Assembly: GCF_000785535.1 (NCBI RefSeq)
Contig: NZ_CP007595.1
Location: 186,001 to 250,000, forward strand
Length of the DNA: 64,000 nt
Reading direction: 5' to 3'
DNA from: Arthrobacter sp. PAMC 25486
GTDB taxonomy: Bacteria > Actinomycetota > Actinomycetes > Actinomycetales > Micrococcaceae
A program made the translations under genes and the position numbers. Below the pieces are notes generated by a model. The model was given only the letters and a program-made list of their open reading frames with translations, was not told the DNA's origin and searched no databases. Positions 1 through 64,000 of this stretch are shown here, in pieces. Every line of letters starts with the position of its first letter. Position 1 is the first letter of the stretch.

Positions 1-316
1 AGTCCTGCTCGTTGAGTAGCCACTGATCCCAGATCTTCTTTTCAATATCCGAAGACTCAGCACCTTCACTGCCAGGCAGCTTGAACCCGATAACCCCGAG
101 ACGCTCAGACGACGATGATGCGACGACGCCGCACCAGTTGTCCGAAAACCCTTTGTACCGGGAACCATGAGACTCAGCCCATTCCTTCGTCGCGTACGCC
201 AAAGGCTGCTCGCCAAGGAAGAAGTCCTTCAGCTGCTTCGCCTCAGGCCTACGCTGCGAAAGTTCGGAGGCCAGCCTGTTTGCAATCCGCACGGCCTGTT
301 CAGGAGTCAATGCCAT
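1..316 (-). CDS. Phage portal protein, N-terminal part (cut by window edge)
   Basis: The ATG at 314-316 opens a frame that runs off the left edge, giving about 105 residues that begin MALTPEQAVRIANRLASEL. A strong ribosome site (AAGGGGG) lies 5 nt upstream, and the gene starts 9 nt after the terminase large-subunit stop. The N-terminus, with an early 'PEAKQLKDFFLGEQPL' helix and a following 'NWCGVV' segment, fits SPP1 Gp6-like portals of actinophages. Position directly after the terminase is the usual portal slot. Portals form the dodecameric ring at the capsid vertex through which DNA is packaged. The call rests on position plus a modest sequence resemblance. Confidence 0.75.
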   Translation of the reverse strand, partial: MALTPEQAVRIANRLASELSQRRPEAKQLKDFFLGEQPLAYATKEWAESHGSRYKGFSDNWCGVVASSSSERLGVIGFKLPGSEGAESSDIEKKIWDQWLLNEQD

Positions 317-325
317 GTTGCCCCC

Positions 326-1945
326 TTACATCACGTAAACATGCTCATCAGCGTTGTTGTTTGCACCAGAGGCAACGGCGTCACCAGTGGCTTCATGCGC
401 AAGAGTCGAGGACATGGAAAGGTCAATCTTCTGCAACTCGGACGCCTTGCCCAGGATGTACTTCTGCCCAGGCCGGGCACGCTCAACCGCGTTCCGCATA
501 TGAAACTCAGTCGTCTCACACCCGTCATGGGAGAACTTCGAATCAGGCTCCACAATGGAAGTCTTGAACCCCTCCAACGAGGCGTGCATCTGACTGACAC
601 GGTTAGTCCTCCACTCAAAGAAAGTTTTCTCTCCGTAGAGGGCTTTCCACTCGTCAAGCTCAGTCTCAAACTTGAAAGGGTCACAGTAGACGCGCACAAA
701 CTCGTACTGGTTGTTGAGGTCAGCCCAAGCAGCGTGCACCTCATTGCGAGGCACGCGCCCATTCCACTCGCGAGGGTCCCAAATCGTTTTGCGTTCCCCG
801 CGGTGGTAGGTCGGTGTGAACTGGTGGAAGTCGAGTGTTTCCAGCCGGATCCCGGAAAGGTCATTCGTCTCAGAACCGTCGAACCCGCCACACACCTTCG
901 TGCGCGGCCGGACCGACGTAGAGGCGAACTTCTTCTCCCACTGGCCAACCTTCAACCAAGACTGTGAACCAGCAACGATGCGGTTACCGAAGAACCGCTC
1001 AGCCTCGCCAGGGTTTTCCTCCATCAACGCCGCAGCCTCAGCCTCAATGGACCTGATGTCCACCCAAGGCGAGTGCTGATAGTTGAACGTGAAGATCTTC
1101 TTACGGTCAGCCTTCAGCTTGAAGTCCAGCGTGGCCGGTGGCGGGAAATAGTGCTTGTAAATGTCCTTCTGCCGCGACTCATGCAACGACTGAGCCTGCG
1201 AGCTCTCCGCAGGGTCGTAGCAGTTCGTGGAACAGGACATCCGCCCGCCCATACCCGCTAGGCCACGGGACAGGGTGCGGTAGAACTTCTTCATCTTGTT
1301 GCTGTCAGTCCACAGCCCGATCTCATCCGGGAACGCCGCAGAAATACGGGCACCAAGTCGGCCGTCAGCCTTCGATGTCACCGTTTCAATGCGGGAATCA
1401 CGGTTTTTGTTCGGGTGCTTGATGAACGCTTCACCAGTACGAAGAATGTTGGCCAGCGGGCCGTTGTCGATCATCGGGACAAGAGCGCCCCAAGTGTTCT
1501 CCACCTGATCCTCAACAACAGCCGCAATCTGGATACGTGGCGTCGGTCTCGGACGGCCCATAGGCTCGCCCGGCGTGTACCAGTACACCCAGCCGCAAGG
1601 GCAATCATGATCGATGCACTTGAACATGTCGCCAGCCTTGGCCCACCCCGCAAATAGCGACGGGCCAATGAACTCGACCAGCGACTGGGTAGCGATGCCG
1701 GGAGACTTGCCAACCTTCTGAGCCGCCATCCACAAGCCAGCACGGTGAGTGAACGCAACGTTCAGCTCGCCAAGTTGCGCCTGCGGCCGCACCTCATAAA
1801 AGTTCGCCAAATACACCGCATGGTCCACAGTCGGCACAAACGGTTCCCCCGCTTTGTCGCCCTCCGGAATCACACAATGAGCTTGAATCCACCCCGTGAC
1901 CAACCGGCCCAGATGCAGTTTCGGGATGGAGTACTCAGGCCCCAC
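326..1945 (-). CDS. Phage terminase, large subunit (TerL)
   Basis: This is the ATPase-nuclease motor that packages phage DNA into the capsid. Numbering from an upstream ATG at 2014, an atypical Walker A (AAQKVGKS) is at residues 97-104. A Walker B with the catalytic pair DE is at 230-231 (ISAAFPDEIGLW), and the nuclease domain opens with GGFDGSETNDLSG near 377-389. I prefer the GTG at 1943-1945 as start: GGAG lies 9 nt upstream and the overlap with the small subunit falls to 11 nt. The ATG at 2014 gives 562 residues but has no ribosome site and an 80-nt overlap. Length and domain order are normal for siphovirus TerL. Confidence 0.93.
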   Translation of the reverse strand: MGPEYSIPKLHLGRLVTGWIQAHCVIPEGDKAGEPFVPTVDHAVYLANFYEVRPQAQLGELNVAFTHRAGLWMAAQKVGKSPGIATQSLVEFIGPSLFAGWAKAGDMFKCIDHDCPCGWVYWYTPGEPMGRPRPTPRIQIAAVVEDQVENTWGALVPMIDNGPLANILRTGEAFIKHPNKNRDSRIETVTSKADGRLGARISAAFPDEIGLWTDSNKMKKFYRTLSRGLAGMGGRMSCSTNCYDPAESSQAQSLHESRQKDIYKHYFPPPATLDFKLKADRKKIFTFNYQHSPWVDIRSIEAEAAALMEENPGEAERFFGNRIVAGSQSWLKVGQWEKKFASTSVRPRTKVCGGFDGSETNDLSGIRLETLDFHQFTPTYHRGERKTIWDPREWNGRVPRNEVHAAWADLNNQYEFVRVYCDPFKFETELDEWKALYGEKTFFEWRTNRVSQMHASLEGFKTSIVEPDSKFSHDGCETTEFHMRNAVERARPGQKYILGKASELQKIDLSMSSTLAHEATGDAVASGANNNADEHVYVM

Positions 1946-2444
1946 GAACCTTGACTCCGGCAAACAGGTCAACCACCGTCCCCGCACCCTGCGGCGCTTC
2001 TGGCTGGCCTTCATCGGCAGCGACGGTCATGCCGTCGTGGTCACGGAATCGCCACTTGTTCTTCAGCAGCCCATCACGAGACAGGCCAAGCATTTCCTGC
2101 TGCCTGCGCATCTCCGCCAGCAGCGGTGCAGACTTCGTGCCAATCGTGGACTCAACAACCACGACCAGGCGCACATAAAGCGCAACAGCGAACTCCTGAG
2201 CATCAAGAATCCAAGCCGGCGCCTGCCCCTGAGACCACAACTGCTCCCAAATCTCGGCCTCACGCACATTGTTGTACTCAGAACCGCCCGTCTCAGTGTC
2301 AACAGGATCAAGCAGCGGCCATTCCGGCGCTGGATGATCCCAAGACATCGGCAAAAGGACCCAATCGCCCTTGTCACGCTCACGCGCAAAAGCATCCAGG
2401 TCAGCGGCAGGGCCACTGCGCGGACGAGCTCCACCCCTACCCAT
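1935..2444 (-). CDS. Phage terminase, small subunit
   Basis: Small subunits recognise the packaging site and hand the DNA to TerL. The frame is open from 2519, but the ATG at 2442-2444 has a strong GGAGGGAAAGT leader and gives a 169-residue protein starting MGRGGARPRSGPAADLDAF. That N-terminus is typical of actinophage TerS. A central segment (EAEIWEQLWSQGQAPAWI) followed by a helical block and 'TKSAPLLAEMRRQQEMLGLS' also fits the family. It overlaps the TerL start. About 500 nt of unusual sequence separates it from the HNH gene upstream. Confidence 0.85.
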   Translation of the reverse strand: MGRGGARPRSGPAADLDAFARERDKGDWVLLPMSWDHPAPEWPLLDPVDTETGGSEYNNVREAEIWEQLWSQGQAPAWILDAQEFAVALYVRLVVVVESTIGTKSAPLLAEMRRQQEMLGLSRDGLLKNKWRFRDHDGMTVAADEGQPEAPQGAGTVVDLFAGVKVRGA

Positions 2445-2519
2445 ACTTTCCCTCCAATCCCGCATTGCGCGGGCGTTGAAAGCCGGACAGCGTTGCGCTG
2501 AACGGCAAAATCGGGTCAC

Positions 2520-2942
2520 CCCGAAAAGCGTTTGAACCCTCCCGGGGTTTTTCCGACCTCTCCCGCGGTCCTCTGCCCTAGGCCTTGATGGGGCCTCCCC
2601 CCTCTTTTGTTGGGGGTTGGTCTTGTCGTTGCGCTGGTTTGGTGTTGTGCGGCTTGTTGTGGGCTGCGTGTGCGCGGCGGGAGGTGTTTGTGAGGCTTGT
2701 TTGCCTTGGTTTTATTCGGTGTCGCGTGGTGAGCTTGTGGAGCTTCTTTGTTGACGTTGAAGTCGGCTTGTTTGTCAGCGTGGTGCGCGGTGTATGTGGT
2801 GGGGTGGCGTCGTTGCCGGTGGCCACTACCTTCTTGCCGCTGGTTTGGTATTGCGCTGGGTCGCGGTGGTGGGTGGCGTGTGCTGGGGTGGTGTTCGGTG
2901 GGCCACTGTTCGGTGCGCTCGCTGTCGCCTGTTGTTCGGTGG
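2520..2942. other. Non-coding G+T-biased spacer between HNH and small terminase; possible packaging (cos) region
   Basis: No credible gene is present. From about 2585 to 2940 the plus strand is dominated by G and T with very little A. The transcribed (minus) strand is therefore C/A rich, unlike all neighbours. Short inverted motifs near 2532-2550 (AACCC...GGGGTTTTT) and a C/G-rich patch at 2575-2605 lie closest to the terminase start. In many siphoviruses with the order HNH-TerS-TerL, the cohesive-end site lies just upstream of TerS, so this stretch is the natural place for it. No cos sequence can be assigned from the sequence alone. Confidence 0.5.
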
Positions 2943-3296
2943 CTATTCGTCCCGCATGTTCCATCCGCCTGGTTGTTCTTGGGCGGTGGAGGTGGAGTGG
3001 CATCCGTGGCAGAGGCCGCGGCCGTGGACTGGATCGTTTGGGTCGAAGCCGAGCGCTACGAGTGTTGGTCGGTCCTTTGGGTAGTGGTCGGCGTCGGTGC
3101 TGGGGCGTATGTGGCAGTTGACGCAGATTGGATCGCGGTCGAGGACGGCGAGGCGGAACCCTTGGTGACCCTTGGTCTTGTATGGGGCGTTGGATGCGCG
3201 GCGCCCACGGTTCGACTGCTGCTTGCAGTCAGCGCATCTGCCTGTGCCATCGAAGATGTTGTGACAGCCGGGGCGTGAGCAAACCTTGTAGGCCAC
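2943..3296 (-). CDS. Phage HNH endonuclease
   Basis: A 117-residue protein with a GTG start. An N-terminal zinc ribbon (CSRPGCHNIF, then CADC) precedes the HNH core: CVNC, DADHYPKD with the catalytic DH, then NDPVHGRGLCHGCHS supplying the last histidine and the second Cys pair. This matches the His-Asn-His zinc-finger nucleases encoded next to terminases in many tailed phages, where they support cos cleavage and head morphogenesis. It is on the same strand as the terminases and precedes them, separated by the G+T-biased spacer. Confidence 0.9.
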   Translation of the reverse strand: MAYKVCSRPGCHNIFDGTGRCADCKQQSNRGRRASNAPYKTKGHQGFRLAVLDRDPICVNCHIRPSTDADHYPKDRPTLVALGFDPNDPVHGRGLCHGCHSTSTAQEQPGGWNMRDE

Positions 3297-3437
3297 TTAC
3301 TCACCTACCCGAAGTAATGCCCCACATCTGCCCGCTCGCTGCTGTAGCTGTGTCGGGGTGTGGAGAAGTGGCGTCTCGGGTTGTGCTTCCGGTTTGCCTG
3401 AGACGGTGGCCGGTTGATTCATTGCTGAACGGACGGA

Positions 3438-3659
3438 TTAGTTCTTATCGTCACTGTTTTCTAGCGCAGAAAGGGCGTAGGCCTTGAATTCTCCGGTGCC
3501 GTCCATGTGAACCACCACAGTTTTCGTGTTCAGGCCACCTGCGACGGTGTCCATATAGAACATCTTGGTTCCAGTCCGATATGCGATGTTGCCAAGCTCA
3601 CCCGATGAAATTACTCTCACGCGGTCATGATTTTGGTAAGTCACTGGCTGCTGGGACAT
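3438..3659 (-). CDS. Small phage protein, KOW-like beta fold, unknown function
   Basis: A 73-residue acidic-ended protein (MSQQPVTYQNHDRVRVIS...SDDKN). The core alternates short beta stretches: DRVRVISSGELGNI, TKMFYMDTV, TKTVVVHMDGTGEFKAY. The first has the look of a KOW or small SH3-like barrel, with a hydrophobic strand ending in a glycine turn. No enzyme motif is visible. The ribosome site is weak (GAG about 9 nt upstream). It lies in the minus-strand phage gene direction before HNH. Identity is not recognised and the coding call is moderate. Confidence 0.5.
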   Translation of the reverse strand: MSQQPVTYQNHDRVRVISSGELGNIAYRTGTKMFYMDTVAGGLNTKTVVVHMDGTGEFKAYALSALENSDDKN

Positions 3660-3942
3660 TTGTCGCTCATTTCTTTGATGCGGGCAGGGTGTTCTGCCAA
3701 CATCATGATCTGAACACGTTCATTCTCAACAGTGTGGGATGCGATCCCGTGGCGGCGCGGGAAGTGTGCATCATCTGTGAGTGCCGGATGATGAGCGGCG
3801 CCCGTGCTGGGGGCACGTACTCGGTGCCATTTCCGGTAGCGATCCGGTCACTAGCAGCCAATGGCTTGGCTGTCTCACACCTTGACGTTGCATCGCACAG
3901 TGCCCTTTTACGGGAGCGTGCAACTAGACAGCGGGTGGAGAG

Positions 3943-4015
3943 TGGAGAATGCCAGGGTCGAACTGGCTACCTCCTGCTTGCAAGGCAGGCGCTCTACCAA
4001 GTGAGCTAATTCCCC
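3943..4015 (-). tRNA. tRNA-Ala (anticodon TGC), prophage-borne
   Basis: Read on the minus strand, a complete 73-nt cloverleaf folds. The acceptor stem is GGGGAAT/ATTCTCC with one G-U pair. The D stem is GCTC/GAGC, the anticodon stem CCTGC/GCAGG with loop CTTGCAA (anticodon TGC), and the T stem GCCAG/CTGGC with loop TTCGACC. The discriminator base is A and CCA is not encoded. It lies between phage genes on both sides, so it is cargo rather than the integration site. The 283 nt downstream of it (3660-3942) hold no convincing gene. Confidence 0.93.
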
Positions 4016-4077
4016 GTGCACCCATCAGTGGTCATGGTCTTTCTCCGTAGCGAGTTGGGTCAGCTTAGGATTGCCTG

Positions 4078-4911
4078 ATGGGATCAAGACATATCAGTGA
4101 GAATTTCAGGCGAAACTTGCTCCGAACTGACAGTGCCGGGCTGCAGATTTTTTTGGAGGAAATGCGCGAACTTGAACGCGAAAAGCGACAGCAGTATGTG
4201 ACTCAAATGACCGCCAGCGTGCGGTCAGCAGTTGCGCGCCTAGAGACCGATTTGGATTCGGACAACGAATACATCAGAGGGGCGGCGGAGAAGCAAATCG
4301 ACGATGCGAAGGAGCAGCTCAGCCGGGATATTGACAGCGTGGTGAGAAGCGTGGAGATGACTGTTTCGTTGCGTGGCAATGGGAATAGATCCGAAAGGTA
4401 CACGGGAACACCGGAGGAGTTTGTTCGCGAGAATGTTATTTCGAAGTACAGTTCAGTTTCTGTTCGGCCATCGGGACGAATGTCTTTCCCAAGTATTGAC
4501 ATTTCATTGCACAGGAATTTGGGTGTCACTGTAGCTCTCGAAACAGGGGACATGCAGTTCTATGAGATTGCCAAACTGAAAATCCCTCATTCCCTCAAGA
4601 GAGTCAGCCATCCACTGAGCTGGCTTTTCGCCTATGGAGGGGCGGCACTCGTAGGCCTGGCGGTAGCTGCAGTGAGCTCGCTGCTTCTGCTGACGAATAT
4701 TTACCCCAGCGACTTGTCCGGGTTTCTGCTATTAGCAGTCACTTCCATGGTTCTCATCGTGCCTAAAAACTACTTCCTGCCAAACATACAGATCACTGAC
4801 GAGCCTAGATTTTCCCAAAAGCTACTCAAAGGATTCGCCTGGGTTCTTAGCTCGTTGGCAATCGGTCTTCTCGGAGCCTTTATTTTCCAGTGGCTCAACC
4901 TGACGGCTTAG
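4078..4911 (+). CDS. Prophage-borne membrane protein with long N-terminal helical domain, unknown function
   Basis: A 277-residue protein not recognised as any known family. Residues 22-95 are strongly charged and helical, with a likely coiled coil (EEMRELEREKRQQY, later EKQIDDAKEQLSRDID). A mixed alpha/beta segment spans 96-175. Three hydrophobic segments near 184-206, 212-229 and 252-273 place the C-terminus in the membrane. AGGA lies 8 nt before the ATG. It is the only plus-strand gene among the leftward phage genes, has lower GC than its neighbours and is followed by a strong terminator. This is the layout of a lysogenic conversion ('moron') gene expressed from the prophage. Superinfection exclusion is one possible role, but nothing in the sequence proves it. 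Confidence 0.8.
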   Translation: MGSRHISENFRRNLLRTDSAGLQIFLEEMRELEREKRQQYVTQMTASVRSAVARLETDLDSDNEYIRGAAEKQIDDAKEQLSRDIDSVVRSVEMTVSLRGNGNRSERYTGTPEEFVRENVISKYSSVSVRPSGRMSFPSIDISLHRNLGVTVALETGDMQFYEIAKLKIPHSLKRVSHPLSWLFAYGGAALVGLAVAAVSSLLLLTNIYPSDLSGFLLLAVTSMVLIVPKNYFLPNIQITDEPRFSQKLLKGFAWVLSSLAIGLLGAFIFQWLNLTA

Positions 4912-5054
4912 AATCTCCTTACGCTTTGGACCGGGCCACATGACGAACAGCCAGCGAGGGACGTCCAACAAGAACGATGAATGATCGAAGGTCCGTTCCA
5001 TGGTGCTCCTTGGTGTCGCTCGTAGGCGCTCATTCGAATTGAAAGCGAGGCGGG

Positions 5055-5183
5055 ATGGAAAGCAATATTTTCTTGGATGGGATTGGCATCGTCAGTCACT
5101 TTGGCATGCTGGCTCAAAACGGCGAGCCCAGCGGCTTGGTTGCGAAGGAGAATCTGGGAATGGCAAAGGCTCGAAGCGATTGA
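5055..5183 (+). CDS. Possible 42-residue peptide downstream of the cargo membrane gene
   Basis: An ATG at 5055 preceded by GCGAGGCGGG opens a 42-codon frame. The product begins MESNIFLDGIGIVSHFGML and ends GMAKARSD. Its TGA at 5181-5183 lies in the loop of the terminator hairpin at 5165-5200, so the frame ends exactly where transcription would. It is co-oriented with the membrane gene and about 140 nt after it. The peptide has a hydrophobic first third and a charged tail. It matches no family I know. Translation is uncertain and there is no comparative evidence. Confidence 0.3.
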   Translation: MESNIFLDGIGIVSHFGMLAQNGEPSGLVAKENLGMAKARSD

Positions 5184-5200
5184 TTTTGCTTCGAGCCTTT
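5165..5200. terminator. Strong intrinsic hairpin ending the cargo transcript
   Basis: A perfect 13-bp stem (AAAGGCTCGAAGC at 5165-5177 with its complement at 5188-5200) encloses a 10-nt loop. It sits between the plus-strand cargo unit and the 3' end of the minus-strand HTH gene, so it can serve convergent transcripts. Confidence 0.85.
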
Positions 5201-5272
5201 CGTCATTTGTTTCGACGCTAAGAACAATCTATGTGACAGTGTTCGAGAAGTCAAATTGCTTCCCGAAAATGT

Positions 5273-6046
5273 CTACGCTGCCTTGGCGTAGCTGTTGGCT
5301 TTCATCCTGGTCCAGAGGTTTCGGACTTTGCGGATTTGGTAGACGGGTTTGCCGAGGTGGTTGTGTCCGATGGGTGCGAGTTTGCCACGGGATGCCCATT
5401 GTCTGATGGTGGCTGGTTTGATGCCTTCCATGGTGACGGGGTCGGATACTGCGCGGCTGATCTCTGCGGCGGTGCCTTGGTGCATCCTTGCTGCTTGGAG
5501 TGCTTCTTGTCGCCAGGTGGTGGCGTCCCAGACTGCTTTGCATTTGGGGCATCGGGCGTTAGGTTCACCCTTGTTGGTGAATAGGGGAGTGTTGCAGGCT
5601 ACTCCGTCCGCCTCGGTGGGGCATTGACCTGCGAAGACGCGTCCTTCGGCTTGGCGGTCCACTACGCGGTTGCGTTCCCTAGCTAGGCCATCGAGGTCTC
5701 GCACCCAGTCGTTTGCTTCTTCGTGGGTTGCGAGCCAGCCTGCGTGGGCCTTGGCCTTCTGCGCGAGCTTCGTGGTGTCGGTGACGTATTCGTACCGGCC
5801 GAGATCTTTGTCGATGATGATGCAGAGCCCGGACAGCAGTGCGTGATACCTGCTGCGGATCTCACTTGCGCCGAAATGGAACACGTTGCGCTCCTTGGGG
5901 GCAATGCCGCCACCCCCGACCTGTTCGCCTGTTTTGGCCTGCATGGTGATTGTAATGTCGAGGTCGCGGAGAAGCTCGGGGATCCGGTTGAGGTGGGTGG
6001 TAAGTCGGTTCTTCAGCTGGATGTGCTCGTAGTCAGCGGTCTGCAT
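5273..6046 (-). CDS. Phage DNA-binding protein with zinc cluster and C-terminal helix-turn-helix
   Basis: The ATG at 6044-6046 has a strong GGAGG leader (TTTGGAGGACACGGA), giving 257 residues; an upstream ATG at 6106 has none. Residues 1-130 are mostly helical. A four-cysteine cluster (Cys 142, 151, 166, 169; RCPKCK) looks like a zinc ribbon. The C-terminal part (GIKPATIRQWASRGKLAPIG, then a 'GKPVYQI' wing) is a MerR/HTH_17-style DNA-binding motif. Similar proteins stand between early and late genes in actinophages and may act as regulators, which is inference here. It has its own promoter with an inverted repeat in the spacer. Confidence 0.75.
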   Translation of the reverse strand: MQTADYEHIQLKNRLTTHLNRIPELLRDLDITITMQAKTGEQVGGGGIAPKERNVFHFGASEIRSRYHALLSGLCIIIDKDLGRYEYVTDTTKLAQKAKAHAGWLATHEEANDWVRDLDGLARERNRVVDRQAEGRVFAGQCPTEADGVACNTPLFTNKGEPNARCPKCKAVWDATTWRQEALQAARMHQGTAAEISRAVSDPVTMEGIKPATIRQWASRGKLAPIGHNHLGKPVYQIRKVRNLWTRMKANSYAKAA

Positions 6047-6080
6047 TCCGTGTCCTCCAAAGACTTGTTCGGCTGAGCTA

Positions 6081-6108
6081 ATTTTAACACGTTCAGGTGT
6101 TCCCACAA
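6081..6108 (-). promoter_or_regulatory. Leftward promoter with operator-like palindrome
   Basis: On the minus strand, TTGTGG (-35) and TAAAAT (-10) are 16 nt apart. They stand about 35 nt before the ATG of the 257-residue regulator. The spacer contains the inverted repeat AACAC-CTGAAC-GTGTT (6086-6101), a plausible operator for a phage repressor or for the gene's own product. Confidence 0.55.
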
Positions 6109-6127
6109 AGATGGTGAGGCCTTTGTT

Positions 6128-6547
6128 CTAGGGGTTTTGCGGGTCTCTATTGGGTCGCGTTGGGCGCTGTTGTGTGGAGCGTCGAGCCCAGCGTGGTCGC
6201 CAGCCAAGGTGGAACTGTTCTGATATTATTCCTTCAAATCGAAGGGGCTGAGAGGCATCGATGGTCGCCATTTTGGCTACGCATCTTTGGCAGGCGTTTT
6301 CCTCGGTCTCCTTGAAAGACAGTGGCATGATCACTCGGATCAGTTTTCCGCAGACCGCTGCCCGGTAGTCCCAGGTTTCTTCAACGAAGAATGGTTCCTG
6401 CATAGCCGGTCGGCGCGAGTCGTTGTAGACCGCGTGGACCTGTCCGGGGTTGTCCTTGAGCCGTGGTGCCTTATGCCCGGTGACCGGGTCTTTGGCAATT
6501 ATGTAGTTCGTGAGTCCTGCAGCGTAGTTTATCTTCTGGCTGGTCAA
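6128..6547 (-). CDS. Small phage protein with zinc-ribbon-like cysteines, unknown function
   Basis: The open frame extends to 6625, but the TTG at 6545-6547, with GGAG 5 nt upstream, avoids overlapping the previous gene and gives 139 residues. Mid-protein, 'DYRAAVCGKLIRVIMPLSF' is followed by 'ACQRCVAK', giving a Cys and a CxxC pair as in small actinobacterial zinc-binding proteins that pair an 'ALCG'-type motif with a 'CxxC'. The C-terminus is Arg/Pro rich. It sits in the early operon between two DNA-binding proteins. Function is not recognised. Confidence 0.6.
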   Translation of the reverse strand: MTSQKINYAAGLTNYIIAKDPVTGHKAPRLKDNPGQVHAVYNDSRRPAMQEPFFVEETWDYRAAVCGKLIRVIMPLSFKETEENACQRCVAKMATIDASQPLRFEGIISEQFHLGWRPRWARRSTQQRPTRPNRDPQNP

Positions 6548-6587
6548 CTTATCTCCATTCGTGTGTCTGATTCTGTCCGGAGTCGGG

Positions 6588-6782
6588 TTATTTTTGGCTG
6601 GCTTGTTCTCGGGCCCATGCGGCAACTTCGTCGGGGTGGTATCGGATTAGTCCGCCCATTCGGTAGAACTTGGGGCCCTTGCCAACGGATCGCCACGTAC
6701 CGAGGGTGCTGAGGGAAATTTGCAGGCGTGCTGACAGGTCGGTGGGGGTTAGGTACTGGACCACTTCTTCATTCTCGGGCAT
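6588..6782 (-). CDS. Excisionase-like helix-turn-helix protein
   Basis: A 64-residue protein composed of one MerR/HTH_17 domain: YLTPTDLSARLQISLSTLGT supplies the two helices, WRSVGKGPKFYRMGGLIRYH the wing, then DEVAAWAREQ. This is the layout of excisionases and phage early regulators that bind and bend DNA next to att or promoter sites. It is the second such small HTH protein in this prophage, the other being at 12665. Which of them acts as the excisionase cannot be told from sequence. Confidence 0.8.
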   Translation of the reverse strand: MPENEEVVQYLTPTDLSARLQISLSTLGTWRSVGKGPKFYRMGGLIRYHPDEVAAWAREQASQK

Positions 6783-6858
6783 CGGTCGGTCTCATGAGCG
6801 CTGAGTTTGAGTACTTATTGACGTTGAAATCGTCCCATGCCGGCTGGCCGATCTCAGT

Positions 6859-6892
6859 GAGGCGGGGCGGACTGCTGGTCGCACCCCGCCTC
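6859..6892. terminator. GC-rich hairpin between two early phage genes
   Basis: A perfect 9-bp stem (GAGGCGGGG at 6859-6867, CCCCGCCTC at 6884-6892) with a 16-nt loop lies 14 nt after the 87-residue HTH gene. No U tract follows, so it may weaken rather than stop readthrough. Confidence 0.45.
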
Positions 6893-6905
6893 CTGCGAGC
6901 GGGCT

Positions 6906-7169
6906 TTAGCGGCTTTCGGCCGCGGCGATCAGCGAGCTGGGACTAACATCTAGAATTCTCGCGATGGCAAAGAAATCCCTGATGTTCAGCACGCTTTGGT
7001 AGTTCAGCTTCTTGCCCAAGGCGCGGGAGCTCAGATGGGTGCCGGCCACTATTTCAGCCCGAGTTGTACCTATGGATTTCATAGAGTCCTTGATGGCCCT
7101 CACTAGGCCCACAGAATCAGGGTGCTTGGGTGATTGGTGGCTCGGCAACGTTGCGGGGGTGACGCTCAT
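6906..7169 (-). CDS. Small HTH DNA-binding protein (Cro/XRE-like)
   Basis: The frame is open from 7244, but the ATG at 7167-7169 overlaps the antirepressor stop as ATGA, indicating translational coupling, and gives 87 residues. After a disordered N-terminus, 'TRAEIVAGTHLSSRALGKKL' followed by 'NIRDFFAIARILDVSPSSLI' has the helix pattern of an XRE/Cro domain with the terminal helices conserved. It is cotranscribed with the antirepressor and may fine-tune the lysis-lysogeny switch, which is an inference from context. Confidence 0.7.
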   Translation of the reverse strand: MSVTPATLPSHQSPKHPDSVGLVRAIKDSMKSIGTTRAEIVAGTHLSSRALGKKLNYQSVLNIRDFFAIARILDVSPSSLIAAAESR

Positions 7170-7960
7170 GCTGAGAGTGCCTGGAAGAGTGTGGCGCCGA
7201 AGACGGCTTCGTAGTCGTCGTTCCATACTTGGTCGAACAGCCAACGGTCCGCTTCGATGTAGGCGTTGATTTCTCGGATGCGTGAGCCAACTTCACCAGG
7301 GGACTTCTGCGGGACTCGGCCGTGGTGCGCCTTGTAGGCTGCCGAGACCTTGCGGCCAAAGGGGGAGCGGAGAGCCTTGGTCTGTACCGCGGTCAGTCCG
7401 GGCTTCTCGTTCAGGTAGGACTCTACGTAGAGGGGAACCTGCGCGTCGGGGATCTCGGGGGCTTCGTCGAGCGCCCGGGCCAAGACAATGCGGGCCTTCC
7501 CCTCAAGCCAGTTCTTATCCACAAGACCACGAGCCATGCCAAGAAGCTCGATCTGGTCCCGGGTCTTTTGCGACAGTGTCAGTGCAGGCACTGGTGCCGA
7601 CTCAACGCTGGCTGGGGCTCCCTTATGCCAATGCTGGTCGAGCACATCAGCAGATTCGTTCTGGAATGCGGCCAGCAGTTCTTGCGAGTCTGGATTGACC
7701 CGGCTTGCCTGGATAGTCGCAAGCCACATCGTCAAAGTCCTTCGCGACACGGTCACCATGTCGTAGTTCTTGCCGTCCGAGCCAGTTGTGTTCATATGGC
7801 CATAGCTGGCCCATGGGCTGCGTTTGATACGTCGGAGCTGGGAGGACCATTCGAGGCCGAGGGATTCCACGATGGGCCGGAACACCACGTGCAGGTCGTC
7901 TTCTGCGAGGTGTGCCTCAATGCGTGTGCCGTGGAAGGGGATCTGAACTAAGGTGGTCAA
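7166..7960 (-). CDS. Phage antirepressor (P22_AR N-terminal type)
   Basis: The N-terminus (VQIPFHGTRIEAHLAEDDLHV, then 'SLGLEWSSQLRRIKRSPWAS' and 'SRRTLTMWLATI') is the classic antirepressor Ant/Bro-like DNA-binding domain. The C-terminal half (RIVLARALDEAPEIPDAQ... GRKVSAAYKAHHGRVP) matches the KilA-C-like tail of such proteins. The TTG at 7958-7960 is the preferred start, giving 264 residues that open directly on the conserved domain. The longer frame to a GTG at 8020 would begin inside a large hairpin. Antirepressors bind the phage repressor and promote induction. Confidence 0.88.
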   Translation of the reverse strand: MTTLVQIPFHGTRIEAHLAEDDLHVVFRPIVESLGLEWSSQLRRIKRSPWASYGHMNTTGSDGKNYDMVTVSRRTLTMWLATIQASRVNPDSQELLAAFQNESADVLDQHWHKGAPASVESAPVPALTLSQKTRDQIELLGMARGLVDKNWLEGKARIVLARALDEAPEIPDAQVPLYVESYLNEKPGLTAVQTKALRSPFGRKVSAAYKAHHGRVPQKSPGEVGSRIREINAYIEADRWLFDQVWNDDYEAVFGATLFQALSA

Positions 7961-7990
7961 TGAATTTCTTTCTGGTTGGATGGATTTTCT

Positions 7991-8026
7991 GTGGTGGCCA
8001 CCGTGCGAGGTGGCCACCACTTTTTT
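7991..8026 (+). terminator. Perfect 12-bp hairpin with U tract pointing against the operon
   Basis: GTGGTGGCCACC (7991-8002), a 6-nt loop, GGTGGCCACCAC (8009-8020) and six T residues (8021-8026) form a textbook terminator for plus-strand transcription. All nearby genes are on the minus strand, where the hairpin is preceded by A6 and lacks a following U tract. Confidence 0.75.
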
Positions 8027-8063
8027 ATCGGTCGGCTGGGTGCCGGCCGGTTAATTCAAGGCG

Positions 8064-8522
8064 CTACGCCTGTTTGATCTGTTCGATCTTGGCTTCCAGT
8101 TTTTGGATCCGTGCCTGATCGCGTTCCGTCTTGCGGCTGGCAGCGGCCTCATCGAGAGGGACCCAGTGAGCTTCCGTTTCGAGCACGAGGGCGGTGGCCC
8201 CGTAAGACTCGATCAGTGCGGCACGTTCTTGGGCTGCTGAGCGGGACGCATACGTCCGGCTGGTGGACGGCCACCAGAAGTCAGCGGTGTTGCCGTCACG
8301 GTCCGTAGAGCGAGGATCTGATTCCCAGCCTTCGGGCTTCCAGCTGGTACGCAGTGTTGGCGTGCAGTCTGTGCCGTCTGGGAATCCGTATTGGGCCCAG
8401 CTGCCTGCGGGGTAGGTGGTGATGTGGACTCGGTACAGGCGTGGCCTGTCTGACGGGCTCCACGGGATCTCGAGTGCTTCGTTGGGGATCTGCCAAGTGA
8501 GTTCACTGTGCTGGATGGTCAT
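8064..8522 (-). CDS. Phage hypothetical protein with C-terminal coiled coil
   Basis: The ATG at 8520-8522 (MTIQHSELTWQIPNEALEIP) gives 152 residues; the frame extends further upstream without a good start. The middle carries aromatic-rich strands (RLYRVHITTYPAGSWAQYGF, TADFWWPSTSRTYAS) and the end is a short coiled coil (ERDQARIQKLEAKIEQIKQA). No known domain is recognised. It stands between the helicase and the antirepressor on the same transcript, so it is an early gene. Function is unknown. Confidence 0.7.
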   Translation of the reverse strand: MTIQHSELTWQIPNEALEIPWSPSDRPRLYRVHITTYPAGSWAQYGFPDGTDCTPTLRTSWKPEGWESDPRSTDRDGNTADFWWPSTSRTYASRSAAQERAALIESYGATALVLETEAHWVPLDEAAASRKTERDQARIQKLEAKIEQIKQA

Positions 8523-8624
8523 GATTTTCTCTTTTCTGGGTTGGTTGAATGACTGGACACCGGGTGGTGTCAGCCTGTCGAGTGGTTTTTTGGTAGGGGT
8601 ACGCATAATCGCGTACCCCTGGTG

Positions 8625-9884
8625 TTATGCCGCTTGTTGGTAGCGGTCCCTGATCTCGGAGTTGTGGCCGACGAAGTCCATGTCCGCGGTTCCCGTGATG
8701 CCGTGCCGGTTCTTGGCGACGATCAGGTCAATCTCATGTGGTGATTTCATGAGGTCTCGGTGCAGCAGGATAACCACGTCAGCGTCCTGTTCGACGCCGC
8801 CTGATGCACGCAGGTCGGACAGCTGTGGGACCTTTCCGTCTCGCTGTTCAGAGCTGCGGTTCAGCTGCGACAGGGCTATGACTGGGACTTCGAGCTGCTG
8901 GGCCAGGAGCTTCAGTTTTCGTGAGTTCTCCGTGACCGTCTGGTACTCGTTCTTTTTCGGGTCAGAAGGTTCCATGAGCTGCAGGTAGTCGATAACGACG
9001 GCAGCCAGACCGTGCTGCCGTTTCACAGACCAGACGTGCCGGCTGATGTCGGAAAACTTCGCACCATGGGTCTTATCGACGTACAGCGGCATGGCTTCCC
9101 AGCGATGGATGGCCGGGCTCATGCGCCGCATGTCGTCATCGGTGATGTTGTTCCTGGTGATGTGGCCGATGTCCACCTTCGCATCAAGCGAGATCATCCG
9201 CTTTTGCAGTTCAACCTCGGACATCTCCAGTGAGATGAACGCCACCGGTCCCAAATCTGTGAGCTTGACCGCCGCTTGCAGTCCGGCGATGGTTTTGCCG
9301 ACTGATGGGCGGGCGCCGATGATGTAGAGCCCGCCTGGTCGCCATCCTTGGATGAGGTGGTTGATGCTGTCCCACGGGGTTGCTGAGTAGGTGACTGGTT
9401 CGCCGAAGGAGTTGATCGTGTCGGCGAGTGTTGCGCCGATGGAGTCAACGGTGGTGGAGACGCCAGCAACAGCGCCTTGCACGGCTTCCATGGCCTTGTC
9501 GGCGAGGGCATCAACGTCCATGCCCTCGGTGCCGTACTGGACTAGCCACTGGCCTACAGCGATCAGTCGGCGACGAGCCGCTTCCTCGGCAACCACCTCG
9601 GCGTGGAACGAGGCGGCCGCTCCACTGGCTCCCTTCGCGAACAATGCGTTCATCACTGAGATGGCTGGGTATCCGCGCTTTTCATCTGCAGGCAGCTCGT
9701 TGATTGCCTTGGTGATGGTGATCAGGTCTGCGTGGCCACCAGACTCAGCGATGGCTTTGATGAGGTCGAACAGCAATCCGCCCGCCATGGTGCTGAAGTC
9801 TCGCCCGGTCAGGTTGACACCTTCGAGGCATTCGCCGTTGGTGATGATCGCGGCGCTGAGAATTTCTTCTTCTGCCGGGGTCAC
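8625..9884 (-). CDS. Phage replicative DNA helicase (DnaB-like)
   Basis: A 419-residue RecA-fold hexameric helicase that unwinds DNA at the phage replication fork. The N-terminal helical domain spans about 1-145. Walker A is GARPSVGKT (190-198), Walker B is VVIDYLQLM (296-304), followed by 'VIALSQLNRSSEQRDGK' and 'LRASGGVEQDADVVILLHR', all DnaB signatures. Its GTG start overlaps the stop of the upstream gene as GTGA, so the two are translationally coupled. The N-terminal domain is slightly shorter than in host DnaB, which is common in phages. Confidence 0.96.
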   Translation of the reverse strand: MTPAEEEILSAAIITNGECLEGVNLTGRDFSTMAGGLLFDLIKAIAESGGHADLITITKAINELPADEKRGYPAISVMNALFAKGASGAAASFHAEVVAEEAARRRLIAVGQWLVQYGTEGMDVDALADKAMEAVQGAVAGVSTTVDSIGATLADTINSFGEPVTYSATPWDSINHLIQGWRPGGLYIIGARPSVGKTIAGLQAAVKLTDLGPVAFISLEMSEVELQKRMISLDAKVDIGHITRNNITDDDMRRMSPAIHRWEAMPLYVDKTHGAKFSDISRHVWSVKRQHGLAAVVIDYLQLMEPSDPKKNEYQTVTENSRKLKLLAQQLEVPVIALSQLNRSSEQRDGKVPQLSDLRASGGVEQDADVVILLHRDLMKSPHEIDLIVAKNRHGITGTADMDFVGHNSEIRDRYQQAA

Positions 9885-10282
9885 TGGATGGCCACCAGGC
9901 CGAGCGCAGCGCTCAAGGTGAGGTTCTGGTCGTGGTAGCGCTGGTAGGCCGCTGGTGAGAGTTCTCCGGTCGCTATGGCCCGGTTCAGGCGCCGGGTCAC
10001 CTCGACCCAGTTCCCGGACTGCTCGTCGTTCTGGGTGGGGTACACGCCGTTGTGGAACCTATTCCGGCGCGCCGCCTCGATGCTCCGAACATGCTCAATG
10101 ATGTGGGCTGGCATAATCCAGGCTGTCGACTTGGCGAAGTACTTGCTGACTGCGATCAGGCAATCCCGCAACGTATAGGGCGCCAGGATCTCGTGCCATG
10201 CCAGGATGTTCGCTTCGTCGACATTGCGGTTGTCGAAGGACTGGACCTTTGCTAGAACTTTTGAGGTGTCTTGGATTTCCAT
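9881..10282 (-). CDS. Phage replication accessory protein, helicase-loader-like
   Basis: The ATG at 10280-10282 lies 7 nt after GGAG; an ATG two codons upstream overlaps the previous stop as ATGA but is too close to the ribosome site. The product is about 133 residues. An N-terminal helical block (NVDEANILAWHEILAPYTLR, CLIAVSKYFAKSTAWIMPAH) resembles the small helicase-loader proteins of Gram-positive phages (SPP1 gp39 type). The C-terminus (ELSPAAYQRYHDQNLTLSAA) is also helical. It lies between the replisome organiser and DnaB, the usual loader position. The functional call is mainly from context. Confidence 0.65.
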   Translation of the reverse strand: MEIQDTSKVLAKVQSFDNRNVDEANILAWHEILAPYTLRDCLIAVSKYFAKSTAWIMPAHIIEHVRSIEAARRNRFHNGVYPTQNDEQSGNWVEVTRRLNRAIATGELSPAAYQRYHDQNLTLSAALGLVAIQ

Positions 10283-10284
10283 GG

Positions 10285-11220
10285 TCATTCTCCTAGCTCG
10301 AGCAGAGGGTTTTGGTTTGATTGCGCTTGCAGGGCTTGCCCTGCGGCAACGGTGTTGCGGATCCGGTCCATGGTGGAAGGCTTGCTGGTCGTAGCGGCGT
10401 TGGACCGGCTGTTGAGGATCCAGTTGCGCCACGTCTTGATCCAGTCGAGCTTGGTGGCGTCTCGGCCAGCTTTGGACTCCCAGTGGTTTTTGAACTTCAT
10501 GGTTTCCAGATTGATGTCCACGTTCGGGGCGTTGCTGGCTGCCCACTGGGACATCTCCGCTGTCAGTTGGAAATCTTCTGGGATGCGGGTGCCGCGTTTT
10601 TGCGGCGCCTCTCTTTTATCTTCTTTAGAAGATGTAGCAGTAGCAGTAGCAGTAGCTGTTCGCGACCCATAGCCCGGTTCTTCGGTTATGGCATAGCCCG
10701 CGGCATCCGGCATAGCATGGGTGGCGCCGTGGGCATCGGCATGGCTCATGGACTTCATGTCCTTTGACGGGTTCTTCAAGAGTCGCTTGACTCGATCAAT
10801 CTCCCAGCACTTGTACTCGGGATATTCCTCGAAGAGACGCCGCAGTTCGTGAACGAAGAACTGACGGATCTCTGATGAGGAGATGTCCGTGTAGTTATTG
10901 GCCATGGAGACCGGCAAGCGGTGCTGCTTCAGGAGCCCGTCATGGCGAACGAACGACCGAATAAACACCTCCTCGGTTTCCTCGTCCACGTAGATGAAGT
11001 GCTTCGACTGAAGGCCGTTACCGGCTGCACGAACCGACTCCTTCGTGAGGTCACTTGCTGTCGCTGCGAGCTTGCCAGGCTTCCATTCAGCCACTCCTGC
11101 GTATGAAAGTGTGGAGTGGATCATCAGGAGCTTGTACAGGTGCTGTTCTGCCATTGAGAGGCTGCGGTAGGCGTCGGCTCCCAGCATGTCAGTGCGGATG
11201 TTTGCGCGGTCCCTAGCCAT
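10285..11220 (-). CDS. Phage replisome organiser / replication initiation protein
   Basis: A 311-residue protein. The N-terminal ~130 residues form a winged-helix-like domain (YRSLSMAEQHLYKLLMIHST, AATASDLTKESVRAAGNGL, EEVFIRSFVRHDGLLK), as in phage replication organisers that bind the origin. A low-complexity Ala/Thr linker (TATATATAT) comes next. The C-terminal domain (NHWESKAGRDATKLDWIKTW) is typical of such proteins and often contacts the loader. It is followed immediately by the loader-like gene and DnaB. The phage origin often lies inside such a gene. Confidence 0.82.
   Translation of the reverse strand: MARDRANIRTDMLGADAYRSLSMAEQHLYKLLMIHSTLSYAGVAEWKPGKLAATASDLTKESVRAAGNGLQSKHFIYVDEETEEVFIRSFVRHDGLLKQHRLPVSMANNYTDISSSEIRQFFVHELRRLFEEYPEYKCWEIDRVKRLLKNPSKDMKSMSHADAHGATHAMPDAAGYAITEEPGYGSRTATATATATSSKEDKREAPQKRGTRIPEDFQLTAEMSQWAASNAPNVDINLETMKFKNHWESKAGRDATKLDWIKTWRNWILNSRSNAATTSKPSTMDRIRNTVAAGQALQAQSNQNPLLELGE
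10634..10657. repeat. Hexanucleotide tandem repeat (GTAGCA)x4 inside the replisome organiser
   Basis: Four tandem hexamers, the last with one substitution, encode the Thr-Ala linker of the organiser protein. Copy changes would lengthen or shorten the linker in frame rather than switch the gene off. Confidence 0.9.
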
Positions 11221-11479
11221 TGGGCGTCACCTTCTTCTGGGGCAGGCTGTCGTAAACCATCTTGCAGAGAGGGCAGATCACACGCCCTTTGGTCGCGTCC
11301 ACGGACTTTCCTGCAATGGGGTGTGAGTACACGCTACGGTCACCGCAGAGGGCCTTGGCCGTCGCTCCGTGAGTCATTGACCGGGCGATGCTGGCTTTCT
11401 TGACGTAGTGGTACACCGTGGGGTTGAAGTCATGTTCCGTCGCCTTGGACTTGAGGCTGGCAGAGCAACTACCGCTCAC
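11213..11479 (-). CDS. DUF3039-like small zinc-binding protein
   Basis: An 88-residue protein with a GTG start that overlaps the upstream stop as GTGA. 'PTVYHYVKK', then 'AKALCGDRSVY', then 'VICPLCKMVY' reproduces the pattern of the actinobacterial DUF3039 family: a YH motif, an 'ALCG' cysteine and a CxxC pair, probably binding one zinc. Function of the family is unknown. Its presence in the early operon next to the replisome organiser suggests a role in early takeover or replication. Confidence 0.7.
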   Translation of the reverse strand: MSGSCSASLKSKATEHDFNPTVYHYVKKASIARSMTHGATAKALCGDRSVYSHPIAGKSVDATKGRVICPLCKMVYDSLPQKKVTPNG

Positions 11480-11874
11480 TTGCTAGCCTCCGGCCGTTCG
11501 GATGCGTCGTCAGGTGCGAAGATCGTGGCCAGCGACTGGATAGCTGCGCTGAGGGCTCCTGCTTGGCTGATGGGCCACGCGTCGTCGCCGTCATGGTCAA
11601 TGAAGAAGTAGGTGCCCGCGTCAGGGTTCCAGCCCGTAGTGATCTTGCTGCCGTCGAGCTGTATGGTGGGGCCGTCCCATTCGCCGGACCAGTCGTGGTT
11701 AGCCAGCATGTCTGTAATATCGCCAGCAGTCAGGTTCAAGTGGAAGCCAGAGGGTGCGCCGTGTCGTGCCCGGAGGCGTGATTCGAGCTCGTCCGTCAGG
11801 GACTCTACGGGTACTGCAGACAGCTCGGCGAAGTACTCATGGGCGGGGCTGGGGGAGAGGGCAGTCGCGTTCAC
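11476..11874 (-). CDS. Phage hypothetical protein, related to the neighbouring 264-residue protein
   Basis: A 132-residue acidic protein starting at a GTG that overlaps the previous stop (GTGA). A helical N-terminus (HEYFAELSAVPVESLTDELE) precedes a beta-rich part: 'GEWDGPTIQLDGSKITTGW', 'GTYFFIDHDGDD', and a final helix 'ALSAAIQSLATIFA'. This last half follows the same order as the C-terminal part of the adjacent upstream protein (GRGPSIQLNDD... EYFSFSSRDEVLSVMAGLVN). No known family is recognised. Confidence 0.7.
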   Translation of the reverse strand: MNATALSPSPAHEYFAELSAVPVESLTDELESRLRARHGAPSGFHLNLTAGDITDMLANHDWSGEWDGPTIQLDGSKITTGWNPDAGTYFFIDHDGDDAWPISQAGALSAAIQSLATIFAPDDASERPEASK

Positions 11875-12665
11875 TTCGTACCCTCCGTGGTTGCTGCCAG
11901 AAGATTGACGAGACCGGCCATTACGCTCAAAACCTCGTCACGAGAAGAGAATGAGAAGTACTCGCCAGGCGTTTCGGTCGGGTCGTCCAAGTCTGTGTAG
12001 CGCTTGGCAAGGGTGAATTGTTCATCACCGCCCTCGAACCAGTTCGAGTGAATGTCCCACTTTTGGCGGTCGTCATTCAGCTGGATGCTGGGGCCGCGGC
12101 CTGAGAAGGTGTTCGTCTCCTCGTCATAGTGGGAGGTCTCTGCCCACGAAGGGAAGCCCGTTACTGCGGTTGCCCGGGTGAGCTGATCTTCCTGCATCGG
12201 AACGGCGAGCTTCAGGATGTTCTGCGCGAACCCGATAGCTTCGGCAGGCGACATGTCCCGGTCAAGGTCTAGCTCGAAGTGCAGCTGGAACTCGTTAGTG
12301 CTGCGGTCGAACTCGCGGTAGATATGGTGCCCGCGACCCTCGGTGGCATCCGCCAAGAAGACCGGCGAACCGGGCTCAGCCTGTGTGTAACCTGCGGGAA
12401 TGGTGGTGTTGTTGCTAGACTGCAAGTGAATCTGCTCCTTGTAAGGTGTATTTTCTTCGGCCGTGACGATTACTTTGGCGAGTGCGTCACGGTCATTTAC
12501 TTTTTCGATTGTGGATGGATCTGTCAGAACGAGTCCCCAACCCTCCCAATCAACGATGGGCCAGTCGGCGCCCTCGGCTTTTATCGGCCCGCGAGAGTGG
12601 CCTGCTACTGTTCCTGTGATCTTGGTAGCGGTATTCGCTACCTGATCCCCGGTGCTGAACCCCAT
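11871..12665 (-). CDS. Phage hypothetical protein, 264 residues, possible paralogue of the next gene
   Basis: The N-terminal ~55 residues (MGFSTGDQVANTATKITGTV, 'WEGWGLVLTDPSTIEKV') look like a small beta barrel. The centre (STNEFQLHFELDLDRDMSPA, 'GFAQNILKLAV') and C-terminus carry the GPSIQL/beta/helix pattern shared with the following 132-residue protein. The ATG overlaps the stop of the excisionase-like gene by one base (TAATG). No signal peptide or membrane segment is visible. Function unknown; the position as the second gene of the early operon implies a host-takeover or regulatory role. Confidence 0.75.
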   Translation of the reverse strand: MGFSTGDQVANTATKITGTVAGHSRGPIKAEGADWPIVDWEGWGLVLTDPSTIEKVNDRDALAKVIVTAEENTPYKEQIHLQSSNNTTIPAGYTQAEPGSPVFLADATEGRGHHIYREFDRSTNEFQLHFELDLDRDMSPAEAIGFAQNILKLAVPMQEDQLTRATAVTGFPSWAETSHYDEETNTFSGRGPSIQLNDDRQKWDIHSNWFEGGDEQFTLAKRYTDLDDPTETPGEYFSFSSRDEVLSVMAGLVNLLAATTEGTK

Positions 12666-12874
12666 TACCTGGCTGCCCCGTCAAACGCGGCGTTTATGTA
12701 TGCCTCAACATCGGACTCACGGAACATTCGCCGGTTTCCAATAAGTGCGGATGCCGGCGCGGTTCCGACATGAATCATCCAACGTAACGACGCCGGAGTT
12801 TTGCGAAGCATCTGAGCCACTTCGTCTAGTGTGAGTAGCTTTGCGACTGCGGCTGCGGCCATGAGTTGGTTCAT
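12665..12874 (-). CDS. Excisionase-like HTH protein, first gene of the leftward operon
   Basis: The ATG at 12872-12874 has GGAG 6 nt upstream and gives 69 residues; a TTG four codons earlier is less likely. The sequence is one HTH_17 domain: 'LLTLDEVAQMLRKTPASLRW', a short 'ALIGNRRMF' wing and 'RESDVEAYINAAF'. As the first gene read from the early promoter opposite the repressor it takes the Cro/excisionase position. It could therefore control the switch, excision or both. Confidence 0.8.
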   Translation of the reverse strand: MNQLMAAAAVAKLLTLDEVAQMLRKTPASLRWMIHVGTAPASALIGNRRMFRESDVEAYINAAFDGAAR

Positions 12875-12895
12875 CCCATTCTCCAATTGCTCTGG

Positions 12896-12910
12896 TTGAC
12901 AACGCTTGTC
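12896..12910. promoter_or_regulatory. Candidate repressor operator overlapping a plus-strand TTGACA
   Basis: GACAA-CGC-TTGTC (12898-12910) is a perfect 13-bp palindrome in the repressor/early intergenic region. It overlaps TTGACA at 12896-12901, a possible -35 for the repressor, and lies downstream of the leftward -10, where a bound repressor would block early transcription. Confidence 0.5.
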
Positions 12911-12925
12911 GTTGCGAACAATTTA

Positions 12926-12954
12926 ACGATAGGTGTTGGCAGAGTTGCTGTCAA
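12926..12954 (-). promoter_or_regulatory. Early leftward phage promoter
   Basis: On the minus strand a consensus TTGACA (12949-12954) and TATCGT (12926-12931) are exactly 17 nt apart. They lie about 50 nt before the first early gene and back-to-back with the repressor gene. Confidence 0.8.
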
Positions 12955-12963
12955 GCGCATACG

Positions 12964-13587
12964 ATGTTCATCATGCAACAAACAACAGTCGGACCAGTGT
13001 CTCCTGAAGTAAATTTCGGCCTGGCGGTGTCCATGCTTCGTAACGCCCGCCATCTAAGTCAGCGTGACTTCGCCTCAAGACTGACCGAAAAGGGCATGGC
13101 CGTTGATGCGTCCGCGGTGTCGCGGATTGAAAAGGGCACTCGCTCTATAAGGCTTGTCGAAGCGCTGACAATCGCAGAAGTGTTGGATGTGGAGCTAGAT
13201 TTCTTGATCAGCGGATCCAAGACACCTACGCAGGAGTTTCGCACTATCCGCAAGCGGCTCGATCACTCACTGAGGCAATTGCGGGAGCCAATTGCTGCTG
13301 CCGCCTATGACTTGTGGGCGGCCGACTATCATTTGAGGGAGCACCCAGAACTTCTGACCGAACTTGGCGATCCAGACCTAGGGTCACCTACTGACGTGAA
13401 CGAATATTTGGGCTGGATCGCCAAGCGTGTCGCCAAGTGGCAAGTAGTGGAGGATGACTTCGTACGTACAGAGTCGCAAGAAGAAACAGATGCCATGTTC
13501 AACGTCTTCATGCAATTGATTGCCTTGCATATTGGTGTCCCCGATGACGACGAGGCAGATAATGGCATCGATCAAGAGGCGCTCTAA
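12964..13587 (+). CDS. Phage immunity repressor (XRE family)
   Basis: A 207-residue protein with an N-terminal XRE helix-turn-helix (SMLRNARHLSQRDFASRLTE, 'VDASAVSRIEKGTRSIRL', 'EALTIAEVLDVELDFLI'; residues about 22-83). The helical C-terminus ends in a very acidic tail (PDDDEADNG). It has no LexA-like Ser/Lys protease motif, so induction would rely on an antirepressor, and one is encoded at 7166. The start is ATG 12964, or ATG 12973 (M4). Neither has a clear ribosome site, so the message may be leaderless. Confidence 0.85.
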   Translation: MFIMQQTTVGPVSPEVNFGLAVSMLRNARHLSQRDFASRLTEKGMAVDASAVSRIEKGTRSIRLVEALTIAEVLDVELDFLISGSKTPTQEFRTIRKRLDHSLRQLREPIAAAAYDLWAADYHLREHPELLTELGDPDLGSPTDVNEYLGWIAKRVAKWQVVEDDFVRTESQEETDAMFNVFMQLIALHIGVPDDDEADNGIDQEAL

Positions 13588-14674
13588 TGGCAAGTGGCGT
13601 GCCAGGTATCGGGACGCCGACGGCAAGGAACACTCCCGCCATTTTCGACTGAAGAACAAGAGTGACACTGCGAAGCCTGGCGAGATGAGTGCGCAAGAGT
13701 GGTTGGATGAAGTCACCGCGTCGATGGTCGCCGGCACCTATGTTGATCCGAAGAACGCGAAGCTGACAGTGGGGGAGTGGTGTGACATATGGCTGAAGGG
13801 ATACGCGAACAACCGCCCATCGTCAGTGCGGCAGGCGCGAACCCATGTGAAGCGCATTGAGGCAGCATTCGGGAATCGGGTGTTGAGTAGTGTGCGCCCA
13901 TCCGAGGTGAAAGCCTGGACGGCGAGACTCAAGGCCGAAGGTCTTGCAGACTCCACCATCTACGCACTGCATGCCCGACTGTCGCACATCTATTCCGATG
14001 CAGTTCACGACGGCCTTCTACCCAAGTCGCCACTAAGTAGGCGCACGTCGCCGCCAATGGGAAAGCAACGCCCCTACGTGGCCACCACGGAGCAAGTGTG
14101 GGCGCTCTTTGACGCTATGGACGCATGGACTCGGCCGGGCATCCTCCTGGGTGCGTTCGCCGGACTCCGCGTTGCAGAGGCAGTCGCGCTCCGGGTTGAA
14201 GATGTGGACTTCATGCGAGGCGTCATCTCACCCGCCATCCAATACCCGGAAGAGCCGCTCAAGTCCGAGACGTCAAAGACGCCTGTCCCCATCCCACAGG
14301 AACTGGCTGTGATGCTGAATCGCAACCCTTCGATCCTCGGCGCCGAAACGATCATTGCGGCTGAACACGGCAGGCCGATGGCACCCTACACGTTTGAAAC
14401 GCGATTCCGTGAAGCTCGAGTGATGATCGATGGACTACCTGAGGGTTTCCGCTTCCACGACCTCCGCCACTACTTCGCGTCACTGCTCATCTCCGAGGGG
14501 CTCGATGTGAAGGTTGTCCAAGCGAGGCTGCGGCACGCATCAGCCAAGACGACTCTGGACACGTACAGCCACATGTGGCCGGACAAAGACGAAGCCTCGC
14601 GGACAGCCGTGGCCGGCGTCCTCGCTGCCCGCAAACAGTCCCTCAGCGGACAGGGCGAGAAGTCTGGGACATGA
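13562..14674 (+). CDS. int: Tyrosine-type site-specific integrase
   Basis: The ATG at 13562 (MASIKRRSNGKWRARYRDAD) has GAGG upstream and overlaps the repressor's 3' end; product 370 residues. Domains: an N-terminal AP2-like arm-binding domain (about 1-30), a SAM-like core-binding domain (about 68-150) and the catalytic domain. Catalytic residues are Arg203 (AGLRVAEA), Lys239, His299 and Arg302 (HDLRHYFAS), His325 (LRHASAKTT) and the nucleophile Tyr335 (DTYSHMW). It integrates and, with an excisionase, excises the prophage. Coupling to the repressor gene means it is made in lysogeny. Confidence 0.97.
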   Translation: MASIKRRSNGKWRARYRDADGKEHSRHFRLKNKSDTAKPGEMSAQEWLDEVTASMVAGTYVDPKNAKLTVGEWCDIWLKGYANNRPSSVRQARTHVKRIEAAFGNRVLSSVRPSEVKAWTARLKAEGLADSTIYALHARLSHIYSDAVHDGLLPKSPLSRRTSPPMGKQRPYVATTEQVWALFDAMDAWTRPGILLGAFAGLRVAEAVALRVEDVDFMRGVISPAIQYPEEPLKSETSKTPVPIPQELAVMLNRNPSILGAETIIAAEHGRPMAPYTFETRFREARVMIDGLPEGFRFHDLRHYFASLLISEGLDVKVVQARLRHASAKTTLDTYSHMWPDKDEASRTAVAGVLAARKQSLSGQGEKSGT

Positions 14675-14690
14675 CATTCCGGGCAAGGAA

Positions 14691-14725
14691 AAGAAGGACC
14701 GGAACATTGCGTTCCGGTCCTTCTT
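14691..14725 (+). terminator. Intrinsic terminator of the integrase
   Basis: A perfect 15-bp stem (AAGAAGGACCGGAAC / GTTCCGGTCCTTCTT) with loop ATTGC, followed by TTATT, begins 16 nt after the integrase stop. Confidence 0.92.
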
Positions 14726-14746
14726 TATTGCATCAAGATAAAACGC

Positions 14747-14768
14747 TTGCGGACTGGTTGCGGACTGA
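14747..14768. repeat. Tandem 11-bp direct repeat beside int, candidate integrase arm site
   Basis: TTGCGGACTGG is followed immediately by TTGCGGACTGA between the integrase terminator and the end of glnA. Short tandem repeats in this place are typical of arm-type integrase binding sites flanking the attachment core. Confidence 0.4.
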
Positions 14769-14792
14769 CCCCAGTTTCGCCGCGTGTTCTAG

Positions 14793-16217
14793 CTAGCAGC
14801 CGTAGTAGAGCTCAAACTCATACGGGTTCGGGCGCAGCTGCAGCGGCTTGATCTCGTATTCGCGCTTGTAGTCGATCCAGGTGTCGATCAGGTCCTGGGT
14901 GAAGACCCCGCCGGCCTGGAGGAAGTCGTTGTCGTTCTCCAGTGCAATCAGGGCCTCTTCGAGCGACTCGGGGGCCTTGGGGATGTCCTTGGCTTCCTCC
15001 GGGGGCAGCTCGTACAGGTCCTTGTCGATGGGTGCCGGTGGTTCGATCCGGTTCTTGATGCCGTCAAGGCCGGCCATCAGCTGGGCGGAGAAGGCCAGGT
15101 AAGGGTTGGAGGAGGGGTCCGGTGCACGGAACTCGAGGCGCTTGGCCTTCGGGTTGGAGCCCGTGATCGGGATGCGGATGCCGGCGGAGCGGTTGCCCTG
15201 CGAGTAAACCATGTTGACCGGGGCTTCGAAGCCCTTGACGAGGCGGCGGTACGAGTTCACGGTGGGGTTGGTGAAGGCCAGGACGGCGTCGGCGTGCTTG
15301 AGGAGGCCGCCAATGTACCAGCGGGCCATGTCGGACAGGCCGGCGTAGCCCTTCTCGTCGTAGAACAGCGGGTCGCCGTTGCTCCACAGCGACTGGTGGC
15401 AGTGCATGCCGGATCCGTTGTCGCCAAAGACGGGCTTGGGCATGAACGTGACGGATTTGCCCCAGGCCCAGGCGGTGTTCTTGACGACGTACTTGAACTT
15501 CTGCAGGTCATCGGCAGCGTGGACCAGGGTGTTGAATTTGTAGTTGATCTCGGCCTGGCCGGCGGCGCCAACTTCATGGTGGGAGCGCTCAACCTCAAGG
15601 CCGGCCGCATCCATTTCAAGGCACATCGCATCGCGCAGGTCAGCCTGGTGGTCGATCGGGGCAACGGGGAAGTAGCCACCCTTCTGGGGGGTCTTGTAGC
15701 CGAGGTTGCCACCTTCTTCCTTGCGGCCCGTGTTCCAGTACGCCTCTTCGGAGTCGATCTTGTAGAAGGAACCCTTCGCGGAGGACTCGTACTGGACGTT
15801 GTCAAAGACAAAGAACTCGGCTTCGGCACCAAAGAACGCGGTGTCGGCAATGCCTGTTGACTCCAGGTAGGCCTCGGCCTTTTCGGCCACGCCGCGCGGG
15901 TCACGGTGGTACGGATCGCCCGTGCGCGGGTTCACAATCGAAAAGTTCAACGCCAGTGTCTTCTCCAGGCGGAACGTGTCAACGAAAGCGGTCTTGGGAT
16001 CCGGTATCAGCTGCATGTCTGATTCGGCGATGCCCTGGAAGCCGCGGATGGAGGAGCCGTCAAACAGTTGGCCGTTGACAAAGAAGTCAAGGTCAACGGT
16101 CTTGGCGGGCACATTGAAGTGCTGCTGGACGCCGGGGAGATCGGTGAATCGAATATCGACGAACTTAATGTCTTCGTCTTTGATGAACTGGAGGACTTCT
16201 TCCGCGTTCTTGAACAT
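14793..16217 (-). CDS. glnA: Type I glutamine synthetase
   Basis: Makes glutamine from glutamate, ammonia and ATP as a cytoplasmic dodecamer. The 474-residue length is normal. Visible signatures are 'FDGSSIRGF' near 52-60, the metal-binding 'AEAEFFVF' (131-138), the ATP-binding '[11 protein letters not shown]' (268-278), 'NRSAGIRIP' (342-350) and the adenylylation tyrosine Tyr402 in [12 protein letters not shown]. Control by GlnE-type adenylylation is therefore expected. GGAG precedes the ATG. A GlnR-type operator lies about 90-120 nt upstream. The prophage is inserted just beyond its stop codon, leaving the coding sequence intact. Confidence 0.98.
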
Positions 16218-16301
16218 CTACGCTCCTTGGCGCTGGGGAATTTTGCCGGCTCGGGTGCGGCCATGGTGCCTGTGCAACGAACACAAGCTTAGAACAGGGC
16301 C

Positions 16302-16339
16302 ATTACTTCACCATGTCGGAAATGTTTCCGGCACGTTAC
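16302..16339 (-). promoter_or_regulatory. GlnR-type nitrogen operator upstream of glnA
   Basis: On the minus strand the two perfect half-sites GTAAC-n6-GAAAC (16339 to 16324) are followed at the same 11-bp step by weaker half-sites GACAT and GTAAT (to 16302). This reproduces the four-half-site actinobacterial GlnR pattern. It lies 85-122 nt before the glnA start, fitting nitrogen-limitation control. Confidence 0.75.
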
Positions 16340-16396
16340 AAGTCTCCAGTTTTCCCAGGTTCCGCCGGGTAGGGCGGACACCGGTAGGCTGGAGGG

Positions 16397-16834
16397 GTGG
16401 TAAATCGTAAAGACATCGGTTCTTGGCTCAGCGGCCCGGACACTTCCAATATATCCAAATTTCCGGGCGAGCGTTTGGGTCAGCCCGAATCCGGCCGCGG
16501 ATCCATGGCCCGAGCCGGCCGGCGCATCCTTGCCATCTGCATCGACTGGGGCCTGTCGTACCTGATCGCGATCGCCTTTTTTGACGCCAACCCGAACGCC
16601 ATCCTTGCCATCTTTGCCGCCGAGCAAATGCTCCTGGTGGGCCTGCTCGGCTACAGCGTGGGCCACCGGATCATGGGCATCGAGGTGGTGCGGCTCGACG
16701 GCCGCCAGCCCAGCCTGCTCGACGGCGTGATCCGCGCCGTGCTGCTCTGCCTGGTGATCCCGGTCATCATCGTCGACGCCGACCACCGCGGCCTCCACGA
16801 CAGGGCCATCAAGTCGATCCTGATCCGCCGCTAA
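16397..16834 (+). CDS. RDD-family integral membrane protein
   Basis: A 145-residue protein with a GTG start directly after GGAGGG. A soluble N-terminus (about 35 residues) precedes 'RAGRRILAICIDWGLSYLI', where the R..D motif of RDD proteins sits in the first membrane helix (about 43-60). A second hydrophobic stretch covers about 68-90, then 'GHRIMGIEVVRLDG' and a third helix (DGVIRAVLLCLVIPVIIV). 'DHRGLHDRAIKSILIRR' is the conserved end. RDD proteins are thought to be small transporters or ion-homeostasis proteins. It is divergent from glnA and shares its promoter region. Confidence 0.88.
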   Translation: MVNRKDIGSWLSGPDTSNISKFPGERLGQPESGRGSMARAGRRILAICIDWGLSYLIAIAFFDANPNAILAIFAAEQMLLVGLLGYSVGHRIMGIEVVRLDGRQPSLLDGVIRAVLLCLVIPVIIVDADHRGLHDRAIKSILIRR

Positions 16835-17169
16835 CCGCAAACCCGTCCTGCATTGTGCCCCTGGTCCGCCGGGGGTGCTGCTGTTTAATCCAGACGATTG
16901 TTTAAGCCAGACGGTGAATTTCAGGGTCGAGGCGCAGCTGCTGCTGTTCCTCTGGTGGTTTAGCTGGTGAAGTCCGACGGCGGCCCTCACGGCCTGCTCG
17001 ACGGCGTGGTTTACGCTGTGCCCGCCTGGGCCAGCGCTGGCCACCTTCGTCCGTGACGTCGCCATGCGGATTCGGCGGGTGTTTGCACAAAAAGCGGGTG
17101 GCCTGGCACGGGCCGATTCCCTCAACACCCGCCGAAGTAGTCATCGAAGCCGTACCAGGCCTTAAACCA
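16835..17169. other. Intergenic stretch without a recognisable gene
   Basis: Between the convergent RDD and DUF4191 genes. Short open frames exist on both strands, but none has a good start, a known motif or codon use like the neighbours. It may contain decayed coding sequence. The only clear signal is the terminator hairpin that follows. Confidence 0.5.
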
Positions 17170-17205
17170 ATGATGCCCGGCGGGAAGAATCCCACCGGGC
17201 ATCAT
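17170..17205. terminator. Bidirectional terminator hairpin downstream of the DUF4191 gene
   Basis: A 15-bp stem (ATGATGCCCGGCGGG / CCCACCGGGCATCAT, one mismatch) with a 6-nt loop lies 14 nt after the DUF4191 stop. Confidence 0.85.
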
Positions 17206-17218
17206 GTGTAAGAAAGTT

Positions 17219-17980
17219 CTAGCGTCCGCGTGAAGCCTTGCGGTCGGGGCGCGCCTTGTAAGGATCGATGCCCTTGGGGATGGGCAGCTTGTTGCCCATC
17301 GAGGTGATGCGCTTGTTGACGGCACTGACCTCAACCTTGGTCAGTTCCTTCTTGAGCTTGCCCATCTTCTTGGTGACCTTGGCGATCGGGACCTGCCCCT
17401 CACCCTTGCCGGTTTCCAACACGGTGACGGTGACGTTGGGCAGAATCCTGTTCAAACGACGTCGTTCGGCATCAACCAGGCCCTTGACCCGGGTGGAAGG
17501 ACCCTCGGTGACCAGGACGATGCCCGGCTTGCCGATGGCGCGGAACACCACATCCTGCGTGCGCGGGTTCACCGAGGCGGGCTGCTCGTCAAAGATCCAG
17601 CCCTTCTTCAGCGAGCTCAGTGCGGCACCGGCGGCACCTGCCTTGCCCTCAATCTGGGCGTAGGCGGCACGCTCGGCCCGGCGGGACATGATCAACAGTG
17701 CACACAGCAAACCCAGGGGGATGCCGACCATCAGGCCGGTGATCCAGTTGTCCAGCCAGAACCCGATGCCCAGGCCCACGGCGATGGGCAGCAGGAAGGC
17801 GCCGATCATCAGCCAGGTGATCATCGGGTCAGACTTGCGGGTCATCTTGAAGATGTCCACCATCTGCTTGATGCGGCTGGGCTTTTTGTTTTTCTTCGGC
17901 TTGTCAGCTTTGGGCTTGCGCGCGAAAAGGGAACGCTTGGTCTCGTCAGCGTTGCTGGATGTGGAGTCAGTTTTGGCCAT
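17219..17980 (-). CDS. DUF4191 membrane protein
   Basis: A 253-residue protein. A Lys-rich cytosolic N-terminus (RKPKADKPKKNKKPSRIKQM) is followed by two adjacent membrane helices (about 54-72 and 78-97: WLMIGAFLLPIAVGLGIGFW, TGLMVGIPLGLLCALLIM). A long soluble domain with 'FRAIGKPGIVLVTEGPSTRV' and 'ERRRLNRILPNVTVTVLETG' completes it. This is the actinobacterial DUF4191 family, which regularly sits beside lipA/lipB. The role is unknown. It is cotranscribed with lipB-lipA on the minus strand, 31 nt after the lipA stop. Confidence 0.92.
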   Translation of the reverse strand: MAKTDSTSSNADETKRSLFARKPKADKPKKNKKPSRIKQMVDIFKMTRKSDPMITWLMIGAFLLPIAVGLGIGFWLDNWITGLMVGIPLGLLCALLIMSRRAERAAYAQIEGKAGAAGAALSSLKKGWIFDEQPASVNPRTQDVVFRAIGKPGIVLVTEGPSTRVKGLVDAERRRLNRILPNVTVTVLETGKGEGQVPIAKVTKKMGKLKKELTKVEVSAVNKRITSMGNKLPIPKGIDPYKARPDRKASRGR

Positions 17981-18011
17981 AGTGATTCAATTCTAGCGGG
18001 TTTGGGTGAAA

Positions 18012-19028
18012 TTATTGTGCGGCGAGCAGGGAGGCGGCTTCCTGGCGGGTGAAGCCGGAATCCTCGATGCCGTCGGCGATGTGGGCGAGGTGTTCGGGGA
18101 TGTCGCGGCCCTTCTTGCGCATGGCCGTGGCCCAGAGGCGCCCGGCCCGGTAGGAAGAGCGCACCAACGGTCCGGACATGACGCCCAGGAAACCAATTTG
18201 CTCTGCTTCTTGGGAGATGTCCAGGAATTCTTGCGGCTTGACCCAGCGGTCCACCGGCAGGTGGCGTTCGGAGGGGCGCAGGTACTGGGTGATCGTGATC
18301 AGGTCGGTCCCGGCGTCGTGCAGGTCCTGCAGGGCGGTCGAGATTTCCTCACGGGTCTCACCCATGCCCAGGATCAGGTTGGACTTGGTGACCATGCCCG
18401 CATCGCGGCCCTGGGTCAGGACATCCAGGGAGCGGTCGTAGCGGAAGGCGGGGCGGATGCGCTTGAAGATCCGCGGCACCGTCTCCACGTTGTGGGCGAA
18501 CACTTCCGGCTTGGACTCGCAGATGGCCGTGATGTGCTCGGGTCTGCCGGAGAAGTCGGGGATCAACAACTCCACGCCGGTGTTCGGGTTGAGCTCGTGA
18601 ATCTTGCGCACCGTCTCGGCATAAAGCCAGACACCCTCGTCGGCGAGGTCATCGCGGGCCACACCCGTGACGGTGGCGTAGCGCAGGTTCATCTTCACGA
18701 CGGAGCGGGCCACCTTGGTGGGCTCAAACCTGTCGATCGGTGACGGCTTGCCCGTATCGATCTGGCAGAAGTCACAGCGGCGGGTGCACTCGGAACCACC
18801 AATGAGGAACGTGGCCTCACGGTCTTCCCAGCACTCGAAAATGTTCGGGCAACCGGCCTCTTCGCACACGGTGTGCAGGCCTTGGCCCTTGACCAGGTTT
18901 TTCATGGCGATGTATTCGGGGCCCATGGAAACCTTGGTCTTCATCCAGTCGGGCTTGCGCTCAACGGGGACGGCCGCGTTGCGCTGTTCAATGCGCAGCA
19001 GCTTGCGTCCTTCAGGTGCCAACGTCAC
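18012..19028 (-). CDS. lipA: Lipoyl synthase (radical SAM)
   Basis: Inserts two sulfur atoms into octanoyl groups to make lipoate on the E2 and GcvH proteins. The 338-residue protein carries both iron-sulfur sites: the auxiliary cluster cysteines 55, 60 and 66 ([12 protein letters not shown]) and the radical-SAM CxxxCxxC at 81, 85 and 88 (CTRRCDFC). The C-terminal '[10 protein letters not shown]' carries the serine ligand typical of the family. The GTG start overlaps the lipB stop (GTGA), so LipB and LipA are translationally coupled. The products serve SucB in the next cluster. Confidence 0.98.
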
Positions 19029-19741
19029 AGCAGTGCTCCTTCTGACCGGCCCGTATCAACGGCACCGGTGGTTGTTGCCTCTTCAGGCTGAATGTCGGTG
19101 ATCAGGGGTACAAGGAACTTCTGGGTGGCTTCTTTGAGCACCGGCAACAGTTCCCGGGGGGTGATGTCGCGGCCCGTCTCGGCCGCCAAGGTCGTGGTGC
19201 CCGCATCTTGGATGCCGCACGCAATAATTTGGGTGTAGGGGGCCAGGCTGTTGTTGGCGTTGATGGCGATACCGTGCATCGTCACGCCGTCGTGGACCCT
19301 GATGCCGATGGCGGCAATCTTGCGGTCCCCACCCTTGGCATCCGCCAACAGCCAGATGCCTGCCCGGCCGTCGACGCGTACGCCGTCGACGCCAAAATGG
19401 GCCAGCACCTCGATGATGATGTCTTCGAGGGCGTGTACATAGGCCCTGATGCTGTGGGCATCCGACAAACGTACGATGGGGTACATGACCAGCTGGCCGG
19501 GGCCGTGCCATGTCAGCTTGCCGCCGCGGTCAACATTGACGACGGGTGTTCCGTCGAAGGGGCGTTCATGCTCTTCCGTGCGTTTACCGGCCGTGTACAC
19601 AGCGGCGTGTTCCAGCAGCAGCACAGAGTTGGGTGCGGCGCCGGAAACAACAGCAGCATGGCGTTCGCGCTGTTGTTCCCAGGCGCCGATGTAGTCGATG
19701 AAATTGGGTTCAAATCCGAGCTCTGAAAACTGAAGACTCAT
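19025..19741 (-). CDS. lipB: Octanoyl-[ACP]:protein octanoyltransferase
   Basis: Transfers octanoate from acyl carrier protein to lipoyl domains, the first step of lipoate assembly. I use the ATG at 19739-19741 (238 residues, [17 protein letters not shown]); a GTG three codons upstream is possible. Signatures are '[14 protein letters not shown]' (41-54), '[17 protein letters not shown]' (73-89), catalytic Lys141 ([11 protein letters not shown]) and catalytic Cys175 (IIACGI). It heads the lipB-lipA-DUF4191 unit. Confidence 0.97.
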
Positions 19742-19805
19742 AGGGAACACTTTAGGGGATGATGCATTTTCGCCTAAATCAGAATTGACCGCCGCCCGTG
19801 CAGCC

Positions 19806-19814
19806 TGTGGATAA
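19806..19814 (-). promoter_or_regulatory. Isolated consensus DnaA box
   Basis: TTATCCACA on the minus strand, a perfect DnaA 9-mer, lies in the lipB/kinase intergenic region 40 nt before the kinase start. It may be chance. Confidence 0.35.
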
Positions 19815-19853
19815 CTTCAAGCGGAAAAGTCCAAACAGGTCTACTACTTATAT

Positions 19854-21641
19854 ATGGAGACTTTTGACTCGCAGGCGCTGCCGGACCGGCCTCCGGACAT
19901 CCCCGGCTACGATGCTGTGCGCTGCTTGGGAAGCGGCGCCCAGGGCCAGGTTTGGTTGATGGGCCCGCACAATGGTTCGTCGCCGGTCGCGGCCAAGTTT
20001 TTGGCACCTCCAGCAGGTGCCGGCCCAGACGACATGAACACCGTAGCGGCACGTCACAATGAAACTCAGATCACACACGAATGGCGGGTGCTGACACAGT
20101 TTCGGCACGAGCACCTTATCGCCGTGCACCGGCTCGTGCAGGATTCCAACGGCGGGCAGGTGCTCCTCATGGACTTTGCCGCCGGCGGTTCCCTGAGCCA
20201 GATCATCCAGGCCAGGGGGCCTCTCACGGTGGGGGAGACCGTCACCGTGCTCACGCCCATGGGGCAGGTTTTGGCGTTCCTGCACGGGCGAGGCGCCATC
20301 CATGGGGACATTTCACCCGGAAATATTTTGCTCAGCGCCGCCGGGAAGCCATATCTGGCCGACTTTGGTTTCGGCCGACTACTTGGACAGGAGGCGGGCG
20401 CGCCCACAGGGACGCCCGGATTCCACTGCCCCCAGGACGCCTCGCGTGACGAGGCAGCGGACGTGTTCGCCTTGGCCGCCATCGGGTGGTTCGCCCTGAC
20501 AGGACGGACCGCCCCACCCACGCGCGAGCGACTGCCCCTTGGGACTTTTGCCAGGGACGTGCCCGCTGAGCTGGTCGCCGCCCTGGAGGCCGGGCTCAAT
20601 GAAAACCCGGCCCAACGGCCCTCCGCGGCAGCCTTCGCCCAAGCGGTCTTTCGCAGCTCCCCGGCAGAGGCGCTGGCGTTGGGGAACGCTGTCCACCCAA
20701 GCATCGTGCCCCAACTGCCAACCCGGCATGCCCCTGTCGGTCGGGGTGGCCGCAAGATCCGGCGGTCGTGGCGCCGTCGGGTCCGTGCCCATGAGGCACA
20801 TCCCCGACAGGCGCTTCTCCGACAGGCACGACGGCGGCAAGAGCCCGCCCGAGGTGGGTGGTGGCGGCTGCCAAACTACTTCGCACCCCGCCAACCCGGA
20901 AGGCTGGCGCATTTGTGGGCCAGCGGGCCACAGCCTGCCGGTCGTGCCGGTCGTGCCGGTCGGGCCGGCCGTGGCGGCAAGAGAATCGCCATTGCCATCC
21001 TTGCCGCCGGCTCCACAGCGGTGGTGGCAGCGGTGCTGGTGGCGGCGATGGTGTTTGGCGGAAGCTGGGCAGGGTTCGGTTCCGGCGAGACCCCACAGGG
21101 AACGGCCACGGAATCTCACGGTGTGCCCGCTGTGGAAGCAGACATGGCCTGGGCGGCGGGGCTGCCGGCAGAAATTCAGCGGGGCCTCACCGCAGTGGAG
21201 CCGGTGGCTGCACTGCATGCCTTGGCCTGGGTTCGCAGCTACGCCCTGTCCAATGCCAACCAGGCACTCATCGACATGGTCAACGCCCCGGGATCCGCAG
21301 CGCTCGGAGCAGACAGCACTATCGTGCAGGAACTCGTGGACCGCGCCCACACCCTGACGGGCCTGGAGATGAAAGTATCGCAGGCGAGCACTACAAGCAG
21401 TCTGACCGCATCCGGCACCAGTTCTGCCGGAACGCGGTCCCAGGGAGGTGCACTGCCCACGGCCGGTGCCACCGCTACGGTGCAGGCCACCATTACAACC
21501 AGTGCCTTCGCGGAACAGGATCAGGCCGGGGTGCTGGTCCATCACCAAAGTGAGGAACAGGTTCAGGAACTGGAGATTGTCATGGCCAATATCGGTGTCC
21601 GGTGGCGGATTCAGCAGATCCAATCAACCGGCACGCAATAA
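19854..21641 (+). CDS. Transmembrane serine/threonine protein kinase
   Basis: A 595-residue PknB-type receptor kinase. The kinase domain (about 17-270) has the glycine loop GSGAQG (25-30), ATP lysine Lys48 (VAAKF), the catalytic loop HGDISPGN with Asp152 and Asn157, and DFG at 170-172. The usual HRD is HGD, as in several bacterial kinases, but the catalytic Asp is kept, so activity is plausible. An Arg-rich linker (about 290-375) leads to one membrane helix (about 378-403) and a ~190-residue extracytoplasmic domain rich in Thr/Ser/Ala without PASTA repeats. No clear ribosome site precedes the ATG, so the message may be leaderless. Confidence 0.88.
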   Translation: METFDSQALPDRPPDIPGYDAVRCLGSGAQGQVWLMGPHNGSSPVAAKFLAPPAGAGPDDMNTVAARHNETQITHEWRVLTQFRHEHLIAVHRLVQDSNGGQVLLMDFAAGGSLSQIIQARGPLTVGETVTVLTPMGQVLAFLHGRGAIHGDISPGNILLSAAGKPYLADFGFGRLLGQEAGAPTGTPGFHCPQDASRDEAADVFALAAIGWFALTGRTAPPTRERLPLGTFARDVPAELVAALEAGLNENPAQRPSAAAFAQAVFRSSPAEALALGNAVHPSIVPQLPTRHAPVGRGGRKIRRSWRRRVRAHEAHPRQALLRQARRRQEPARGGWWRLPNYFAPRQPGRLAHLWASGPQPAGRAGRAGRAGRGGKRIAIAILAAGSTAVVAAVLVAAMVFGGSWAGFGSGETPQGTATESHGVPAVEADMAWAAGLPAEIQRGLTAVEPVAALHALAWVRSYALSNANQALIDMVNAPGSAALGADSTIVQELVDRAHTLTGLEMKVSQASTTSSLTASGTSSAGTRSQGGALPTAGATATVQATITTSAFAEQDQAGVLVHHQSEEQVQELEIVMANIGVRWRIQQIQSTGTQ

Positions 21642-21660
21642 AGCAGAAAGCCGCGTGGCC

Positions 21661-21689
21661 TGGTGGCACGGACAAGTTCCGTGCCACCA
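21661..21689 (+). terminator. Terminator of the kinase gene
   Basis: A perfect 12-bp stem (TGGTGGCACGGA / TCCGTGCCACCA) with a 5-nt loop, extended by flanking GCCGCG/CGCGGC arms (from 21650), follows the kinase stop. Confidence 0.85.
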
Positions 21690-21761
21690 GCCCGCGCGGC
21701 CTGTCTAGCGAGAGGGAGGTCCCACGCTCACCAGCGGTTGGGTGGGCCCATAACTCCAAGG

Positions 21762-21799
21762 GCCCCGACGGGAGATCGCTTGCGACCTCCCGTCGGGGC
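21762..21799. terminator. Bidirectional terminator between the kinase and osmC-like genes
   Basis: An 18-bp stem with one mismatch (GCCCCGACGGGAGATCGC / GCGACCTCCCGTCGGGGC) and a minimal TT loop lies 12 nt beyond the OsmC stop. Confidence 0.88.
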
Positions 21800-21810
21800 G
21801 GAGGTGGGGA

Positions 21811-22239
21811 CTATGCCTCCAGCGTTGCCTCGAGTGTGATTTCAACGCCGGCAAGTGCTGCCGAAACCGGGCAACCGGCCTTTGCAGCATTGGCGATCGT
21901 CTCGAAGTCCTCCTGGCTGATGCCGGGAATCTTGGCAGCCAGTGTCAGGTGGCTGCCGGTGATGCCGGTGCCGGGCACGAACGTGACTGCGGCGCTGGTG
22001 TTGACGTATTCGGCAGCGTGGCCGGCGCCGGCCAGTTCGTGGGAGAAGGCCATGGCGAAGCATGAAGAGTGCGCTGCTGCGATGAGCTCTTCGGGGCTGG
22101 TCTTGCCTTCGGCGGTCTCGGTGCGAGCCTTCCAGGTGATGTCAAAGGTGCCAAGTTCAGAGCTGTCCAAGGTGACCTGACCGGCACCTGTTGGAAGGTC
22201 TCCGACCCAGCCTGCATGGGCGTTGCGAGTTGTTGCCAT
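21811..22239 (-). CDS. OsmC-family peroxiredoxin (Ohr/OsmC)
   Basis: Reduces organic hydroperoxides with two cysteines. The ATG at 22237-22239 (MATTRNAHAGWVG) has GAGGAG upstream; the GTG two codons earlier is less likely. The 142-residue protein has the peroxidatic Cys60 in 'AAAHSSCFAMAFSHELA' and the resolving Cys123 in 'ANAAKAGCPVSAAL', and 'KTSPEELIAAAHSSC' is the OsmC signature. It has its own terminator, so it is a single-gene unit. Confidence 0.93.
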   Translation of the reverse strand: MATTRNAHAGWVGDLPTGAGQVTLDSSELGTFDITWKARTETAEGKTSPEELIAAAHSSCFAMAFSHELAGAGHAAEYVNTSAAVTFVPGTGITGSHLTLAAKIPGISQEDFETIANAAKAGCPVSAALAGVEITLEATLEA

Positions 22240-22351
22240 GTTCACTCCTCATGAAGATTGCTTTCATCCTTGCCCCGGAGAGTTTTCACGGGGCAGGTAT
22301 CTCCACCCTATGCCTTGACCGGCATCCCCGGGCACCATTTACACTGGGCAC

Positions 22352-22699
22352 ATGATCAGGCTCGCCACGATAGTCATCAATACCGAAAATCCGGCCACTT
22401 TGGCAAACTTTTGGACCGCGTTTATGTGCACCGAAGTGGAGTCCACTGCGCCGGGATTCACCTGGTTGAAGGCGGTGCATGGCGGACCTCGCATTGCGCT
22501 GCAGGAAGTCATGTATCCATCTGAAGGGCCGCGCCGCCTGCACATGGACTTTGCAACCGATGACGTGGACACCGAAGTGGCGCGGGCCATTTCGCTCGGT
22601 GCCACCCGCCTCGAGGAGCACACCTTCCCCGACTTTCGCTGGGTGGTGCTGGCGGATCCCGATGGCAACGAGTTCTGCATCGCCCCAGACCACGGTTAG
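22352..22699 (+). CDS. VOC-superfamily (glyoxalase/bleomycin resistance fold) protein
   Basis: A 115-residue single VOC module. 'MIRLATIVINTENPATLANF' opens the first beta-alpha unit, 'HMDFATDDVDTEVARAISLG' holds the second, and 'VVLADPDGNEFCIAPD' is the conserved end with the metal-ligand Glu. The first metal-binding His is not obvious in the N-terminus. VOC proteins include lyases, dioxygenases and binding proteins, so substrate and reaction cannot be assigned. It diverges from the OsmC gene. Confidence 0.85.
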   Translation: MIRLATIVINTENPATLANFWTAFMCTEVESTAPGFTWLKAVHGGPRIALQEVMYPSEGPRRLHMDFATDDVDTEVARAISLGATRLEEHTFPDFRWVVLADPDGNEFCIAPDHG

Positions 22700-23057
22700 C
22701 GGCTAGTCACCTGAGAGCACCTTCATCTCAAGTACGACGGCGTGGGGTGGCCTTACATCGCTGCCCGCCTCAGGCCGGTGTGCTTCGACTGAGCTGGCGC
22801 GGGATGAAGCCCTTGCAGGGTTGCCACGGGCCTCAAAGTGCCGGCTTCGGGGGCGTGCTGCTGGGCCCCGTTCTCGCCGTCATTTTCGAAGTTGACCCAG
22901 GAATGGGGCGTTGTGCCAGGCTCCTGGCGCCCGAAAGTGGACCGGTTAACGCAAAACAGCACGGTCCCCGCGTGTCGGTGGTTGAGTAACCACCCAAAAC
23001 GCGGGAAACGTGCTGTCAAGCGGACACAGCGCCGTTAGGCCCTGCAGCTCGGGGGAA
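22700..23057. other. Intergenic stretch with a large inverted repeat
   Basis: No convincing gene. Short frames on both strands lack motifs. The outstanding element is the nested palindrome at 22956-23016. Confidence 0.6.
22956..23016. repeat. 61-bp nested inverted repeat, REP/terminator-like
   Basis: Three nested arm pairs: ACAGCACG/CGTGCTGT (outer), CCCGCGT/ACGCGGG (middle) and GGTGGTT/AACCACC (inner, 4-nt loop GAGT). The inner core GGTGGTTGAGTAACCACC looks like a repetitive extragenic palindrome. It stands 41 nt beyond the stop of the downstream membrane-protein gene. Confidence 0.8.
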
Positions 23058-23411
23058 TTAGACCCAGAAAACGGCTACACCGATGTTGATCAGCGCCATG
23101 CCGCCGACCGCGTGGGCCAGGCCCTTCGGAACAACCTCGTTGTTCTTGGCCTTGCGGCGGCCAATGAAGGCTGCCACAGCAACAACAAGGGCGATGATCA
23201 GCTTGACGGCCACCTTCGTGTTGTTGGGGCCATCACCATCTCCCATGGAGGCCAGGCCAACCAGCAAAATTCCGGTGATGAGCTGCGTCAACGCCCCAAT
23301 CCACTGCCACTGAGTCACGGTCGGCGTCTTGAACGCAGCGAGCCAACCGCCAACGATCGCAGCGGCACCGAGAATATGCAAAAACACGAGCACTAAGCGT
23401 AAAAAGTCCAT
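23058..23411 (-). CDS. Small four-helix integral membrane protein
   Basis: A 117-residue hydrophobic protein with four membrane segments: about 4-26 (LVLVFLHILGAAAIVGGW), 36-55, 66-83 (KVAVKLIIALVVAVAAFIG) and 97-115. A short charged loop (GRRKAKNNE) lies between helices 3 and 4. The His in helix 1 and the pattern of small residues recall actinobacterial membrane proteins of unknown function. No enzyme motif. It is a single-gene unit preceded by its own AT-richer promoter region. Confidence 0.75.
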   Translation of the reverse strand: MDFLRLVLVFLHILGAAAIVGGWLAAFKTPTVTQWQWIGALTQLITGILLVGLASMGDGDGPNNTKVAVKLIIALVVAVAAFIGRRKAKNNEVVPKGLAHAVGGMALINIGVAVFWV

Positions 23412-23525
23412 GACCCCAGCTTATGCAATTTACTGACACAGTGTCTATCAAGGGCTGCCTTATGTGGCAAATATGACAGGGCGGCAAAAAACATGACAGG
23501 CAGACAACACCGCCTGAGAGAACAA

Positions 23526-23569
23526 CGACGGCCGGCGACTTGAAAAATCCAAGCCGCCGGCCGCCGTCG
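23526..23569. terminator. Terminator of sucB
   Basis: CGACGGCCGGCGACTTG and CAAGCCGCCGGCCGCCGTCG form a long stem with minor mismatches and an AAAAATC loop, 13 nt after the sucB stop. Confidence 0.88.
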
Positions 23570-23581
23570 AACATCAGGGTG

Positions 23582-25336
23582 TTACAGGCCCAGATCAGCC
23601 TCAAACGCGCCATCTTCCAGGCGGACCTTCAAGGTCTGCAGGAAGCGGCCGGCGTCCGCGCCGTCCACCAGGCGGTGGTCGTACGTCAGGCACAGGTACA
23701 TCATGTGACGGATGGCGATGGTGTCATCGCCGTCAGCGTCAGCAACAACCACTGCGCGCTTGACGATCGCGCCGGTGCCCAGGATGGCAACGTTGGGCTG
23801 GTTGATGATGGGGGTGTCGAACAGGGCGCCGACGGAGCCGATGTTCGTGATGGAGAACGTGCCGCCGGAGAGCTCGTCCGGACCGATCTTGCCGCTGCGG
23901 GTGCGTGAGGCAACATCGGCAATCTTGCCGGCCAGGCCGGCCAGGTTCAGATCGCCCGCGTTGGAGATGACGGGAACCAGCAGGCCCTTGTCGGTGTCCA
24001 CGGCAATCGCGAGGTGCTCGGCGTTGTGGTAGGTGATTTCCTGAGTTTCCTCGTTGTACTCACCATTGACCTTGGGGTGCTGCTTGAGCGCCTCGGTCAC
24101 AGCCTTGGCAATGAACGGCAGGAACGTCAGCTTGGTGCCGTTGACAGCCTGGAACGGTCCCTTAGCCTGGTTGCGCAGCTTGACGATGCGCGTCATGTCG
24201 ATCTCGTGTACCTGCGTGAGCTGCGTGGAGGCTTCCAGCGACTCGCGCATGCGGCGGGCGATGACCTGGCGGATGCGGGGTGCCTTGACCGTGGTGCCGC
24301 GCAATGAAGACGGGACGACGGCGGGAGCGGCCTTGGGTGCCGAAGCGCCAGCAGCTGCGGGGGCCGGTGCGGCAACGGCCTTGGCGGCCTCTGCTGCTGC
24401 AACAACATCCTGCTTGCGGATGCGTCCGCCAACACCGGTGCCGGTGACGGTGGCGATGTCAACGCCCTGCTGGTTGGCAAGCTTGCGCACCAACGGGGTC
24501 ACGTAGTTGGACTCGGCACCTGCGGCGGGGGCTGCGGGTGCTGCAACGGGTGCCGGCGCAGCCGGGGCTGCAACGGGAGCCGGTGCTGCAACCGGTGCGG
24601 GAGCGGCCGGGGCAGCTGCGGGTGCCGGAGCAGCAACTGGTGCGGGAGCGGCCGGGGGTGCAGCGGGTGCCGGTGCTGCAACTGGTGCGGGAGCGGCCGC
24701 GGGTGCCGGAGCGGCAGGGGCAGCTGAGCCGGCGGCACCGATCAATGCCAGGACGCCACCCACTTCTGCGGTCTCGTCCTCGGGGACGCGGATTTCCAGC
24801 AGGACGCCCGCCACGGGGGAGGGGATCTCGGTGTCGACCTTGTCGGTGGACACTTCAAGCAGCGGCTCGTCGATCTCGATGGAGTCGCCAACAGCCTTCA
24901 GCCAGCGGGTGACGGTGCCTTCGGTGACGGACTCGCCGAGGGCGGGCAGCACGAGTTCGTGCGCATCGCCGGCCGGTGCCTCGGAAGCAGCCGGAGCCGC
25001 GGCGGGTGCCTCGGCAACAGGGGCAGGTGCAGCCTCCGGGGTAGCAGGCGCTTCGGCGACAGTTGCCGGTGCGGCAGGGGCCTCGGCGGGAGCAGCAGCT
25101 CCGGTGCCGATGCGTGCCAAGGCGGCGCCTACTTCTGCGGTCTCATCTTCGGGTACCAGGATTTCCTCCAGGATGCCGGCGAAGGGCGACGGGATCTCGG
25201 TGTCAACCTTGTCGGTGGAAACTTCCAGTAAGGGCTCGTCGACTTCGACGCGGTCCCCAACCTGCTTGAGCCACCGTGTGACGGTGCCTTCAGTGACGCT
25301 TTCACCCAAGGCGGGCAAGTTCACGGATTCAGACAT
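23582..25336 (-). CDS. sucB: Dihydrolipoyllysine succinyltransferase (E2 of 2-oxoglutarate dehydrogenase)
   Basis: The ATG at 25334-25336 ([19 protein letters not shown]) gives 584 residues. Two lipoyl domains carry Lys43 and Lys166, each in [14 protein letters not shown], joined by Ala/Pro-rich linkers. A peripheral-subunit-binding domain follows ([20 protein letters not shown], 'RIRKQDV'), then the acyltransferase domain ending in the catalytic '[15 protein letters not shown]'. E2 takes succinyl from E1 and passes electrons to Lpd, encoded 147 nt upstream. In actinobacteria this type may serve both pyruvate and 2-oxoglutarate complexes, so acyl specificity is not certain. Confidence 0.93.
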
Positions 25337-25433
25337 TTCGTCCCCGTTCTCCTTCATATGCGCTGCATTCGCTGTTGATGCCCACTTGTGCATCGCCTGC
25401 GAAAAGCTTGTGAATTCTAAGTATTGTTTTTTA

Positions 25434-25471
25434 GCTTAGTGCACCCGGCGTGGACGCCGGGTGCACTAAGC
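25434..25471. terminator. 17-bp perfect hairpin between lpd and sucB
   Basis: GCTTAGTGCACCCGGCG (25434-25450), loop TGGA, and its exact complement (25455-25471). It starts 12 nt after the lpd stop. No U tract follows on the lpd strand (an A-rich run does), so partial termination or mRNA stabilisation between the two genes is more likely than a full stop. Confidence 0.75.
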
Positions 25472-25482
25472 CAGGATTGTTG

Positions 25483-26865
25483 CTAGCCGTGGAGCGGGCG
25501 TCCGGCCAAGGCCATTGCCGCTTCTCCCAGGGCTTCGTTCTGTGTGGGGTGTGCGTGGATCAGGCCCGCAATATCTTCCGGGTAGGCTTCCCAGTTCACG
25601 ATGAGCTGTGCTTCACCGATCTGCTCGCCAATGTGGCTGCCGATCATGTGAACACCCACCACGGGGCCGTCCTTTTCGCGGACGAACTTGATGATGCCGC
25701 CGGTGCCCAGGATGGCGCTCTTGCCGTTGCCGGCCAGATTGTATTCGGTGGATTCGACATTCTCGTCGCCGAACTTTTCCTTGGCCTGCTTCTCGTTCAA
25801 GCCCACCGAAGCGATCTCCGGGTCACAGAAGGTGACCTTGGGGATGTTGATGTCTTCAACGATGACGGGGTTCATGCCGGCAATTTCCTCGGCGACGAAG
25901 ATGCCCTGCTGGAAGCCGCGGTGTGCCAGCTGCACGCCGGGGACGATGTCGCCCACTGCGTAGATGTTGCCGACGCCGGTGTGCAGGCGTTCGTTGGTGA
26001 TGACGAAGCCGCGGTCAATCGTGACGCCAGCCTCTTCAAAGCCCATGCCGGCCGTGAATGCGCCGCGGCCGACAGCCACGAGCATGAGGTCCGCCTCGAA
26101 CGTCTTGCCGTCCACCAGGGTGGCTTTCACGCCGTCGTTATTTTGCTCAACACCCTGGAAGAAGGTGCCGGTGTTGAACTTGATGCCGCGCTTGCGGAAC
26201 GTGCGCTCGAGGACCTTGATGATGGAGGCATCCTCGTTGGGCACCAGTGAGGCCATGCCTTCGATGATGGTCACATCCACGCCGAAGGACTTCCAGACGG
26301 AAGCAAATTCGACGCCGATGACGCCGCCGCCGAGCACGATGGCGCTCTTGGGCAGGGTCTCCATGGACAGTGCCTCGTCGGAGGTGATGACCTTGCCGCC
26401 AATTTCCAGGCCGGGCAGGCTGCGCGAATAGGAGCCGGTGGCCAGGATGATGTTCTTGCCGGTGTAGTTCACGCCGTTCACGGTGATGGTGTTGGCCGCG
26501 GTCAAGCGGCCTTCGCCCTCGATGACGGTGACGCCCTTGCCCTTGATGAGGCCCTGCAGGCCCTTGTACTTGCCGGCAATGATGCCGTCCTTGTACTTGT
26601 TGACGCCCACCAGGTCGATGCTGTTCAGCTGGCTGTTTACACCAATGGAAGCACCTTCACGGGCGTGGTCTGCAACTTCTGCTGCATGCAGCAGAGCCTT
26701 GGTGGGGATACAGCCGTTGTGCAGGCAGGTGCCGCCCAACTTGCCCTTCTCCACGAGACCAACGGTCATGCCCAATTGGACTGCGCGCAGTGCAGCTGCG
26801 TATCCGCCGCTGCCACCGCCGAGAACCAAAATATCGAATTCTTGCCCAGCTGCCTGTTCGGCCAC
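25483..26865 (-). CDS. lpd: Dihydrolipoyl dehydrogenase
   Basis: E3 flavoprotein that reoxidises dihydrolipoamide with NAD+ for the 2-oxoacid dehydrogenases and the glycine cleavage system. The 460-residue protein has the FAD-binding 'DILVLGGGSGGYAAALRA' (11-28), the redox-active disulfide Cys47-Cys52 (GGTCLHNGCIPTK), the NAD-binding 'VLGGGVIGVEFASVW' and the C-terminal 'IHAHPTQNEALGEAA' with the catalytic His-Glu pair. The GTG start has GAGGGAG upstream. It precedes sucB on the same strand. Confidence 0.98.
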   Translation of the reverse strand: MAEQAAGQEFDILVLGGGSGGYAAALRAVQLGMTVGLVEKGKLGGTCLHNGCIPTKALLHAAEVADHAREGASIGVNSQLNSIDLVGVNKYKDGIIAGKYKGLQGLIKGKGVTVIEGEGRLTAANTITVNGVNYTGKNIILATGSYSRSLPGLEIGGKVITSDEALSMETLPKSAIVLGGGVIGVEFASVWKSFGVDVTIIEGMASLVPNEDASIIKVLERTFRKRGIKFNTGTFFQGVEQNNDGVKATLVDGKTFEADLMLVAVGRGAFTAGMGFEEAGVTIDRGFVITNERLHTGVGNIYAVGDIVPGVQLAHRGFQQGIFVAEEIAGMNPVIVEDINIPKVTFCDPEIASVGLNEKQAKEKFGDENVESTEYNLAGNGKSAILGTGGIIKFVREKDGPVVGVHMIGSHIGEQIGEAQLIVNWEAYPEDIAGLIHAHPTQNEALGEAAMALAGRPLHG

Positions 26866-26888
26866 TTAGACGCTCCCTCGCGTTCGGG

Positions 26889-26912
26889 TGACGCGCTCAT
26901 TTTGGCGCGTCA
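26889..26912. promoter_or_regulatory. Palindrome in the lpd leader, possible operator
   Basis: A perfect 8-bp inverted repeat TGACGCGC / GCGCGTCA with an 8-nt spacer lies 24 nt before the lpd start codon. It could be a regulator site or an RNA hairpin near the ribosome site. Confidence 0.4.
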
Positions 26913-27074
26913 TCTCATCAATTTTTGAGAAAAGCCTGAGATTCCTGTTGGAACACTCAAACTTCTTCGAAGTCAAAGACAAATACTTTCAGCATTTACC
27001 TTACGTTAGTTGGTCCGTGCTGTACCGTCACGGCTGTCACAGTAAAGGTGAATGTGGTCATACTCACTTCTACA

Positions 27075-27128
27075 AGCAGCCGGCGCATTACCCCGCCCGT
27101 GAACGGGCGGGGGAATGCGCCGGCTGCT
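27075..27128. terminator. Very strong terminator downstream of pepA
   Basis: A 26-bp stem with one mismatch (AGCAGCCGGCGCATT... paired with ...AATGCGCCGGCTGCT, inner CCCCGCCCGT/ACGGGCGGGG) and a GA loop. It lies about 40 nt beyond the pepA stop and insulates pepA from lpd. Confidence 0.9.
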
Positions 27129-27167
27129 GTGCGTTGGAGCGCCGCACGTTGCAGTGCCCGAAACGGA

Positions 27168-28691
27168 TTAGGCGCTGCGGGCCACAACGTCCTCGACGTA
27201 GGCCACCAGGGTGCGCACCGACATGCCGGTGCCCTGCTTGGGCGTGTATCCATAGGGCGCTCCTTCGTTGAAGGCGGGCCCGGCAATGTCGAGGTGAGCC
27301 CAGGGGATGGTCTCCCCGTCCTTGCCCTTGCCTATGAACTCCTGCAGGAACACGGCAGCGGTCATCATGCCGCCCATGCGTTCGCCAATGTTGGCCATGT
27401 CCGCCACGGGGGAGTCCAGTGAGGGGCGTAGCTCTTCGGGCAGGGGCATGGGCCAAATGAGTTCGCCGGAACGGTCGGCGGCCGCCTTCAGTGCAGCGCT
27501 GACGCCTTCATCACCCATGACACCGCCGGTGCGGTTGCCGAGGGCCATCATCTGGGCGCCTGTCAGGGTCGCCACGTCGATGATCACGTCGGGGAATTCC
27601 TGTGAGGCGGCCACGAGGCCGTCGGCCATGACCAGGCGGCCCTCAGCGTCGGTGTTCAAGACCTCAACGGTCTTGCCGCCGAACATCGTCAAAACATCGG
27701 AGGGGCGGATGGCGGTGCCGGACGGCATGTTTTCGGCAATGCACAGCCAGCCCGTGACATTTACCGGCAGGCCCAGGGCGGCAACAGCTAAAACGGCGTT
27801 CAGGACGGCGCCCGCACCGGCCATGTCGCACTTCATGGTCACCATGCCGGCGCCCGGCTTGATGGAGATGCCGCCGGAGTCAAACGTGATGCCCTTGCCA
27901 ACGAAGGCAAGGTTGGCGACGGAGCGCTCGGACTTGTATTCAAGCTTGACCATGCGTGGCGGGCGCGAGGAGCCCTGGCCTACGCCCATGATGCCGCCCC
28001 AGCCTTCCTTGAGGAGGCGCTTCTCATCCAGCACGGTGACCTTGACAGGCAGGCCCTTGGCAAGGTCCTTCGCTGCTTCGGCAAATGTTGCCGGATACAG
28101 CTTGCTTGGGGGTTCGTTGACAAGGGTCCGGGTGGCGTTGACGGCCTTCGCGACGATGGCGGCACGCTCCAGGGCGGCGGCCAGGGCAGGGTCCTTGGCC
28201 AAGGTGGAGTGGATGGTGACCTTGGACACGGGGGCCAGCTTGCCCTCGGTGCTCGAGTGCAGGCTGGCGTACTGGTACGCACCCAGGGCGGCACCCTCCG
28301 CAATGGCACCCAACTGGGCGACCGACGTCGTCGGCAGGGCAAAGACGACATGCTTGAGCCCTGAGAGCTGGCGGAGGGCAGCCCCGGCGGTACGGCGCAG
28401 TGCCTCGTCGTTGGCCGTGCCGTCCTTGAGCTTGCCTATGCCGGCAAGGACCAAGATTTTGCCACCGGTCTCGGGCAGGCCCGGCAGCCGGACCACCTGG
28501 TCGGCGGCGCCGGTAACGCCCAAGGCCGACAGGGACGCCTTGAGGGACGTCAGTGCCGCGGGGGAGATGGGGGCGTCCAGGATGACGGGGCCGTCTGCAC
28601 CCTTGCTGACGGCGATGACGAGGGCGTCGGCGGACACCTTCGACAAATCTGAACTGACCACATGGAAGCTGATGGGTTCTTTCGCACTCAC
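27168..28691 (-). CDS. pepA: Leucyl aminopeptidase (M17)
   Basis: Cytoplasmic two-metal hexameric aminopeptidase that trims N-terminal residues from peptides. The frame is open to 28832, but the GTG at 28689-28691 gives 507 residues and starts at the conserved fold (MSAKEPISFHVVSSDLSKVS); GAGGA lies about 12 nt upstream. Signatures are 'VGKGITFDSGGISIKPG' with the metal-binding Lys and Asp, 'MKCDMAGAGAV', and the family motif NTDAEGRL. It stands between gcvT (divergent) and lpd. Confidence 0.95.
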   Translation of the reverse strand: MSAKEPISFHVVSSDLSKVSADALVIAVSKGADGPVILDAPISPAALTSLKASLSALGVTGAADQVVRLPGLPETGGKILVLAGIGKLKDGTANDEALRRTAGAALRQLSGLKHVVFALPTTSVAQLGAIAEGAALGAYQYASLHSSTEGKLAPVSKVTIHSTLAKDPALAAALERAAIVAKAVNATRTLVNEPPSKLYPATFAEAAKDLAKGLPVKVTVLDEKRLLKEGWGGIMGVGQGSSRPPRMVKLEYKSERSVANLAFVGKGITFDSGGISIKPGAGMVTMKCDMAGAGAVLNAVLAVAALGLPVNVTGWLCIAENMPSGTAIRPSDVLTMFGGKTVEVLNTDAEGRLVMADGLVAASQEFPDVIIDVATLTGAQMMALGNRTGGVMGDEGVSAALKAAADRSGELIWPMPLPEELRPSLDSPVADMANIGERMGGMMTAAVFLQEFIGKGKDGETIPWAHLDIAGPAFNEGAPYGYTPKQGTGMSVRTLVAYVEDVVARSA

Positions 28692-28817
28692 TGAAATTTT
28701 GTCCTCACTTTGAGTTACGGCGTAAATGGGTGGAGCTGCCTTCCGATCGTATCGCCATCGCGCCGCGTTTGCCCGCTGGCCGTGTTCGCCGGGCTGAACC
28801 GGGCGCCCTGCCTGCGG

Positions 28818-28823
28818 TACCGT
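28818..28823 (+). promoter_or_regulatory. -10 element of a probable leaderless gcvT promoter
   Basis: TACCGT fits the actinobacterial TANNNT -10. Its distance of 7 nt to the ATG places the transcription start at or next to the start codon. Confidence 0.5.
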
Positions 28824-28830
28824 ATGAGCC

Positions 28831-29964
28831 ATGAGTGAAATTAGCGAAGAACTGCTGCTTGGACCGCTGCATCAGTGGCATGTTGACCACGGCGCGAAGC
28901 TGGCCGACTTTGGCGGTTGGCTGATGCCGCTGCAGTACGACGGCGGAGGTGTAGTTGCCGAGCACACGGCAGTTCGCACGTCGGTTGGCCTCTTTGACGT
29001 CTCGCACCTGGGCAAGGCTGAAATTCGTGGGGCCGGTGCCGTTGCCTTTGCCAACCGCTGCCTGTCCAACGACCTGTCCCGCATCACTCCCGGCAGTGCC
29101 CAGTACACACTGGCGTTGACACCTGAAGGCACCGTCACCGATGACCTGATCGCCTACCTGCGTGCCGACGATGACCTGTTCCTGATGCCCAACGCTGCTA
29201 ACAACACCGCCGTTGTGGCCGCCCTCGTCGCCGCCCGCGACGCCGAGGGTGCGGAGCTGGAAATTCTGAACCTGCACAACGAATTTGGCGTGTTTGCCGT
29301 CCAGGGGCCCCAGGCCAACGCCGTCATGGAGGCCGTCGGCCTGCCGCAGCCCTCCGCCTACATGTCCTTCGTGGACACCACCGTGACCATCGGTGGCCAG
29401 GAGATTTCCTTGACCGTATGCCGCACCGGCTACACGGGCGAGATCGGCTACGAGGTTGTCCCCGCCTGGGCGGACACGGCCGTGGTGTGGGCCGCCCTGG
29501 CCGAGGCGGTGGAGAATGCGGGCGGTAGGGCCGCCGGGCTGGGCGCCCGCGACACCCTCCGCACCGAAATGGGCTACGCCCTCCACGGACACGAGCTGTC
29601 CACCGGGATCACCGCCGTCGAGGCCGGTGTGGGTTGGGCTGTGGGCTGGAAGAAGGAGTCCTTCTGGGGCAAGGATGCGCTCGCTGCGCAGAAGGCCGAC
29701 GGCGCACCCCGCAAGTCCGTGGGGTTGCTGGCCACAGACCGTGGCGTGCCGCGGGCGGGTGTCGATGTTCTCGATGCCGGCGGCACCGTGGTGGGGCACA
29801 CAACCTCCGGAACATTTTCGCCCACCTTGGGCAACGGCGTCGCACTTGCCCTGGTGGATCCGACCATCGCGCTCGGAGATGCGCTGGCCCTTGACATCCG
29901 CGGCCGCCGCCTGGGCGTCACCGTGGTCAAGCCGCCGTTTGTGCAGGTCAACGTCAAGGCGTAA
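28831..29964 (+). CDS. gcvT: Aminomethyltransferase (glycine cleavage T-protein)
   Basis: Takes the methylene group from the aminomethyl-lipoyl arm of GcvH to tetrahydrofolate. The 377-residue protein has 'HGAKLADFGGWLMPLQY' and 'VRTSVGLFDVSHLGKAEI' at the N-terminus, 'GYTGEIGYEVV' in the middle and 'GARDTLRTEMGYALHGHEL' before the C-terminal barrel (TSGTFSPTLGNGVALA). No ribosome site precedes the ATG. A TACCGT -10 element ends 7 nt before it, so the message is probably leaderless. gcvH and gcvP are not in the window, so the gene stands alone. It diverges from pepA. Confidence 0.95.
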   Translation: MSEISEELLLGPLHQWHVDHGAKLADFGGWLMPLQYDGGGVVAEHTAVRTSVGLFDVSHLGKAEIRGAGAVAFANRCLSNDLSRITPGSAQYTLALTPEGTVTDDLIAYLRADDDLFLMPNAANNTAVVAALVAARDAEGAELEILNLHNEFGVFAVQGPQANAVMEAVGLPQPSAYMSFVDTTVTIGGQEISLTVCRTGYTGEIGYEVVPAWADTAVVWAALAEAVENAGGRAAGLGARDTLRTEMGYALHGHELSTGITAVEAGVGWAVGWKKESFWGKDALAAQKADGAPRKSVGLLATDRGVPRAGVDVLDAGGTVVGHTTSGTFSPTLGNGVALALVDPTIALGDALALDIRGRRLGVTVVKPPFVQVNVKA

Positions 29965-29975
29965 CGAACCACGGG

Positions 29976-30030
29976 CACCGCAAGCCGCCGTCGATCAGGC
30001 CGTCATGGAATGATCGGGGCGCTTGCGGTG
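29976..30030 (+). terminator. Terminator of gcvT
   Basis: Outer arms CACCGCAAGC / GCTTGCGGTG and inner arms CGATCA / TGATCG form a two-part hairpin followed by TTGTGCTGTT, starting 11 nt after the gcvT stop. Confidence 0.7.
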
Positions 30031-30067
30031 TTGTGCTGTTCAGAGTTGTAAGCTGCCGAGGAAGAAC

Positions 30068-31033
30068 ATGAATATTACTGAGTACACCCCTTTTCACCAT
30101 CCGGAATCCCTCTACGTCGTCAATGAAGAGCTGATTGCCGATGAGGAACTTCAGGGTGCCAATCTGCTCATGTCCTTCACCGGATTTTCCGATGCCGGCC
30201 AGGTTGTCTCCCAGATTTCCAAGGAACTCAAGGAGCAGCTATCTGCTGAGCCACTGGCGGTTTTTGATATTGACCAGCTCATTGACTACCGTTCGCGCCG
30301 GCCCCGCATCACGTTCACGGAGGACCGCCTCAGCGATTACCGGGCACCCTCGCTGGTGCTCTACCGCATGGTTGACGCGCTGGGCACGCCGTTTCTGTAC
30401 CTGACCGGCAGCGAGCCGGACCTGCAATGGGAGCGGTTCTCCCGCGCCGTGCTGGGCCTCGTTGAGCGCCTCGACGTGAACCTGGTGGCCTGGGTGCATT
30501 CGGTCCCGATGCCCGTCCCGCACACCCGCCCCATCGGTGCCACCGTCCACGGAAACCGGCCAGACCTCATCGACGGCATCTCCGCCTGGAAAACCACCAT
30601 GGAGATTCCGGCCGCGATTGGCCATGTGCTGGAGATCAAGCTCGCCGAGACCGGCCGCAACGTGGTCGGCTATGCCATCCATGTCCCGCATTACCTTTCC
30701 GACGCCGAGTACCCGCCTGCCGCTGTTGCCGGTCTGGAATACTTGGGTGCCGCCGCCTCACTTATGCTCCCCAGCGAACGTCTTCGCGAGGCAGGCCGTG
30801 CCGTGGAACGCCAGATCACCGAACAGGTTGAGGGTTCCGCCGAGGTCGCCACCATTGTCAGCAACCTGGAAAAGCAGTATGACGAGCACAGCGACGGAGT
30901 GGCCCGGCGTTCCCTGTTGGCCGGGGACAATGACGAACTGCCCGACGCCGACGAGCTGGGTGCCGCCGTCGAGGCGTACCTGGCCAGCCGTGACGCCAAG
31001 CCGCACAGTGGCCCGGAAACTGGCATAAGCTGA
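30068..31033 (+). CDS. PAC2-family protein (proteasome assembly chaperone-like)
   Basis: The ATG at 30068 with GAGGAAGAAC upstream gives 321 residues. The PAC2 fold is visible in 'GANLLMSFTGFSDAGQVVSQ', the central 'VNLVAWVHSVPMPVPHTRPI' and 'VVGYAIHVPHYLSDAEYPPA'. A C-terminal helical tail (ERQITEQVEGSAEVATIVSN, 'LEKQYDE') ends acidic. Actinobacterial members (Rv2125-like) resemble archaeal and eukaryotic proteasome assembly chaperones, but their role in bacteria is not settled. The MFS gene follows after 4 nt, suggesting one transcript. Confidence 0.9.
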   Translation: MNITEYTPFHHPESLYVVNEELIADEELQGANLLMSFTGFSDAGQVVSQISKELKEQLSAEPLAVFDIDQLIDYRSRRPRITFTEDRLSDYRAPSLVLYRMVDALGTPFLYLTGSEPDLQWERFSRAVLGLVERLDVNLVAWVHSVPMPVPHTRPIGATVHGNRPDLIDGISAWKTTMEIPAAIGHVLEIKLAETGRNVVGYAIHVPHYLSDAEYPPAAVAGLEYLGAAASLMLPSERLREAGRAVERQITEQVEGSAEVATIVSNLEKQYDEHSDGVARRSLLAGDNDELPDADELGAAVEAYLASRDAKPHSGPETGIS

Positions 31034-31037
31034 TTGA

Positions 31038-32396
31038 GTGAATGGTAAACGTGCCTGGTTAGTGTGGGGAGTGGGCGTTTTCGCCTACCTGATTGCCATC
31101 AGCCAGCGGACCTCCTTTGGTGTGGCCGGCCTGGCCGCCACCGAACGCTTCGACGCCACGGCATCGGCCCTTTCAGCCTTTACCGTCATTCAACTGGTTG
31201 TCTACGCCGGCCTGCAAATTCCTGTTGGTGTCATGGTGGACCGGTTTGGGCCGCGAATCATGATCGCCACGGGGGCCGCCTTGATGGCCGTGGGCCAACT
31301 TCAGCTGGCGGCCGCAACCACTGTGCCCGCCGGTGTGGTGGGCAGGGTATTTGTTGGCGCCGGCGACGCCATGACATTCATCGCCGTCATCCGGCTCATT
31401 CCCTTGTGGTTTCCGGTCCGCAGGGTTCCCGTGCTGACGCAGCTGACCGGGCAGCTGGGGCAGTTTGGCCAGCTCATCAGCATTGCCCCCTTCGCCTTCG
31501 TGCTGCATTCGGCGGGGTGGAGCCCGGCCTTTCTGGGGCTTGCCGCGCTGGGCGTGCTGGCCTGTGTGCTGGCTGCGTCGCTGCTCCGTGATTCACCCGT
31601 GGGTGCGCCGTCGGCAACCACCAAGCGAAGCTTCAGGGAAACCGGCAGCGACCTGGGCACGGCGTGGCGCCAGCCGGGGACGCGGCTGGGCTTATGGAGC
31701 CACTTTGCCACCCAATTCTCCGGAACCGTCTTTGTCCTGACGTGGGGTTACCCATTCCTTGTTTCCGGGCAGGGCCTGTCCACGGCCACCGCCAGTGTGC
31801 TGCTGAGCCTCTTTGTTGTTGTGGGGATCATTTTCGGGCCCTTTCTTGGCAGCTGGGTGGGGCGGCATCCGCTGCGCCGCTCAACCATGGTGCTGGCCGT
31901 AACCTTTGCCATTATCGCCGTGTGGCTTGCCGTGCTGCTGCCTGCGCGGCCGGCACCGCTGTGGCTGCTGGTCCTGCTGGTTTTGGTGCTGGCCATCGGC
32001 GGACCGGCCTCCATGATCGCCTTCGACTTCGCACGCACCTTCAATCCCTCGCACCGGATCGGCACCGCCACGGGGATCGTGAATGTAGGTGGCTTCTTTG
32101 CCGCGCTGGTGACGATGTACATGATTGGCCTGATCCTCGACCTGCTCAACGGGGCTGGCGTGTTCAGTGGCGGACTGTACTCACTTGACGCGTTCCGGGT
32201 GGCTTTTTCCTTCCAATTCATTGTCCTGGGTATCGGTGTCTTTGCCGTGATAGCCACCCGCCGGAAGGTGCGCCGCACCATGGCCGAGCGCGGTGAGCTG
32301 GTCCCGGCGCTGCGTGACGTGCTGGCGGACAACCAGCGCCGCCGCCGGCAATTTCGGGCGGAACAGCACCAGGAACGCCAGTCGCGCAAGGACTGA
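31038..32396 (+). CDS. Major facilitator superfamily transporter
   Basis: A 452-residue protein with 12 predicted membrane helices starting at a GTG (MNGKRAWLVWGVGVFAYLIA). The MFS motif A-like loop 'GVMVDRFGPRIM' lies between helices 2 and 3, with 'VGRVFVGAGDAMTFIAVIRL' in helix 4. A cytosolic loop near 185-205 divides the two halves, and the tail is basic and charged (RRRQFRAEQHQERQ). Substrate cannot be read from the sequence. It is probably cotranscribed with the PAC2 gene. Confidence 0.92.
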   Translation: MNGKRAWLVWGVGVFAYLIAISQRTSFGVAGLAATERFDATASALSAFTVIQLVVYAGLQIPVGVMVDRFGPRIMIATGAALMAVGQLQLAAATTVPAGVVGRVFVGAGDAMTFIAVIRLIPLWFPVRRVPVLTQLTGQLGQFGQLISIAPFAFVLHSAGWSPAFLGLAALGVLACVLAASLLRDSPVGAPSATTKRSFRETGSDLGTAWRQPGTRLGLWSHFATQFSGTVFVLTWGYPFLVSGQGLSTATASVLLSLFVVVGIIFGPFLGSWVGRHPLRRSTMVLAVTFAIIAVWLAVLLPARPAPLWLLVLLVLVLAIGGPASMIAFDFARTFNPSHRIGTATGIVNVGGFFAALVTMYMIGLILDLLNGAGVFSGGLYSLDAFRVAFSFQFIVLGIGVFAVIATRRKVRRTMAERGELVPALRDVLADNQRRRRQFRAEQHQERQSRKD

Positions 32397-32526
32397 GATG
32401 TGGGAAAGCTTGTTAAGATGCGGAGGCAGAGGCGAGCGGCTCCCAACTAGCGCCCCATTGGCCTTGTCGGGGGACTCGCGCCCTCTGACCCTATTCGGGC
32501 CGCTGCCTGCCCTGTAGGCTTCCGAC

Positions 32527-33111
32527 ATGTCCGAAGCTGAGCTGAAAACCGTGTTGCAACGTTATCTCGACGCCGCACGCGAGGCCATCCTGTGGAAACT
32601 GGAGGGGCTCTCCGAGTATGACGCCCGCCGCCCGCTCACACCTACCGGCACCAATCTGTTGGGCCTGCTCAAACACGTGGCGATCACCGAGGCCGGCTAT
32701 TTCGGGGATGTCTTTGGCCGTCCGTCAGGCCCCGTTCCTGCCTGGTCGGAGGAAGAAGGCGATGACAACGCGGACATGTGGGCCGCACCCGATGAAACGA
32801 TCGAAGCCATCACCACCTTGTCCAGGCGGGTCCGCGAACACACCGATGCCACGATCGCCGCACTGCCCCTGGACGCCGCTGGCCGGGTGCCGTGGTGGGC
32901 CCCGGCCCGGCAGGATGTCACACTGCACCAGATCCTCATCCACATGATTGCTGAATCGCACCGGCATGCCGGTCACGCGGACATTCTCCGCGAGCTCATC
33001 GACGGCGCGGCCGGACTGCGCAACGGGAACTCGAATCTTCCGGAACGCGACCGGGCATGGTGGGCTGACTACCGCGGCAAGCTGGAACAAGTGGCTCGGG
33101 ACGCCCACTGA
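32527..33111 (+). CDS. DinB-superfamily protein (DUF664 type)
   Basis: A 194-residue four-helix-bundle protein with possible metal-binding histidines: His50 in 'NLLGLLKHVAITEAGYFGDV' and the cluster in 'QILIHMIAESHRHAGHADIL'. This matches the DinB/DUF664 metal-site pattern found in mycothiol- and bacillithiol-dependent S-transferases and related enzymes. The C-terminus 'RAWWADYRGKLEQVARDAH' is helical. A thiol-transferase role is a family-level suggestion only. Confidence 0.88.
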   Translation: MSEAELKTVLQRYLDAAREAILWKLEGLSEYDARRPLTPTGTNLLGLLKHVAITEAGYFGDVFGRPSGPVPAWSEEEGDDNADMWAAPDETIEAITTLSRRVREHTDATIAALPLDAAGRVPWWAPARQDVTLHQILIHMIAESHRHAGHADILRELIDGAAGLRNGNSNLPERDRAWWADYRGKLEQVARDAH

Positions 33112-33215
33112 CCCGCACGGCGGCACACGGCCCGCTCGTTCGCGAGCCTCCGGCACGCTCCTGCTTGTTTCCGGCACGCCTCCAGACAATGCAAACATGC
33201 GGCAGCAGCCCTGTG

Positions 33216-33224
33216 TTATCCACA
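33216..33224 (+). promoter_or_regulatory. Isolated consensus DnaA box
   Basis: A perfect TTATCCACA stands 62 nt before the DUF4192 gene. It is the second such box in the window, and both are intergenic. Confidence 0.35.
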
Positions 33225-33285
33225 GATTTGCCGGTTTGGGCAAAACGCCCTATTTTCTCGGTGCGTGGGGCGCCACGCTTGAGTC

Positions 33286-34563
33286 ATGAGAAAGCAAATA
33301 GACAAGATCAAAGTCAGTGCCGGTGAGGATCTCCTGGCATTCATTCCCCACATGCTGGGGTACTGGCCGGAGCGCAGCATCGTGTGTATCGGCATGAGCG
33401 GCAAAAGCCTTCGAGCCACCATGCGTGTGGACCTGCCGCCTGAGGACATGAACGATGTCGCCGGCTTTGCGGCCCTTGCCGCGTCGCAGCTGGCCAGTGA
33501 CCGTGAGGCCGATGGCGCGTTGCTGGCCATCTTCGGCATCGAAGACTGGGACGCGCCGAGGGACCTGCCGCAGGCAGTCCTGTACCAGGAGCTTCGACGG
33601 GCCTTTGAAAAGTTCCGGCTGCCGGTCCGTGACGCCTGGTATGTGGGTCCACGGCATTGGCGCAGCATGGAGTGCGCCGACGAGAGTTGCTGTCCCTGGC
33701 CTGGCAAGGACAATGCGTCCATCAAGGAAAGCTTTGTGAACACCGAGTTCATCTTCCGGGGCAGCATGGTGCGGGAAAGTCCCCAGCAGCAGATTCAGGC
33801 GGTGGTCGCCGTCGGGGATGAGGAATTTGCGGGCAAGGTTGTTGTCGCCGGAGCGCGCTTCAGGGAGGCCCTGTCTCTCACGGGATCAGGCGCCCACCAG
33901 CTGGCGGTGACGTTGGGGGCGTGGGAGTTTGCGCTGCACCAGTGGCCGCAAAAGCCGGACCCTGGCATGGCCGCATTTCTGTTGGCCAGCTTGGGGGAAT
34001 CCACCGCCCGTGATGCCGTCATTGTGGCCATCGCCACGGATCCCAACGCGGCCTTTGCCGGCGCAGCAGGTACGGGAACCTTGCTGCCCGACAGTGGAAA
34101 CGTCGAAGCCCCCGCGAATTGGTACGGCGGCAATCAGGCGGAGGGATGGCAGGCGACCATTGCCGACGTCAGTGATGAGGCGGTCATGAAAGCCACGCGC
34201 GACTTTGGCAACATCCTGGTGGGTGAGATTTCCAATGGGGACAACAGCGGGCTGTTGGGGCCCGACTGGCAGAGGCTCGGCCGGGCGGAGCAGCTGTTGC
34301 AATTTCTGGCCGGGGCCACGAACGAGGCCGACAAGGCTCCCGTGCTGTGCCTGCTGGGCTGGATTGAATGGTGCAAGGGCCGGGGGACGTGGGCTGGAAA
34401 TTACTTCCAGCTGTGCCTGCAAATGCAGCCGGGGTACCGGCTGGCCGAGTTGCTGGACCGGTTGCTGTCAGTGGGATACATCGCCGCCTGCGCCAAGAAC
34501 CCGGGCACTGCCTGGCACGGCCAGCAGGATGACGAGCCTCAGGGCGTGGATGAGGCGGCATGA
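33286..34563 (+). CDS. DUF4192 protein
   Basis: A 425-residue soluble protein of the actinobacterial DUF4192 family. 'EDLLAFIPHMLGYWPERSIV' is the diagnostic N-terminal motif. 'LRATMRVDLPPEDM' follows, and near the C-terminus 'APVLCLLGWIEWCKGRGTWA' and 'PGYRLAELLDRLL' are the conserved helices. The family is common upstream of sigA in actinobacteria. Function is unknown. No membrane or secretion signal is seen. Confidence 0.9.
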   Translation: MRKQIDKIKVSAGEDLLAFIPHMLGYWPERSIVCIGMSGKSLRATMRVDLPPEDMNDVAGFAALAASQLASDREADGALLAIFGIEDWDAPRDLPQAVLYQELRRAFEKFRLPVRDAWYVGPRHWRSMECADESCCPWPGKDNASIKESFVNTEFIFRGSMVRESPQQQIQAVVAVGDEEFAGKVVVAGARFREALSLTGSGAHQLAVTLGAWEFALHQWPQKPDPGMAAFLLASLGESTARDAVIVAIATDPNAAFAGAAGTGTLLPDSGNVEAPANWYGGNQAEGWQATIADVSDEAVMKATRDFGNILVGEISNGDNSGLLGPDWQRLGRAEQLLQFLAGATNEADKAPVLCLLGWIEWCKGRGTWAGNYFQLCLQMQPGYRLAELLDRLLSVGYIAACAKNPGTAWHGQQDDEPQGVDEAA

Positions 34564-34907
34564 GGTGCTCGCCTCACCGCCGCTGCCGCAGCGGAACGCA
34601 GCAGGTGCGGTGAAGATCATGGCAACAACACAGTGTTCAGGGGCCCTCATGGGCAACGAGCAGAGGTCAAGTCGTGAGACACTAGTAGCTAAGACCCGGT
34701 TGGGTCCGTGTTGATGCAGTTTTCATGAGTTGGACAAAAGGGCCGGAAGATTTTTCTTCCACGGCGGCGGGAACAACGCAGCCGTACCGGGAGTTATACC
34801 TAGTGACCCTCCAAGCAAATGTGCTGCGCCAAGCAACATGGACTTGACAGGGTCATAGTGGTGTTGCCCGAAGGTAACTCCACAGACCGCCGTAAGAAAG
34901 GTTTTCT
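34564..34907. other. Leader/promoter region of sigA, no gene
   Basis: 344 nt without a credible gene. It contains a short hairpin GGAAGA-TTTT-TCTTCC at 34745-34760 and an imperfect inverted pair AGTGACCCT (34801-34809) / AGGGTCAT (34850-34857). A TTGACA at 34843-34848 lacks a good -10 at the right distance. The length is consistent with a long untranslated leader or more than one sigA promoter, but none can be fixed by eye. Confidence 0.5.
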
Positions 34908-36191
34908 GTGTCTGCTACTGCCAAGAGCAAAGTCTCCAAAACCAAGGAGATCGAGGACCCAGCATCGTCAGTTGATGTGCCGCTGACACCAGCGCAGAAG
35001 CGTGCTGCCACCATCGCCGCCAAGAAGGTTGCACTGGCTGAGGCCGGTGGAGCGTCTGCTGCCGCCGCGAAGAAGGCTCCTGCCAAGAAGGCCGCGCCTG
35101 CCCGTCGTGGCAAGGCTGCGAGCAAGGAAGATGACGAAGATTCCTCAGCGGAGACTGTTGTCGAAGATGACGATCAGGACGAGCCCGCCAAGGAGCGTCC
35201 TGTTGCCACCGGAACAGGTTTCGTCTACTCTGACTCGGATGATGACGACGCCCCTGTCCAGCAGGTCATGTCCGCCGGCGCCACAGCTGATCCGGTCAAG
35301 GACTACCTGAAGCAGATTGGCAAGGTTGCCTTGCTTAACGCTGAGCAGGAAGTCGACTTGGCACTGCGCATTGAAGCCGGCCTGTTCGCCGTCGAAAAGC
35401 TCAAGGCCGCCTCAGCCAAGATGGATGCGCAGCTCAAGCGTGACCTTGAACGAATCGTCCATGACGGCAAGCGTGCCAAGAACCACTTGCTCGAAGCCAA
35501 CCTGCGCCTCGTCGTTTCACTGGCCAAGCGCTACACCGGCCGTGGCATGCTCTTCCTTGACTTGATTCAGGAAGGCAACCTGGGCCTCATCCGTGCAGTC
35601 GAGAAGTTTGACTACACCAAGGGCTTTAAGTTCTCCACCTACGCCACCTGGTGGATCCGCCAGGCCATCACCCGCGCCATGGCCGACCAGGCACGCACCA
35701 TCCGCATCCCGGTGCACATGGTGGAGGTCATCAACAAGCTGGCCCGCGTGCAGCGCCAGATGCTGCAGGACCTGGGCCGGGAACCCACACCCGAGGAATT
35801 GGCCAAGGAATTGGACATGACCCCGGAAAAGGTTGTCGAGGTCCAGAAGTACGGCCGCGAGCCCATCTCCCTGCACACGCCCCTGGGCGAGGACGGTGAC
35901 TCGGAGTTCGGTGACTTGATTGAAGACTCCGAAGCCGTTGTTCCCGCCGATGCCGTGTCCTTCACCTTGTTGCAGGAACAGCTGCACTCGGTGCTCGACA
36001 CCTTGTCCGAGCGTGAAGCCGGCGTGGTCGCCATGCGCTTTGGTTTGACCGATGGCCAGCCGAAGACTTTAGACGAAATCGGCAAGGTCTACGGCGTTAC
36101 GCGTGAGCGCATCCGCCAGATCGAATCCAAGACGATGTCCAAGCTGCGCCACCCGTCGCGCTCACAGGTCCTGCGCGACTACCTGGACTGA
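34908..36191 (+). CDS. sigA: Primary RNA polymerase sigma factor
   Basis: The 427-residue housekeeping sigma-70 factor, GTG start with GAAAGG upstream. A Lys/Ala-rich, acidic N-terminus (1-120) replaces region 1.1, as in other actinobacteria. Region 1.2 is '[20 protein letters not shown]'. Region 2 includes '[17 protein letters not shown]', '[20 protein letters not shown]' and the -10-recognising '[20 protein letters not shown]'. Region 3 is '[19 protein letters not shown]' and region 4.2 is '[20 protein letters not shown]'. It is followed by a large terminator. Confidence 0.98.
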
Positions 36192-36200
36192 CATGTTTGA

Positions 36201-36270
36201 AACTGATCCGCGGAAAACGGCGAAAATGCACGACTTTGGTGTGTTTTTCGGCGTTTCTGCGGGTCAGTTT
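36201..36270 (+). terminator. Terminator of sigA, member of a dispersed palindrome family
   Basis: Imperfect arms AACTGATCCGCGGAAAACGG... (36201-36226) and ...GCGTTTCTGCGGGTCAGTTT (36243-36270) pair over about 26 bp, followed by TTTTTCG. The arms match those of the palindrome after parE (42405-42469). Confidence 0.8.
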
Positions 36271-36353
36271 TTCGTTAAGGCGATTCTCTGCGACTGAGTG
36301 GGGACCTTCGAAGGTCGGTTTTTGGTTAGTGGTGTGCCGGGGGTCCCGCGTGG

Positions 36354-39227
36354 TCAGACTCGGGGCTGGTGTTTCACCCTGGCATGGTTGGCGGCTTCGG
36401 TGCGGCTCGTCGCGTTCAGCTTGCGCATGATTGCCGAGACGTGGACGCTGACAGTCTTGGCGCTGATGAACAGTTGCTCCCCGATTTGCTTGTTGCCCAG
36501 GCCCTCCGCCACCAGTCCCAGCACCTGGGACTCCCGCGCCGTTAGTTCCAAGGTATTGGGGCGTGGGCTGGGACCGTCAATGTGCAGCCCGGACCTGGTG
36601 GCGAAGTCCCTGGCAAGGGCCGTGACCAGGCCTGCCCCGATTGCCTCTGCCCCCTCGATGGCGTCCCGGAGCGATGCGGCTGCTGCGGACTTGTGCCCGG
36701 CAAAGTGTTCGGCCTGTCCTTTTCGAAGTGAGATGTAGCATCTCAGATGGGCTGGCAGTGCCTGGCATAGTTCCGCGGCCCTGTGCCAGGTGGCCGGATC
36801 ATTGCCGGTGCCCCCGTCTCCGCCAAGTTCGGCCTCGAAGAGTGCTGACCATGCCGCGTGCGTGGGCCAGAAACCGTCCCGTGACAACTGGCTCCGCAGC
36901 CGCGCCTCGGCGGCATCGTCACGGCCTGTCCCGGCGTTGCGCCTGGCGGCAAGAATTCTGGCTGCGACAGCAATCAATGGCAGGTCGTAGCCCGGGAGTG
37001 AGCGGAACTCCGGGCTCGTGAGGAACGATGCTTCGTGCCAGGCCGCATCGAGGTCCCCGCGCACCCACGCCAGTTCCGCAGCGAACAGCGCCAGGGGGAG
37101 CCGTGACTGCATCTCCACGCGGGCCAACTCGTGCAGCAGCGGCTGCCATTGCTGGAACAGGGCCACCGCTCCGGCAGTGTCGCCGCCCCACAGGGTTGAC
37201 CAGCTCTTTGAACGTAGTAGGTAGGCGTGGAAGGAACTGGGCGGGGACAGGGACAGGTTGCGTTCCAGGAGGGCATGGGCCTTGTCCCAGTCGCCCCGGG
37301 CAAAAAGGGGTTCCACGGCGTTGGATGAGAGGATGGCCCCGGTTGTTCGCTCCACACCCAGCTCGCGAGCCTGGCTGATGCCTTCTTCGGCGACACTGAT
37401 GGACTCGTCATACATGCCCAGCTGGTTGAGGGCATCCGAATAATTGATGCGGTAGCGCAGGAGGGCAGCGGCGTCGCCCTGTGCGAGGTCTTTTGCGGCC
37501 TCGAGATCCGTCCGCCAGCCGTCGATGTCACCGGCAATGGCGCGCGAACAGCCACGCAGGTTCAAGGCGATGGACTGTTCGGTGCGGTCCGCGCCCGTTC
37601 TGGACAGCTCCAGTGCCTCGCTGGCCATGCTGATCGACTGGTTTGGCTGCGCCTCCAGCATGTACCGGGCGGCGAGATGATTCAACAGGGTTGCCCGCAG
37701 CCGGTCGTCGCTGCCGCGAGGGGTGAAATCCAGGGCCCGCAGCAGCAATTCGGCCGAGCCCAGTTGTGCATTGAACCCCAGATACCGTGCCTGGTCGGCG
37801 AGCAACCGTGCCAAGTCGGTCCCGTCTACATCAGGCTCTGCCGCAGCCAGGCGGATGACCGCCAGTGACCTTTCGCCGTTGCCAGCCTGGTTGTGCGCGG
37901 AGGCGGTGCGTGCCATCAGGGCGAAGCGGGGCATGGCGGCCAGGGTCGCTGCGTCCTCAACCCGGTCCCAGAGTTCCAGCGCACGCTCACCCATGCGGGC
38001 CGCCGTTGAATAGGCGTAGCTGCGTTCTGCCTCCGCGAATGCGGCCATGGAGGCCCGGAATGTTTTCTCCTGCGCGTTTGCGGCATGCCAGTGATAGGCA
38101 ATTTCGACGGCGTCGCGGTGACCGGAGCCCGTGGATTCCAGGGCCTGCGCGTAACGGGTGTGGAAACGGGTGCGCTCACCGGGGAGCAGGTCGGCATGGA
38201 TGGCCTCACGAACCAGGGCATGCCGGAACGTGTAGCAACGCCCGTCCAACGTCAGCAGGTTGGCACGCTGTGCCGCACGGGCGGAGGCCTCAAATTCCTC
38301 GAAGGACCTGTCATAAGCCGCCAACGCCTGGGTGTGCGGCACGGACAGGCCCCCGGCAGCCAGGACACGCAGGAAATACTGGGCGGAATCAACCATGCGC
38401 TCGTACCGTGCCAGGAGCAGGTCGGTCAGGGTGGCAGGAAGGTCCCCTGCTGGGCCGCAGTCCCCAAGTCCCAGTAACTCCTCCACAAAGAAGGGAATGC
38501 CCTCACTGCGCGCAAAAACGTTTTCAACCAGTTCGTAACCGGCATCCTGGCCCGTGATTGCCTCGACCAGGGCACGCACCTGGTCCTTGGTGAGCCGGCT
38601 CAGGCGGATGGACTTGGCGTAGCGGCCGCGCTCGGATTCGGCCAGGAAGTCCCGCAAGGGATGCCCCCGGTGGATGTCGTCGCTGCGATAGCTCAAGATC
38701 AGCAGGAACTGCCCGCCATTGAAGGCGCGGAGAATAAAGCGCAACACGGTCAAGGTGGCATCGTCGGCCCAGTGCAGGTCCTCCACCACGACGACGGCCG
38801 GCTGGCCTGCGCTGGCACGTTCCAAAACGGTGCTGACCGCCTCCAGGACGCGGTTGGCGGTGGGGAGTCCCTCGAGTTCCGCGCCGACCTCCGGCAGCAA
38901 TAGCGACAAGGCGTCCCGCCCCGGGCCGGCGAAGTCCAGCACGGTGTCAAGGCCGATCTGTGCCGCAAGGGAGCGCAGCACCCCGGTGAGCGGTGCGTAG
39001 GGCGGGGCCAGCGTGCCGAGGTCGACGCACTGGCCCTTGATGACACGGGCCCGGTGGGAAATGCCGGCCAGGAATTCCTCCAGCAACCGGGTCTTGCCCA
39101 GCCCGGCCTCCCCGCCGATGATGACCGCCTGGGGCTTGTTGTCCGCGGCGTCGGCGAAGGACTCCATCAGGGCTGCCAGCTCGGCGTCGCGCCCGATCAT
39201 TTGTGTGCTTGCCGGGGTCATTTGCAT
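36354..39227 (-). CDS. LuxR-family regulator with AAA ATPase domain (LAL type)
   Basis: A 957-residue large ATP-binding LuxR regulator. N-terminal NTPase: Walker A 'GGEAGLGKTRLLEEFL' (about 38-53) and Walker B 'VVVVEDLHWADD' (about 145-156). A long TPR-like helical middle (about 380-860) is the presumed signal-sensing part. The C-terminal GerE/LuxR helix-turn-helix is 'ELTARESQVLGLVAEGLGNK' followed by 'GEQLFISAKTVSVHVSAIMR'. The ATG has AGGA 7 nt upstream. Regulon and inducer are unknown, and no cognate operon lies adjacent. Confidence 0.93.
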   Translation of the reverse strand: MQMTPASTQMIGRDAELAALMESFADAADNKPQAVIIGGEAGLGKTRLLEEFLAGISHRARVIKGQCVDLGTLAPPYAPLTGVLRSLAAQIGLDTVLDFAGPGRDALSLLLPEVGAELEGLPTANRVLEAVSTVLERASAGQPAVVVVEDLHWADDATLTVLRFILRAFNGGQFLLILSYRSDDIHRGHPLRDFLAESERGRYAKSIRLSRLTKDQVRALVEAITGQDAGYELVENVFARSEGIPFFVEELLGLGDCGPAGDLPATLTDLLLARYERMVDSAQYFLRVLAAGGLSVPHTQALAAYDRSFEEFEASARAAQRANLLTLDGRCYTFRHALVREAIHADLLPGERTRFHTRYAQALESTGSGHRDAVEIAYHWHAANAQEKTFRASMAAFAEAERSYAYSTAARMGERALELWDRVEDAATLAAMPRFALMARTASAHNQAGNGERSLAVIRLAAAEPDVDGTDLARLLADQARYLGFNAQLGSAELLLRALDFTPRGSDDRLRATLLNHLAARYMLEAQPNQSISMASEALELSRTGADRTEQSIALNLRGCSRAIAGDIDGWRTDLEAAKDLAQGDAAALLRYRINYSDALNQLGMYDESISVAEEGISQARELGVERTTGAILSSNAVEPLFARGDWDKAHALLERNLSLSPPSSFHAYLLRSKSWSTLWGGDTAGAVALFQQWQPLLHELARVEMQSRLPLALFAAELAWVRGDLDAAWHEASFLTSPEFRSLPGYDLPLIAVAARILAARRNAGTGRDDAAEARLRSQLSRDGFWPTHAAWSALFEAELGGDGGTGNDPATWHRAAELCQALPAHLRCYISLRKGQAEHFAGHKSAAAASLRDAIEGAEAIGAGLVTALARDFATRSGLHIDGPSPRPNTLELTARESQVLGLVAEGLGNKQIGEQLFISAKTVSVHVSAIMRKLNATSRTEAANHARVKHQPRV

Positions 39228-39284
39228 ATCCCAATCCTGCCACGATCCGGTGACCCCGGCAGTGGCAGGGAGGATTTTGGGCCG

Positions 39285-39482
39285 CTAACCGGCCTGCACC
39301 CTGCCGCCTACAGGTTTGGCGGGGCGGAAGGTCCTGGCCCGGAGCTGGTGCCACCGGCCGGAAGCCCGCCGGGCCGGCACCTTGGCGGCCATGGCCTCCT
39401 TCTGCAGCCGGCGCCGTTCCAAGGCAATCGCCATTTCCCGTTCGTTTTGGTGGGACATCAGCAAAGCTATGAAGTCAGACAT
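39285..39482 (-). CDS. Small basic hypothetical protein upstream of the LAL regulator
   Basis: The ATG at 39480-39482 with AAGGGG 6 nt upstream gives about 65 residues (MSDFIALLMSHQNEREMAIA). A helical N-terminal half with a charged coil (LERRRLQKEAMAAK) leads to an Arg-rich tail (PARRASGRWHQLRARTFRPA). No known family is recognised. It is on the same strand as, and 57 nt before, the LAL regulator. Confidence 0.55.
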   Translation of the reverse strand: MSDFIALLMSHQNEREMAIALERRRLQKEAMAAKVPARRASGRWHQLRARTFRPAKPVGGRVQAG

Positions 39483-39813
39483 GGTCACCCCTTGTTCGTG
39501 AAGGTTCCTGCGGATGTGGAGCCTTCGTGATGACTCAAGTCTTCCGTCCCAGACGCCTGCGAACATGGGGTGAATGCCCTATCTTTGACCCGGCCGGCCC
39601 TGCCTAAGGCGCCCAGGCTGCCTTAGCTGATGGCAGTTTTCCGTGGCGGCGGTGCGGTCGGGAGGCGCGGTCTGGACAACACAGTCGAGCGGCGGCGGGC
39701 GGTGCGCCCTGGACGGTGCGGGTCGGGTGGGGGCGGCACGCTTTGGCGGGGCTGCGCCGTGGCGGGGATCGGCGGAAGGCAACGTCCCGCCGTCGTACGT
39801 GGGGCAAAAAAGT

Positions 39814-39841
39814 AAGGGCCCCGGACTCATCCGGGACCCTT
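39814..39841 (-). terminator. Intrinsic terminator of the DUF7455-like gene
   Basis: AAGGGTCCCGG / CCGGGGCCCTT read on the minus strand (11-bp stem, one G-U pair, 6-nt loop), followed by ACTTTTTT. It stands 16 nt beyond the stop of the small zinc-ribbon gene. Confidence 0.92.
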
Positions 39842-39857
39842 GCTGTGGAAAAATTTC

Positions 39858-40082
39858 CTAGTCGATCGACACAGGAGTTTTTTCGGTCAGGCGGCTGGTC
39901 TCATCAAGCCACTCCGACGCCAACGGCTTCAGGGTGGCTTCCACGGCGCGGGCGTGATGGCCGCAGAAGCGCAACTCGCCGCCGGAGGACTCCAAAACTA
40001 CCCGCACATATGCCTGCGCGCCGCAACGGTCGCAGCGATCGAGGGTGGTCAGCTGGGGGCTGCTGATGGCTGTGGTGGTCAT
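39858..40082 (-). CDS. Small zinc-ribbon protein (DUF7455-like)
   Basis: The ATG at 40080-40082 lies 5 nt after GGAGG, giving 74 residues; the frame runs further upstream without support. 'LTTLDRCDRCGAQAYVRVVL' and 'GELRFCGHHARAVEATLKPL' form a CxxC...CxxH zinc site as in the small actinobacterial family that regularly accompanies sigma-factor and topoisomerase genes. The function is unknown. A TATAAA -10 lies about 40 nt upstream. It is divergent from parE. Confidence 0.88.
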   Translation of the reverse strand: MTTTAISSPQLTTLDRCDRCGAQAYVRVVLESSGGELRFCGHHARAVEATLKPLASEWLDETSRLTEKTPVSID

Positions 40083-40282
40083 GATGGCCTCCTTCATTAG
40101 TTCCTGTACTTTATACAACCACCTCCCGGGGCACTTCCTTCCATGGAGCGGGGGACTTTCGCTAACCGCGTATCCGTCTGGGCCCGCAGCTGACCGCGGC
40201 CGCGCGTTGCCAGCTTTTGGCCCGGGAACCGTTAACCTAGGTAGTGACCGGCCGACCAAAACCTGCAAGGAGTATGTCCACA

Positions 40283-42394
40283 GTGGCACGCGAGAGTTCC
40301 AATTACAGTGCACGCCACCTCTCTGTGCTCGAGGGGTTGGAAGCCGTCCGGAAACGGCCCGGCATGTATATTGGCTCCACAGATTCCCGCGGGCTCATGC
40401 ACTGCCTCTGGGAAATCATTGACAACTCGGTGGATGAGGCGCTGGCCGGCTTCGGTCAGAACATCACGGTGATCCTGCACAAGGACAATTCCGTCGAAGT
40501 GCACGACGACGGTCGCGGAATTCCGGTGGATGTGGAACCCAAGACGGGGCTCACCGGTGTTGAGGTTGTGCTCACCAAGTTGCATGCCGGCGGTAAGTTT
40601 GGCGGTAGTTCCTATGCGGCCTCGGGTGGTCTCCATGGTGTGGGGGCCAGTGTGGTGAATGCGCTGTCGGCGCGCATGGACGCCCAAGTTGACCGGGGCG
40701 GCAAGACCTATCAGATGAGCTTCCGCCGCGGCGAGCCCGGCCACTTCAAGGACACCGGCAAGACGCTGAGCCCGGACGTCACGTTTGAACCATTTACTGA
40801 GAAGTCCGTTCTTGACATTGTCGGCACCACCAAGCGCGGCGTCACGGGAACCCGCATCAGGTACTGGGCTGACCGGCAAATCTTCACCGCGGACGCCAAA
40901 TTCTCCTACGACGAGCTGGTGGGCCGGGCCCGGCAGACCTCATTCCTGGTTCCGGGCCTGAAAATCAGGGTTGTCGATGAACGCCGGCTGGCCGGGACAC
41001 CGGGCGAATTCGCCACGCACGAGGAGGTGTTCCACCACGACGGCGGCCTGTCGGAGTTTGTTGACTTCCTCTCCGTTGGGGGAGCGGTGACGGATATTTG
41101 GCGCTTGCAGGGCCACAGCACGTTCACCGAAACGGTGCCTGTGCTGAACCAGGAAGGGCACCTGGAGAGCACCGCCGTCGAACGCGATTGCGAGGTGGAC
41201 ATTGCGTTGCGCTGGGGGGTTGGCTACGACACCACCATGCGCAGCTTCGTGAACATTATTGCCACGCCCAAGGGCGGCCGGCACCAGGAAGGTTTTGAGC
41301 AGGCGCTCCTAAAGACGTTCCGCAAGGTCATCGAAGCGAACGCGCGCAAGCTCAAGGCCGGCAACGACAAAATTGAGAAGGACGATGTCATGGCGGGCCT
41401 GACAGCCGTGCTGACCGTCCGCCTGGCGGAACCGCAGTTTGAGGGGCAGACCAAGGAAATCCTTGGCACACCGGCCGTGAAAAACATCGTGGCGAAGGTT
41501 GTCGAGAAGGAACTCAAGGCAAAGCTGGAATCAACGCAGCGCAATGAGAAGGCGCAGTCGGCCCAGTTGCTGGAAAAAGTTGTGTCCGAGATGAAGTCGC
41601 GCATCTCCGCCCGGGTGCACAAGGAAACCCAACGGCGCAAGAACGCGCTGGAAAGCTCCTCCCTGCCCACCAAGCTGGCGGACTGCCGCAGCAACGATGT
41701 GGCCAAGAGTGAACTCTTCATTGTGGAAGGTGACAGCGCACTGGGCACCGCCAAAATGGCCCGCTCCTCCGACTTCCAGGCGCTGCTGCCCATCCGCGGC
41801 AAGATCCTGAACGTGCAAAAGGCGTCGGTGGGCGACATGCTGGCCAACGCCGAATGCGCCGCCCTGATCCAGGTGGTCGGCGCCGGCTCCGGCCGCAGCT
41901 TTGACCTTGACTCCGCCCGCTACGGAAAGGTCATCCTCATGACCGATGCCGACGTGGATGGCGCACACATCCGCACCCTGCTGCTGACCCTGTTCTTCCG
42001 TTATATGCGCCCCATGATCGACGCCGGTAACGTCTATGCGGCCGTCCCGCCACTGCACCGGGTGGAGATCATCCACTCCGGTTCCAAGGCCAATGAGATG
42101 GTGTACACGTACTCCGAGAAAGAGTTGCACACACTCCTGGCCAAGCTGGACAAGGCGGGCAAGAAGCACAAGAGCCCCATCCAGCGCTATAAGGGCCTGG
42201 GGGAAATGGATGCCGACCAGCTGGCGGAAACCACCATGGACCCCCGCCACCGGACGCTGCGTCGGGTGACAAGTGCCGACGCCGACCGTGCCGAGCACAC
42301 CTTCGAACTGCTCATGGGATCCGATGTGGCACCCCGCAAGGAATTCATTGTGGCCGGCAGCGAGAACCTGGACCAGGACCGCATCGACGCCTGA
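40283..42394 (+). CDS. parE: Type IIA topoisomerase subunit B (topoisomerase IV ParE; GyrB paralogue)
   Basis: The ATPase subunit of a type IIA topoisomerase. The start is GTG 40283 (GGAG 10 nt upstream, 703 residues) or ATG 40274. The GHKL ATPase carries 'EIIDNSVDEALAG', 'HDDGRGIPV', 'LHAGGKFGGSSYAASGGLHG' and the invariant Lys near 'IATPKGGRHQEGFE'. The TOPRIM domain is 'ELFIVEGDSALGTAKMARSS', then 'KVILMTDADVDGAHIRTLLL', ending 'PIQRYKGLGEMDADQL'. It lies near sigA, where Arthrobacter keeps parE, and pairs with parC at 53056; gyrB proper would be near dnaA. The GyrB or ParE label is inferred from this position. Confidence 0.92.
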   Translation: MARESSNYSARHLSVLEGLEAVRKRPGMYIGSTDSRGLMHCLWEIIDNSVDEALAGFGQNITVILHKDNSVEVHDDGRGIPVDVEPKTGLTGVEVVLTKLHAGGKFGGSSYAASGGLHGVGASVVNALSARMDAQVDRGGKTYQMSFRRGEPGHFKDTGKTLSPDVTFEPFTEKSVLDIVGTTKRGVTGTRIRYWADRQIFTADAKFSYDELVGRARQTSFLVPGLKIRVVDERRLAGTPGEFATHEEVFHHDGGLSEFVDFLSVGGAVTDIWRLQGHSTFTETVPVLNQEGHLESTAVERDCEVDIALRWGVGYDTTMRSFVNIIATPKGGRHQEGFEQALLKTFRKVIEANARKLKAGNDKIEKDDVMAGLTAVLTVRLAEPQFEGQTKEILGTPAVKNIVAKVVEKELKAKLESTQRNEKAQSAQLLEKVVSEMKSRISARVHKETQRRKNALESSSLPTKLADCRSNDVAKSELFIVEGDSALGTAKMARSSDFQALLPIRGKILNVQKASVGDMLANAECAALIQVVGAGSGRSFDLDSARYGKVILMTDADVDGAHIRTLLLTLFFRYMRPMIDAGNVYAAVPPLHRVEIIHSGSKANEMVYTYSEKELHTLLAKLDKAGKKHKSPIQRYKGLGEMDADQLAETTMDPRHRTLRRVTSADADRAEHTFELLMGSDVAPRKEFIVAGSENLDQDRIDA

Positions 42395-42404
42395 CCCGCA
42401 CGAA

Positions 42405-42469
42405 CTGACCCGCAGAAAACGGCGACAAACGCGATTTCGCAGTGAGTTTCGCCGTTTTCCGCGGGCCAG
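42405..42469. terminator. Palindrome/terminator after parE, same family as the one after sigA
   Basis: CTGACCCGCAGAAAACGGCG (42405-42424) pairs with CGCCGTTTTCCGCGGGCCAG (42450-42469) with few mismatches. It stands between the convergent parE and M56-protease genes. Confidence 0.8.
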
Positions 42470-42480
42470 CTGTTTGAGCG

Positions 42481-43431
42481 TCAGGGGAAGAAGCCGGGGA
42501 CCAGCAACAGGGCCGTCGGAATTGCCAGCAGCAGCAATGCCCCCGCAATGACGAGCAGCTGGATCCCTGGGGCCAGTGCCGGGGCGGGTGTCAGTAGTTT
42601 GCCGAGCCTGGCCGATGTGGTGGTGGGCGTATCAATCTGGGCCGCGTTGTCCGCCATGAGTGTGTCGGCAGGTAACTGGGCGGAGCCGCTGGCCACCAAG
42701 GCGATGGCGGTGACCAAGGTGGGTTTGTCCACCGAACGCAAGGCCACGTCGTCGGCCATTATTTCAATGAGGGACGACACCGCCTGCTGGGCAAGTTTCG
42801 AGGTGGGCAGCCAGGGTAGCGCCGAACGCCAGGCGGCAAACGCCCACAGCAGCAGATGGTGGCGCTGGGCCAGGTGGGTCTGTTCGTGCAGCAGGACGGC
42901 GCGCAACTCGTCGGGGGAGAGCAATTTCAGCAGCCCCTCTGAGAGCACCGTGACGGAGCGTGAACCGCCTGGCAAACAATAAGCAACGGGCGCCTGATGA
43001 TCGATGACGAGGGTGTCTGGCCGGTCGTGGGAGGGTGAGCTAAGCAGCTGCAGCAGGTCTCGATGGCGGCGCCGCTGGCGCTGGATGCGGAAGTAGGTCA
43101 GCCACAGCGTGAACACCAGGTGGGCCGAAAGTAGGGCTGCTGCGCTCAGCGCGAAGGCATGCAATACGCCCAAAGTGTCAAGGGATTCCCGGCCCAGAAA
43201 GACCCGGAGCAGGCCCCGCAGCCCGCTGGGCAAATTTTCACCCAAGGGGACCAGACCGTAGCAAAGCATCGCGCCGATCATGGACAGCCCACCGGCGAGG
43301 GCGATGGACTGCCACAGCACCATGGCAGCAAAAGGCGCCCGGGCGGGCCATGCTGCACGGGACAGGAATACGGGAACCGGCCACGCCAAAACCACGGCCA
43401 GTGCGGCAAGGAACCAAGAGGTCCAAAACAT
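42481..43431 (-). CDS. M56-family membrane metalloprotease (BlaR1-like)
   Basis: A 316-residue membrane protein. Helices lie at about 4-24, 33-58 and 85-113, and a last one at about 291-312. The zinc protease site 'LRAVLLHEQTHLAQRHHLLL' (HExxH) is near residue 183, and the third ligand Glu is in 'SSLIEIMADDVALRSV'. It lacks the penicillin-binding sensor domain of true BlaR1, so the signal is unknown. It is cotranscribed with blaI upstream, the usual arrangement in which the protease relieves BlaI repression, as in Rv1845c-Rv1846c. Confidence 0.88.
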   Translation of the reverse strand: MFWTSWFLAALAVVLAWPVPVFLSRAAWPARAPFAAMVLWQSIALAGGLSMIGAMLCYGLVPLGENLPSGLRGLLRVFLGRESLDTLGVLHAFALSAAALLSAHLVFTLWLTYFRIQRQRRRHRDLLQLLSSPSHDRPDTLVIDHQAPVAYCLPGGSRSVTVLSEGLLKLLSPDELRAVLLHEQTHLAQRHHLLLWAFAAWRSALPWLPTSKLAQQAVSSLIEIMADDVALRSVDKPTLVTAIALVASGSAQLPADTLMADNAAQIDTPTTTSARLGKLLTPAPALAPGIQLLVIAGALLLLAIPTALLLVPGFFP

Positions 43432-43502
43432 GATCTACAACTTACCGTGTCCAGCTGCAACAACGCAGTTGGCGGGTGCGGATGTTAGGAATGTCCCAAC
43501 AG

Positions 43503-43877
43503 TTAGGAATGTCCCAACAGGTTGCGCAGGGTTTCCGCTTCGCCGGCACTGACGGTGCCAATGAACCGGGCCAAAACAGCCTCACGGTCGGGCGCGGATC
43601 CCAGAACTTCCATCATGAGTTCCGCCGTGTGCTCTTCGCGGCTCGTGACGGCCCGGTAGCGGTGCGGGCGTGAAGCGCGTTCGCGCTCAACCAGGCCCTT
43701 TTTTTCCAGCCGGGACAGCACCGTCAGCACTGTGGTGACTGCCAGCGGACGGGCCTCGGCCTCCACTTCTGCGGGGCGCTGCGAGAGCAGGTCGCGCAGG
43801 ACGTTGGCCGTGATGGCCTCCTGGTGCGCCCACAGGAGGTCCATGACAGCTCTTTCCAATTCTCCAAGCGTTGCCAT
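43503..43877 (-). CDS. blaI: BlaI/MecI-family transcriptional repressor
   Basis: The ATG at 43875-43877 with GAGGAATTTT upstream gives 124 residues (MATLGELERAVMDLLWAHQE). The winged helix is 'ITANVLRDLLSQRP', 'LAVTTVLTVLSRLEKKGLVE' and 'RASRPHRYRAVTSREEHTAE', and the C-terminal dimerisation helices follow (EAVLARFIGTVSAGEAETLR). BlaI proteins bind TACA-type palindromes as dimers. Two such palindromes lie between this gene and cydA. The downstream M56 protease probably controls it. Confidence 0.93.
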   Translation of the reverse strand: MATLGELERAVMDLLWAHQEAITANVLRDLLSQRPAEVEAEARPLAVTTVLTVLSRLEKKGLVERERASRPHRYRAVTSREEHTAELMMEVLGSAPDREAVLARFIGTVSAGEAETLRNLLGHS

Positions 43878-43955
43878 AAAATTCCTCTGTTTCACTGCGG
43901 GCACCAAAAGTTTGAGAGTACGCCAATTGCGCGCACTCCACCAAATGTACAGCTT

Positions 43956-44009
43956 TTGACAGCAATGTTCTACACAGGGTAGAAATAGTATGTTCTACAA
44001 CATGTAGAA
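43956..44009. promoter_or_regulatory. cydA promoter with two BlaI-like palindromic operators
   Basis: A plus-strand promoter TTGACA (43956-43961) and TAGAAA (43980-43985) with an 18-nt spacer faces cydA. TTCTACA-CAG-GGTAGAA (43968-43984, one mismatch) covers the spacer and -10. TTCTACA-ACA-TGTAGAA (43993-44009, perfect) covers the presumed start point. Their centres are 25 bp apart. Both match the BlaI-type TACAnnnTGTA pattern and also lie upstream of blaI, so autoregulation is likely. Confidence 0.7.
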
Positions 44010-44052
44010 GTTGCGCATGAGCCTGATAATTTTCGTGGATGAGGGGTAACTG

Positions 44053-45639
44053 GTGGAAGCACTGGACATTGCCAGGTGGCAATTTGGAATAGTAACGGTG
44101 TACCACTTCCTGATGGTGCCACTCACCATTGGTCTGGGCACATTGGTGGCGATTCTGCAGACGCGATGGCACAAGACCGGCAACGAGGCCTATCTGCGCA
44201 TGACGAAGTTCTGGGGCAAGCTGTTCCTGATCAACTTCATCATGGGCGTGGCGACGGGCATCGTCCAGGAGTTCCAGTTTGGGATGGCGTGGAGCGAATA
44301 CAGCCGCTTCGTCGGTGACGTCTTCGGTGCGCCGCTGGCCATGGAAGCCCTGCTGGCCTTCTTCGTTGAGTCAACGTTCCTGGGTCTGTGGATCTTCGGT
44401 TGGAAGAAGCTCCCCGCCAGGATTCACCTCGCCTGCCTGTGGATCGCCGTGGCCGGATCCATTGTCTCGGCCTACTTCATCCTCGTGGCCAACTCGTGGA
44501 TGCAGCACCCCGTGGGCGTGGAAATGTTGGACGGACGCCCCGTCATGGTTGACGCCTGGGCCGTCTTTACCAACAACACGGCTCTTGTGGCCTTCTTCCA
44601 CACCATCGCCGGCGCACTCGCCGTGGCCGGCGGATTCCTGCTGGGCATCGCCTGGTACCAGCTGTGGCGCCGCCGCAAGGACGGCATCGACACCGTGGAC
44701 GCCAAGGGACGCGTCATCATCGGCGAATCCGCCACCATCCCGGGGCGGAGCAAGTTGGACCACTCCGTCTGGATCAAGTCGCTGCGCCTCGGCGCGGTTG
44801 TCGCCATGATCGCCTTTGCTGGATCAGCCGTGTCCGGCGACTTGTCGGGCAAGCTTATGTTTGAGCAGCAGCCCATGAAGATGGCCGCCGCCGAGGCCGC
44901 CTGCCATGACGGCACCGGCTTCTCCATCCTGTCTGTCGGGGATCTCGGCAGCCGCGACTGCTCCGACGTCGTGGCCGTCATGGAAGTCCCGGGCCTGCTC
45001 TCCTTCCTGGCGCACAACGACTTCACCACCGAGATCAAGGGCGTCAACACCCTCATTCCCGAGTATCAGGAAAAGTACGGCAAGTACCTCCCGGATGATC
45101 CCATGTACGGCTCGCGCGCCGGCCAGGAAATCAACTATGTCCCGATCATGCCTGTCACTTACTGGGGCTTCCGCATGATGATCGGCTTCGGCGGCCTCGC
45201 CGCTGCGGCCGCCGCCGTGGCACTGTGGCTGACCCGCAAGGGCACCGTGCCGCGCTCCAAGGGCCTCATGCGCCTTGCACTCATCGGCATCCTGGCACCC
45301 TTTGGCGCCAACGCGGCCGGCTGGATCTTCACCGAGATGGGCCGCCAGCCGTTCGTCGTGGCGCCCAATCCGGCCATGAGCGGCATTGACCAGGTCTTCA
45401 TGTTCACGGCCGCCGCGGTCTCACCCGGCGTCTCAGCCGGCGAGGTGATCTTCTCGCTAGTGGCGCTGACCACCGTGTACGCCGTGCTGCTCGTGGTGGA
45501 GGTGGTCCTGCTGACCAAATACATCCGTGGCGGCGTGGTCTCAGCCATGCCCGAGCTGGACCAGACGAAAAAGAAGGACGACGGCGAAAACGGCCCGGGC
45601 GGGGAGGCGGACGACGATGTACTCGCGTTTGCGTACTGA
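44053..45639 (+). CDS. cydA: Cytochrome bd ubiquinol oxidase subunit I
   Basis: The haem-bearing subunit of cytochrome bd, a high-affinity quinol oxidase of the cytoplasmic membrane. A GTG start follows GAGGGGTAACTG; 528 residues with about nine helices. Haem and catalytic landmarks are His18 in 'GIVTVYHFLMVPLTIG', 'RFVGDVFGAPLAMEALLAFF', 'NNTALVAFFHTIAGALAVAG' with the second His, and 'WIFTEMGRQPFVV'. The Q-loop is short, as in actinobacterial and Gram-positive enzymes. The C-terminus is acidic. It is first in cydA-cydB-cydDC. Confidence 0.97.
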   Translation: MEALDIARWQFGIVTVYHFLMVPLTIGLGTLVAILQTRWHKTGNEAYLRMTKFWGKLFLINFIMGVATGIVQEFQFGMAWSEYSRFVGDVFGAPLAMEALLAFFVESTFLGLWIFGWKKLPARIHLACLWIAVAGSIVSAYFILVANSWMQHPVGVEMLDGRPVMVDAWAVFTNNTALVAFFHTIAGALAVAGGFLLGIAWYQLWRRRKDGIDTVDAKGRVIIGESATIPGRSKLDHSVWIKSLRLGAVVAMIAFAGSAVSGDLSGKLMFEQQPMKMAAAEAACHDGTGFSILSVGDLGSRDCSDVVAVMEVPGLLSFLAHNDFTTEIKGVNTLIPEYQEKYGKYLPDDPMYGSRAGQEINYVPIMPVTYWGFRMMIGFGGLAAAAAAVALWLTRKGTVPRSKGLMRLALIGILAPFGANAAGWIFTEMGRQPFVVAPNPAMSGIDQVFMFTAAAVSPGVSAGEVIFSLVALTTVYAVLLVVEVVLLTKYIRGGVVSAMPELDQTKKKDDGENGPGGEADDDVLAFAY

Positions 45640-45726
45640 TGACCCGCACCTCGAGCGCCTTCCCCTCCCGCCTTTCCCAGGCACTGCCAACCTCCCCGAC
45701 CCGCTGCTGAAGCAAGAGGATTGATG

Positions 45727-46791
45727 ATGGATTTTCTGCCTACTTTATGGTTCATACTGATTGCCGTGCTGTGGATCGGCTACCTGTTTCTCGAGGGCTT
45801 CGACCTCGGCGTCGGCATGCTCATGAAGACGTTCGCCCGCGGCGAGAAGGAACGCCGCGTCCTGCTCAACACCGTGGGTCCGGTGTGGGACGGCAACGAG
45901 GTGTGGCTGCTGACCGCTGGCGGCGCCACGTTCGCCGCGTTCCCTTTCTGGTATGCCTCGCTGTTCTCCGCGCTCTACATCCCGCTGGTCCTCGTGCTCC
46001 TGGGCCTCATCTTCCGTGCCGTAGCCTTTGAATACCGTGGCAAGGTGCACCACGACACCTGGCGCACGGTCTGGGACTGGGCCATCGCCCTAGGCTCCTT
46101 CACAGCCGCCTTCGGCATTGGCGCCATGCTCGCCCTGACCACCACCGGCCTGCCGCTGAACGAGAACGGTGACCGCGTGGGCGGCCCCTTCGCCTGGTTC
46201 AGCTGGTACGCAGTGGTCGGCGGGCTCGCCATTGTGGGCTTTGCCTTCATCCACGCCGCAGCTTTTGTGGCCCTGAAGACCGACGGCGACATCCGCCACC
46301 GCGCCCGCCGCTTGGTCGGGCGGTGGTTGCCCGTGGGACTGGCGCCCATGGCTGTGTGGGCCATCGCCGTGGCCCTGCAGCACGGCAAGTGGTTCAGCTG
46401 GCTGCTGATCGCCGTCGCCGTCGCTGCCGCCGCGGCCTCCTGGATTGCCAACAAGGCGGACCGTGAAGGCTTCAGCTTCCTGGCCATGGGCGTCTTCCTG
46501 TTGGCCGGTGCCGCAGCGATCTTCAGTGCCGTCTACCCCGTGGTGCTGCCCTCAACACTGGATCCGCTGTGGAACCTGACAGTTGAAAACGCCTCATCCT
46601 CCAGCTACACCCTGGGCCTGATGTCCATTGTGGCAGCTGTTGGTGTACCGCTGGTCCTGGCCTACCAGGCGTGGACGTACTGGATCTTCCGCAAGCGCAT
46701 CAGTGTGGCGCACCTGCCGGAACCGCACGACTTTGCCCCCGCCGTCGGAAATGGTTCGGCGGAGCAGGCAACAGCAGGAAGCAGGCACTAA
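45727..46791 (+). CDS. cydB: Cytochrome bd ubiquinol oxidase subunit II
   Basis: Second subunit of the bd oxidase. The start is ATG 45727 with GAGGA 6 nt upstream (MDFLPTLWFILIAVLWIGYL), 354 residues. 'LEGFDLGVGMLMKTFARGEK' and 'VWDGNEVWLLTAGGATFAAF' are the family signatures, and about eight hydrophobic helices follow. The stop lies one base before the cydDC start, implying coupled translation. Confidence 0.97.
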   Translation: MDFLPTLWFILIAVLWIGYLFLEGFDLGVGMLMKTFARGEKERRVLLNTVGPVWDGNEVWLLTAGGATFAAFPFWYASLFSALYIPLVLVLLGLIFRAVAFEYRGKVHHDTWRTVWDWAIALGSFTAAFGIGAMLALTTTGLPLNENGDRVGGPFAWFSWYAVVGGLAIVGFAFIHAAAFVALKTDGDIRHRARRLVGRWLPVGLAPMAVWAIAVALQHGKWFSWLLIAVAVAAAAASWIANKADREGFSFLAMGVFLLAGAAAIFSAVYPVVLPSTLDPLWNLTVENASSSSYTLGLMSIVAAVGVPLVLAYQAWTYWIFRKRISVAHLPEPHDFAPAVGNGSAEQATAGSRH

Positions 46792-46792
46792 C

Positions 46793-49700
46793 ATGAAGCC
46801 CACACTCCCTCCCGGCAACTCCACCAAGCTGGCCTTGGCTGGCCTGGCCGGGCTGGCCGCCCTCAAGGCCGTTGGCCTGGTCCTCGCCCTCGGCGCGCTG
46901 GCCCACGCCCTGAGCCAATGGGCCGGCGGCGGCGCCCTGGACGGCACCAAGTTGCTGGTGCAGGGGTGTGTGGGCGCATTCCTGCTTGCCGCGGCCGTGT
47001 GGGGGCAGTCGATCCTGGCCCGCCGCGCCGCACTCGGTGCCAAGGAAGAACTGCGCGCCAAACTGGTGGCCCACCGCCTCGACCCGCGCAACGGCGGGCA
47101 GGGCGGGGCCGTCGGCGCCGAAGCCATGCTCGCGAGCCGTGGGCTCGATGGCCTCGACAACTACTTCGCCACCTACGTTCCGGCACTCGTCGGCTGCGCC
47201 GTGCTGCCCCTGGCGCTCGGGCTCCAGATCCTCATGTCCGACTGGGTCAGTGCCCTGATCGTGGCGCTCACGCTGCCGCTGGTGCCGGTGTTCATGATCC
47301 TGATCGGCCACCACACACAGGAACGCGTTGAGGAAGCCGCCAGCGGATTGGACCGTCTCTCCAACCACCTCCTGGAACTGGCCCGCGGACTGCCCGTCCT
47401 GGTGGGCTTGCGCCGCGCCTCCGCCCAGCGCAAGGCCCTGGCCGACGTGTGCGAGGCCTACCGCAAATCCACCATGGCCACCCTGCGCACCGCGTTCCTG
47501 TCCTCCATGGCCCTGGAACTCATCAGCACCATCTCCGTTGCGGTCGTGGCCGTGTTCATCGGCGTCCGGCTCGTGGCCGGAGACATGCCGCTGGAAGCCG
47601 GGCTGCTGGCGCTCATGCTGGCCCCCGAGTGCTTCAAGCCGCTGCGTGACCTGGGCGCCGCCCACCACGGCAGCGAGGACGGTGTGGAGGCCCTGCGCCG
47701 CGCCACTGACATTCTCGACGGCGGATCCCCCTCCCAACCGGCCGCACCGGCCGCTGTGGGAACTGTCGGCGCCGCTGGTGCTACTGGTGCCCTGGGTGCG
47801 GCGGGTGCCGTGGGAACCTCTGGAACGACGGCCCAGGTCGGCACATTTGCAACGCAGCGCGCTGCGAACACTGTCGGCTCCGGCGCCGTGTTTGAGGCCT
47901 CGGACTTCAGCGTCCGCTACCACGGACGGACGGAGCCGGCAATCTCCGGGTTCACCGCAGCCCTGGCCCCAGGTGAGGCGCTCGTGCTGGCCACAGCCAG
48001 CGGCACCGGAAAGTCAACCATCCTGGCCGCACTGGCCGGGATCCTGCCCGCTGCCGGTGACGGGGCTGCCGCTGTGGGAGGGCACCTGGCTGTGCGAAAT
48101 TCCGCTGCCGTGGTGTTTGTCTCCCAGCACCCGGTCTTCACCGAAGACACAGTTTCGGAAGAGGTAGTACTTTACGCCGCCGGCCCGGGGCGGCTCGCTG
48201 TTGACGATGCAGCCGTCGTCAACGCACTCGCGGCAGTCAACGCCGCACACCTGGCCCAGCGTGACGTGGTGGATTGCAGCCCCGGCGAGCTGCGCCGCGT
48301 GGCAGTAGCCCGCGCCCTGGCCCGCATCGCCGTGGACCCCGCCGTGGAGCTGGCGCTCTTTGACGAACCCACAGCCCACCTTGACCCCGTCTCGGCGCAG
48401 GCCGTTCGGCATCAGCTGGCGGCGCTGCGGGGGAGCGTGGCCGTGGTGGTGGCAACCCACGATCCGATCCTGGCTCAGCTGCTTGGCGGCGCACAGCACA
48501 CCGACGCCCGGCACGCTGCTGCTCCCGGTGTGTCCTTGGAAGCGGCGCTTGATGGATTCCCGGCCGCCGCGGGCCATATAGCCACGGTGCCGGGACTTGA
48601 AACCTTCGGGCCCGGTCAACAAGCCACGCTGCCCGAACCCGCCCGGTTCAGGTGGCGCCACCTGCGCCAGCTGCCCCTGCGTTCGCCCCGGTTTGCCGCC
48701 GGTGTGCTGGTCTCTGCCCTGGCCACGCTCAGCGCCGCGGCCCTTTCCGGCATCTCCGGCTGGCTCATCGTGTGGGCTGCCGCGCAGCCGCCCATCCTGT
48801 ACCTGCTGACCCTGATTGTGGGCGTGCGCGCCTTCGGGATCGGCCGTTCCGTCTTGCGCTATTCCGAGCGCCTGCTGACCCACGACGCCGTGTTCCGCTG
48901 GGCCGCCGAACTGCGCCTGAGGCTCTGGGACTCGTTGGGTTCCTCGGTGGTGCACTGGGGTCGGCTGACCCGCTCCGGAGGCGCGCTGGGCACCTTGGTG
49001 GCCGACGTTGACGAGCTGCGTGACGCCGTTCCCCGCGTCGTGGTCCCCATCCCGTCCGCCCTCATCTCTTACGGTGCCGTGCTGCTGACGGTGTTCCTGT
49101 TGGTGCCGGAAGCCACCGGCATTGTCCTGTTGCTCGGTGCCCTGGCCCTGCTGCTCCTGCCCATGCTTGTGCTGGCAGCCCAGCGCCGCGCTTCTGCGGC
49201 AGCGGCCGTCCACAGGGTATGGCTTGCCGGACGTGTGACCACCTTGTTTGCTGCGGCCGGACAGCTGGCAGCCAACGGGGTGGGTGCCAACGAGGCAGCC
49301 CGTTTCAGCCGAACGGACGCCACCATCGCGAAGCCGCTGCGCCGCCTGGCCTGGGCCGACGGCTTGGGCCAGGGTGCGGTCGCCCTGCTCACCTCGCTGG
49401 CCGCCGTGGCCGCTGCCTCGGTGGCCATCGCCGCCGGGGTTGACCCCCGCGCCGCCGCCGTTGCGGCACTGCTCATGCTCGCGCTGGCCGAACCCCTGGG
49501 CATGTACATCGAGGCCGTCAGTGCCCTTCCGGCTCTAGTCACCTTGATGAACAGGACGCTTCCCTTGCTCGATGCCCCTGCCACAGTCCAGGAAGCCGTG
49601 GAGGAGGCAGTGGACCCGGCCGTGGAGGAACCGGTCGACGGCCTTGCCGTCCACGGCATCACCGCCCGCTACCCCTCCGCTGCCCGGCCCGTCTTCACCA

Positions 49701-50305
49701 GGCTCAGCGGCGGTGTGCAGCGCGGACACTGGTGGAGCGTCAGCGGCCCGTCAGGCTCCGGAAAGTCCACGCTGCTGGCCGTCCTGCTCGGCTTCCTGAA
49801 ACCCGAGGCCGGCAGCTACGTGCTAAACGGCGCGCCCGCCACGGCAGCCACGCTGGGCCGGATCGCATGGTGCCCGCAGGACGCCTACTTGTTCAATTCC
49901 ACGCTGCGGGCGAACCTGTCCCTAGCCCGCCCGGCGTCCACCCCTCCGACTGAAGCCGAGCTGGCGCAGGCCCTGGAAACCGTGGGTCTCGGCCCCTGGC
50001 TGGCGGAACTGCCGCTGGGACTGGACACGCGCGTGGGGCCCGGCGGGCACCACCTCTCCGGCGGGCAGCGCACCAGGGTGTCGGTGGCCCGCACGCTCGT
50101 GGCGGGGGCCGACGTCGTGCTGCTCGATGAGCCAACAGCGCACCTTGGTCAGGACGAATCGCTCGCCCTCATCGACGACCTCCGGCAGGCCCTCTCCGGC
50201 GCCGCAGTGGTTTTGGTGACGCACGACGGCGAACTTGCCCAACGTGCCGACTCTCACCTGTCGCTGGGGCAGGGTGCGCTCGAAACAGCGGGCATGGGCG
50301 CTTAA
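46793..50305 (+). CDS. cydDC: Fused CydD-CydC ABC exporter (thiol exporter for cytochrome bd assembly)
   Basis: The ATG at 46793, one base after the cydB stop, gives a 1170-residue fusion of two half-transporters. The first half has a membrane domain, then Walker A 'ATASGTGKSTILAALAG', signature 'CSPGELRRVAVARALARI' and Walker B 'LALFDEPTAHLDP'. The second half has a membrane domain, Walker A 'GPSGSGKSTLLAVLLG', signature 'LSGGQRTRVSVARTL' and Walker B 'VVLLDEPTAHL'. The first signature is degenerate (SPGEL), so one ATP site may be weak. A Gly/Ala linker region lies before the first ATPase domain. In E. coli CydD and CydC are separate and export cysteine/glutathione for bd assembly. Confidence 0.95.
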   Translation: MKPTLPPGNSTKLALAGLAGLAALKAVGLVLALGALAHALSQWAGGGALDGTKLLVQGCVGAFLLAAAVWGQSILARRAALGAKEELRAKLVAHRLDPRNGGQGGAVGAEAMLASRGLDGLDNYFATYVPALVGCAVLPLALGLQILMSDWVSALIVALTLPLVPVFMILIGHHTQERVEEAASGLDRLSNHLLELARGLPVLVGLRRASAQRKALADVCEAYRKSTMATLRTAFLSSMALELISTISVAVVAVFIGVRLVAGDMPLEAGLLALMLAPECFKPLRDLGAAHHGSEDGVEALRRATDILDGGSPSQPAAPAAVGTVGAAGATGALGAAGAVGTSGTTAQVGTFATQRAANTVGSGAVFEASDFSVRYHGRTEPAISGFTAALAPGEALVLATASGTGKSTILAALAGILPAAGDGAAAVGGHLAVRNSAAVVFVSQHPVFTEDTVSEEVVLYAAGPGRLAVDDAAVVNALAAVNAAHLAQRDVVDCSPGELRRVAVARALARIAVDPAVELALFDEPTAHLDPVSAQAVRHQLAALRGSVAVVVATHDPILAQLLGGAQHTDARHAAAPGVSLEAALDGFPAAAGHIATVPGLETFGPGQQATLPEPARFRWRHLRQLPLRSPRFAAGVLVSALATLSAAALSGISGWLIVWAAAQPPILYLLTLIVGVRAFGIGRSVLRYSERLLTHDAVFRWAAELRLRLWDSLGSSVVHWGRLTRSGGALGTLVADVDELRDAVPRVVVPIPSALISYGAVLLTVFLLVPEATGIVLLLGALALLLLPMLVLAAQRRASAAAAVHRVWLAGRVTTLFAAAGQLAANGVGANEAARFSRTDATIAKPLRRLAWADGLGQGAVALLTSLAAVAAASVAIAAGVDPRAAAVAALLMLALAEPLGMYIEAVSALPALVTLMNRTLPLLDAPATVQEAVEEAVDPAVEEPVDGLAVHGITARYPSAARPVFTRLSGGVQRGHWWSVSGPSGSGKSTLLAVLLGFLKPEAGSYVLNGAPATAATLGRIAWCPQDAYLFNSTLRANLSLARPASTPPTEAELAQALETVGLGPWLAELPLGLDTRVGPGGHHLSGGQRTRVSVARTLVAGADVVLLDEPTAHLGQDESLALIDDLRQALSGAAVVLVTHDGELAQRADSHLSLGQGALETAGMGA

Positions 50306-50314
50306 GCTGGTCCC

Positions 50315-51313
50315 ATGACTACTGATTCACCCATGCTGCCCATCCGTCTGCCGGAAGCTCCGGGATTGCTGTTTCGCCCCATGGCGGGCGCCGACGCGCA
50401 GGCGTGGCTGGCCCTGGTGCGGCGGATTGCTCAGGCCGACGTGGCTCCGTGGCACGAGCAATTATCCGATTTGTTGGAGGTGCTTGAGTCGGCCGTAAAC
50501 CCGGCCGCACACAATACGGTGGCCGGTTTCGACGTGGACGGCGTGCTGGCGGCCTATGGGTATGTGTCCAAAAATCCCGCCAGCCTCGTGGGCTATGCCT
50601 TTGGCGGGGTGGACCCGTCGCTGCGGCGCCAAGGGATCGGTTCGGCCATTTTGGCGTGGCAGCGGGAGGTGCTGGGGAAACGCTCCGAGGCCGACGGGCA
50701 GGCGGCCGCGGTCGTGCGAAGCTACGTCCAAAAAATGACGCCCGGGCACGCGAAGCTGTTGCGGGCGGTGGGCTTTGCGCCGGTGCGGACCTTCACCGAA
50801 CTGGCCCGCGGCCTGGACGATGTGCCGGCAGCGCCGCCGCTCCAAGGTGTGAGGGTCGTGGCGTTCACGGCCGAATATGCCGAAGCTGTGCGGTTGGCCC
50901 ACAATGAGGCCTTTGCCGACCATTGGGGTTCGGAACCACGTACTGTCACTAAATGGGCGTCGCTGCTCACGCATGAAAACTTCAGGCCCGAATGGAGCTC
51001 CCTCGCCGTGGACGACACCACCGGTGAGGTGGCAGGCTATCAAATCTCCATGTTTGACCCCACGGTCGAGGACGCGAGTGGATTCAAGGACGGTTATACG
51101 GAACTGCTCGGAGTTCGCCGTGCTTGGCGGGGCCGCGGCCTCGCCCCTGCGCTGTTGATTGACGCCATGGCGCGGTATGCAGCGGCGGGCATGGAGCGGG
51201 CGTGCCTCGATGTGGACACCGAGAATCCCAGCGGCGCGGTGGCCCTGTATGAGCGTCTGGGGTATCGGCCGCTGCCGGGGCGCCAAAGCGTCGCGTGGGA
51301 CCTGGCCCGCTGA
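50315..51313 (+). CDS. Tandem-GNAT N-acetyltransferase
   Basis: A 332-residue protein with two GNAT folds. The first (about 18-160) has 'GYAFGGVDPSLRRQGIGSAI' as its acetyl-CoA loop. The second (about 180-330) has 'ELLGVRRAWRGRGLAPALLI' and 'ACLDVDTENPSGAVALYERL'. Two-domain GNATs of actinobacteria include mycothiol synthase MshD, which this resembles in length and layout, but the substrate cannot be assigned from the sequence. It begins 9 nt after cydDC and may be cotranscribed. Confidence 0.88.
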   Translation: MTTDSPMLPIRLPEAPGLLFRPMAGADAQAWLALVRRIAQADVAPWHEQLSDLLEVLESAVNPAAHNTVAGFDVDGVLAAYGYVSKNPASLVGYAFGGVDPSLRRQGIGSAILAWQREVLGKRSEADGQAAAVVRSYVQKMTPGHAKLLRAVGFAPVRTFTELARGLDDVPAAPPLQGVRVVAFTAEYAEAVRLAHNEAFADHWGSEPRTVTKWASLLTHENFRPEWSSLAVDDTTGEVAGYQISMFDPTVEDASGFKDGYTELLGVRRAWRGRGLAPALLIDAMARYAAAGMERACLDVDTENPSGAVALYERLGYRPLPGRQSVAWDLAR

Positions 51314-51346
51314 TTCGGCCCGGTGCAGGCCGGAAATTCTGGGGTG

Positions 51347-51865
51347 TCAGGCGTCGATGTCGTGGAGGTGGTGGACAACGTCGTGCAGGAAATATCCAGT
51401 GAGTGTTACGACTGTGAACTCTGCGCCGTTGCTGCGCAATCCCCGACGCTCCCAGTGTTCTTCGGGGACGGCGCCATAGGCCGCCGCCGCGTCCAGGCCG
51501 TTTTGGATGAGTTCCGAGGAGACCTCTTCCGGGTCCAATGACGAATAGTTGCCGTCAATGGAGGCCTGGTCCTGGTCCCAGTTGGCGAAGGTGGGATTGT
51601 CCTCGCGCAGCATCAGTTCCAGACGTGCCGTGAACACCTCAAAGACGTCGCTGACGTGGGCGCCGTATTCCAAGACGGACCACGTGCCGGGGTCGGGTCT
51701 CTCCTCGATATTTGCCCTGCGTAGGGCCGTCTGCCAGCGGGGCAGCAGCGCCGGCAACATGGTGGCCGCCGTTGCGGGGGTCGCCTTGCCTGCTCTGAAA
51801 CCACACTCTGGACACGGCCGCTCGAGCACCCAAGTCCAGTCTTTTTGATCAGGAATGATAGCCAT
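51347..51865 (-). CDS. DinB-superfamily protein with zinc-type N-terminus
   Basis: A 172-residue protein. 'ERPCPECGFRAG' is a CxxC motif near the N-terminus, followed by a DinB four-helix bundle: 'WSVLEYGAHVSDVFEVFTAR' with the first His, a middle 'MLREDNPTFANWDQDQASID' and 'LTGYFLHDVVHHLHDIDA' with the C-terminal His cluster. The three histidines fit the DinB metal site. It belongs to the DinB/maleylpyruvate-isomerase-like group. Reaction unknown. Confidence 0.88.
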   Translation of the reverse strand: MAIIPDQKDWTWVLERPCPECGFRAGKATPATAATMLPALLPRWQTALRRANIEERPDPGTWSVLEYGAHVSDVFEVFTARLELMLREDNPTFANWDQDQASIDGNYSSLDPEEVSSELIQNGLDAAAAYGAVPEEHWERRGLRSNGAEFTVVTLTGYFLHDVVHHLHDIDA

Positions 51866-51947
51866 GCGGCCAGTCTATGCCGGGGCGGTTGCGCGTTGCG
51901 TTATGCGTCGCCCGCCCTGGCCGGCTCAAAGGGCAGTGCGGGCCTGC

Positions 51948-51989
51948 GTTTTCCGGTTGAGAGTGTCTGTTTTCCGGTTGAGAGTGTCT
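51948..51989. repeat. Perfect 21-bp tandem duplication
   Basis: GTTTTCCGGTTGAGAGTGTC plus T occurs twice back to back, in the non-coding island about 85 nt upstream of the DinB-like gene. Confidence 0.92.
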
Positions 51990-52373
51990 GGGGTGTAGTC
52001 CACGCAAGACCCTGGTAGGCGAAAACTTTTCCCGACACGTTTTAGTCGCGGCGTGTTTGGGTGGTTTTGGTGATGAGCATTTTGGCTCTTGTGACTCTTC
52101 GGTGGGTGATTCAGCCGGATACCCACCATCGCGGCTGTCAGGTTTTAAGTCGCTGGTGTCCGGGATGTCTTCGGCCGGGGAGGACGGGCGCGCCATCCCG
52201 GTCTTCCCGACGTTGTGTGACATGCCGGATCATTCGATCCCAGCGGCTCCGCCGGGGTTGAGAGGTAAATGCGCGCCGAGAAGGGGCCAAACCCGCATGG
52301 TTTTGAACCTATTTCGCCGAGAATGGTTCAGGCTCGCCAGAAGGGCGCAACCCTGGTGGCATTTCGCGACTCC

Positions 52374-52474
52374 GGGCCATTCTCAGCGAAACCGGATGCC
52401 ACGCGACACGACTCAGGGCCATTCTCGGCGAAACCGGATGCCACGCGACACGGCCAGGGCCATTCTCGGCGAAG
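52374..52474. repeat. 41-42-bp tandem repeat, 2.4 copies
   Basis: Units begin GGGCCATTCTCRGCGAAACC and continue through GATGCCACGCGACACG, at 52374, 52416 and (partial) 52457. An inverted copy of the core (TTTCGCCGAGAATGG) lies at 52312-52326. Confidence 0.9.
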
Positions 52475-52594
52475 CACACACCCTCCGGTACGAGTTTCCA
52501 GCACCCCTGCGAAAGGAAGCGGGGAAAAGAAGCGGCGATAGCAAGCGGAGACGGTGGCCGGTACCTGGGCGGTAGCTCGCCACACCAGCCCCTA

Positions 52595-52831
52595 TCAGGC
52601 TGAAAGTCTGAAGGGTGAGGGTGAACCCACCCACGGAACAGTCACAAGAGCCCTCTTTCTCAGCCGTTTGGGGTACCTGGGTCGTGGCGTGTCGGTGGCC
52701 AGGGGCAGCTGGTAGCTGCCGGTGGGGGTGATCCAGCCAACGCGGCCGTCCTCGGTGGTTCTCGGTGTCCAGCCGCGGACCGGAGGGTGTTGCGTTCTGG
52801 TGCGTTGATGCTGCGGCGTCGGAGAAAACAC
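52595..52831 (-). pseudogene. Possible 3' remnant of a DUF222/HNH endonuclease gene
   Basis: A 78-codon frame on the minus strand reads 'PPVRGWTPRTTEDGRVGWIT' and 'PTGSYQLPLATDTPRPRYP'. This resembles the tail after the HNH motif in DUF222 HNH proteins ('GW...GRVGW.TPTG..Y'), which are abundant in Arthrobacter. The upstream HNH and DUF222 parts are absent and the 32-bp repeat begins where they should be. The resemblance is by eye only. Confidence 0.4.
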
Positions 52832-52886
52832 CCCGGAAGATGCTGCGGCGTCGGAGAAAACACCCCGGAAGATGCTGCTGCGTCAA
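52807..52886. repeat. 32-bp tandem repeat, 2.5 copies
   Basis: Unit GATGCTGCGGCGTCGGAGAA continuing AACACCCCGGAA occurs at 52807-52838 and 52839-52870, with a partial third copy from 52871. Confidence 0.92.
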
Positions 52887-53055
52887 ATTTGGCCAAGCAG
52901 CAGCGGCCGGGCCGGCTGCTTCCTGCGCTCGGCTGCCAGCGACGCCGAGAAACGCAACTCGTTCAGTGTCCGCGACGGCCGTTTCAGCTAGCACTCCCTG
53001 AGGGATCCGCGCCAGCGGAACTCCAGCGGAATACCTCAGGGCGAACCCGAAAAGA

Positions 53056-55698
53056 CTATTCCAGGGGCAGCTCGAACGCTTCCTGGGTGGAGTCCGGAAT
53101 TGGCTTCGGGTCACGGGTCGGAGCCGGCGGCACGTGTCCCGTGGTGGGACCGTCCCCGGCGGAAGGTGCCGAATCGGCGGCCGGTGGGCGGCCGGCGTCG
53201 GACATTTCAGGGGAAGGGCCGGACAAGCTGGGACCCACGAGCTCGATGCCAGCCGTCAGCGCAACACCGGAGCCGTCCCGGTGTCCATGCTCCAGGGGAA
53301 GCGCCCGCACCACGCCTGAACTGGAGGACGCCTTGGCCGGGCCGTGGCCCGCCCAGGCGACCATCAGGTGGTCCTCACCCTTGAGGAAGCGGTGCGCGCG
53401 GACCCCGCCGGTGGCGCGGCCCTTCGCCGGGTACTCGGAGAGGGCGGTGACCTTGGCCGAGCCCGACGGCGTTCCGGGCAGTGCATCCTGCCCACCGGAA
53501 ACCGTCACGACCACGGCCTGCGGATCAGTGGGGGAGACCACGCTGAAGGAGAGGACGGTGTCCCCGGCCGCCAGCTTGATGCCGGCCATGCCACCGGCCG
53601 TGCGGCCCTGTGGGCGGACGTTGGCGGCACTGTACCGGAGCAGCTGGGCGCCCTGCGTGATGAACACGAGGTCGTCGTCGTCCGTGGCAATCGCGGCACC
53701 CACCACAAAGTCCTTGGGCTTCAGCGCGATGTACTCCCAGTCGTCCCGGTTCAGCGGGTAGTCGGGGCTGACACGCTTGACGACGCCCGCGGCCGTGCCC
53801 ACCGCAAACGTGGTGTTGAGCGGGACAAAGCCCACGAGCGTTTCGCCCTTGGTCAAGGTGATGAAGTCCTTCGCGGCCACACCTCCTGCCAGGTTCGGCA
53901 GGGCTGCCGTAGGCGGCAGGACAGGCATGTCCACGACCTGCATGCGCAGCATCCGGCCCAGCGACGTCAGCGCACCGATCTCGGCCCGGGCCGTTGACTT
54001 CAGGACGGTGGAGAACACGTCGTGCTTGCTGCGGCTGCCCGATTCCAGCAGCGGATCGGCCGTGGAAGTCCGGGCGATCTGGCCCGTGGCGCTGAGCAGC
54101 ACCCAGCAGGGATCGTCGGCGATTTCCAGGGCCAACGGGGCGGCCCTGCCGGGCTTCCCGCCGGGCCCGGCCGCGAGGGCCTTCGCCACGGACGGGGCCA
54201 TGGCCTCGGATTCCAGCAGCACGGTGCGGCGCGGCGTGGCGTATTTGGCGGCCACCTCACCCATCTCATCCGAGACGAGCTGGCGGAGCAGTTCCTGCGA
54301 GCCGAGAATGGCTTCGAGCGCGGAAATTTCACGGCGCAGCTCGTCCCGCTCGGTTTCCAGCTCCACCATGGAGAAGCGGGTCAGCCGGCGCAGCTGCAGG
54401 TCAAGGATGTAGTTGGTCTGAATCTCGGAGAGGTCGTAAATGGCCATGAGCCGCTCACGGGCGGCCGCCACCTCGTCCGAGGTCCGGATGATCTGGATGA
54501 CCTCGTCAATGTCCACGATGGCGATGAGCATGCCCTCAACCAGGTGCAGTCGGTCCTGCTTCTTGCCGAGGCGGAACGCGGTGCGGCGGCGCACCACGTC
54601 GATGCGGTGGTTGACGAAGACCTGCAGCAGCGGCAGCAGGCCCAGTGTTTGCGGCTGCCCGTCCACGAGGCAGACGTTGTTGATACCGAAGGATTCCTCC
54701 AGCGGCGTGTACCGGTACAGCTGTTCCATGACGGCGGCCGGGTTGAAGCCGTTCTTGATCTCAATGACGAGGCGCAGCCCGTGCTTGCGGTCCGAGAGGT
54801 CGATGAAGTCGGCAACACCCACCACCTTGTTGGCGTTGCGGGCGTCCTTGAGTTTCTCCTTCACCTTCTCCGGGCCCACCAGGTACGGCAGTTCCGTGAC
54901 GACCAGGCCCACCCGGCGCGGGGAAAGTTGTTCGACGGCGATCTTGGCCCGCGTCTTGAATGATCCCCTGCCGCCGGCGTAGGCGTCGCGGATGCCCTGC
55001 AGGCCCACAATGCGCCCGCCCGAGGGCAGGTCCGGACCCGGGACATACGCCATGACGTCTTCGAGCGTTGCATCGGGGTTCGCGATCAGGTGTTGGGCGG
55101 CGGCAATCACCTCACCCAGGTTGTGCGGGGCCATGTTGGTGGCCATGCCGACGGCGATGCCGCTGGCCCCGTTGACGAGCAGGTTCGGGTAGGCGGCCGG
55201 GAGCACCGACGGCTGCAGCATCTGGTTGTCATAGTTGGGCACAAAGTCCACAACGTTCTCATCCAGGCTGCCCGTCAGCTCCAGGGCGGCGGCGGCCAGC
55301 CGGGCCTCGGTGTAGCGGGGGGCGGCGGGGCCGTCGTCGAGCGAGCCGAAGTTGCCGTGCCCGTCAATGAGCGGCAGGCGCAGCGTCCAGTCCTGGGCCA
55401 TGCGCACCATGGTGTCGTAGATGGCGGTGTCGCCGTGCGGGTGCAGCTTTCCCATGACCTCACCCACCACGCGGGCGCTCTTGACGTGGCCCCTGTCCGG
55501 GCGCAGCCCCATCTCGCTCATCATGTACAGGATGCGCCGCTGCACCGGCTTGAGCCCGTCCCGTGCATCAGGGAGGGCGCGCGAGTAAATCACCGAATAG
55601 GCGTACTCCAGGAAGGAGCCTTCCATTTCAGTCGAAACATCAATATCGACGATGTTTTCGGTGAAGTCATCTGCGGCGGGAGGTTGGCGCTTGGCCAT
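53056..55698 (-). CDS. parC: Type IIA topoisomerase subunit A (topoisomerase IV ParC; GyrA paralogue)
   Basis: The DNA-cleaving subunit that partners ParE. 880 residues. The winged-helix/tower region carries '[20 protein letters not shown]' and the quinolone-region '[20 protein letters not shown]', with Thr where E. coli GyrA has Ser83. The active-site Tyr lies in the '[13 protein letters not shown]'-type segment, read here as '[20 protein letters not shown]'. The beta-propeller C-terminal domain follows ([20 protein letters not shown], '[20 protein letters not shown]'), with a disordered acidic tail. It is on the opposite strand 10.7 kb from parE. Confidence 0.93.
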
Positions 55699-55782
55699 GG
55701 TTGCGGTGGTTCCTTTTCTGCATGGGGGTGTTGCGGACGCTCATGATCGGTAAAAGCCACATCATGTCGGTACAGTGATTCT

Positions 55783-58458
55783 ATGGTGAAGCCAGAGCTA
55801 GCGCCCGGATATCCGGCGCATTGGGAAGCTGATGTTGTTCTTCGTGATGGTGCCACGGGGCATTTGCGCCCCATGACGGCCGCCGATGCCGACGCCGTGC
55901 AGGCGTTTCACATGGCCCAATCGCAAAATTCGATCTATATGCGCTTCTTTACGTACAAATCGAAGCTCACACCGAAGGAATTGCGCCGCTTCACCGAACT
56001 TGATTATCGCGACCGTGTGGCATTTGTCATAACGCGCGGGCAGGAAATCATTGGCATTGGCCGCTACGACAGGCTGGATGACCCCACCGAGGCAGAGGTG
56101 GCGTTCAACGTGTCGGACGCCAACCAGGGCCGCGGCCTGGGCTCGATCCTGCTAGAACACCTGGCCGTCGCGGCCCGCGAAAACGGCATCGACAAGTTCT
56201 CCGCCGAGGTGCTGCCGGAAAACCGCAAGATGATCCAGGTCTTCTCCGAGGCAGGCTACGAGGTCCACCGGCGCTTTGACGACGGCGTCATCTCCCTGTC
56301 CTTCGACATCGACCCCACCGAAAAGTCCCGGGCGGTGATGGAATCCCGCGAGCACCGGGCCGATGCCCGCAGCGTCGCCGGCCTGCTTGCACCGTCCTCC
56401 GTTGCCGTCATTGGTGCCAGCCGGGCGTGGGGGAGCATTGGCCAGCAACTACTGGAACATGTGGTTGAGGGCAAGTTCACCGGGGCCGTCTACGCCGTCA
56501 ACCAGGAGGCCCTGGAGGTGTCCGGCATGATGCCGTACGCCAGCATCGCCGAGGTTCCCGGGCCCGTGGACCTGGCCATTATCGCCGTCCCCTATGACCA
56601 GGTCCCGTCGGTGGTGGAGCAGTGTGGTGCCGCCGGTGTCAAGGGCTTGGTGATTGCCACGGCAGGTTTTGCGGACGACGGCGAACACGGCTTGGCGCGT
56701 CAGCGGGAGTTGGTGCGCAGCGCCCGAGCCAACGGCATGCGGCTGGTGGGTCCAGCCTCCTTGGGCCTGGCCAACACCGACCCCGCCATTTCCTTGAACG
56801 CCTCCATGGCCCCGGAGCTGCCCGCCAAGGGTGGGCTGGGCATCTTCAGCCAGTCGGCTGCCCTGGGTGTGTCCCTGTTTGCCTCGCTGTCGCGGCGCAG
56901 TGTGGGCATGTCCAGTGTGCTCTCGGCCGGCAACCGGGCCGATATTTCCGGCAATGACATGATGCAGTTCTGGGAGGACGACCCCAACACCACGGCGTGC
57001 GGGCTGTACCTGGAATCCATTGGCAACCCGCGCAAATTTTCCCGCATCTCCCGGCGGCTCTCACGCACCAAGCCGGTCATCGTCGCCAAATCAGATGCCA
57101 TGGGCCTGCGCCTGCCTCCCGGCCATGTTGTGCGCACAACCCAAGCCCCCGCAGGTGCCCTGGACGCCATGCTGCGGCAGTCCGGCGTCGTGCGGGTCAA
57201 CACGATTGAGGAGCTCTCCGATGTGGCCCAGCTGGTGGTGGGCCAGCCGCTGCCGCAGGGGCCGGGGCTTGCCATCATCGGCAACTCGGGCGCCATGGGG
57301 ACGGTGGTGGCCGACGCCGCCGAACAGCACGGACTGACCGTGGCCGCCGTCGAGTCGATGCTGGCGCTGGACACCGGCCAGTCCAAGGCGCTGCCACTGC
57401 TCAAGCGCACGGTCCTGGGAGCGCTGGCCCGGGAAGGGGTGGATTCGGCGATTGTGACGCTGCTGCCGGTCATTGGCCTGAGCATTGAGAACATTGCCAA
57501 GACGCTGCATGCCTGCTCCGTTGAAGCGGGCAAACCCGTCATCGCCGTGTTCACCGGAATCGTCGATCCGCGCATCCACGTCAACCGGCAGATGTCGGAC
57601 ACGCTGCCGGCCTATTCAAGTCCGGGGGCAGCCATCGCCGCACTGGCCGCTGTGACACGGTACGCGCACTGGCTCACGCTGGAAACCCCCGTCCTTGAAC
57701 CGCCGGAAGGTGTTGACTCCGACGCGGCCGAGGCCCTGCTGGATGGCTGGCTGGAGAATGTTTCCGGCACCGAACTGGTGACCCTGGACCCCGAACAAGC
57801 CAAGGAACTGTTGCGCCACTACGGAATTGACGTGCTGGAATCGGTGCCGTTTGGCAGCGAAGACGAGGCGGTGGCCGCGGCCGAACGGCTCGGCTGGCCG
57901 GTGGCCATCAAAACCCTTGACCCGTCGCTGCGCCACCGCCTGGACCTGGGCGGGGTGCGCATCAACATTGAAGACGAGCAGTCGCTGCGGCGCAACATCG
58001 CCCAAATGCGCAAGTTCCTGAAACCGTACGGTGAGAAGGCGCTCGAGGTGCAGTCCATGGCCGAGGTGGGACAGTCCTGCACCCTGCGGGCCATCGAAGA
58101 TCCCCTGCTTGGCCCGGTCGTGTCCTTTGGGCTCTCCGGCGACGCGGTGAACCTGCTCGATGACTGGGCACACCGGGTGCCGCCGCTGTCCGTCGCCGAC
58201 ACCGCCGAACTGGTGCGTTCGCCGCGGGCCGCCGTGAAACTGTTCGGCTACGAGGGGCTGCCGGCCGGCAATGTGGCAGCGCTGGAGGATCTGGCGGCCC
58301 GCGTGGCCCTGTTGAAGGACAACCATCCAGCAGTCGCCTTGATCGAGTTCAAGCCCATCCTGGTGGGACCCACCACCGTGACCGTGCTGGCCGTTGACCT
58401 GCGCATCGGCAACCCCGCCCAACGCACCGACAGTGCACGGCGTGCCATGATCTCCTGA
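55783..58458 (+). CDS. GNAT acetyltransferase fused to an NDP-forming acyl-CoA ligase-like module
   Basis: An 891-residue fusion. The N-terminal GNAT (about 22-175) has 'EVAFNVSDANQGRGLGSILL' as its acetyl-CoA loop. The CoA-binding Rossmann part follows (LLAPSSVAVIGASRAWGSIG), then the ligase core (SAALGVSLFASLSRRSVGMS) and an ATP-grasp domain at about 660-870 (PVAIKTLDPSLRHRLDLGGV). This is the layout of Pat/AcuA-like protein lysine acetyltransferases and their relatives, with GNAT first. A role in acetylating acyl-CoA synthetases is a family-level inference. It diverges from parC. Confidence 0.9.
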   Translation: MVKPELAPGYPAHWEADVVLRDGATGHLRPMTAADADAVQAFHMAQSQNSIYMRFFTYKSKLTPKELRRFTELDYRDRVAFVITRGQEIIGIGRYDRLDDPTEAEVAFNVSDANQGRGLGSILLEHLAVAARENGIDKFSAEVLPENRKMIQVFSEAGYEVHRRFDDGVISLSFDIDPTEKSRAVMESREHRADARSVAGLLAPSSVAVIGASRAWGSIGQQLLEHVVEGKFTGAVYAVNQEALEVSGMMPYASIAEVPGPVDLAIIAVPYDQVPSVVEQCGAAGVKGLVIATAGFADDGEHGLARQRELVRSARANGMRLVGPASLGLANTDPAISLNASMAPELPAKGGLGIFSQSAALGVSLFASLSRRSVGMSSVLSAGNRADISGNDMMQFWEDDPNTTACGLYLESIGNPRKFSRISRRLSRTKPVIVAKSDAMGLRLPPGHVVRTTQAPAGALDAMLRQSGVVRVNTIEELSDVAQLVVGQPLPQGPGLAIIGNSGAMGTVVADAAEQHGLTVAAVESMLALDTGQSKALPLLKRTVLGALAREGVDSAIVTLLPVIGLSIENIAKTLHACSVEAGKPVIAVFTGIVDPRIHVNRQMSDTLPAYSSPGAAIAALAAVTRYAHWLTLETPVLEPPEGVDSDAAEALLDGWLENVSGTELVTLDPEQAKELLRHYGIDVLESVPFGSEDEAVAAAERLGWPVAIKTLDPSLRHRLDLGGVRINIEDEQSLRRNIAQMRKFLKPYGEKALEVQSMAEVGQSCTLRAIEDPLLGPVVSFGLSGDAVNLLDDWAHRVPPLSVADTAELVRSPRAAVKLFGYEGLPAGNVAALEDLAARVALLKDNHPAVALIEFKPILVGPTTVTVLAVDLRIGNPAQRTDSARRAMIS

Positions 58459-58500
58459 TGCGTCGAGCCCAGTTCGCAACGGCGGCGCCAAAGTGCGAAA

Positions 58501-59190
58501 ATGGGGCACATGAACAGCTTCGGAGCCGGCGCCCCGGCCAATACCAGAGGTAGCGAGTTGGAAGCAGCACTGCAGCGCTCAGGTTTTTATCCCCGTCTAG
58601 TCGCCGATGTGGTCAACGATGCCCTGGACGGGCAAGAGAGCCTTGCGCACCTGGTCCACCTGGAAACCCACTTTGACCACAACGAGATACAGCGGCACAT
58701 TACGGTTTTGGTGCTGACCAGCGAAATGCTGGTCATCACCCATGTCGACGATCACCAGCTGGACGACTCAGGGGAGCAGATGGTGGCACAAGTGTCCACC
58801 GAGTCCGTGCCCGTCAGCCAAATCAAATCCGTGGTGCTCAGCTACATCTACGCCCAGCCGCAGGACTACAAGCCCTCAGACCCGGCCCGGGAACTGACCT
58901 TGTCCATCGCCTGGTCCGGTGGACAGCGGGTGGAGATGGGTCCGGCGTCGTGCGGGGACCCCGACTGCGACGCGGACCACGGCTACACCGGCAACATTGC
59001 CCAAGAAGACATCGTGCTGCGCATCAGTGCCGAGGCCGAAGGGTTGCAGGCAGTGGCCGACGCCAAGGCGTTCGCCCGGGCCCTGCGCGCGGTCAACACG
59101 GCCGTCGGCTCAACCGCCCACGCGGAGCTCGCCGCCAGCAAGTTCCCCGCTTTCGGTGCACGATTGGGCCGCTCACATTACCGCCGATAA
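58501..59190 (+). CDS. DUF5998 protein
   Basis: A 229-residue soluble actinobacterial protein; starts at ATG 58501, or at ATG 58510 (MNSFGAGAPANTRG). 'ALQRSGFYPRLVADVVNDAL', 'RHITVLVLTSEMLVITHVDD' and 'QIKSVVLSYIYAQPQDY' are the recognisable core, and 'ASCGDPDCDADHGYTGNI' carries a CxxxxC pair. Function unknown. Its 3' end overlaps the next gene by 35 nt, so the two are coupled. Confidence 0.88.
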   Translation: MGHMNSFGAGAPANTRGSELEAALQRSGFYPRLVADVVNDALDGQESLAHLVHLETHFDHNEIQRHITVLVLTSEMLVITHVDDHQLDDSGEQMVAQVSTESVPVSQIKSVVLSYIYAQPQDYKPSDPARELTLSIAWSGGQRVEMGPASCGDPDCDADHGYTGNIAQEDIVLRISAEAEGLQAVADAKAFARALRAVNTAVGSTAHAELAASKFPAFGARLGRSHYRR

Positions 59191-60430
59191 CGCCGTCGGC
59201 GCCACTGAAACAACCGTCGAGGCACTCCTGGCGGCCCAACCACCCTTGCCGTCGCCGCCGTCGTACGGCAAGGCCAGCATTGGCGACGTCCTGCGCAGCG
59301 CCGCAGCGGTACTGGGACTTTCCGGCGCCGAGAACGTCCTGAAACTGCCCGCAGCGCCCCGGATTTGTGTGGTCCTGGTGGACGGGCTGGGCAAGTCGCT
59401 ATTGAAGCAACGCAGCGCCCACGCACCCTTTCTGCGCACAGTCATGGCAGCAGATTCCAGCGGCGAGCACCCCCGCACGCTGCACGCGGCCTTTCCCAGC
59501 ACCACGGCAACCTCGCTGAGTTCACTGGGCACGGGCGAGGTGCCCGGACGCCACGGCATGGTTGGCTACGACGTCCTGGACCCGCGCCAGGACAAGGTGG
59601 TCAACCTCCTGGGGAACTGGGACGGCGGCGTTGACCCGCTGCGCTGGCAGCCCTGCCCCACGATCTTTGAAAAGCTTGGCACCACGGTACCCTCCACTAC
59701 CGTGAGCCTGCCAAAATTCGCCACCTCCGCCATGACGCGTGCCGCCCTGCGTGGCAGCGAATTCCGGGGAGCGACGTCCACGCACGCCCGTGTGGAGACT
59801 GCGGTGGAGGCACTTGCCGCGACACCCACGGCGCTGGTGTACCTGTACTGGAGCGAACTGGACAAGGCCGGGCACGCCCACGGCGCCGATTCCCCCCAAT
59901 GGGAGCGGGCGTTGGAGGAGCTCGATGCCGGGATGAAGCGACTGGCTGCCACGGCACCTGCCAACACGCTGATCCTGCTCACAGCCGACCACGGCATGGT
60001 GGACGTGCCGCGCTCAAACCGCATCGACTTTTCCGTGTTCCCTGAACTGGTGAAGGGCGTTCGGCACACGGCGGGGGAGCCGCGTATGGTGCATCTGTAC
60101 TTGGAGCCCGGTGCCACCGCGGCGAACCGGGCGGAGCTCATGGCTTCGTGGCTGGAGCGCTTCGGCAAGCTCGCCTGGGTCATCACCCGCGAGCAGGCGA
60201 TCGCGGCCGGCTATTTCGGCGAGGTCTCGGAGAGCGTCAGCGCCCGCATCGGTGATGTGCTCATTGTCGCCCGGGAATCTGTGGCGTTTTACGACCTGCG
60301 CCGTGTGCGCCCCCAGGCCATTGAAGTGGTGGGCCAGCACGGCTCCATCACGAAGGCCGAACGTGAGGTGCCGCTGCTGCGCATCCCCGTCACGGCCAAG
60401 GCGCCGGGCAGGAAGTCCAAGCGCCGCTAG
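59156..60430 (+). CDS. Alkaline phosphatase / nucleotide pyrophosphatase-family phosphodiesterase
   Basis: The GTG at 59156 (MHDWAAHITADNAVGATETT) is the preferred start, giving 424 residues; the longer frame overlaps DUF5998. The metal-dependent phosphodiesterase fold is seen in 'CVVLVDGLGKSLLKQRSAHA' with the first Asp, 'HAAFPSTTATSLSSLGTGEV' with the nucleophile Thr, 'GRHGMVGYDVL', 'WSELDKAGHAHGADSPQWER' and 'LILLTADHGMVDVPRSNRID'. The substrate is unknown. There is no secretion signal, so it acts in the cytoplasm. Confidence 0.9.
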   Translation: MHDWAAHITADNAVGATETTVEALLAAQPPLPSPPSYGKASIGDVLRSAAAVLGLSGAENVLKLPAAPRICVVLVDGLGKSLLKQRSAHAPFLRTVMAADSSGEHPRTLHAAFPSTTATSLSSLGTGEVPGRHGMVGYDVLDPRQDKVVNLLGNWDGGVDPLRWQPCPTIFEKLGTTVPSTTVSLPKFATSAMTRAALRGSEFRGATSTHARVETAVEALAATPTALVYLYWSELDKAGHAHGADSPQWERALEELDAGMKRLAATAPANTLILLTADHGMVDVPRSNRIDFSVFPELVKGVRHTAGEPRMVHLYLEPGATAANRAELMASWLERFGKLAWVITREQAIAAGYFGEVSESVSARIGDVLIVARESVAFYDLRRVRPQAIEVVGQHGSITKAEREVPLLRIPVTAKAPGRKSKRR

Positions 60431-60879
60431 CCGGCGCCTTCGCTTCGCTGTGGTCCGCGCAGCTCGCTGTGTGCAGCTGACGCGCAACCTTGGGATCTTG
60501 CTGGGCGCATGTTGGTCCCGTTTGCCAGGGTGGCTTTGCGCATGCTCCGGGCTGGCCGCTCCCATGGTGCCACAGCGACAGAGGCGCCATGCTAGGCACC
60601 CTGCAGGCGCATACGCCAAGCCACCTGAACTCTATGCGCACTCCGCCGACGGGGCCCTGCTCATAAGCCAAACCAGCATTTGCCATGCGCCTGCTGCAAC
60701 CCGCCGCATGCGCATAGCTTCGGGTTGCGAGGTTCCTTTTACGCTGCGTACGCCGTGAACGTGCGGTCAACGTGCCGCGGGGTGTCGCCCGGCGCCACGT
60801 GCACCCCAACTTTGCGTCAGGCGCGGGGCCGAGGCTCGAGGGCCGCCGGTCGAGCCTGTCATGGCCGGGCCATGTTGAG
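60431..60879. other. Intergenic stretch without a recognisable gene
   Basis: About 450 nt between the convergent phosphodiesterase and sepH genes. Several GCATGCGC-type short inverted motifs occur, but there is no clean terminator and no frame with a convincing start or codon use. Confidence 0.55.
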
Positions 60880-62169
60880 TCAGTCGCCCTTGGTGCCGAA
60901 GACGATTTCATCCCAGCTGGGCACGCTTGAGCGTTTGGGCTTGGCTGCGGCCTTGCGTTCGAGGCGTTCGGCAACTTCACTGTCTGACGGGCCGTCGTCC
61001 TCAGGTTCGCTGGCGGCAGGCTCCACCGCAGCAACGGACGAACGGGCAGCCGGCTTCGGTACCCCAGGACGCAAGAGCGTCACAGGCTCCCCGGAGAGCA
61101 CCACCTCGCGGGTTTCGGTGCTGACTTCAGCGACGCTGTCGACACGGTCCACGACGGGTTCATCTTGGTCAACCAGGCTGGGTGCCAATTGGAGGAACGG
61201 CACGTTTTTGAGCCGGTCGTCTCCTTGGACCTCATCGTCTGGCGCGTCCTCAGTGACGTCGGTGACGGGTGCACCATACAATGCTTCATCGCGAGGGTGG
61301 GCGCCGGGGACGTGGCTGCCAAGCATGGCGGCCAGCTCGTCGTCGCCGTCTTCATCGATGCCCAAGCGCACACCCCGGCGTGAGCGGAGCATGTCCAAGA
61401 GGCCGTGGCCGGGGAACTCCGGTGCCTCAGGTGTCTCGGCGGGCTGTTCGGCAAGCTCGACGGCGGATGTCTCACCGTTGGCTTCCACGTCAAAGGGCTG
61501 GTCGACCACTGCGCTGAGCCGGCGTTCAGGAACGGGGCTGTCCAGTGGTTCGAGTTCGCTGAGCTGTTGCGCCCAGCGGTTGGCGTTGTGGAGGGCCTTG
61601 CGGCCTGAGTGGAAGCGCCACAGTGCGGGGGCCGGCTCGCCAATGCTGCTGGCTGCCCGTTCATTGCCGGGATCAAAATCGGCGCAGACAGTCCACGAAC
61701 CTGCTTCATCACGCCAGGCGTCCCACCGCAGTGTTTTCGCGTCGATGCCGAACTCTGCAAGACGGTGCCGCACCATTTCATCCAGCGTGACCGGCTCGTC
61801 GCCAAAGGCTGTGCGGTAGCTGTCGTGGTGCGTCGTGGCAGGAGCCACCTCGACAGCGCGGGCCCGGTTGGCGATGTAATCCCGTTCGGCCAGGACAGGG
61901 CCTTCATAGCGGCGAATCTGGTCGATGGAGTGTCCGGAAACCTCCGCCACTTCAGCAGCCGTGGACCCGGAGCGGATCATGGATTGTATTTCTCGGGGGC
62001 TCATCCGTGCAGTTGATGCTGCCGGCACCCGCGCGCTGTGGATGGCGCTTTTGCCCACAGCCGTGCGCAATGCCTCATCCAGGGGCAGCAGGTAGTTGCC
62101 TCCGTCGGGTCCACTGAGCAGCAGATGACCGCCGTCGTCGTGGACACCCACTAGCCGAAGCTCAGCCAT
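60880..62169 (-). CDS. sepH: Cell-division protein SepH (DUF3071)
   Basis: An FtsZ-binding division protein of actinobacteria. The ATG at 62167-62169 with GGGAGGACGGC upstream gives 429 residues; the frame extends to 62445 without support. N-terminal DUF3071: 'MAELRLVGVHDDGGHLLLSG', 'MSPREIQSMIRSGSTAAEVA' helix-turn-helix-like, 'VSGHSIDQIRRYEGPVLAER', and 'WRFHSGRKALHNANRWAQQL'. A long acidic, disordered middle and a short conserved C-terminus (KPKRSSVPSWDEIVFGTKGD), which is the SepH signature, follow. Confidence 0.95.
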   Translation of the reverse strand: MAELRLVGVHDDGGHLLLSGPDGGNYLLPLDEALRTAVGKSAIHSARVPAASTARMSPREIQSMIRSGSTAAEVAEVSGHSIDQIRRYEGPVLAERDYIANRARAVEVAPATTHHDSYRTAFGDEPVTLDEMVRHRLAEFGIDAKTLRWDAWRDEAGSWTVCADFDPGNERAASSIGEPAPALWRFHSGRKALHNANRWAQQLSELEPLDSPVPERRLSAVVDQPFDVEANGETSAVELAEQPAETPEAPEFPGHGLLDMLRSRRGVRLGIDEDGDDELAAMLGSHVPGAHPRDEALYGAPVTDVTEDAPDDEVQGDDRLKNVPFLQLAPSLVDQDEPVVDRVDSVAEVSTETREVVLSGEPVTLLRPGVPKPAARSSVAAVEPAASEPEDDGPSDSEVAERLERKAAAKPKRSSVPSWDEIVFGTKGD

Positions 62170-62447
62170 GCCGTCCTCCCAAAAGTCTGTTCGTTCACTT
62201 CGAAACTTTGCCACCGATGTGCCTGATTTCCTACTACCGCCGCAGGCGTGGCGTGAGATGGCTTGGGAATTACCGGGTTTTTCTGCCGTGCGGGCAGTTG
62301 TGTGCCGGCAAGGCGGCATCCTTAAGCCGGTTGCGAACGTGGCTTCCGTGCAGTCCGGAGGCGCCGGTTTCCATTTTAGGGTGTTGGCAGTGTTTACTAT
62401 TGGCCGCAGCAGAGCATAAAACTGCAGTTCATTCCAAGGGGGCAACC

Positions 62448-62744
62448 ATGACCACGGGCTACCAGCAGCCGCGCACCAATCAACGAGTCAACCGGACGGG
62501 TGCCGCCAAAAACCCGCACCGCGGGGCAAACCCTCGCGACACCTTGATCGACATCGCCGAAGCCGAACTGGCCGAGGCGTACGAACTGCCGGGTGCGGAG
62601 TTGGCTCCCGACGAGCTGGAACTGGAGATTCTCGCCCAGCAGGCCGATGAATTCACCTGCGGTTCCTGCTTCCTCGTCAGACACCGTTCGCAGCTGGCAC
62701 GGGAAAAGAACGACTTGCTGTTCTGCAGCGACTGCGAAGGCTGA
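62448..62744 (+). CDS. DUF4193 zinc-ribbon protein
   Basis: The ATG at 62448, preceded by AAGGGGGC, gives 98 residues. An N-terminal disordered part leads to an acidic 'LAEAYELPGAELAPDELELE' and the C-terminal zinc ribbon 'FTCGSCFLVRHRSQLAREKN' and 'DLLFCSDCEG' (two CxxC pairs). This is the actinobacterial DUF4193 family found beside sepH. Function unknown. The last codons lie in a 17-bp tandem repeat. Confidence 0.93.
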   Translation: MTTGYQQPRTNQRVNRTGAAKNPHRGANPRDTLIDIAEAELAEAYELPGAELAPDELELEILAQQADEFTCGSCFLVRHRSQLAREKNDLLFCSDCEG

Positions 62745-62801
62745 CCCGCGGCGAAGGCTGACCCGCCGTTCGCGCTGGCCCGCGGCGAACGCTGACCCGC
62801 G
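62734..62801. repeat. 17-bp tandem repeat, four copies, starting in the 3' end of the DUF4193 gene
   Basis: Units at 62734, 62751, 62768 and 62785. Units 1, 2 and 4 are GCGAAGGCTGACCCGCG with single changes; unit 3 is diverged. Unit 1 contains the DUF4193 stop codon. Confidence 0.88.
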
Positions 62802-62848
62802 GGGACGAATGCCCGAGACAGGACCGGGCAACGGTCAAAGCGCAAAAC

Positions 62849-63346
62849 CTACTGCTCGGCGGTCTCGCGGTGCACAGTGCCGCCCAGTGCTGCCACAAGG
62901 TGCTCGGGGTTGCGTGAGGAGGTGAGCCAGTAGGGTGTGCGGTCGTTCGGGTCCGTGATTTCAATCTTGACAACCGGTTTGATCCAGCCGCGAATGCACA
63001 GGTACGCCAACCCGTTGAGCTTGATGCCACGCTGCTCGGTGGCCGCATCGCCGTGGTAGGCAGTCACTTGACCAACAAATTCCCGCTCAATGTGCGCCCT
63101 GCCCACCTGCAGCGAGTCGGGGGTCACACTGATGGTGGGGGTCGACGCGATGAGCGCAGTCGACAGGCCAAGCAGCAACACAAAGAAGGCAACGTAGCCG
63201 GCCATGGGACTGATGGGCATGAAAATCAGGATCCCCGCCGCCGAGAGGCCAACAACAATCACCCAGCCCCAGAAGTTGGGCCATAGCTTTTCGGTGTAAT
63301 TGGCCGTGGCAGGGGAGGTTGCGCTCTGGGGCGTAGGGGAAGACAT
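62849..63346 (-). CDS. DUF3093 membrane protein
   Basis: A 165-residue protein of the actinobacterial DUF3093 family, which regularly neighbours dut. Two adjacent membrane helices lie at about 25-45 (FWGWVIVVGLSAAGILIFMP) and 48-68 (AGYVAFFVLLLGLSTALIAS). A soluble domain follows, with 'TISVTPDSLQVGRAHIEREF' and 'CIRGWIKPVVKIEITDPNDR', then the conserved 'TPYWLTSSRNPEHLVAAL'. Function unknown. It is divergent from dut. Confidence 0.93.
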   Translation of the reverse strand: MSSPTPQSATSPATANYTEKLWPNFWGWVIVVGLSAAGILIFMPISPMAGYVAFFVLLLGLSTALIASTPTISVTPDSLQVGRAHIEREFVGQVTAYHGDAATEQRGIKLNGLAYLCIRGWIKPVVKIEITDPNDRTPYWLTSSRNPEHLVAALGGTVHRETAEQ

Positions 63347-63432
63347 GGCACTAGCTTTTCATCTTTTGGCCCGCTTTTCATCTTGCGCCTGGAAAGCGAA
63401 GACACCAGCAGTTCGCGATAGAGTGTCCTGTT

Positions 63433-63975
63433 GTGAGCCACGAGACTTTTAATGCAAACCAGCCCAGTAACGCCAACCTGCCCAGTGATAACCCGCCAAC
63501 GTTGACTGTGCAGCTGCACATGCTCGACGACGGGATCGAACCTCCCAGCTACGCCCACCCCGGCGATGCCGGTGCCGATTTGCGCACCCGGATCGACGTT
63601 GTGCTGGCCCCTGGAGAGCGAGCCCTGGTTCCCACGGGTGTCAGCATGGCCCTGCCGTTTGGCTTTGTTGCCTTGATCCACCCACGGTCGGGCCTGGCCA
63701 CGAAGCAGGGGCTGACCATTGTCAACAGCCCCGGAACCGTTGATGCCGGTTACCGCGGGGAACTGTCTGTCACTCTGCTAAACACGGACCTTCACCATTC
63801 CGTCACCCTGTCAAGGGGCGATAGAATTGCACAAATGGTGATTCAGCGCGTGGAAACGGCTGAGTTCATCGAGGTGGCTCAGTTGCCTGACTCGGTGCGC
63901 GGCACGGGCGGTTTTGGTTCCACGGGCGGGTTTTCCCCGGCCCCGCAGGCAGGATCCGCACCCAGCAACGGCTAA
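63433..63975 (+). CDS. dut: dUTP pyrophosphatase
   Basis: Hydrolyses dUTP to dUMP, keeping uracil out of DNA and feeding dTMP synthesis. A homotrimeric enzyme; 180 residues from a GTG. All five motifs are present: 'HPGDAGADLRT', 'HPRSGLATKQG', 'NSPGTVDAGYRGEL', 'SRGDRIAQMVIQRVETAEF' and the C-terminal lid 'RGTGGFGSTGG'. A disordered ~25-residue N-terminal extension and a short Pro/Ser tail flank the core. Confidence 0.97.
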   Translation: MSHETFNANQPSNANLPSDNPPTLTVQLHMLDDGIEPPSYAHPGDAGADLRTRIDVVLAPGERALVPTGVSMALPFGFVALIHPRSGLATKQGLTIVNSPGTVDAGYRGELSVTLLNTDLHHSVTLSRGDRIAQMVIQRVETAEFIEVAQLPDSVRGTGGFGSTGGFSPAPQAGSAPSNG

Positions 63976-64000
63976 GCAGCCACTCATCCATCTTTACAAG

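Follow-up and report, generated by a model that had tools for sequence, protein, structure and literature searches.

Conserved dyads suggest that a BlaI-family repressor controls cytochrome bd and heme-respiration genes in Arthrobacter and its relatives

The BlaI family is known for switching on penicillin resistance. What, then, does such a regulator do in Arthrobacter sp. PAMC 25486, where its gene and that of a membrane protease lie divergently from cydA-cydB-cydDC? This gene order, proposed in a sequence-only reading of the locus, is borne out by profile matches. We consider it very likely that BlaI represses cyd and heme-respiration genes through the dyads listed below, and that the paired protease relieves this repression. 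The features of the locus, in coordinates of the window (the whole stretch of 64,000 nucleotides that was analysed), are:

42481-43431, minus strand: membrane metalloprotease (M48/M56 type) paired with blaI; 316 aa, HExxH motif
43503-43877, minus strand: blaI, winged-helix repressor of 124 aa, cysteine-free (PF03965, 3.1e-21)
43956-43985, plus strand: candidate cydA promoter, read by eye; TTGACA (43956-43961), 18 nt, TAGAAA (43980-43985)
43968-43984: dyad 1, an exact match to TTCTAC-n5-GTAGAA that would overlap the candidate -10 of cydA; proposed BlaI operator
43993-44009: dyad 2, spaced 25 bp from dyad 1; at the candidate cydA start point, likewise a proposed BlaI operator
44053-45639, plus strand: cydA, cytochrome bd oxidase subunit I (PF01654, 2.8e-149)
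45721-46791, plus strand: cydB, cytochrome bd oxidase subunit II (PF02322, 4.3e-100; TIGR00203 over cut-off)
46796-50305, plus strand: cydD-cydC, one fused reading frame (TIGR02857 and TIGR02868 both over cut-off)

The blaI product carries a Penicillinase_R winged-helix domain: it scores 76.3 bits against PF03965, hence over the cut-off of 22.6, and aligns to the solved chain 2g9w (5.6e-18). It is the single PF03965 match in the whole genome. In the cydD-cydC frame, TIGR02857 spans residues 12-561 and TIGR02868 residues 623-1144. The paired protein had been labelled an M56 protease; it is indeed an HExxH membrane protease, but its match to PF05569 (4e-5) falls under the curated cut-off, and it is PF01435 (M48, 3e-10) that exceeds its own. 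Residues H182, E183 and H186 are invariant in all 22 aligned proteins, and a homologue lies near blaI in every locus checked (103, 45 and 24 in overlapping sets). Pfam finds no penicillin-sensing domain in this protein of 316 aa, which ends after its last hydrophobic stretch; its AlphaFold model (mean pLDDT 54) was too poor for use.

The interval between the blaI ATG and the cydA GTG measures 175 bp, rather than the 176 bp given earlier, and contains both palindromes as claimed. Their type needed revision: against the 7-bp arms first proposed (TTCTACA-n3-TGTAGAA), dyad 2 (TTCTACAACATGTAGAA) is perfect and dyad 1 (TTCTACACAGGGTAGAA) departs at one position, and the core that is conserved is TTCTAC-n5-GTAGAA. 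Exact copies of this core occur at only these two places in the window, and four times in the 4.59-Mb genome, versus once for the reversed pattern. When up to three mismatches were allowed, shuffled windows contained 0.48 matches on average and at least two in 9 of 100 cases; the dyad count of the window alone is therefore only mildly unusual. Neither palindromes that could arise by chance nor conservation of the locus by itself was accepted as proof. With the candidate promoter placed as above, dyad 1 would lie over the -10 and dyad 2 would begin at the start point, so the geometry of the earlier reading holds on a promoter read by eye, but a consensus scan for sigma-70 sites called none in the blaI-cydA gap. 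The TTGACA is kept at equal distance in only 11 of 80 intergenic regions (the window and 79 relatives).

The sequence-only reading would have been refuted if relatives sharing this gene order did not keep the palindromes, but they do keep them. Two or three exact copies are present in all 79 relatives examined with divergent blaI and cydA, and the two nearest cydA are spaced 23-26 bp apart in 80 of 80 rows. This set comprises the window and 79 of 80 loci; the retrieved DNA of the remaining one (L108) was without cydA, and weak cydA matches of 28-35% were left out of the counts. More distant relatives show a third dyad nearer blaI. The divergent arrangement is also found outside the family, in 21 of 22 loci examined from elsewhere in the order. 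These data bear on whether BlaI merely autoregulates its own operon, with cydA exposed to the dyads by its divergent position. The gap is common to both genes, and in several families both share a single dyad, as such an explanation would have it. Against it, 61 of the 80 rows have a further dyad nearer blaI while the pair remains near cydA. Moreover, in one genome (G160) blaI is solitary with its own dyad, and cydA is found on two other contigs, remote from blaI, each time with a tandem pair; the cydA dyads are thus retained even without a neighbouring blaI. Since sites are also present at hemQ, hmp and other genes in many genera, we regard simple autoregulation as very improbable.

The dyad indeed marks a wider set of genes: hmp, hemQ, hemA/hemE, cytochrome maturation, oxidase assembly and copper genes, and ATP synthase. 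The circuit between BlaI and cyd suggested earlier is supported, and it reaches more genes than was claimed. Across 26 fully listed genomes we counted 128 exact sites, of which 49 belong to cydA/blaI and 39 to further genes of heme metabolism or respiration (88 of 128 together), with 40 elsewhere; these off-theme sites, 15 of them at genes of no nameable class, count against the proposal. An exact site is found at hemQ in 13 of 26 sampled genera and at hmp in 10 of 26. In the host genome, the exact dyads beyond cydA precede hmp and a gene for a small membrane protein, and copies with a single mismatch precede hemQ, the ATP synthase operon, a sufR-like/ABC locus and a copC locus. There are five such one-mismatch sites in all, and three of them (hemQ, ATP synthase, sufR-like/ABC) are at loci with exact sites in other genera. 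For the fourth, the copC locus, a proposed exact-site counterpart in other genera was dropped, the first gene of L367 not being found related to cluster c66. The number of one-mismatch sites in the host genome shows no enrichment (9, exact ones included, versus 16 for the control), and their counts were not used as proof.

The distribution of the dyad follows that of BlaI. Within the family (197 genomes), it is present in 168 of 169 genomes with BlaI versus 3 of 28 without. Outside the family, elsewhere in the order, the corresponding values are 12 of 39 and 0 of 71; the absence of the exact dyad from the other 27 BlaI-bearing genomes counts against the proposal. In the host genus (23 genomes) there are 94 sites, versus 19 for the reversed control. 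Both in the 80-row set and in 10 of the 12 dyad-bearing genomes of the order outside the family, a dyad with BlaI-like spacing sits upstream of blaI itself. In all 59 rows that could be typed (10 could not), the recognition-helix residue agrees with the operator type; we dropped this covariation as proof, because it amounts to one event on the tree.

Could the dyads instead serve a different regulator, with the Rrf2-type NsrR encoded beside hmp as the main candidate and BlaI a bystander near cydA? NO would be a sensible signal for both hmp and cydA, and an nsrR-like gene adjoins the hmp site in all 19 such loci of the 26 fully listed genomes. However, the sites follow BlaI presence within genera: in g6 the dyad is found in 4 of 4 genomes with BlaI versus 0 of 8 without, and in g15 in 2 of 3 versus 0 of 8. 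In two g6 genomes the sole site is the one between blaI and cydA, and outside the family 10 of the 12 dyad-bearing genomes have it just upstream of a blaI (within 300 bp). The dyad geometry, moreover, is that of a published BlaI operator, as described in the available part of that account (PMC8457756). Judged by BlaI distribution, site position and dyad geometry, control by NsrR appears quite improbable.

We thus favor a model in which BlaI itself acts at these sites, as the sequence data suggest. Dimeric BlaI would bind the tandem TTCTAC-n5-GTAGAA dyads and, at cydA, cover the candidate -10 and start point, holding the cytochrome bd operon off. Since about 90 bp separate the blaI start from the dyads, BlaI probably represses its own gene and that of the protease as well. 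A membrane-borne signal, presumably that respiration is impaired or the heme supply altered, would reach the protease, which, by analogy with BlaR1, may cut or otherwise inactivate BlaI. With BlaI inactivated, bd oxidase, the NO-detoxifying flavohemoglobin and heme supply would rise together. The role of BlaI here may therefore be the tuning of respiration, not beta-lactam resistance.

The same wiring could serve a different input, if the protease sensed stress on the cell wall or on the membrane in general and induction of cyd formed part of a response to envelope stress. Beta-lactams are the signal for classical BlaR1 proteases. In addition, BlaI of Mycobacterium tuberculosis represses blaC, with atpH and sigC also in its regulon, according to the accessible portion of the report (PMC8265638). 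Yet the protease here is without a penicillin-sensing domain, and most of the targets that could be named are heme, oxidase and related genes. No beta-lactamase or penicillin-binding protein was found among the target proteins scanned, nor any beside the four exact and five one-mismatch sites of the host genome. We judge an envelope-stress input unlikely, and the respiratory reading of the switch predicts that it is worked by respiratory inhibitors, not penicillins.

If the proposal is true, sensor-less M56-type proteases that accompany BlaI without an evident beta-lactam resistance gene gain a function, cytochrome bd acquires a regulator across a large group of soil-dwelling bacteria, and the mycobacterial link between BlaI and ATP synthase is set in a wider frame. 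More tentatively, and with considerable doubt, the actinobacterial BlaI/metalloprotease pair might at root be a respiration and heme switch. The sensor-less protease would monitor the condition of the respiratory membrane and destroy BlaI; bd oxidase, NO detoxification, heme synthesis, cytochrome maturation and ATP synthase would then be released at once, and the use in beta-lactam resistance would have come later, through an added penicillin-sensing domain.

Sequence comparison matched the blaI product to a single solved chain, 2g9w, which we take to be BlaI (Rv1846c) of M. tuberculosis, whose regulon is reportedly the subject of Sala 2009. The recognition helix reads TTVMAVLQRLA in 2g9w versus TTVLTVLSRLE here. 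The mycobacterial BlaI-ATP synthase link, cited in the sequence-only reading, is in print (PMC5874750, PMC12565901, both available in part), and the ATP synthase operon here has a one-mismatch dyad; the published regulon differs in including blaC and sigC, with no link to cyd or hmp in the portions of those accounts available. This mycobacterial link is what is already known: a wider wiring of BlaI to cyd or heme-respiration genes was described in none of the titles and abstract openings listed by a search that covered mainly open papers. For BlaI_0696 of Clostridium thermocellum, DAP-seq identified GTCTAT inverted repeats 5 nt apart, with two dyads per target; spacing and number equal those here, whereas its authors interpret the targets as a beta-lactam response (PMC8457756, from the available text). 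HrrSA of Corynebacterium glutamicum is likewise a single regulator over heme and oxidase genes (heme synthesis, bc1-aa3, cydAB, ctaA, ctaB), but, as far as the accessible part of the report describes it, it is a two-component system that responds to heme and activates oxidase genes, without BlaI or protease (PMC7337898). The closest overall design is that of BlaI-BlaR1 and MecI-MecR1, which share with this locus a BlaI-family winged-helix repressor, an adjacent membrane metalloprotease, dyads in promoter regions and likely autoregulation; unlike those systems, the protease here has no penicillin-sensing domain, and the targets found are respiratory and heme genes.

The candidate operator of BlaI in the window is the dyad TTCTAC-n5-GTAGAA (below, the exact site), and several lines of comparison suggest that it links this repressor to the cytochrome bd oxidase genes and to further genes of heme and respiration. 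The genome is a single contig of 4.59 Mb, in which cydA, cydB and a fused cydD-cydC frame are divergent from blaI and a membrane metalloprotease gene:

42481-43431, minus strand, membrane metalloprotease
43503-43877, minus strand, blaI, the sole PF03965 match in the genome
43956 (TTGACA) and 43980 (TAGAAA), 18-nt spacer, candidate cydA promoter, read by eye from the letters
43968-43984, dyad 1, within the blaI-cydA gap
43993-44009, dyad 2, within the blaI-cydA gap
46796-50305, fused cydD-cydC, a single reading frame

The gap spans 175 bp and has a GC content of 44%, versus 63% for the window. The candidate promoter would place dyad 1 over the -10 element and dyad 2 over the start point; a promoter scan of the gap called none. 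The cyd region is flanked by ORFs that, from their translations alone, resemble type II topoisomerase subunits (40244-42394 and 53056-55698).

The dyads, through which the sequence-only reading had connected BlaI to cydA, are strongly conserved. Among the best 80 of 259 relatives, obtained by protein search of genome contigs, the fetched DNA shows cydA divergent from blaI in 79, and all 79, like the window, carry exact dyads. The gap holds two dyads in 19 of these 80 rows (79 loci plus the window) and three in 61, the third copy sitting closer to blaI, and the two nearest cydA are 23-26 bp apart in every row. TTGACA is retained at the window's distance in only 11 of the 80 rows, and thus the operator is kept better than the promoter. 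Nor is the neighbourhood confined to the family, since cydA is divergent from the blaI-protease pair in 21 of 22 loci outside it (among the best 30 matches fetched), and clearly so in 3 of 24 loci at class level (L412, L414 and L417). In the more distant of the loci outside the family cydA is only ~40% identical, and in one class-level locus (L408) it lies downstream. Three loci of a family outside the order (L396, L397 and L400) also carry TTCTAC-n5-GTAGAA dyads ahead of blaI, in tandem with a spacing of 19 bp; there the divergent gene is only a weak match to cydA. One record titled Sporosarcina beigongshangi (L042) encodes a BlaI 91% identical to the window's; the title or the sample looks wrong.

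We observed that the exact site goes with BlaI at each rank sampled. BlaI is present in 23 of 23 genomes of the genus, each with 3-5 exact sites (94 in total, versus 19 for the reversed pattern). Across 197 genomes of the family, with BlaI called at E 1e-8, BlaI was found in 169 and the site in 171: both in 168, BlaI alone in one (G109), the site alone in three (G079, G162 and G175, all of genus g3, with a single site each) and neither in 25, eight of the BlaI-minus genomes being assigned by absence from the list when the tables were crossed. The association is also seen within genera, the site occurring in 4/4 BlaI-plus versus 0/8 BlaI-minus genomes of g6, and in 2/3 versus 0/8 of g15. Outside the family, in 110 of the 119 genomes sampled from the order, the site occurs in 12 of 39 BlaI-plus genomes (the exact motif being absent from the other 27) and in none of 71 BlaI-minus genomes; in 10 of the 12 a site lies upstream of a blaI at a distance of at most 300 bp (exceptions G288 and G295). 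In one genome (G160) a solitary blaI has its own dyad, and cydA lies on two other contigs, each copy with a tandem pair; all three genes were confirmed by Pfam. In distant families, most loci examined carry dyads like TAC[TG]AC-n5-GT[AC]GTA in the gap. The recognition helix residue is L or H with TTCTAC (42/42 typed rows) and M with TAC[TG]AC (17/17), 10 rows being untyped; this covariation is supportive only, because it represents one change on the tree. The DAP-seq motif of a clostridial BlaI, according to passages of PMC8457756, consists of inverted GTCTAT repeats five nucleotides apart, paired per target.

To list the regulon we took 26 genomes covering 24 genera and fetched every one of their 128 exact sites; a gene was counted as a target if its start fell between 200 bp before and 320 bp after a site. 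In these genomes, hand-picked to span genera and some with high site counts, 49 sites lie beside cydA or blaI and 39 beside further genes of heme or respiration; the other 40 lie elsewhere, 15 of them at no nameable gene class. Twelve further genomes of g1 and g10, fetched at their sites other than those of cydA, extended the set to 164 sites in 38 genomes and 26 genera. Across this set, hemQ has an exact site upstream of it in 13 genera, hmp in 10, and a gene for a small membrane protein that lacks a Pfam domain in eight. Targets in two or three genera are ctaC, CtaG/CopD, CopC, hemA/hemE, a sufR-like/ABC locus and, in a cytochrome c maturation operon, a histidine phosphatase or TlpA gene; ctaB, SURF1, qcrC and the ATP synthase operon are each a target in a single genus. 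Names such as ctaB, qcrC, hemQ and sufR were given from domain and context. Some other targets, for example universal stress proteins, Crp and a PPOX protein, are no obvious fit to this theme. The predicted regulon of g13 is expanded, with up to 15 exact sites per genome; in G034 of this genus (L226-L240) they lie at ctaB, ctaC and SURF1 and next to a gene for isocitrate lyase. The locus of one site that automatic assignment left without a target (L251:2508) contains three genes similar to genes of the sufR-like/ABC locus L366, so genus g20 probably shares this target.

The window's own genome has four exact sites: the pair at cydA, a third between hmp and an Rrf2 gene, and a fourth 43 bp upstream of the small membrane protein gene noted above (L010:1560-1916; 118 aa, no Pfam domain), called a high-affinity Fe2+/Pb2+ permease by some sources. 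Over its first ~45 codons (L345:2347-2477; about 3387146-3387276 of the contig) hmp aligns to an intact relative in three separate reading frames, which means that either its start is broken or the assembly has indels; hmp is intact in close relatives. Five one-mismatch sites are not above the control in number. Three are at loci with exact sites in other genera (hemQ, the ATP synthase operon, with its exact site in G030, and the sufR-like/ABC locus). Another lies at a copC locus; the gene that opens this locus is similar to a gene that has an exact site in the same genus (L339). The last of the five (L007:1501), between a small SHOCT-domain membrane protein gene and a permease gene, has no counterpart among the exact sites.

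A protease homologue occurs in the fetched blaI flank of all loci checked (103, 45 and 24, in overlapping sets), up to 1.3 kb from blaI in some class-level loci, and its HExxH motif is unchanged in all 22 sequences aligned. Taken as M56 in the sequence-only reading, the window's protease is over the Pfam cut-off for M48 and under it for M56, and M48 is preferred. It has 316 residues, ends after its final hydrophobic stretch and has no room for a penicillin-binding domain; its predicted structure was too low in quality for use.

The most likely model, its last step proposed by analogy with BlaR1, is as follows: BlaI dimers on the tandem dyads would block cydA and, through the gap common to blaI and cydA, their own operon, until the protease is switched on by a signal from respiration or heme and would then remove BlaI. 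Nitric oxide is a good candidate signal, since bd oxidase tolerates NO and hmp is among the targets. The window's BlaI has no cysteine, which excludes a thiol switch within BlaI itself.

Among the open-access papers listed by our searches, none ties BlaI to cyd, hmp or heme genes. The link between Mycobacterium tuberculosis BlaI and ATP synthase is already published, and mycobacterial blaI has been placed in the iron (IdeR) regulon, as stated in passages among these sources (PMC5874750, PMC12565901, PMC8265638, PMC7924339). The target list obtained here is similar to the one described for HrrSA of Corynebacterium glutamicum, as far as it is set out in passages of PMC7337898, and this likeness favours the status of heme or of the oxidase as the signal.
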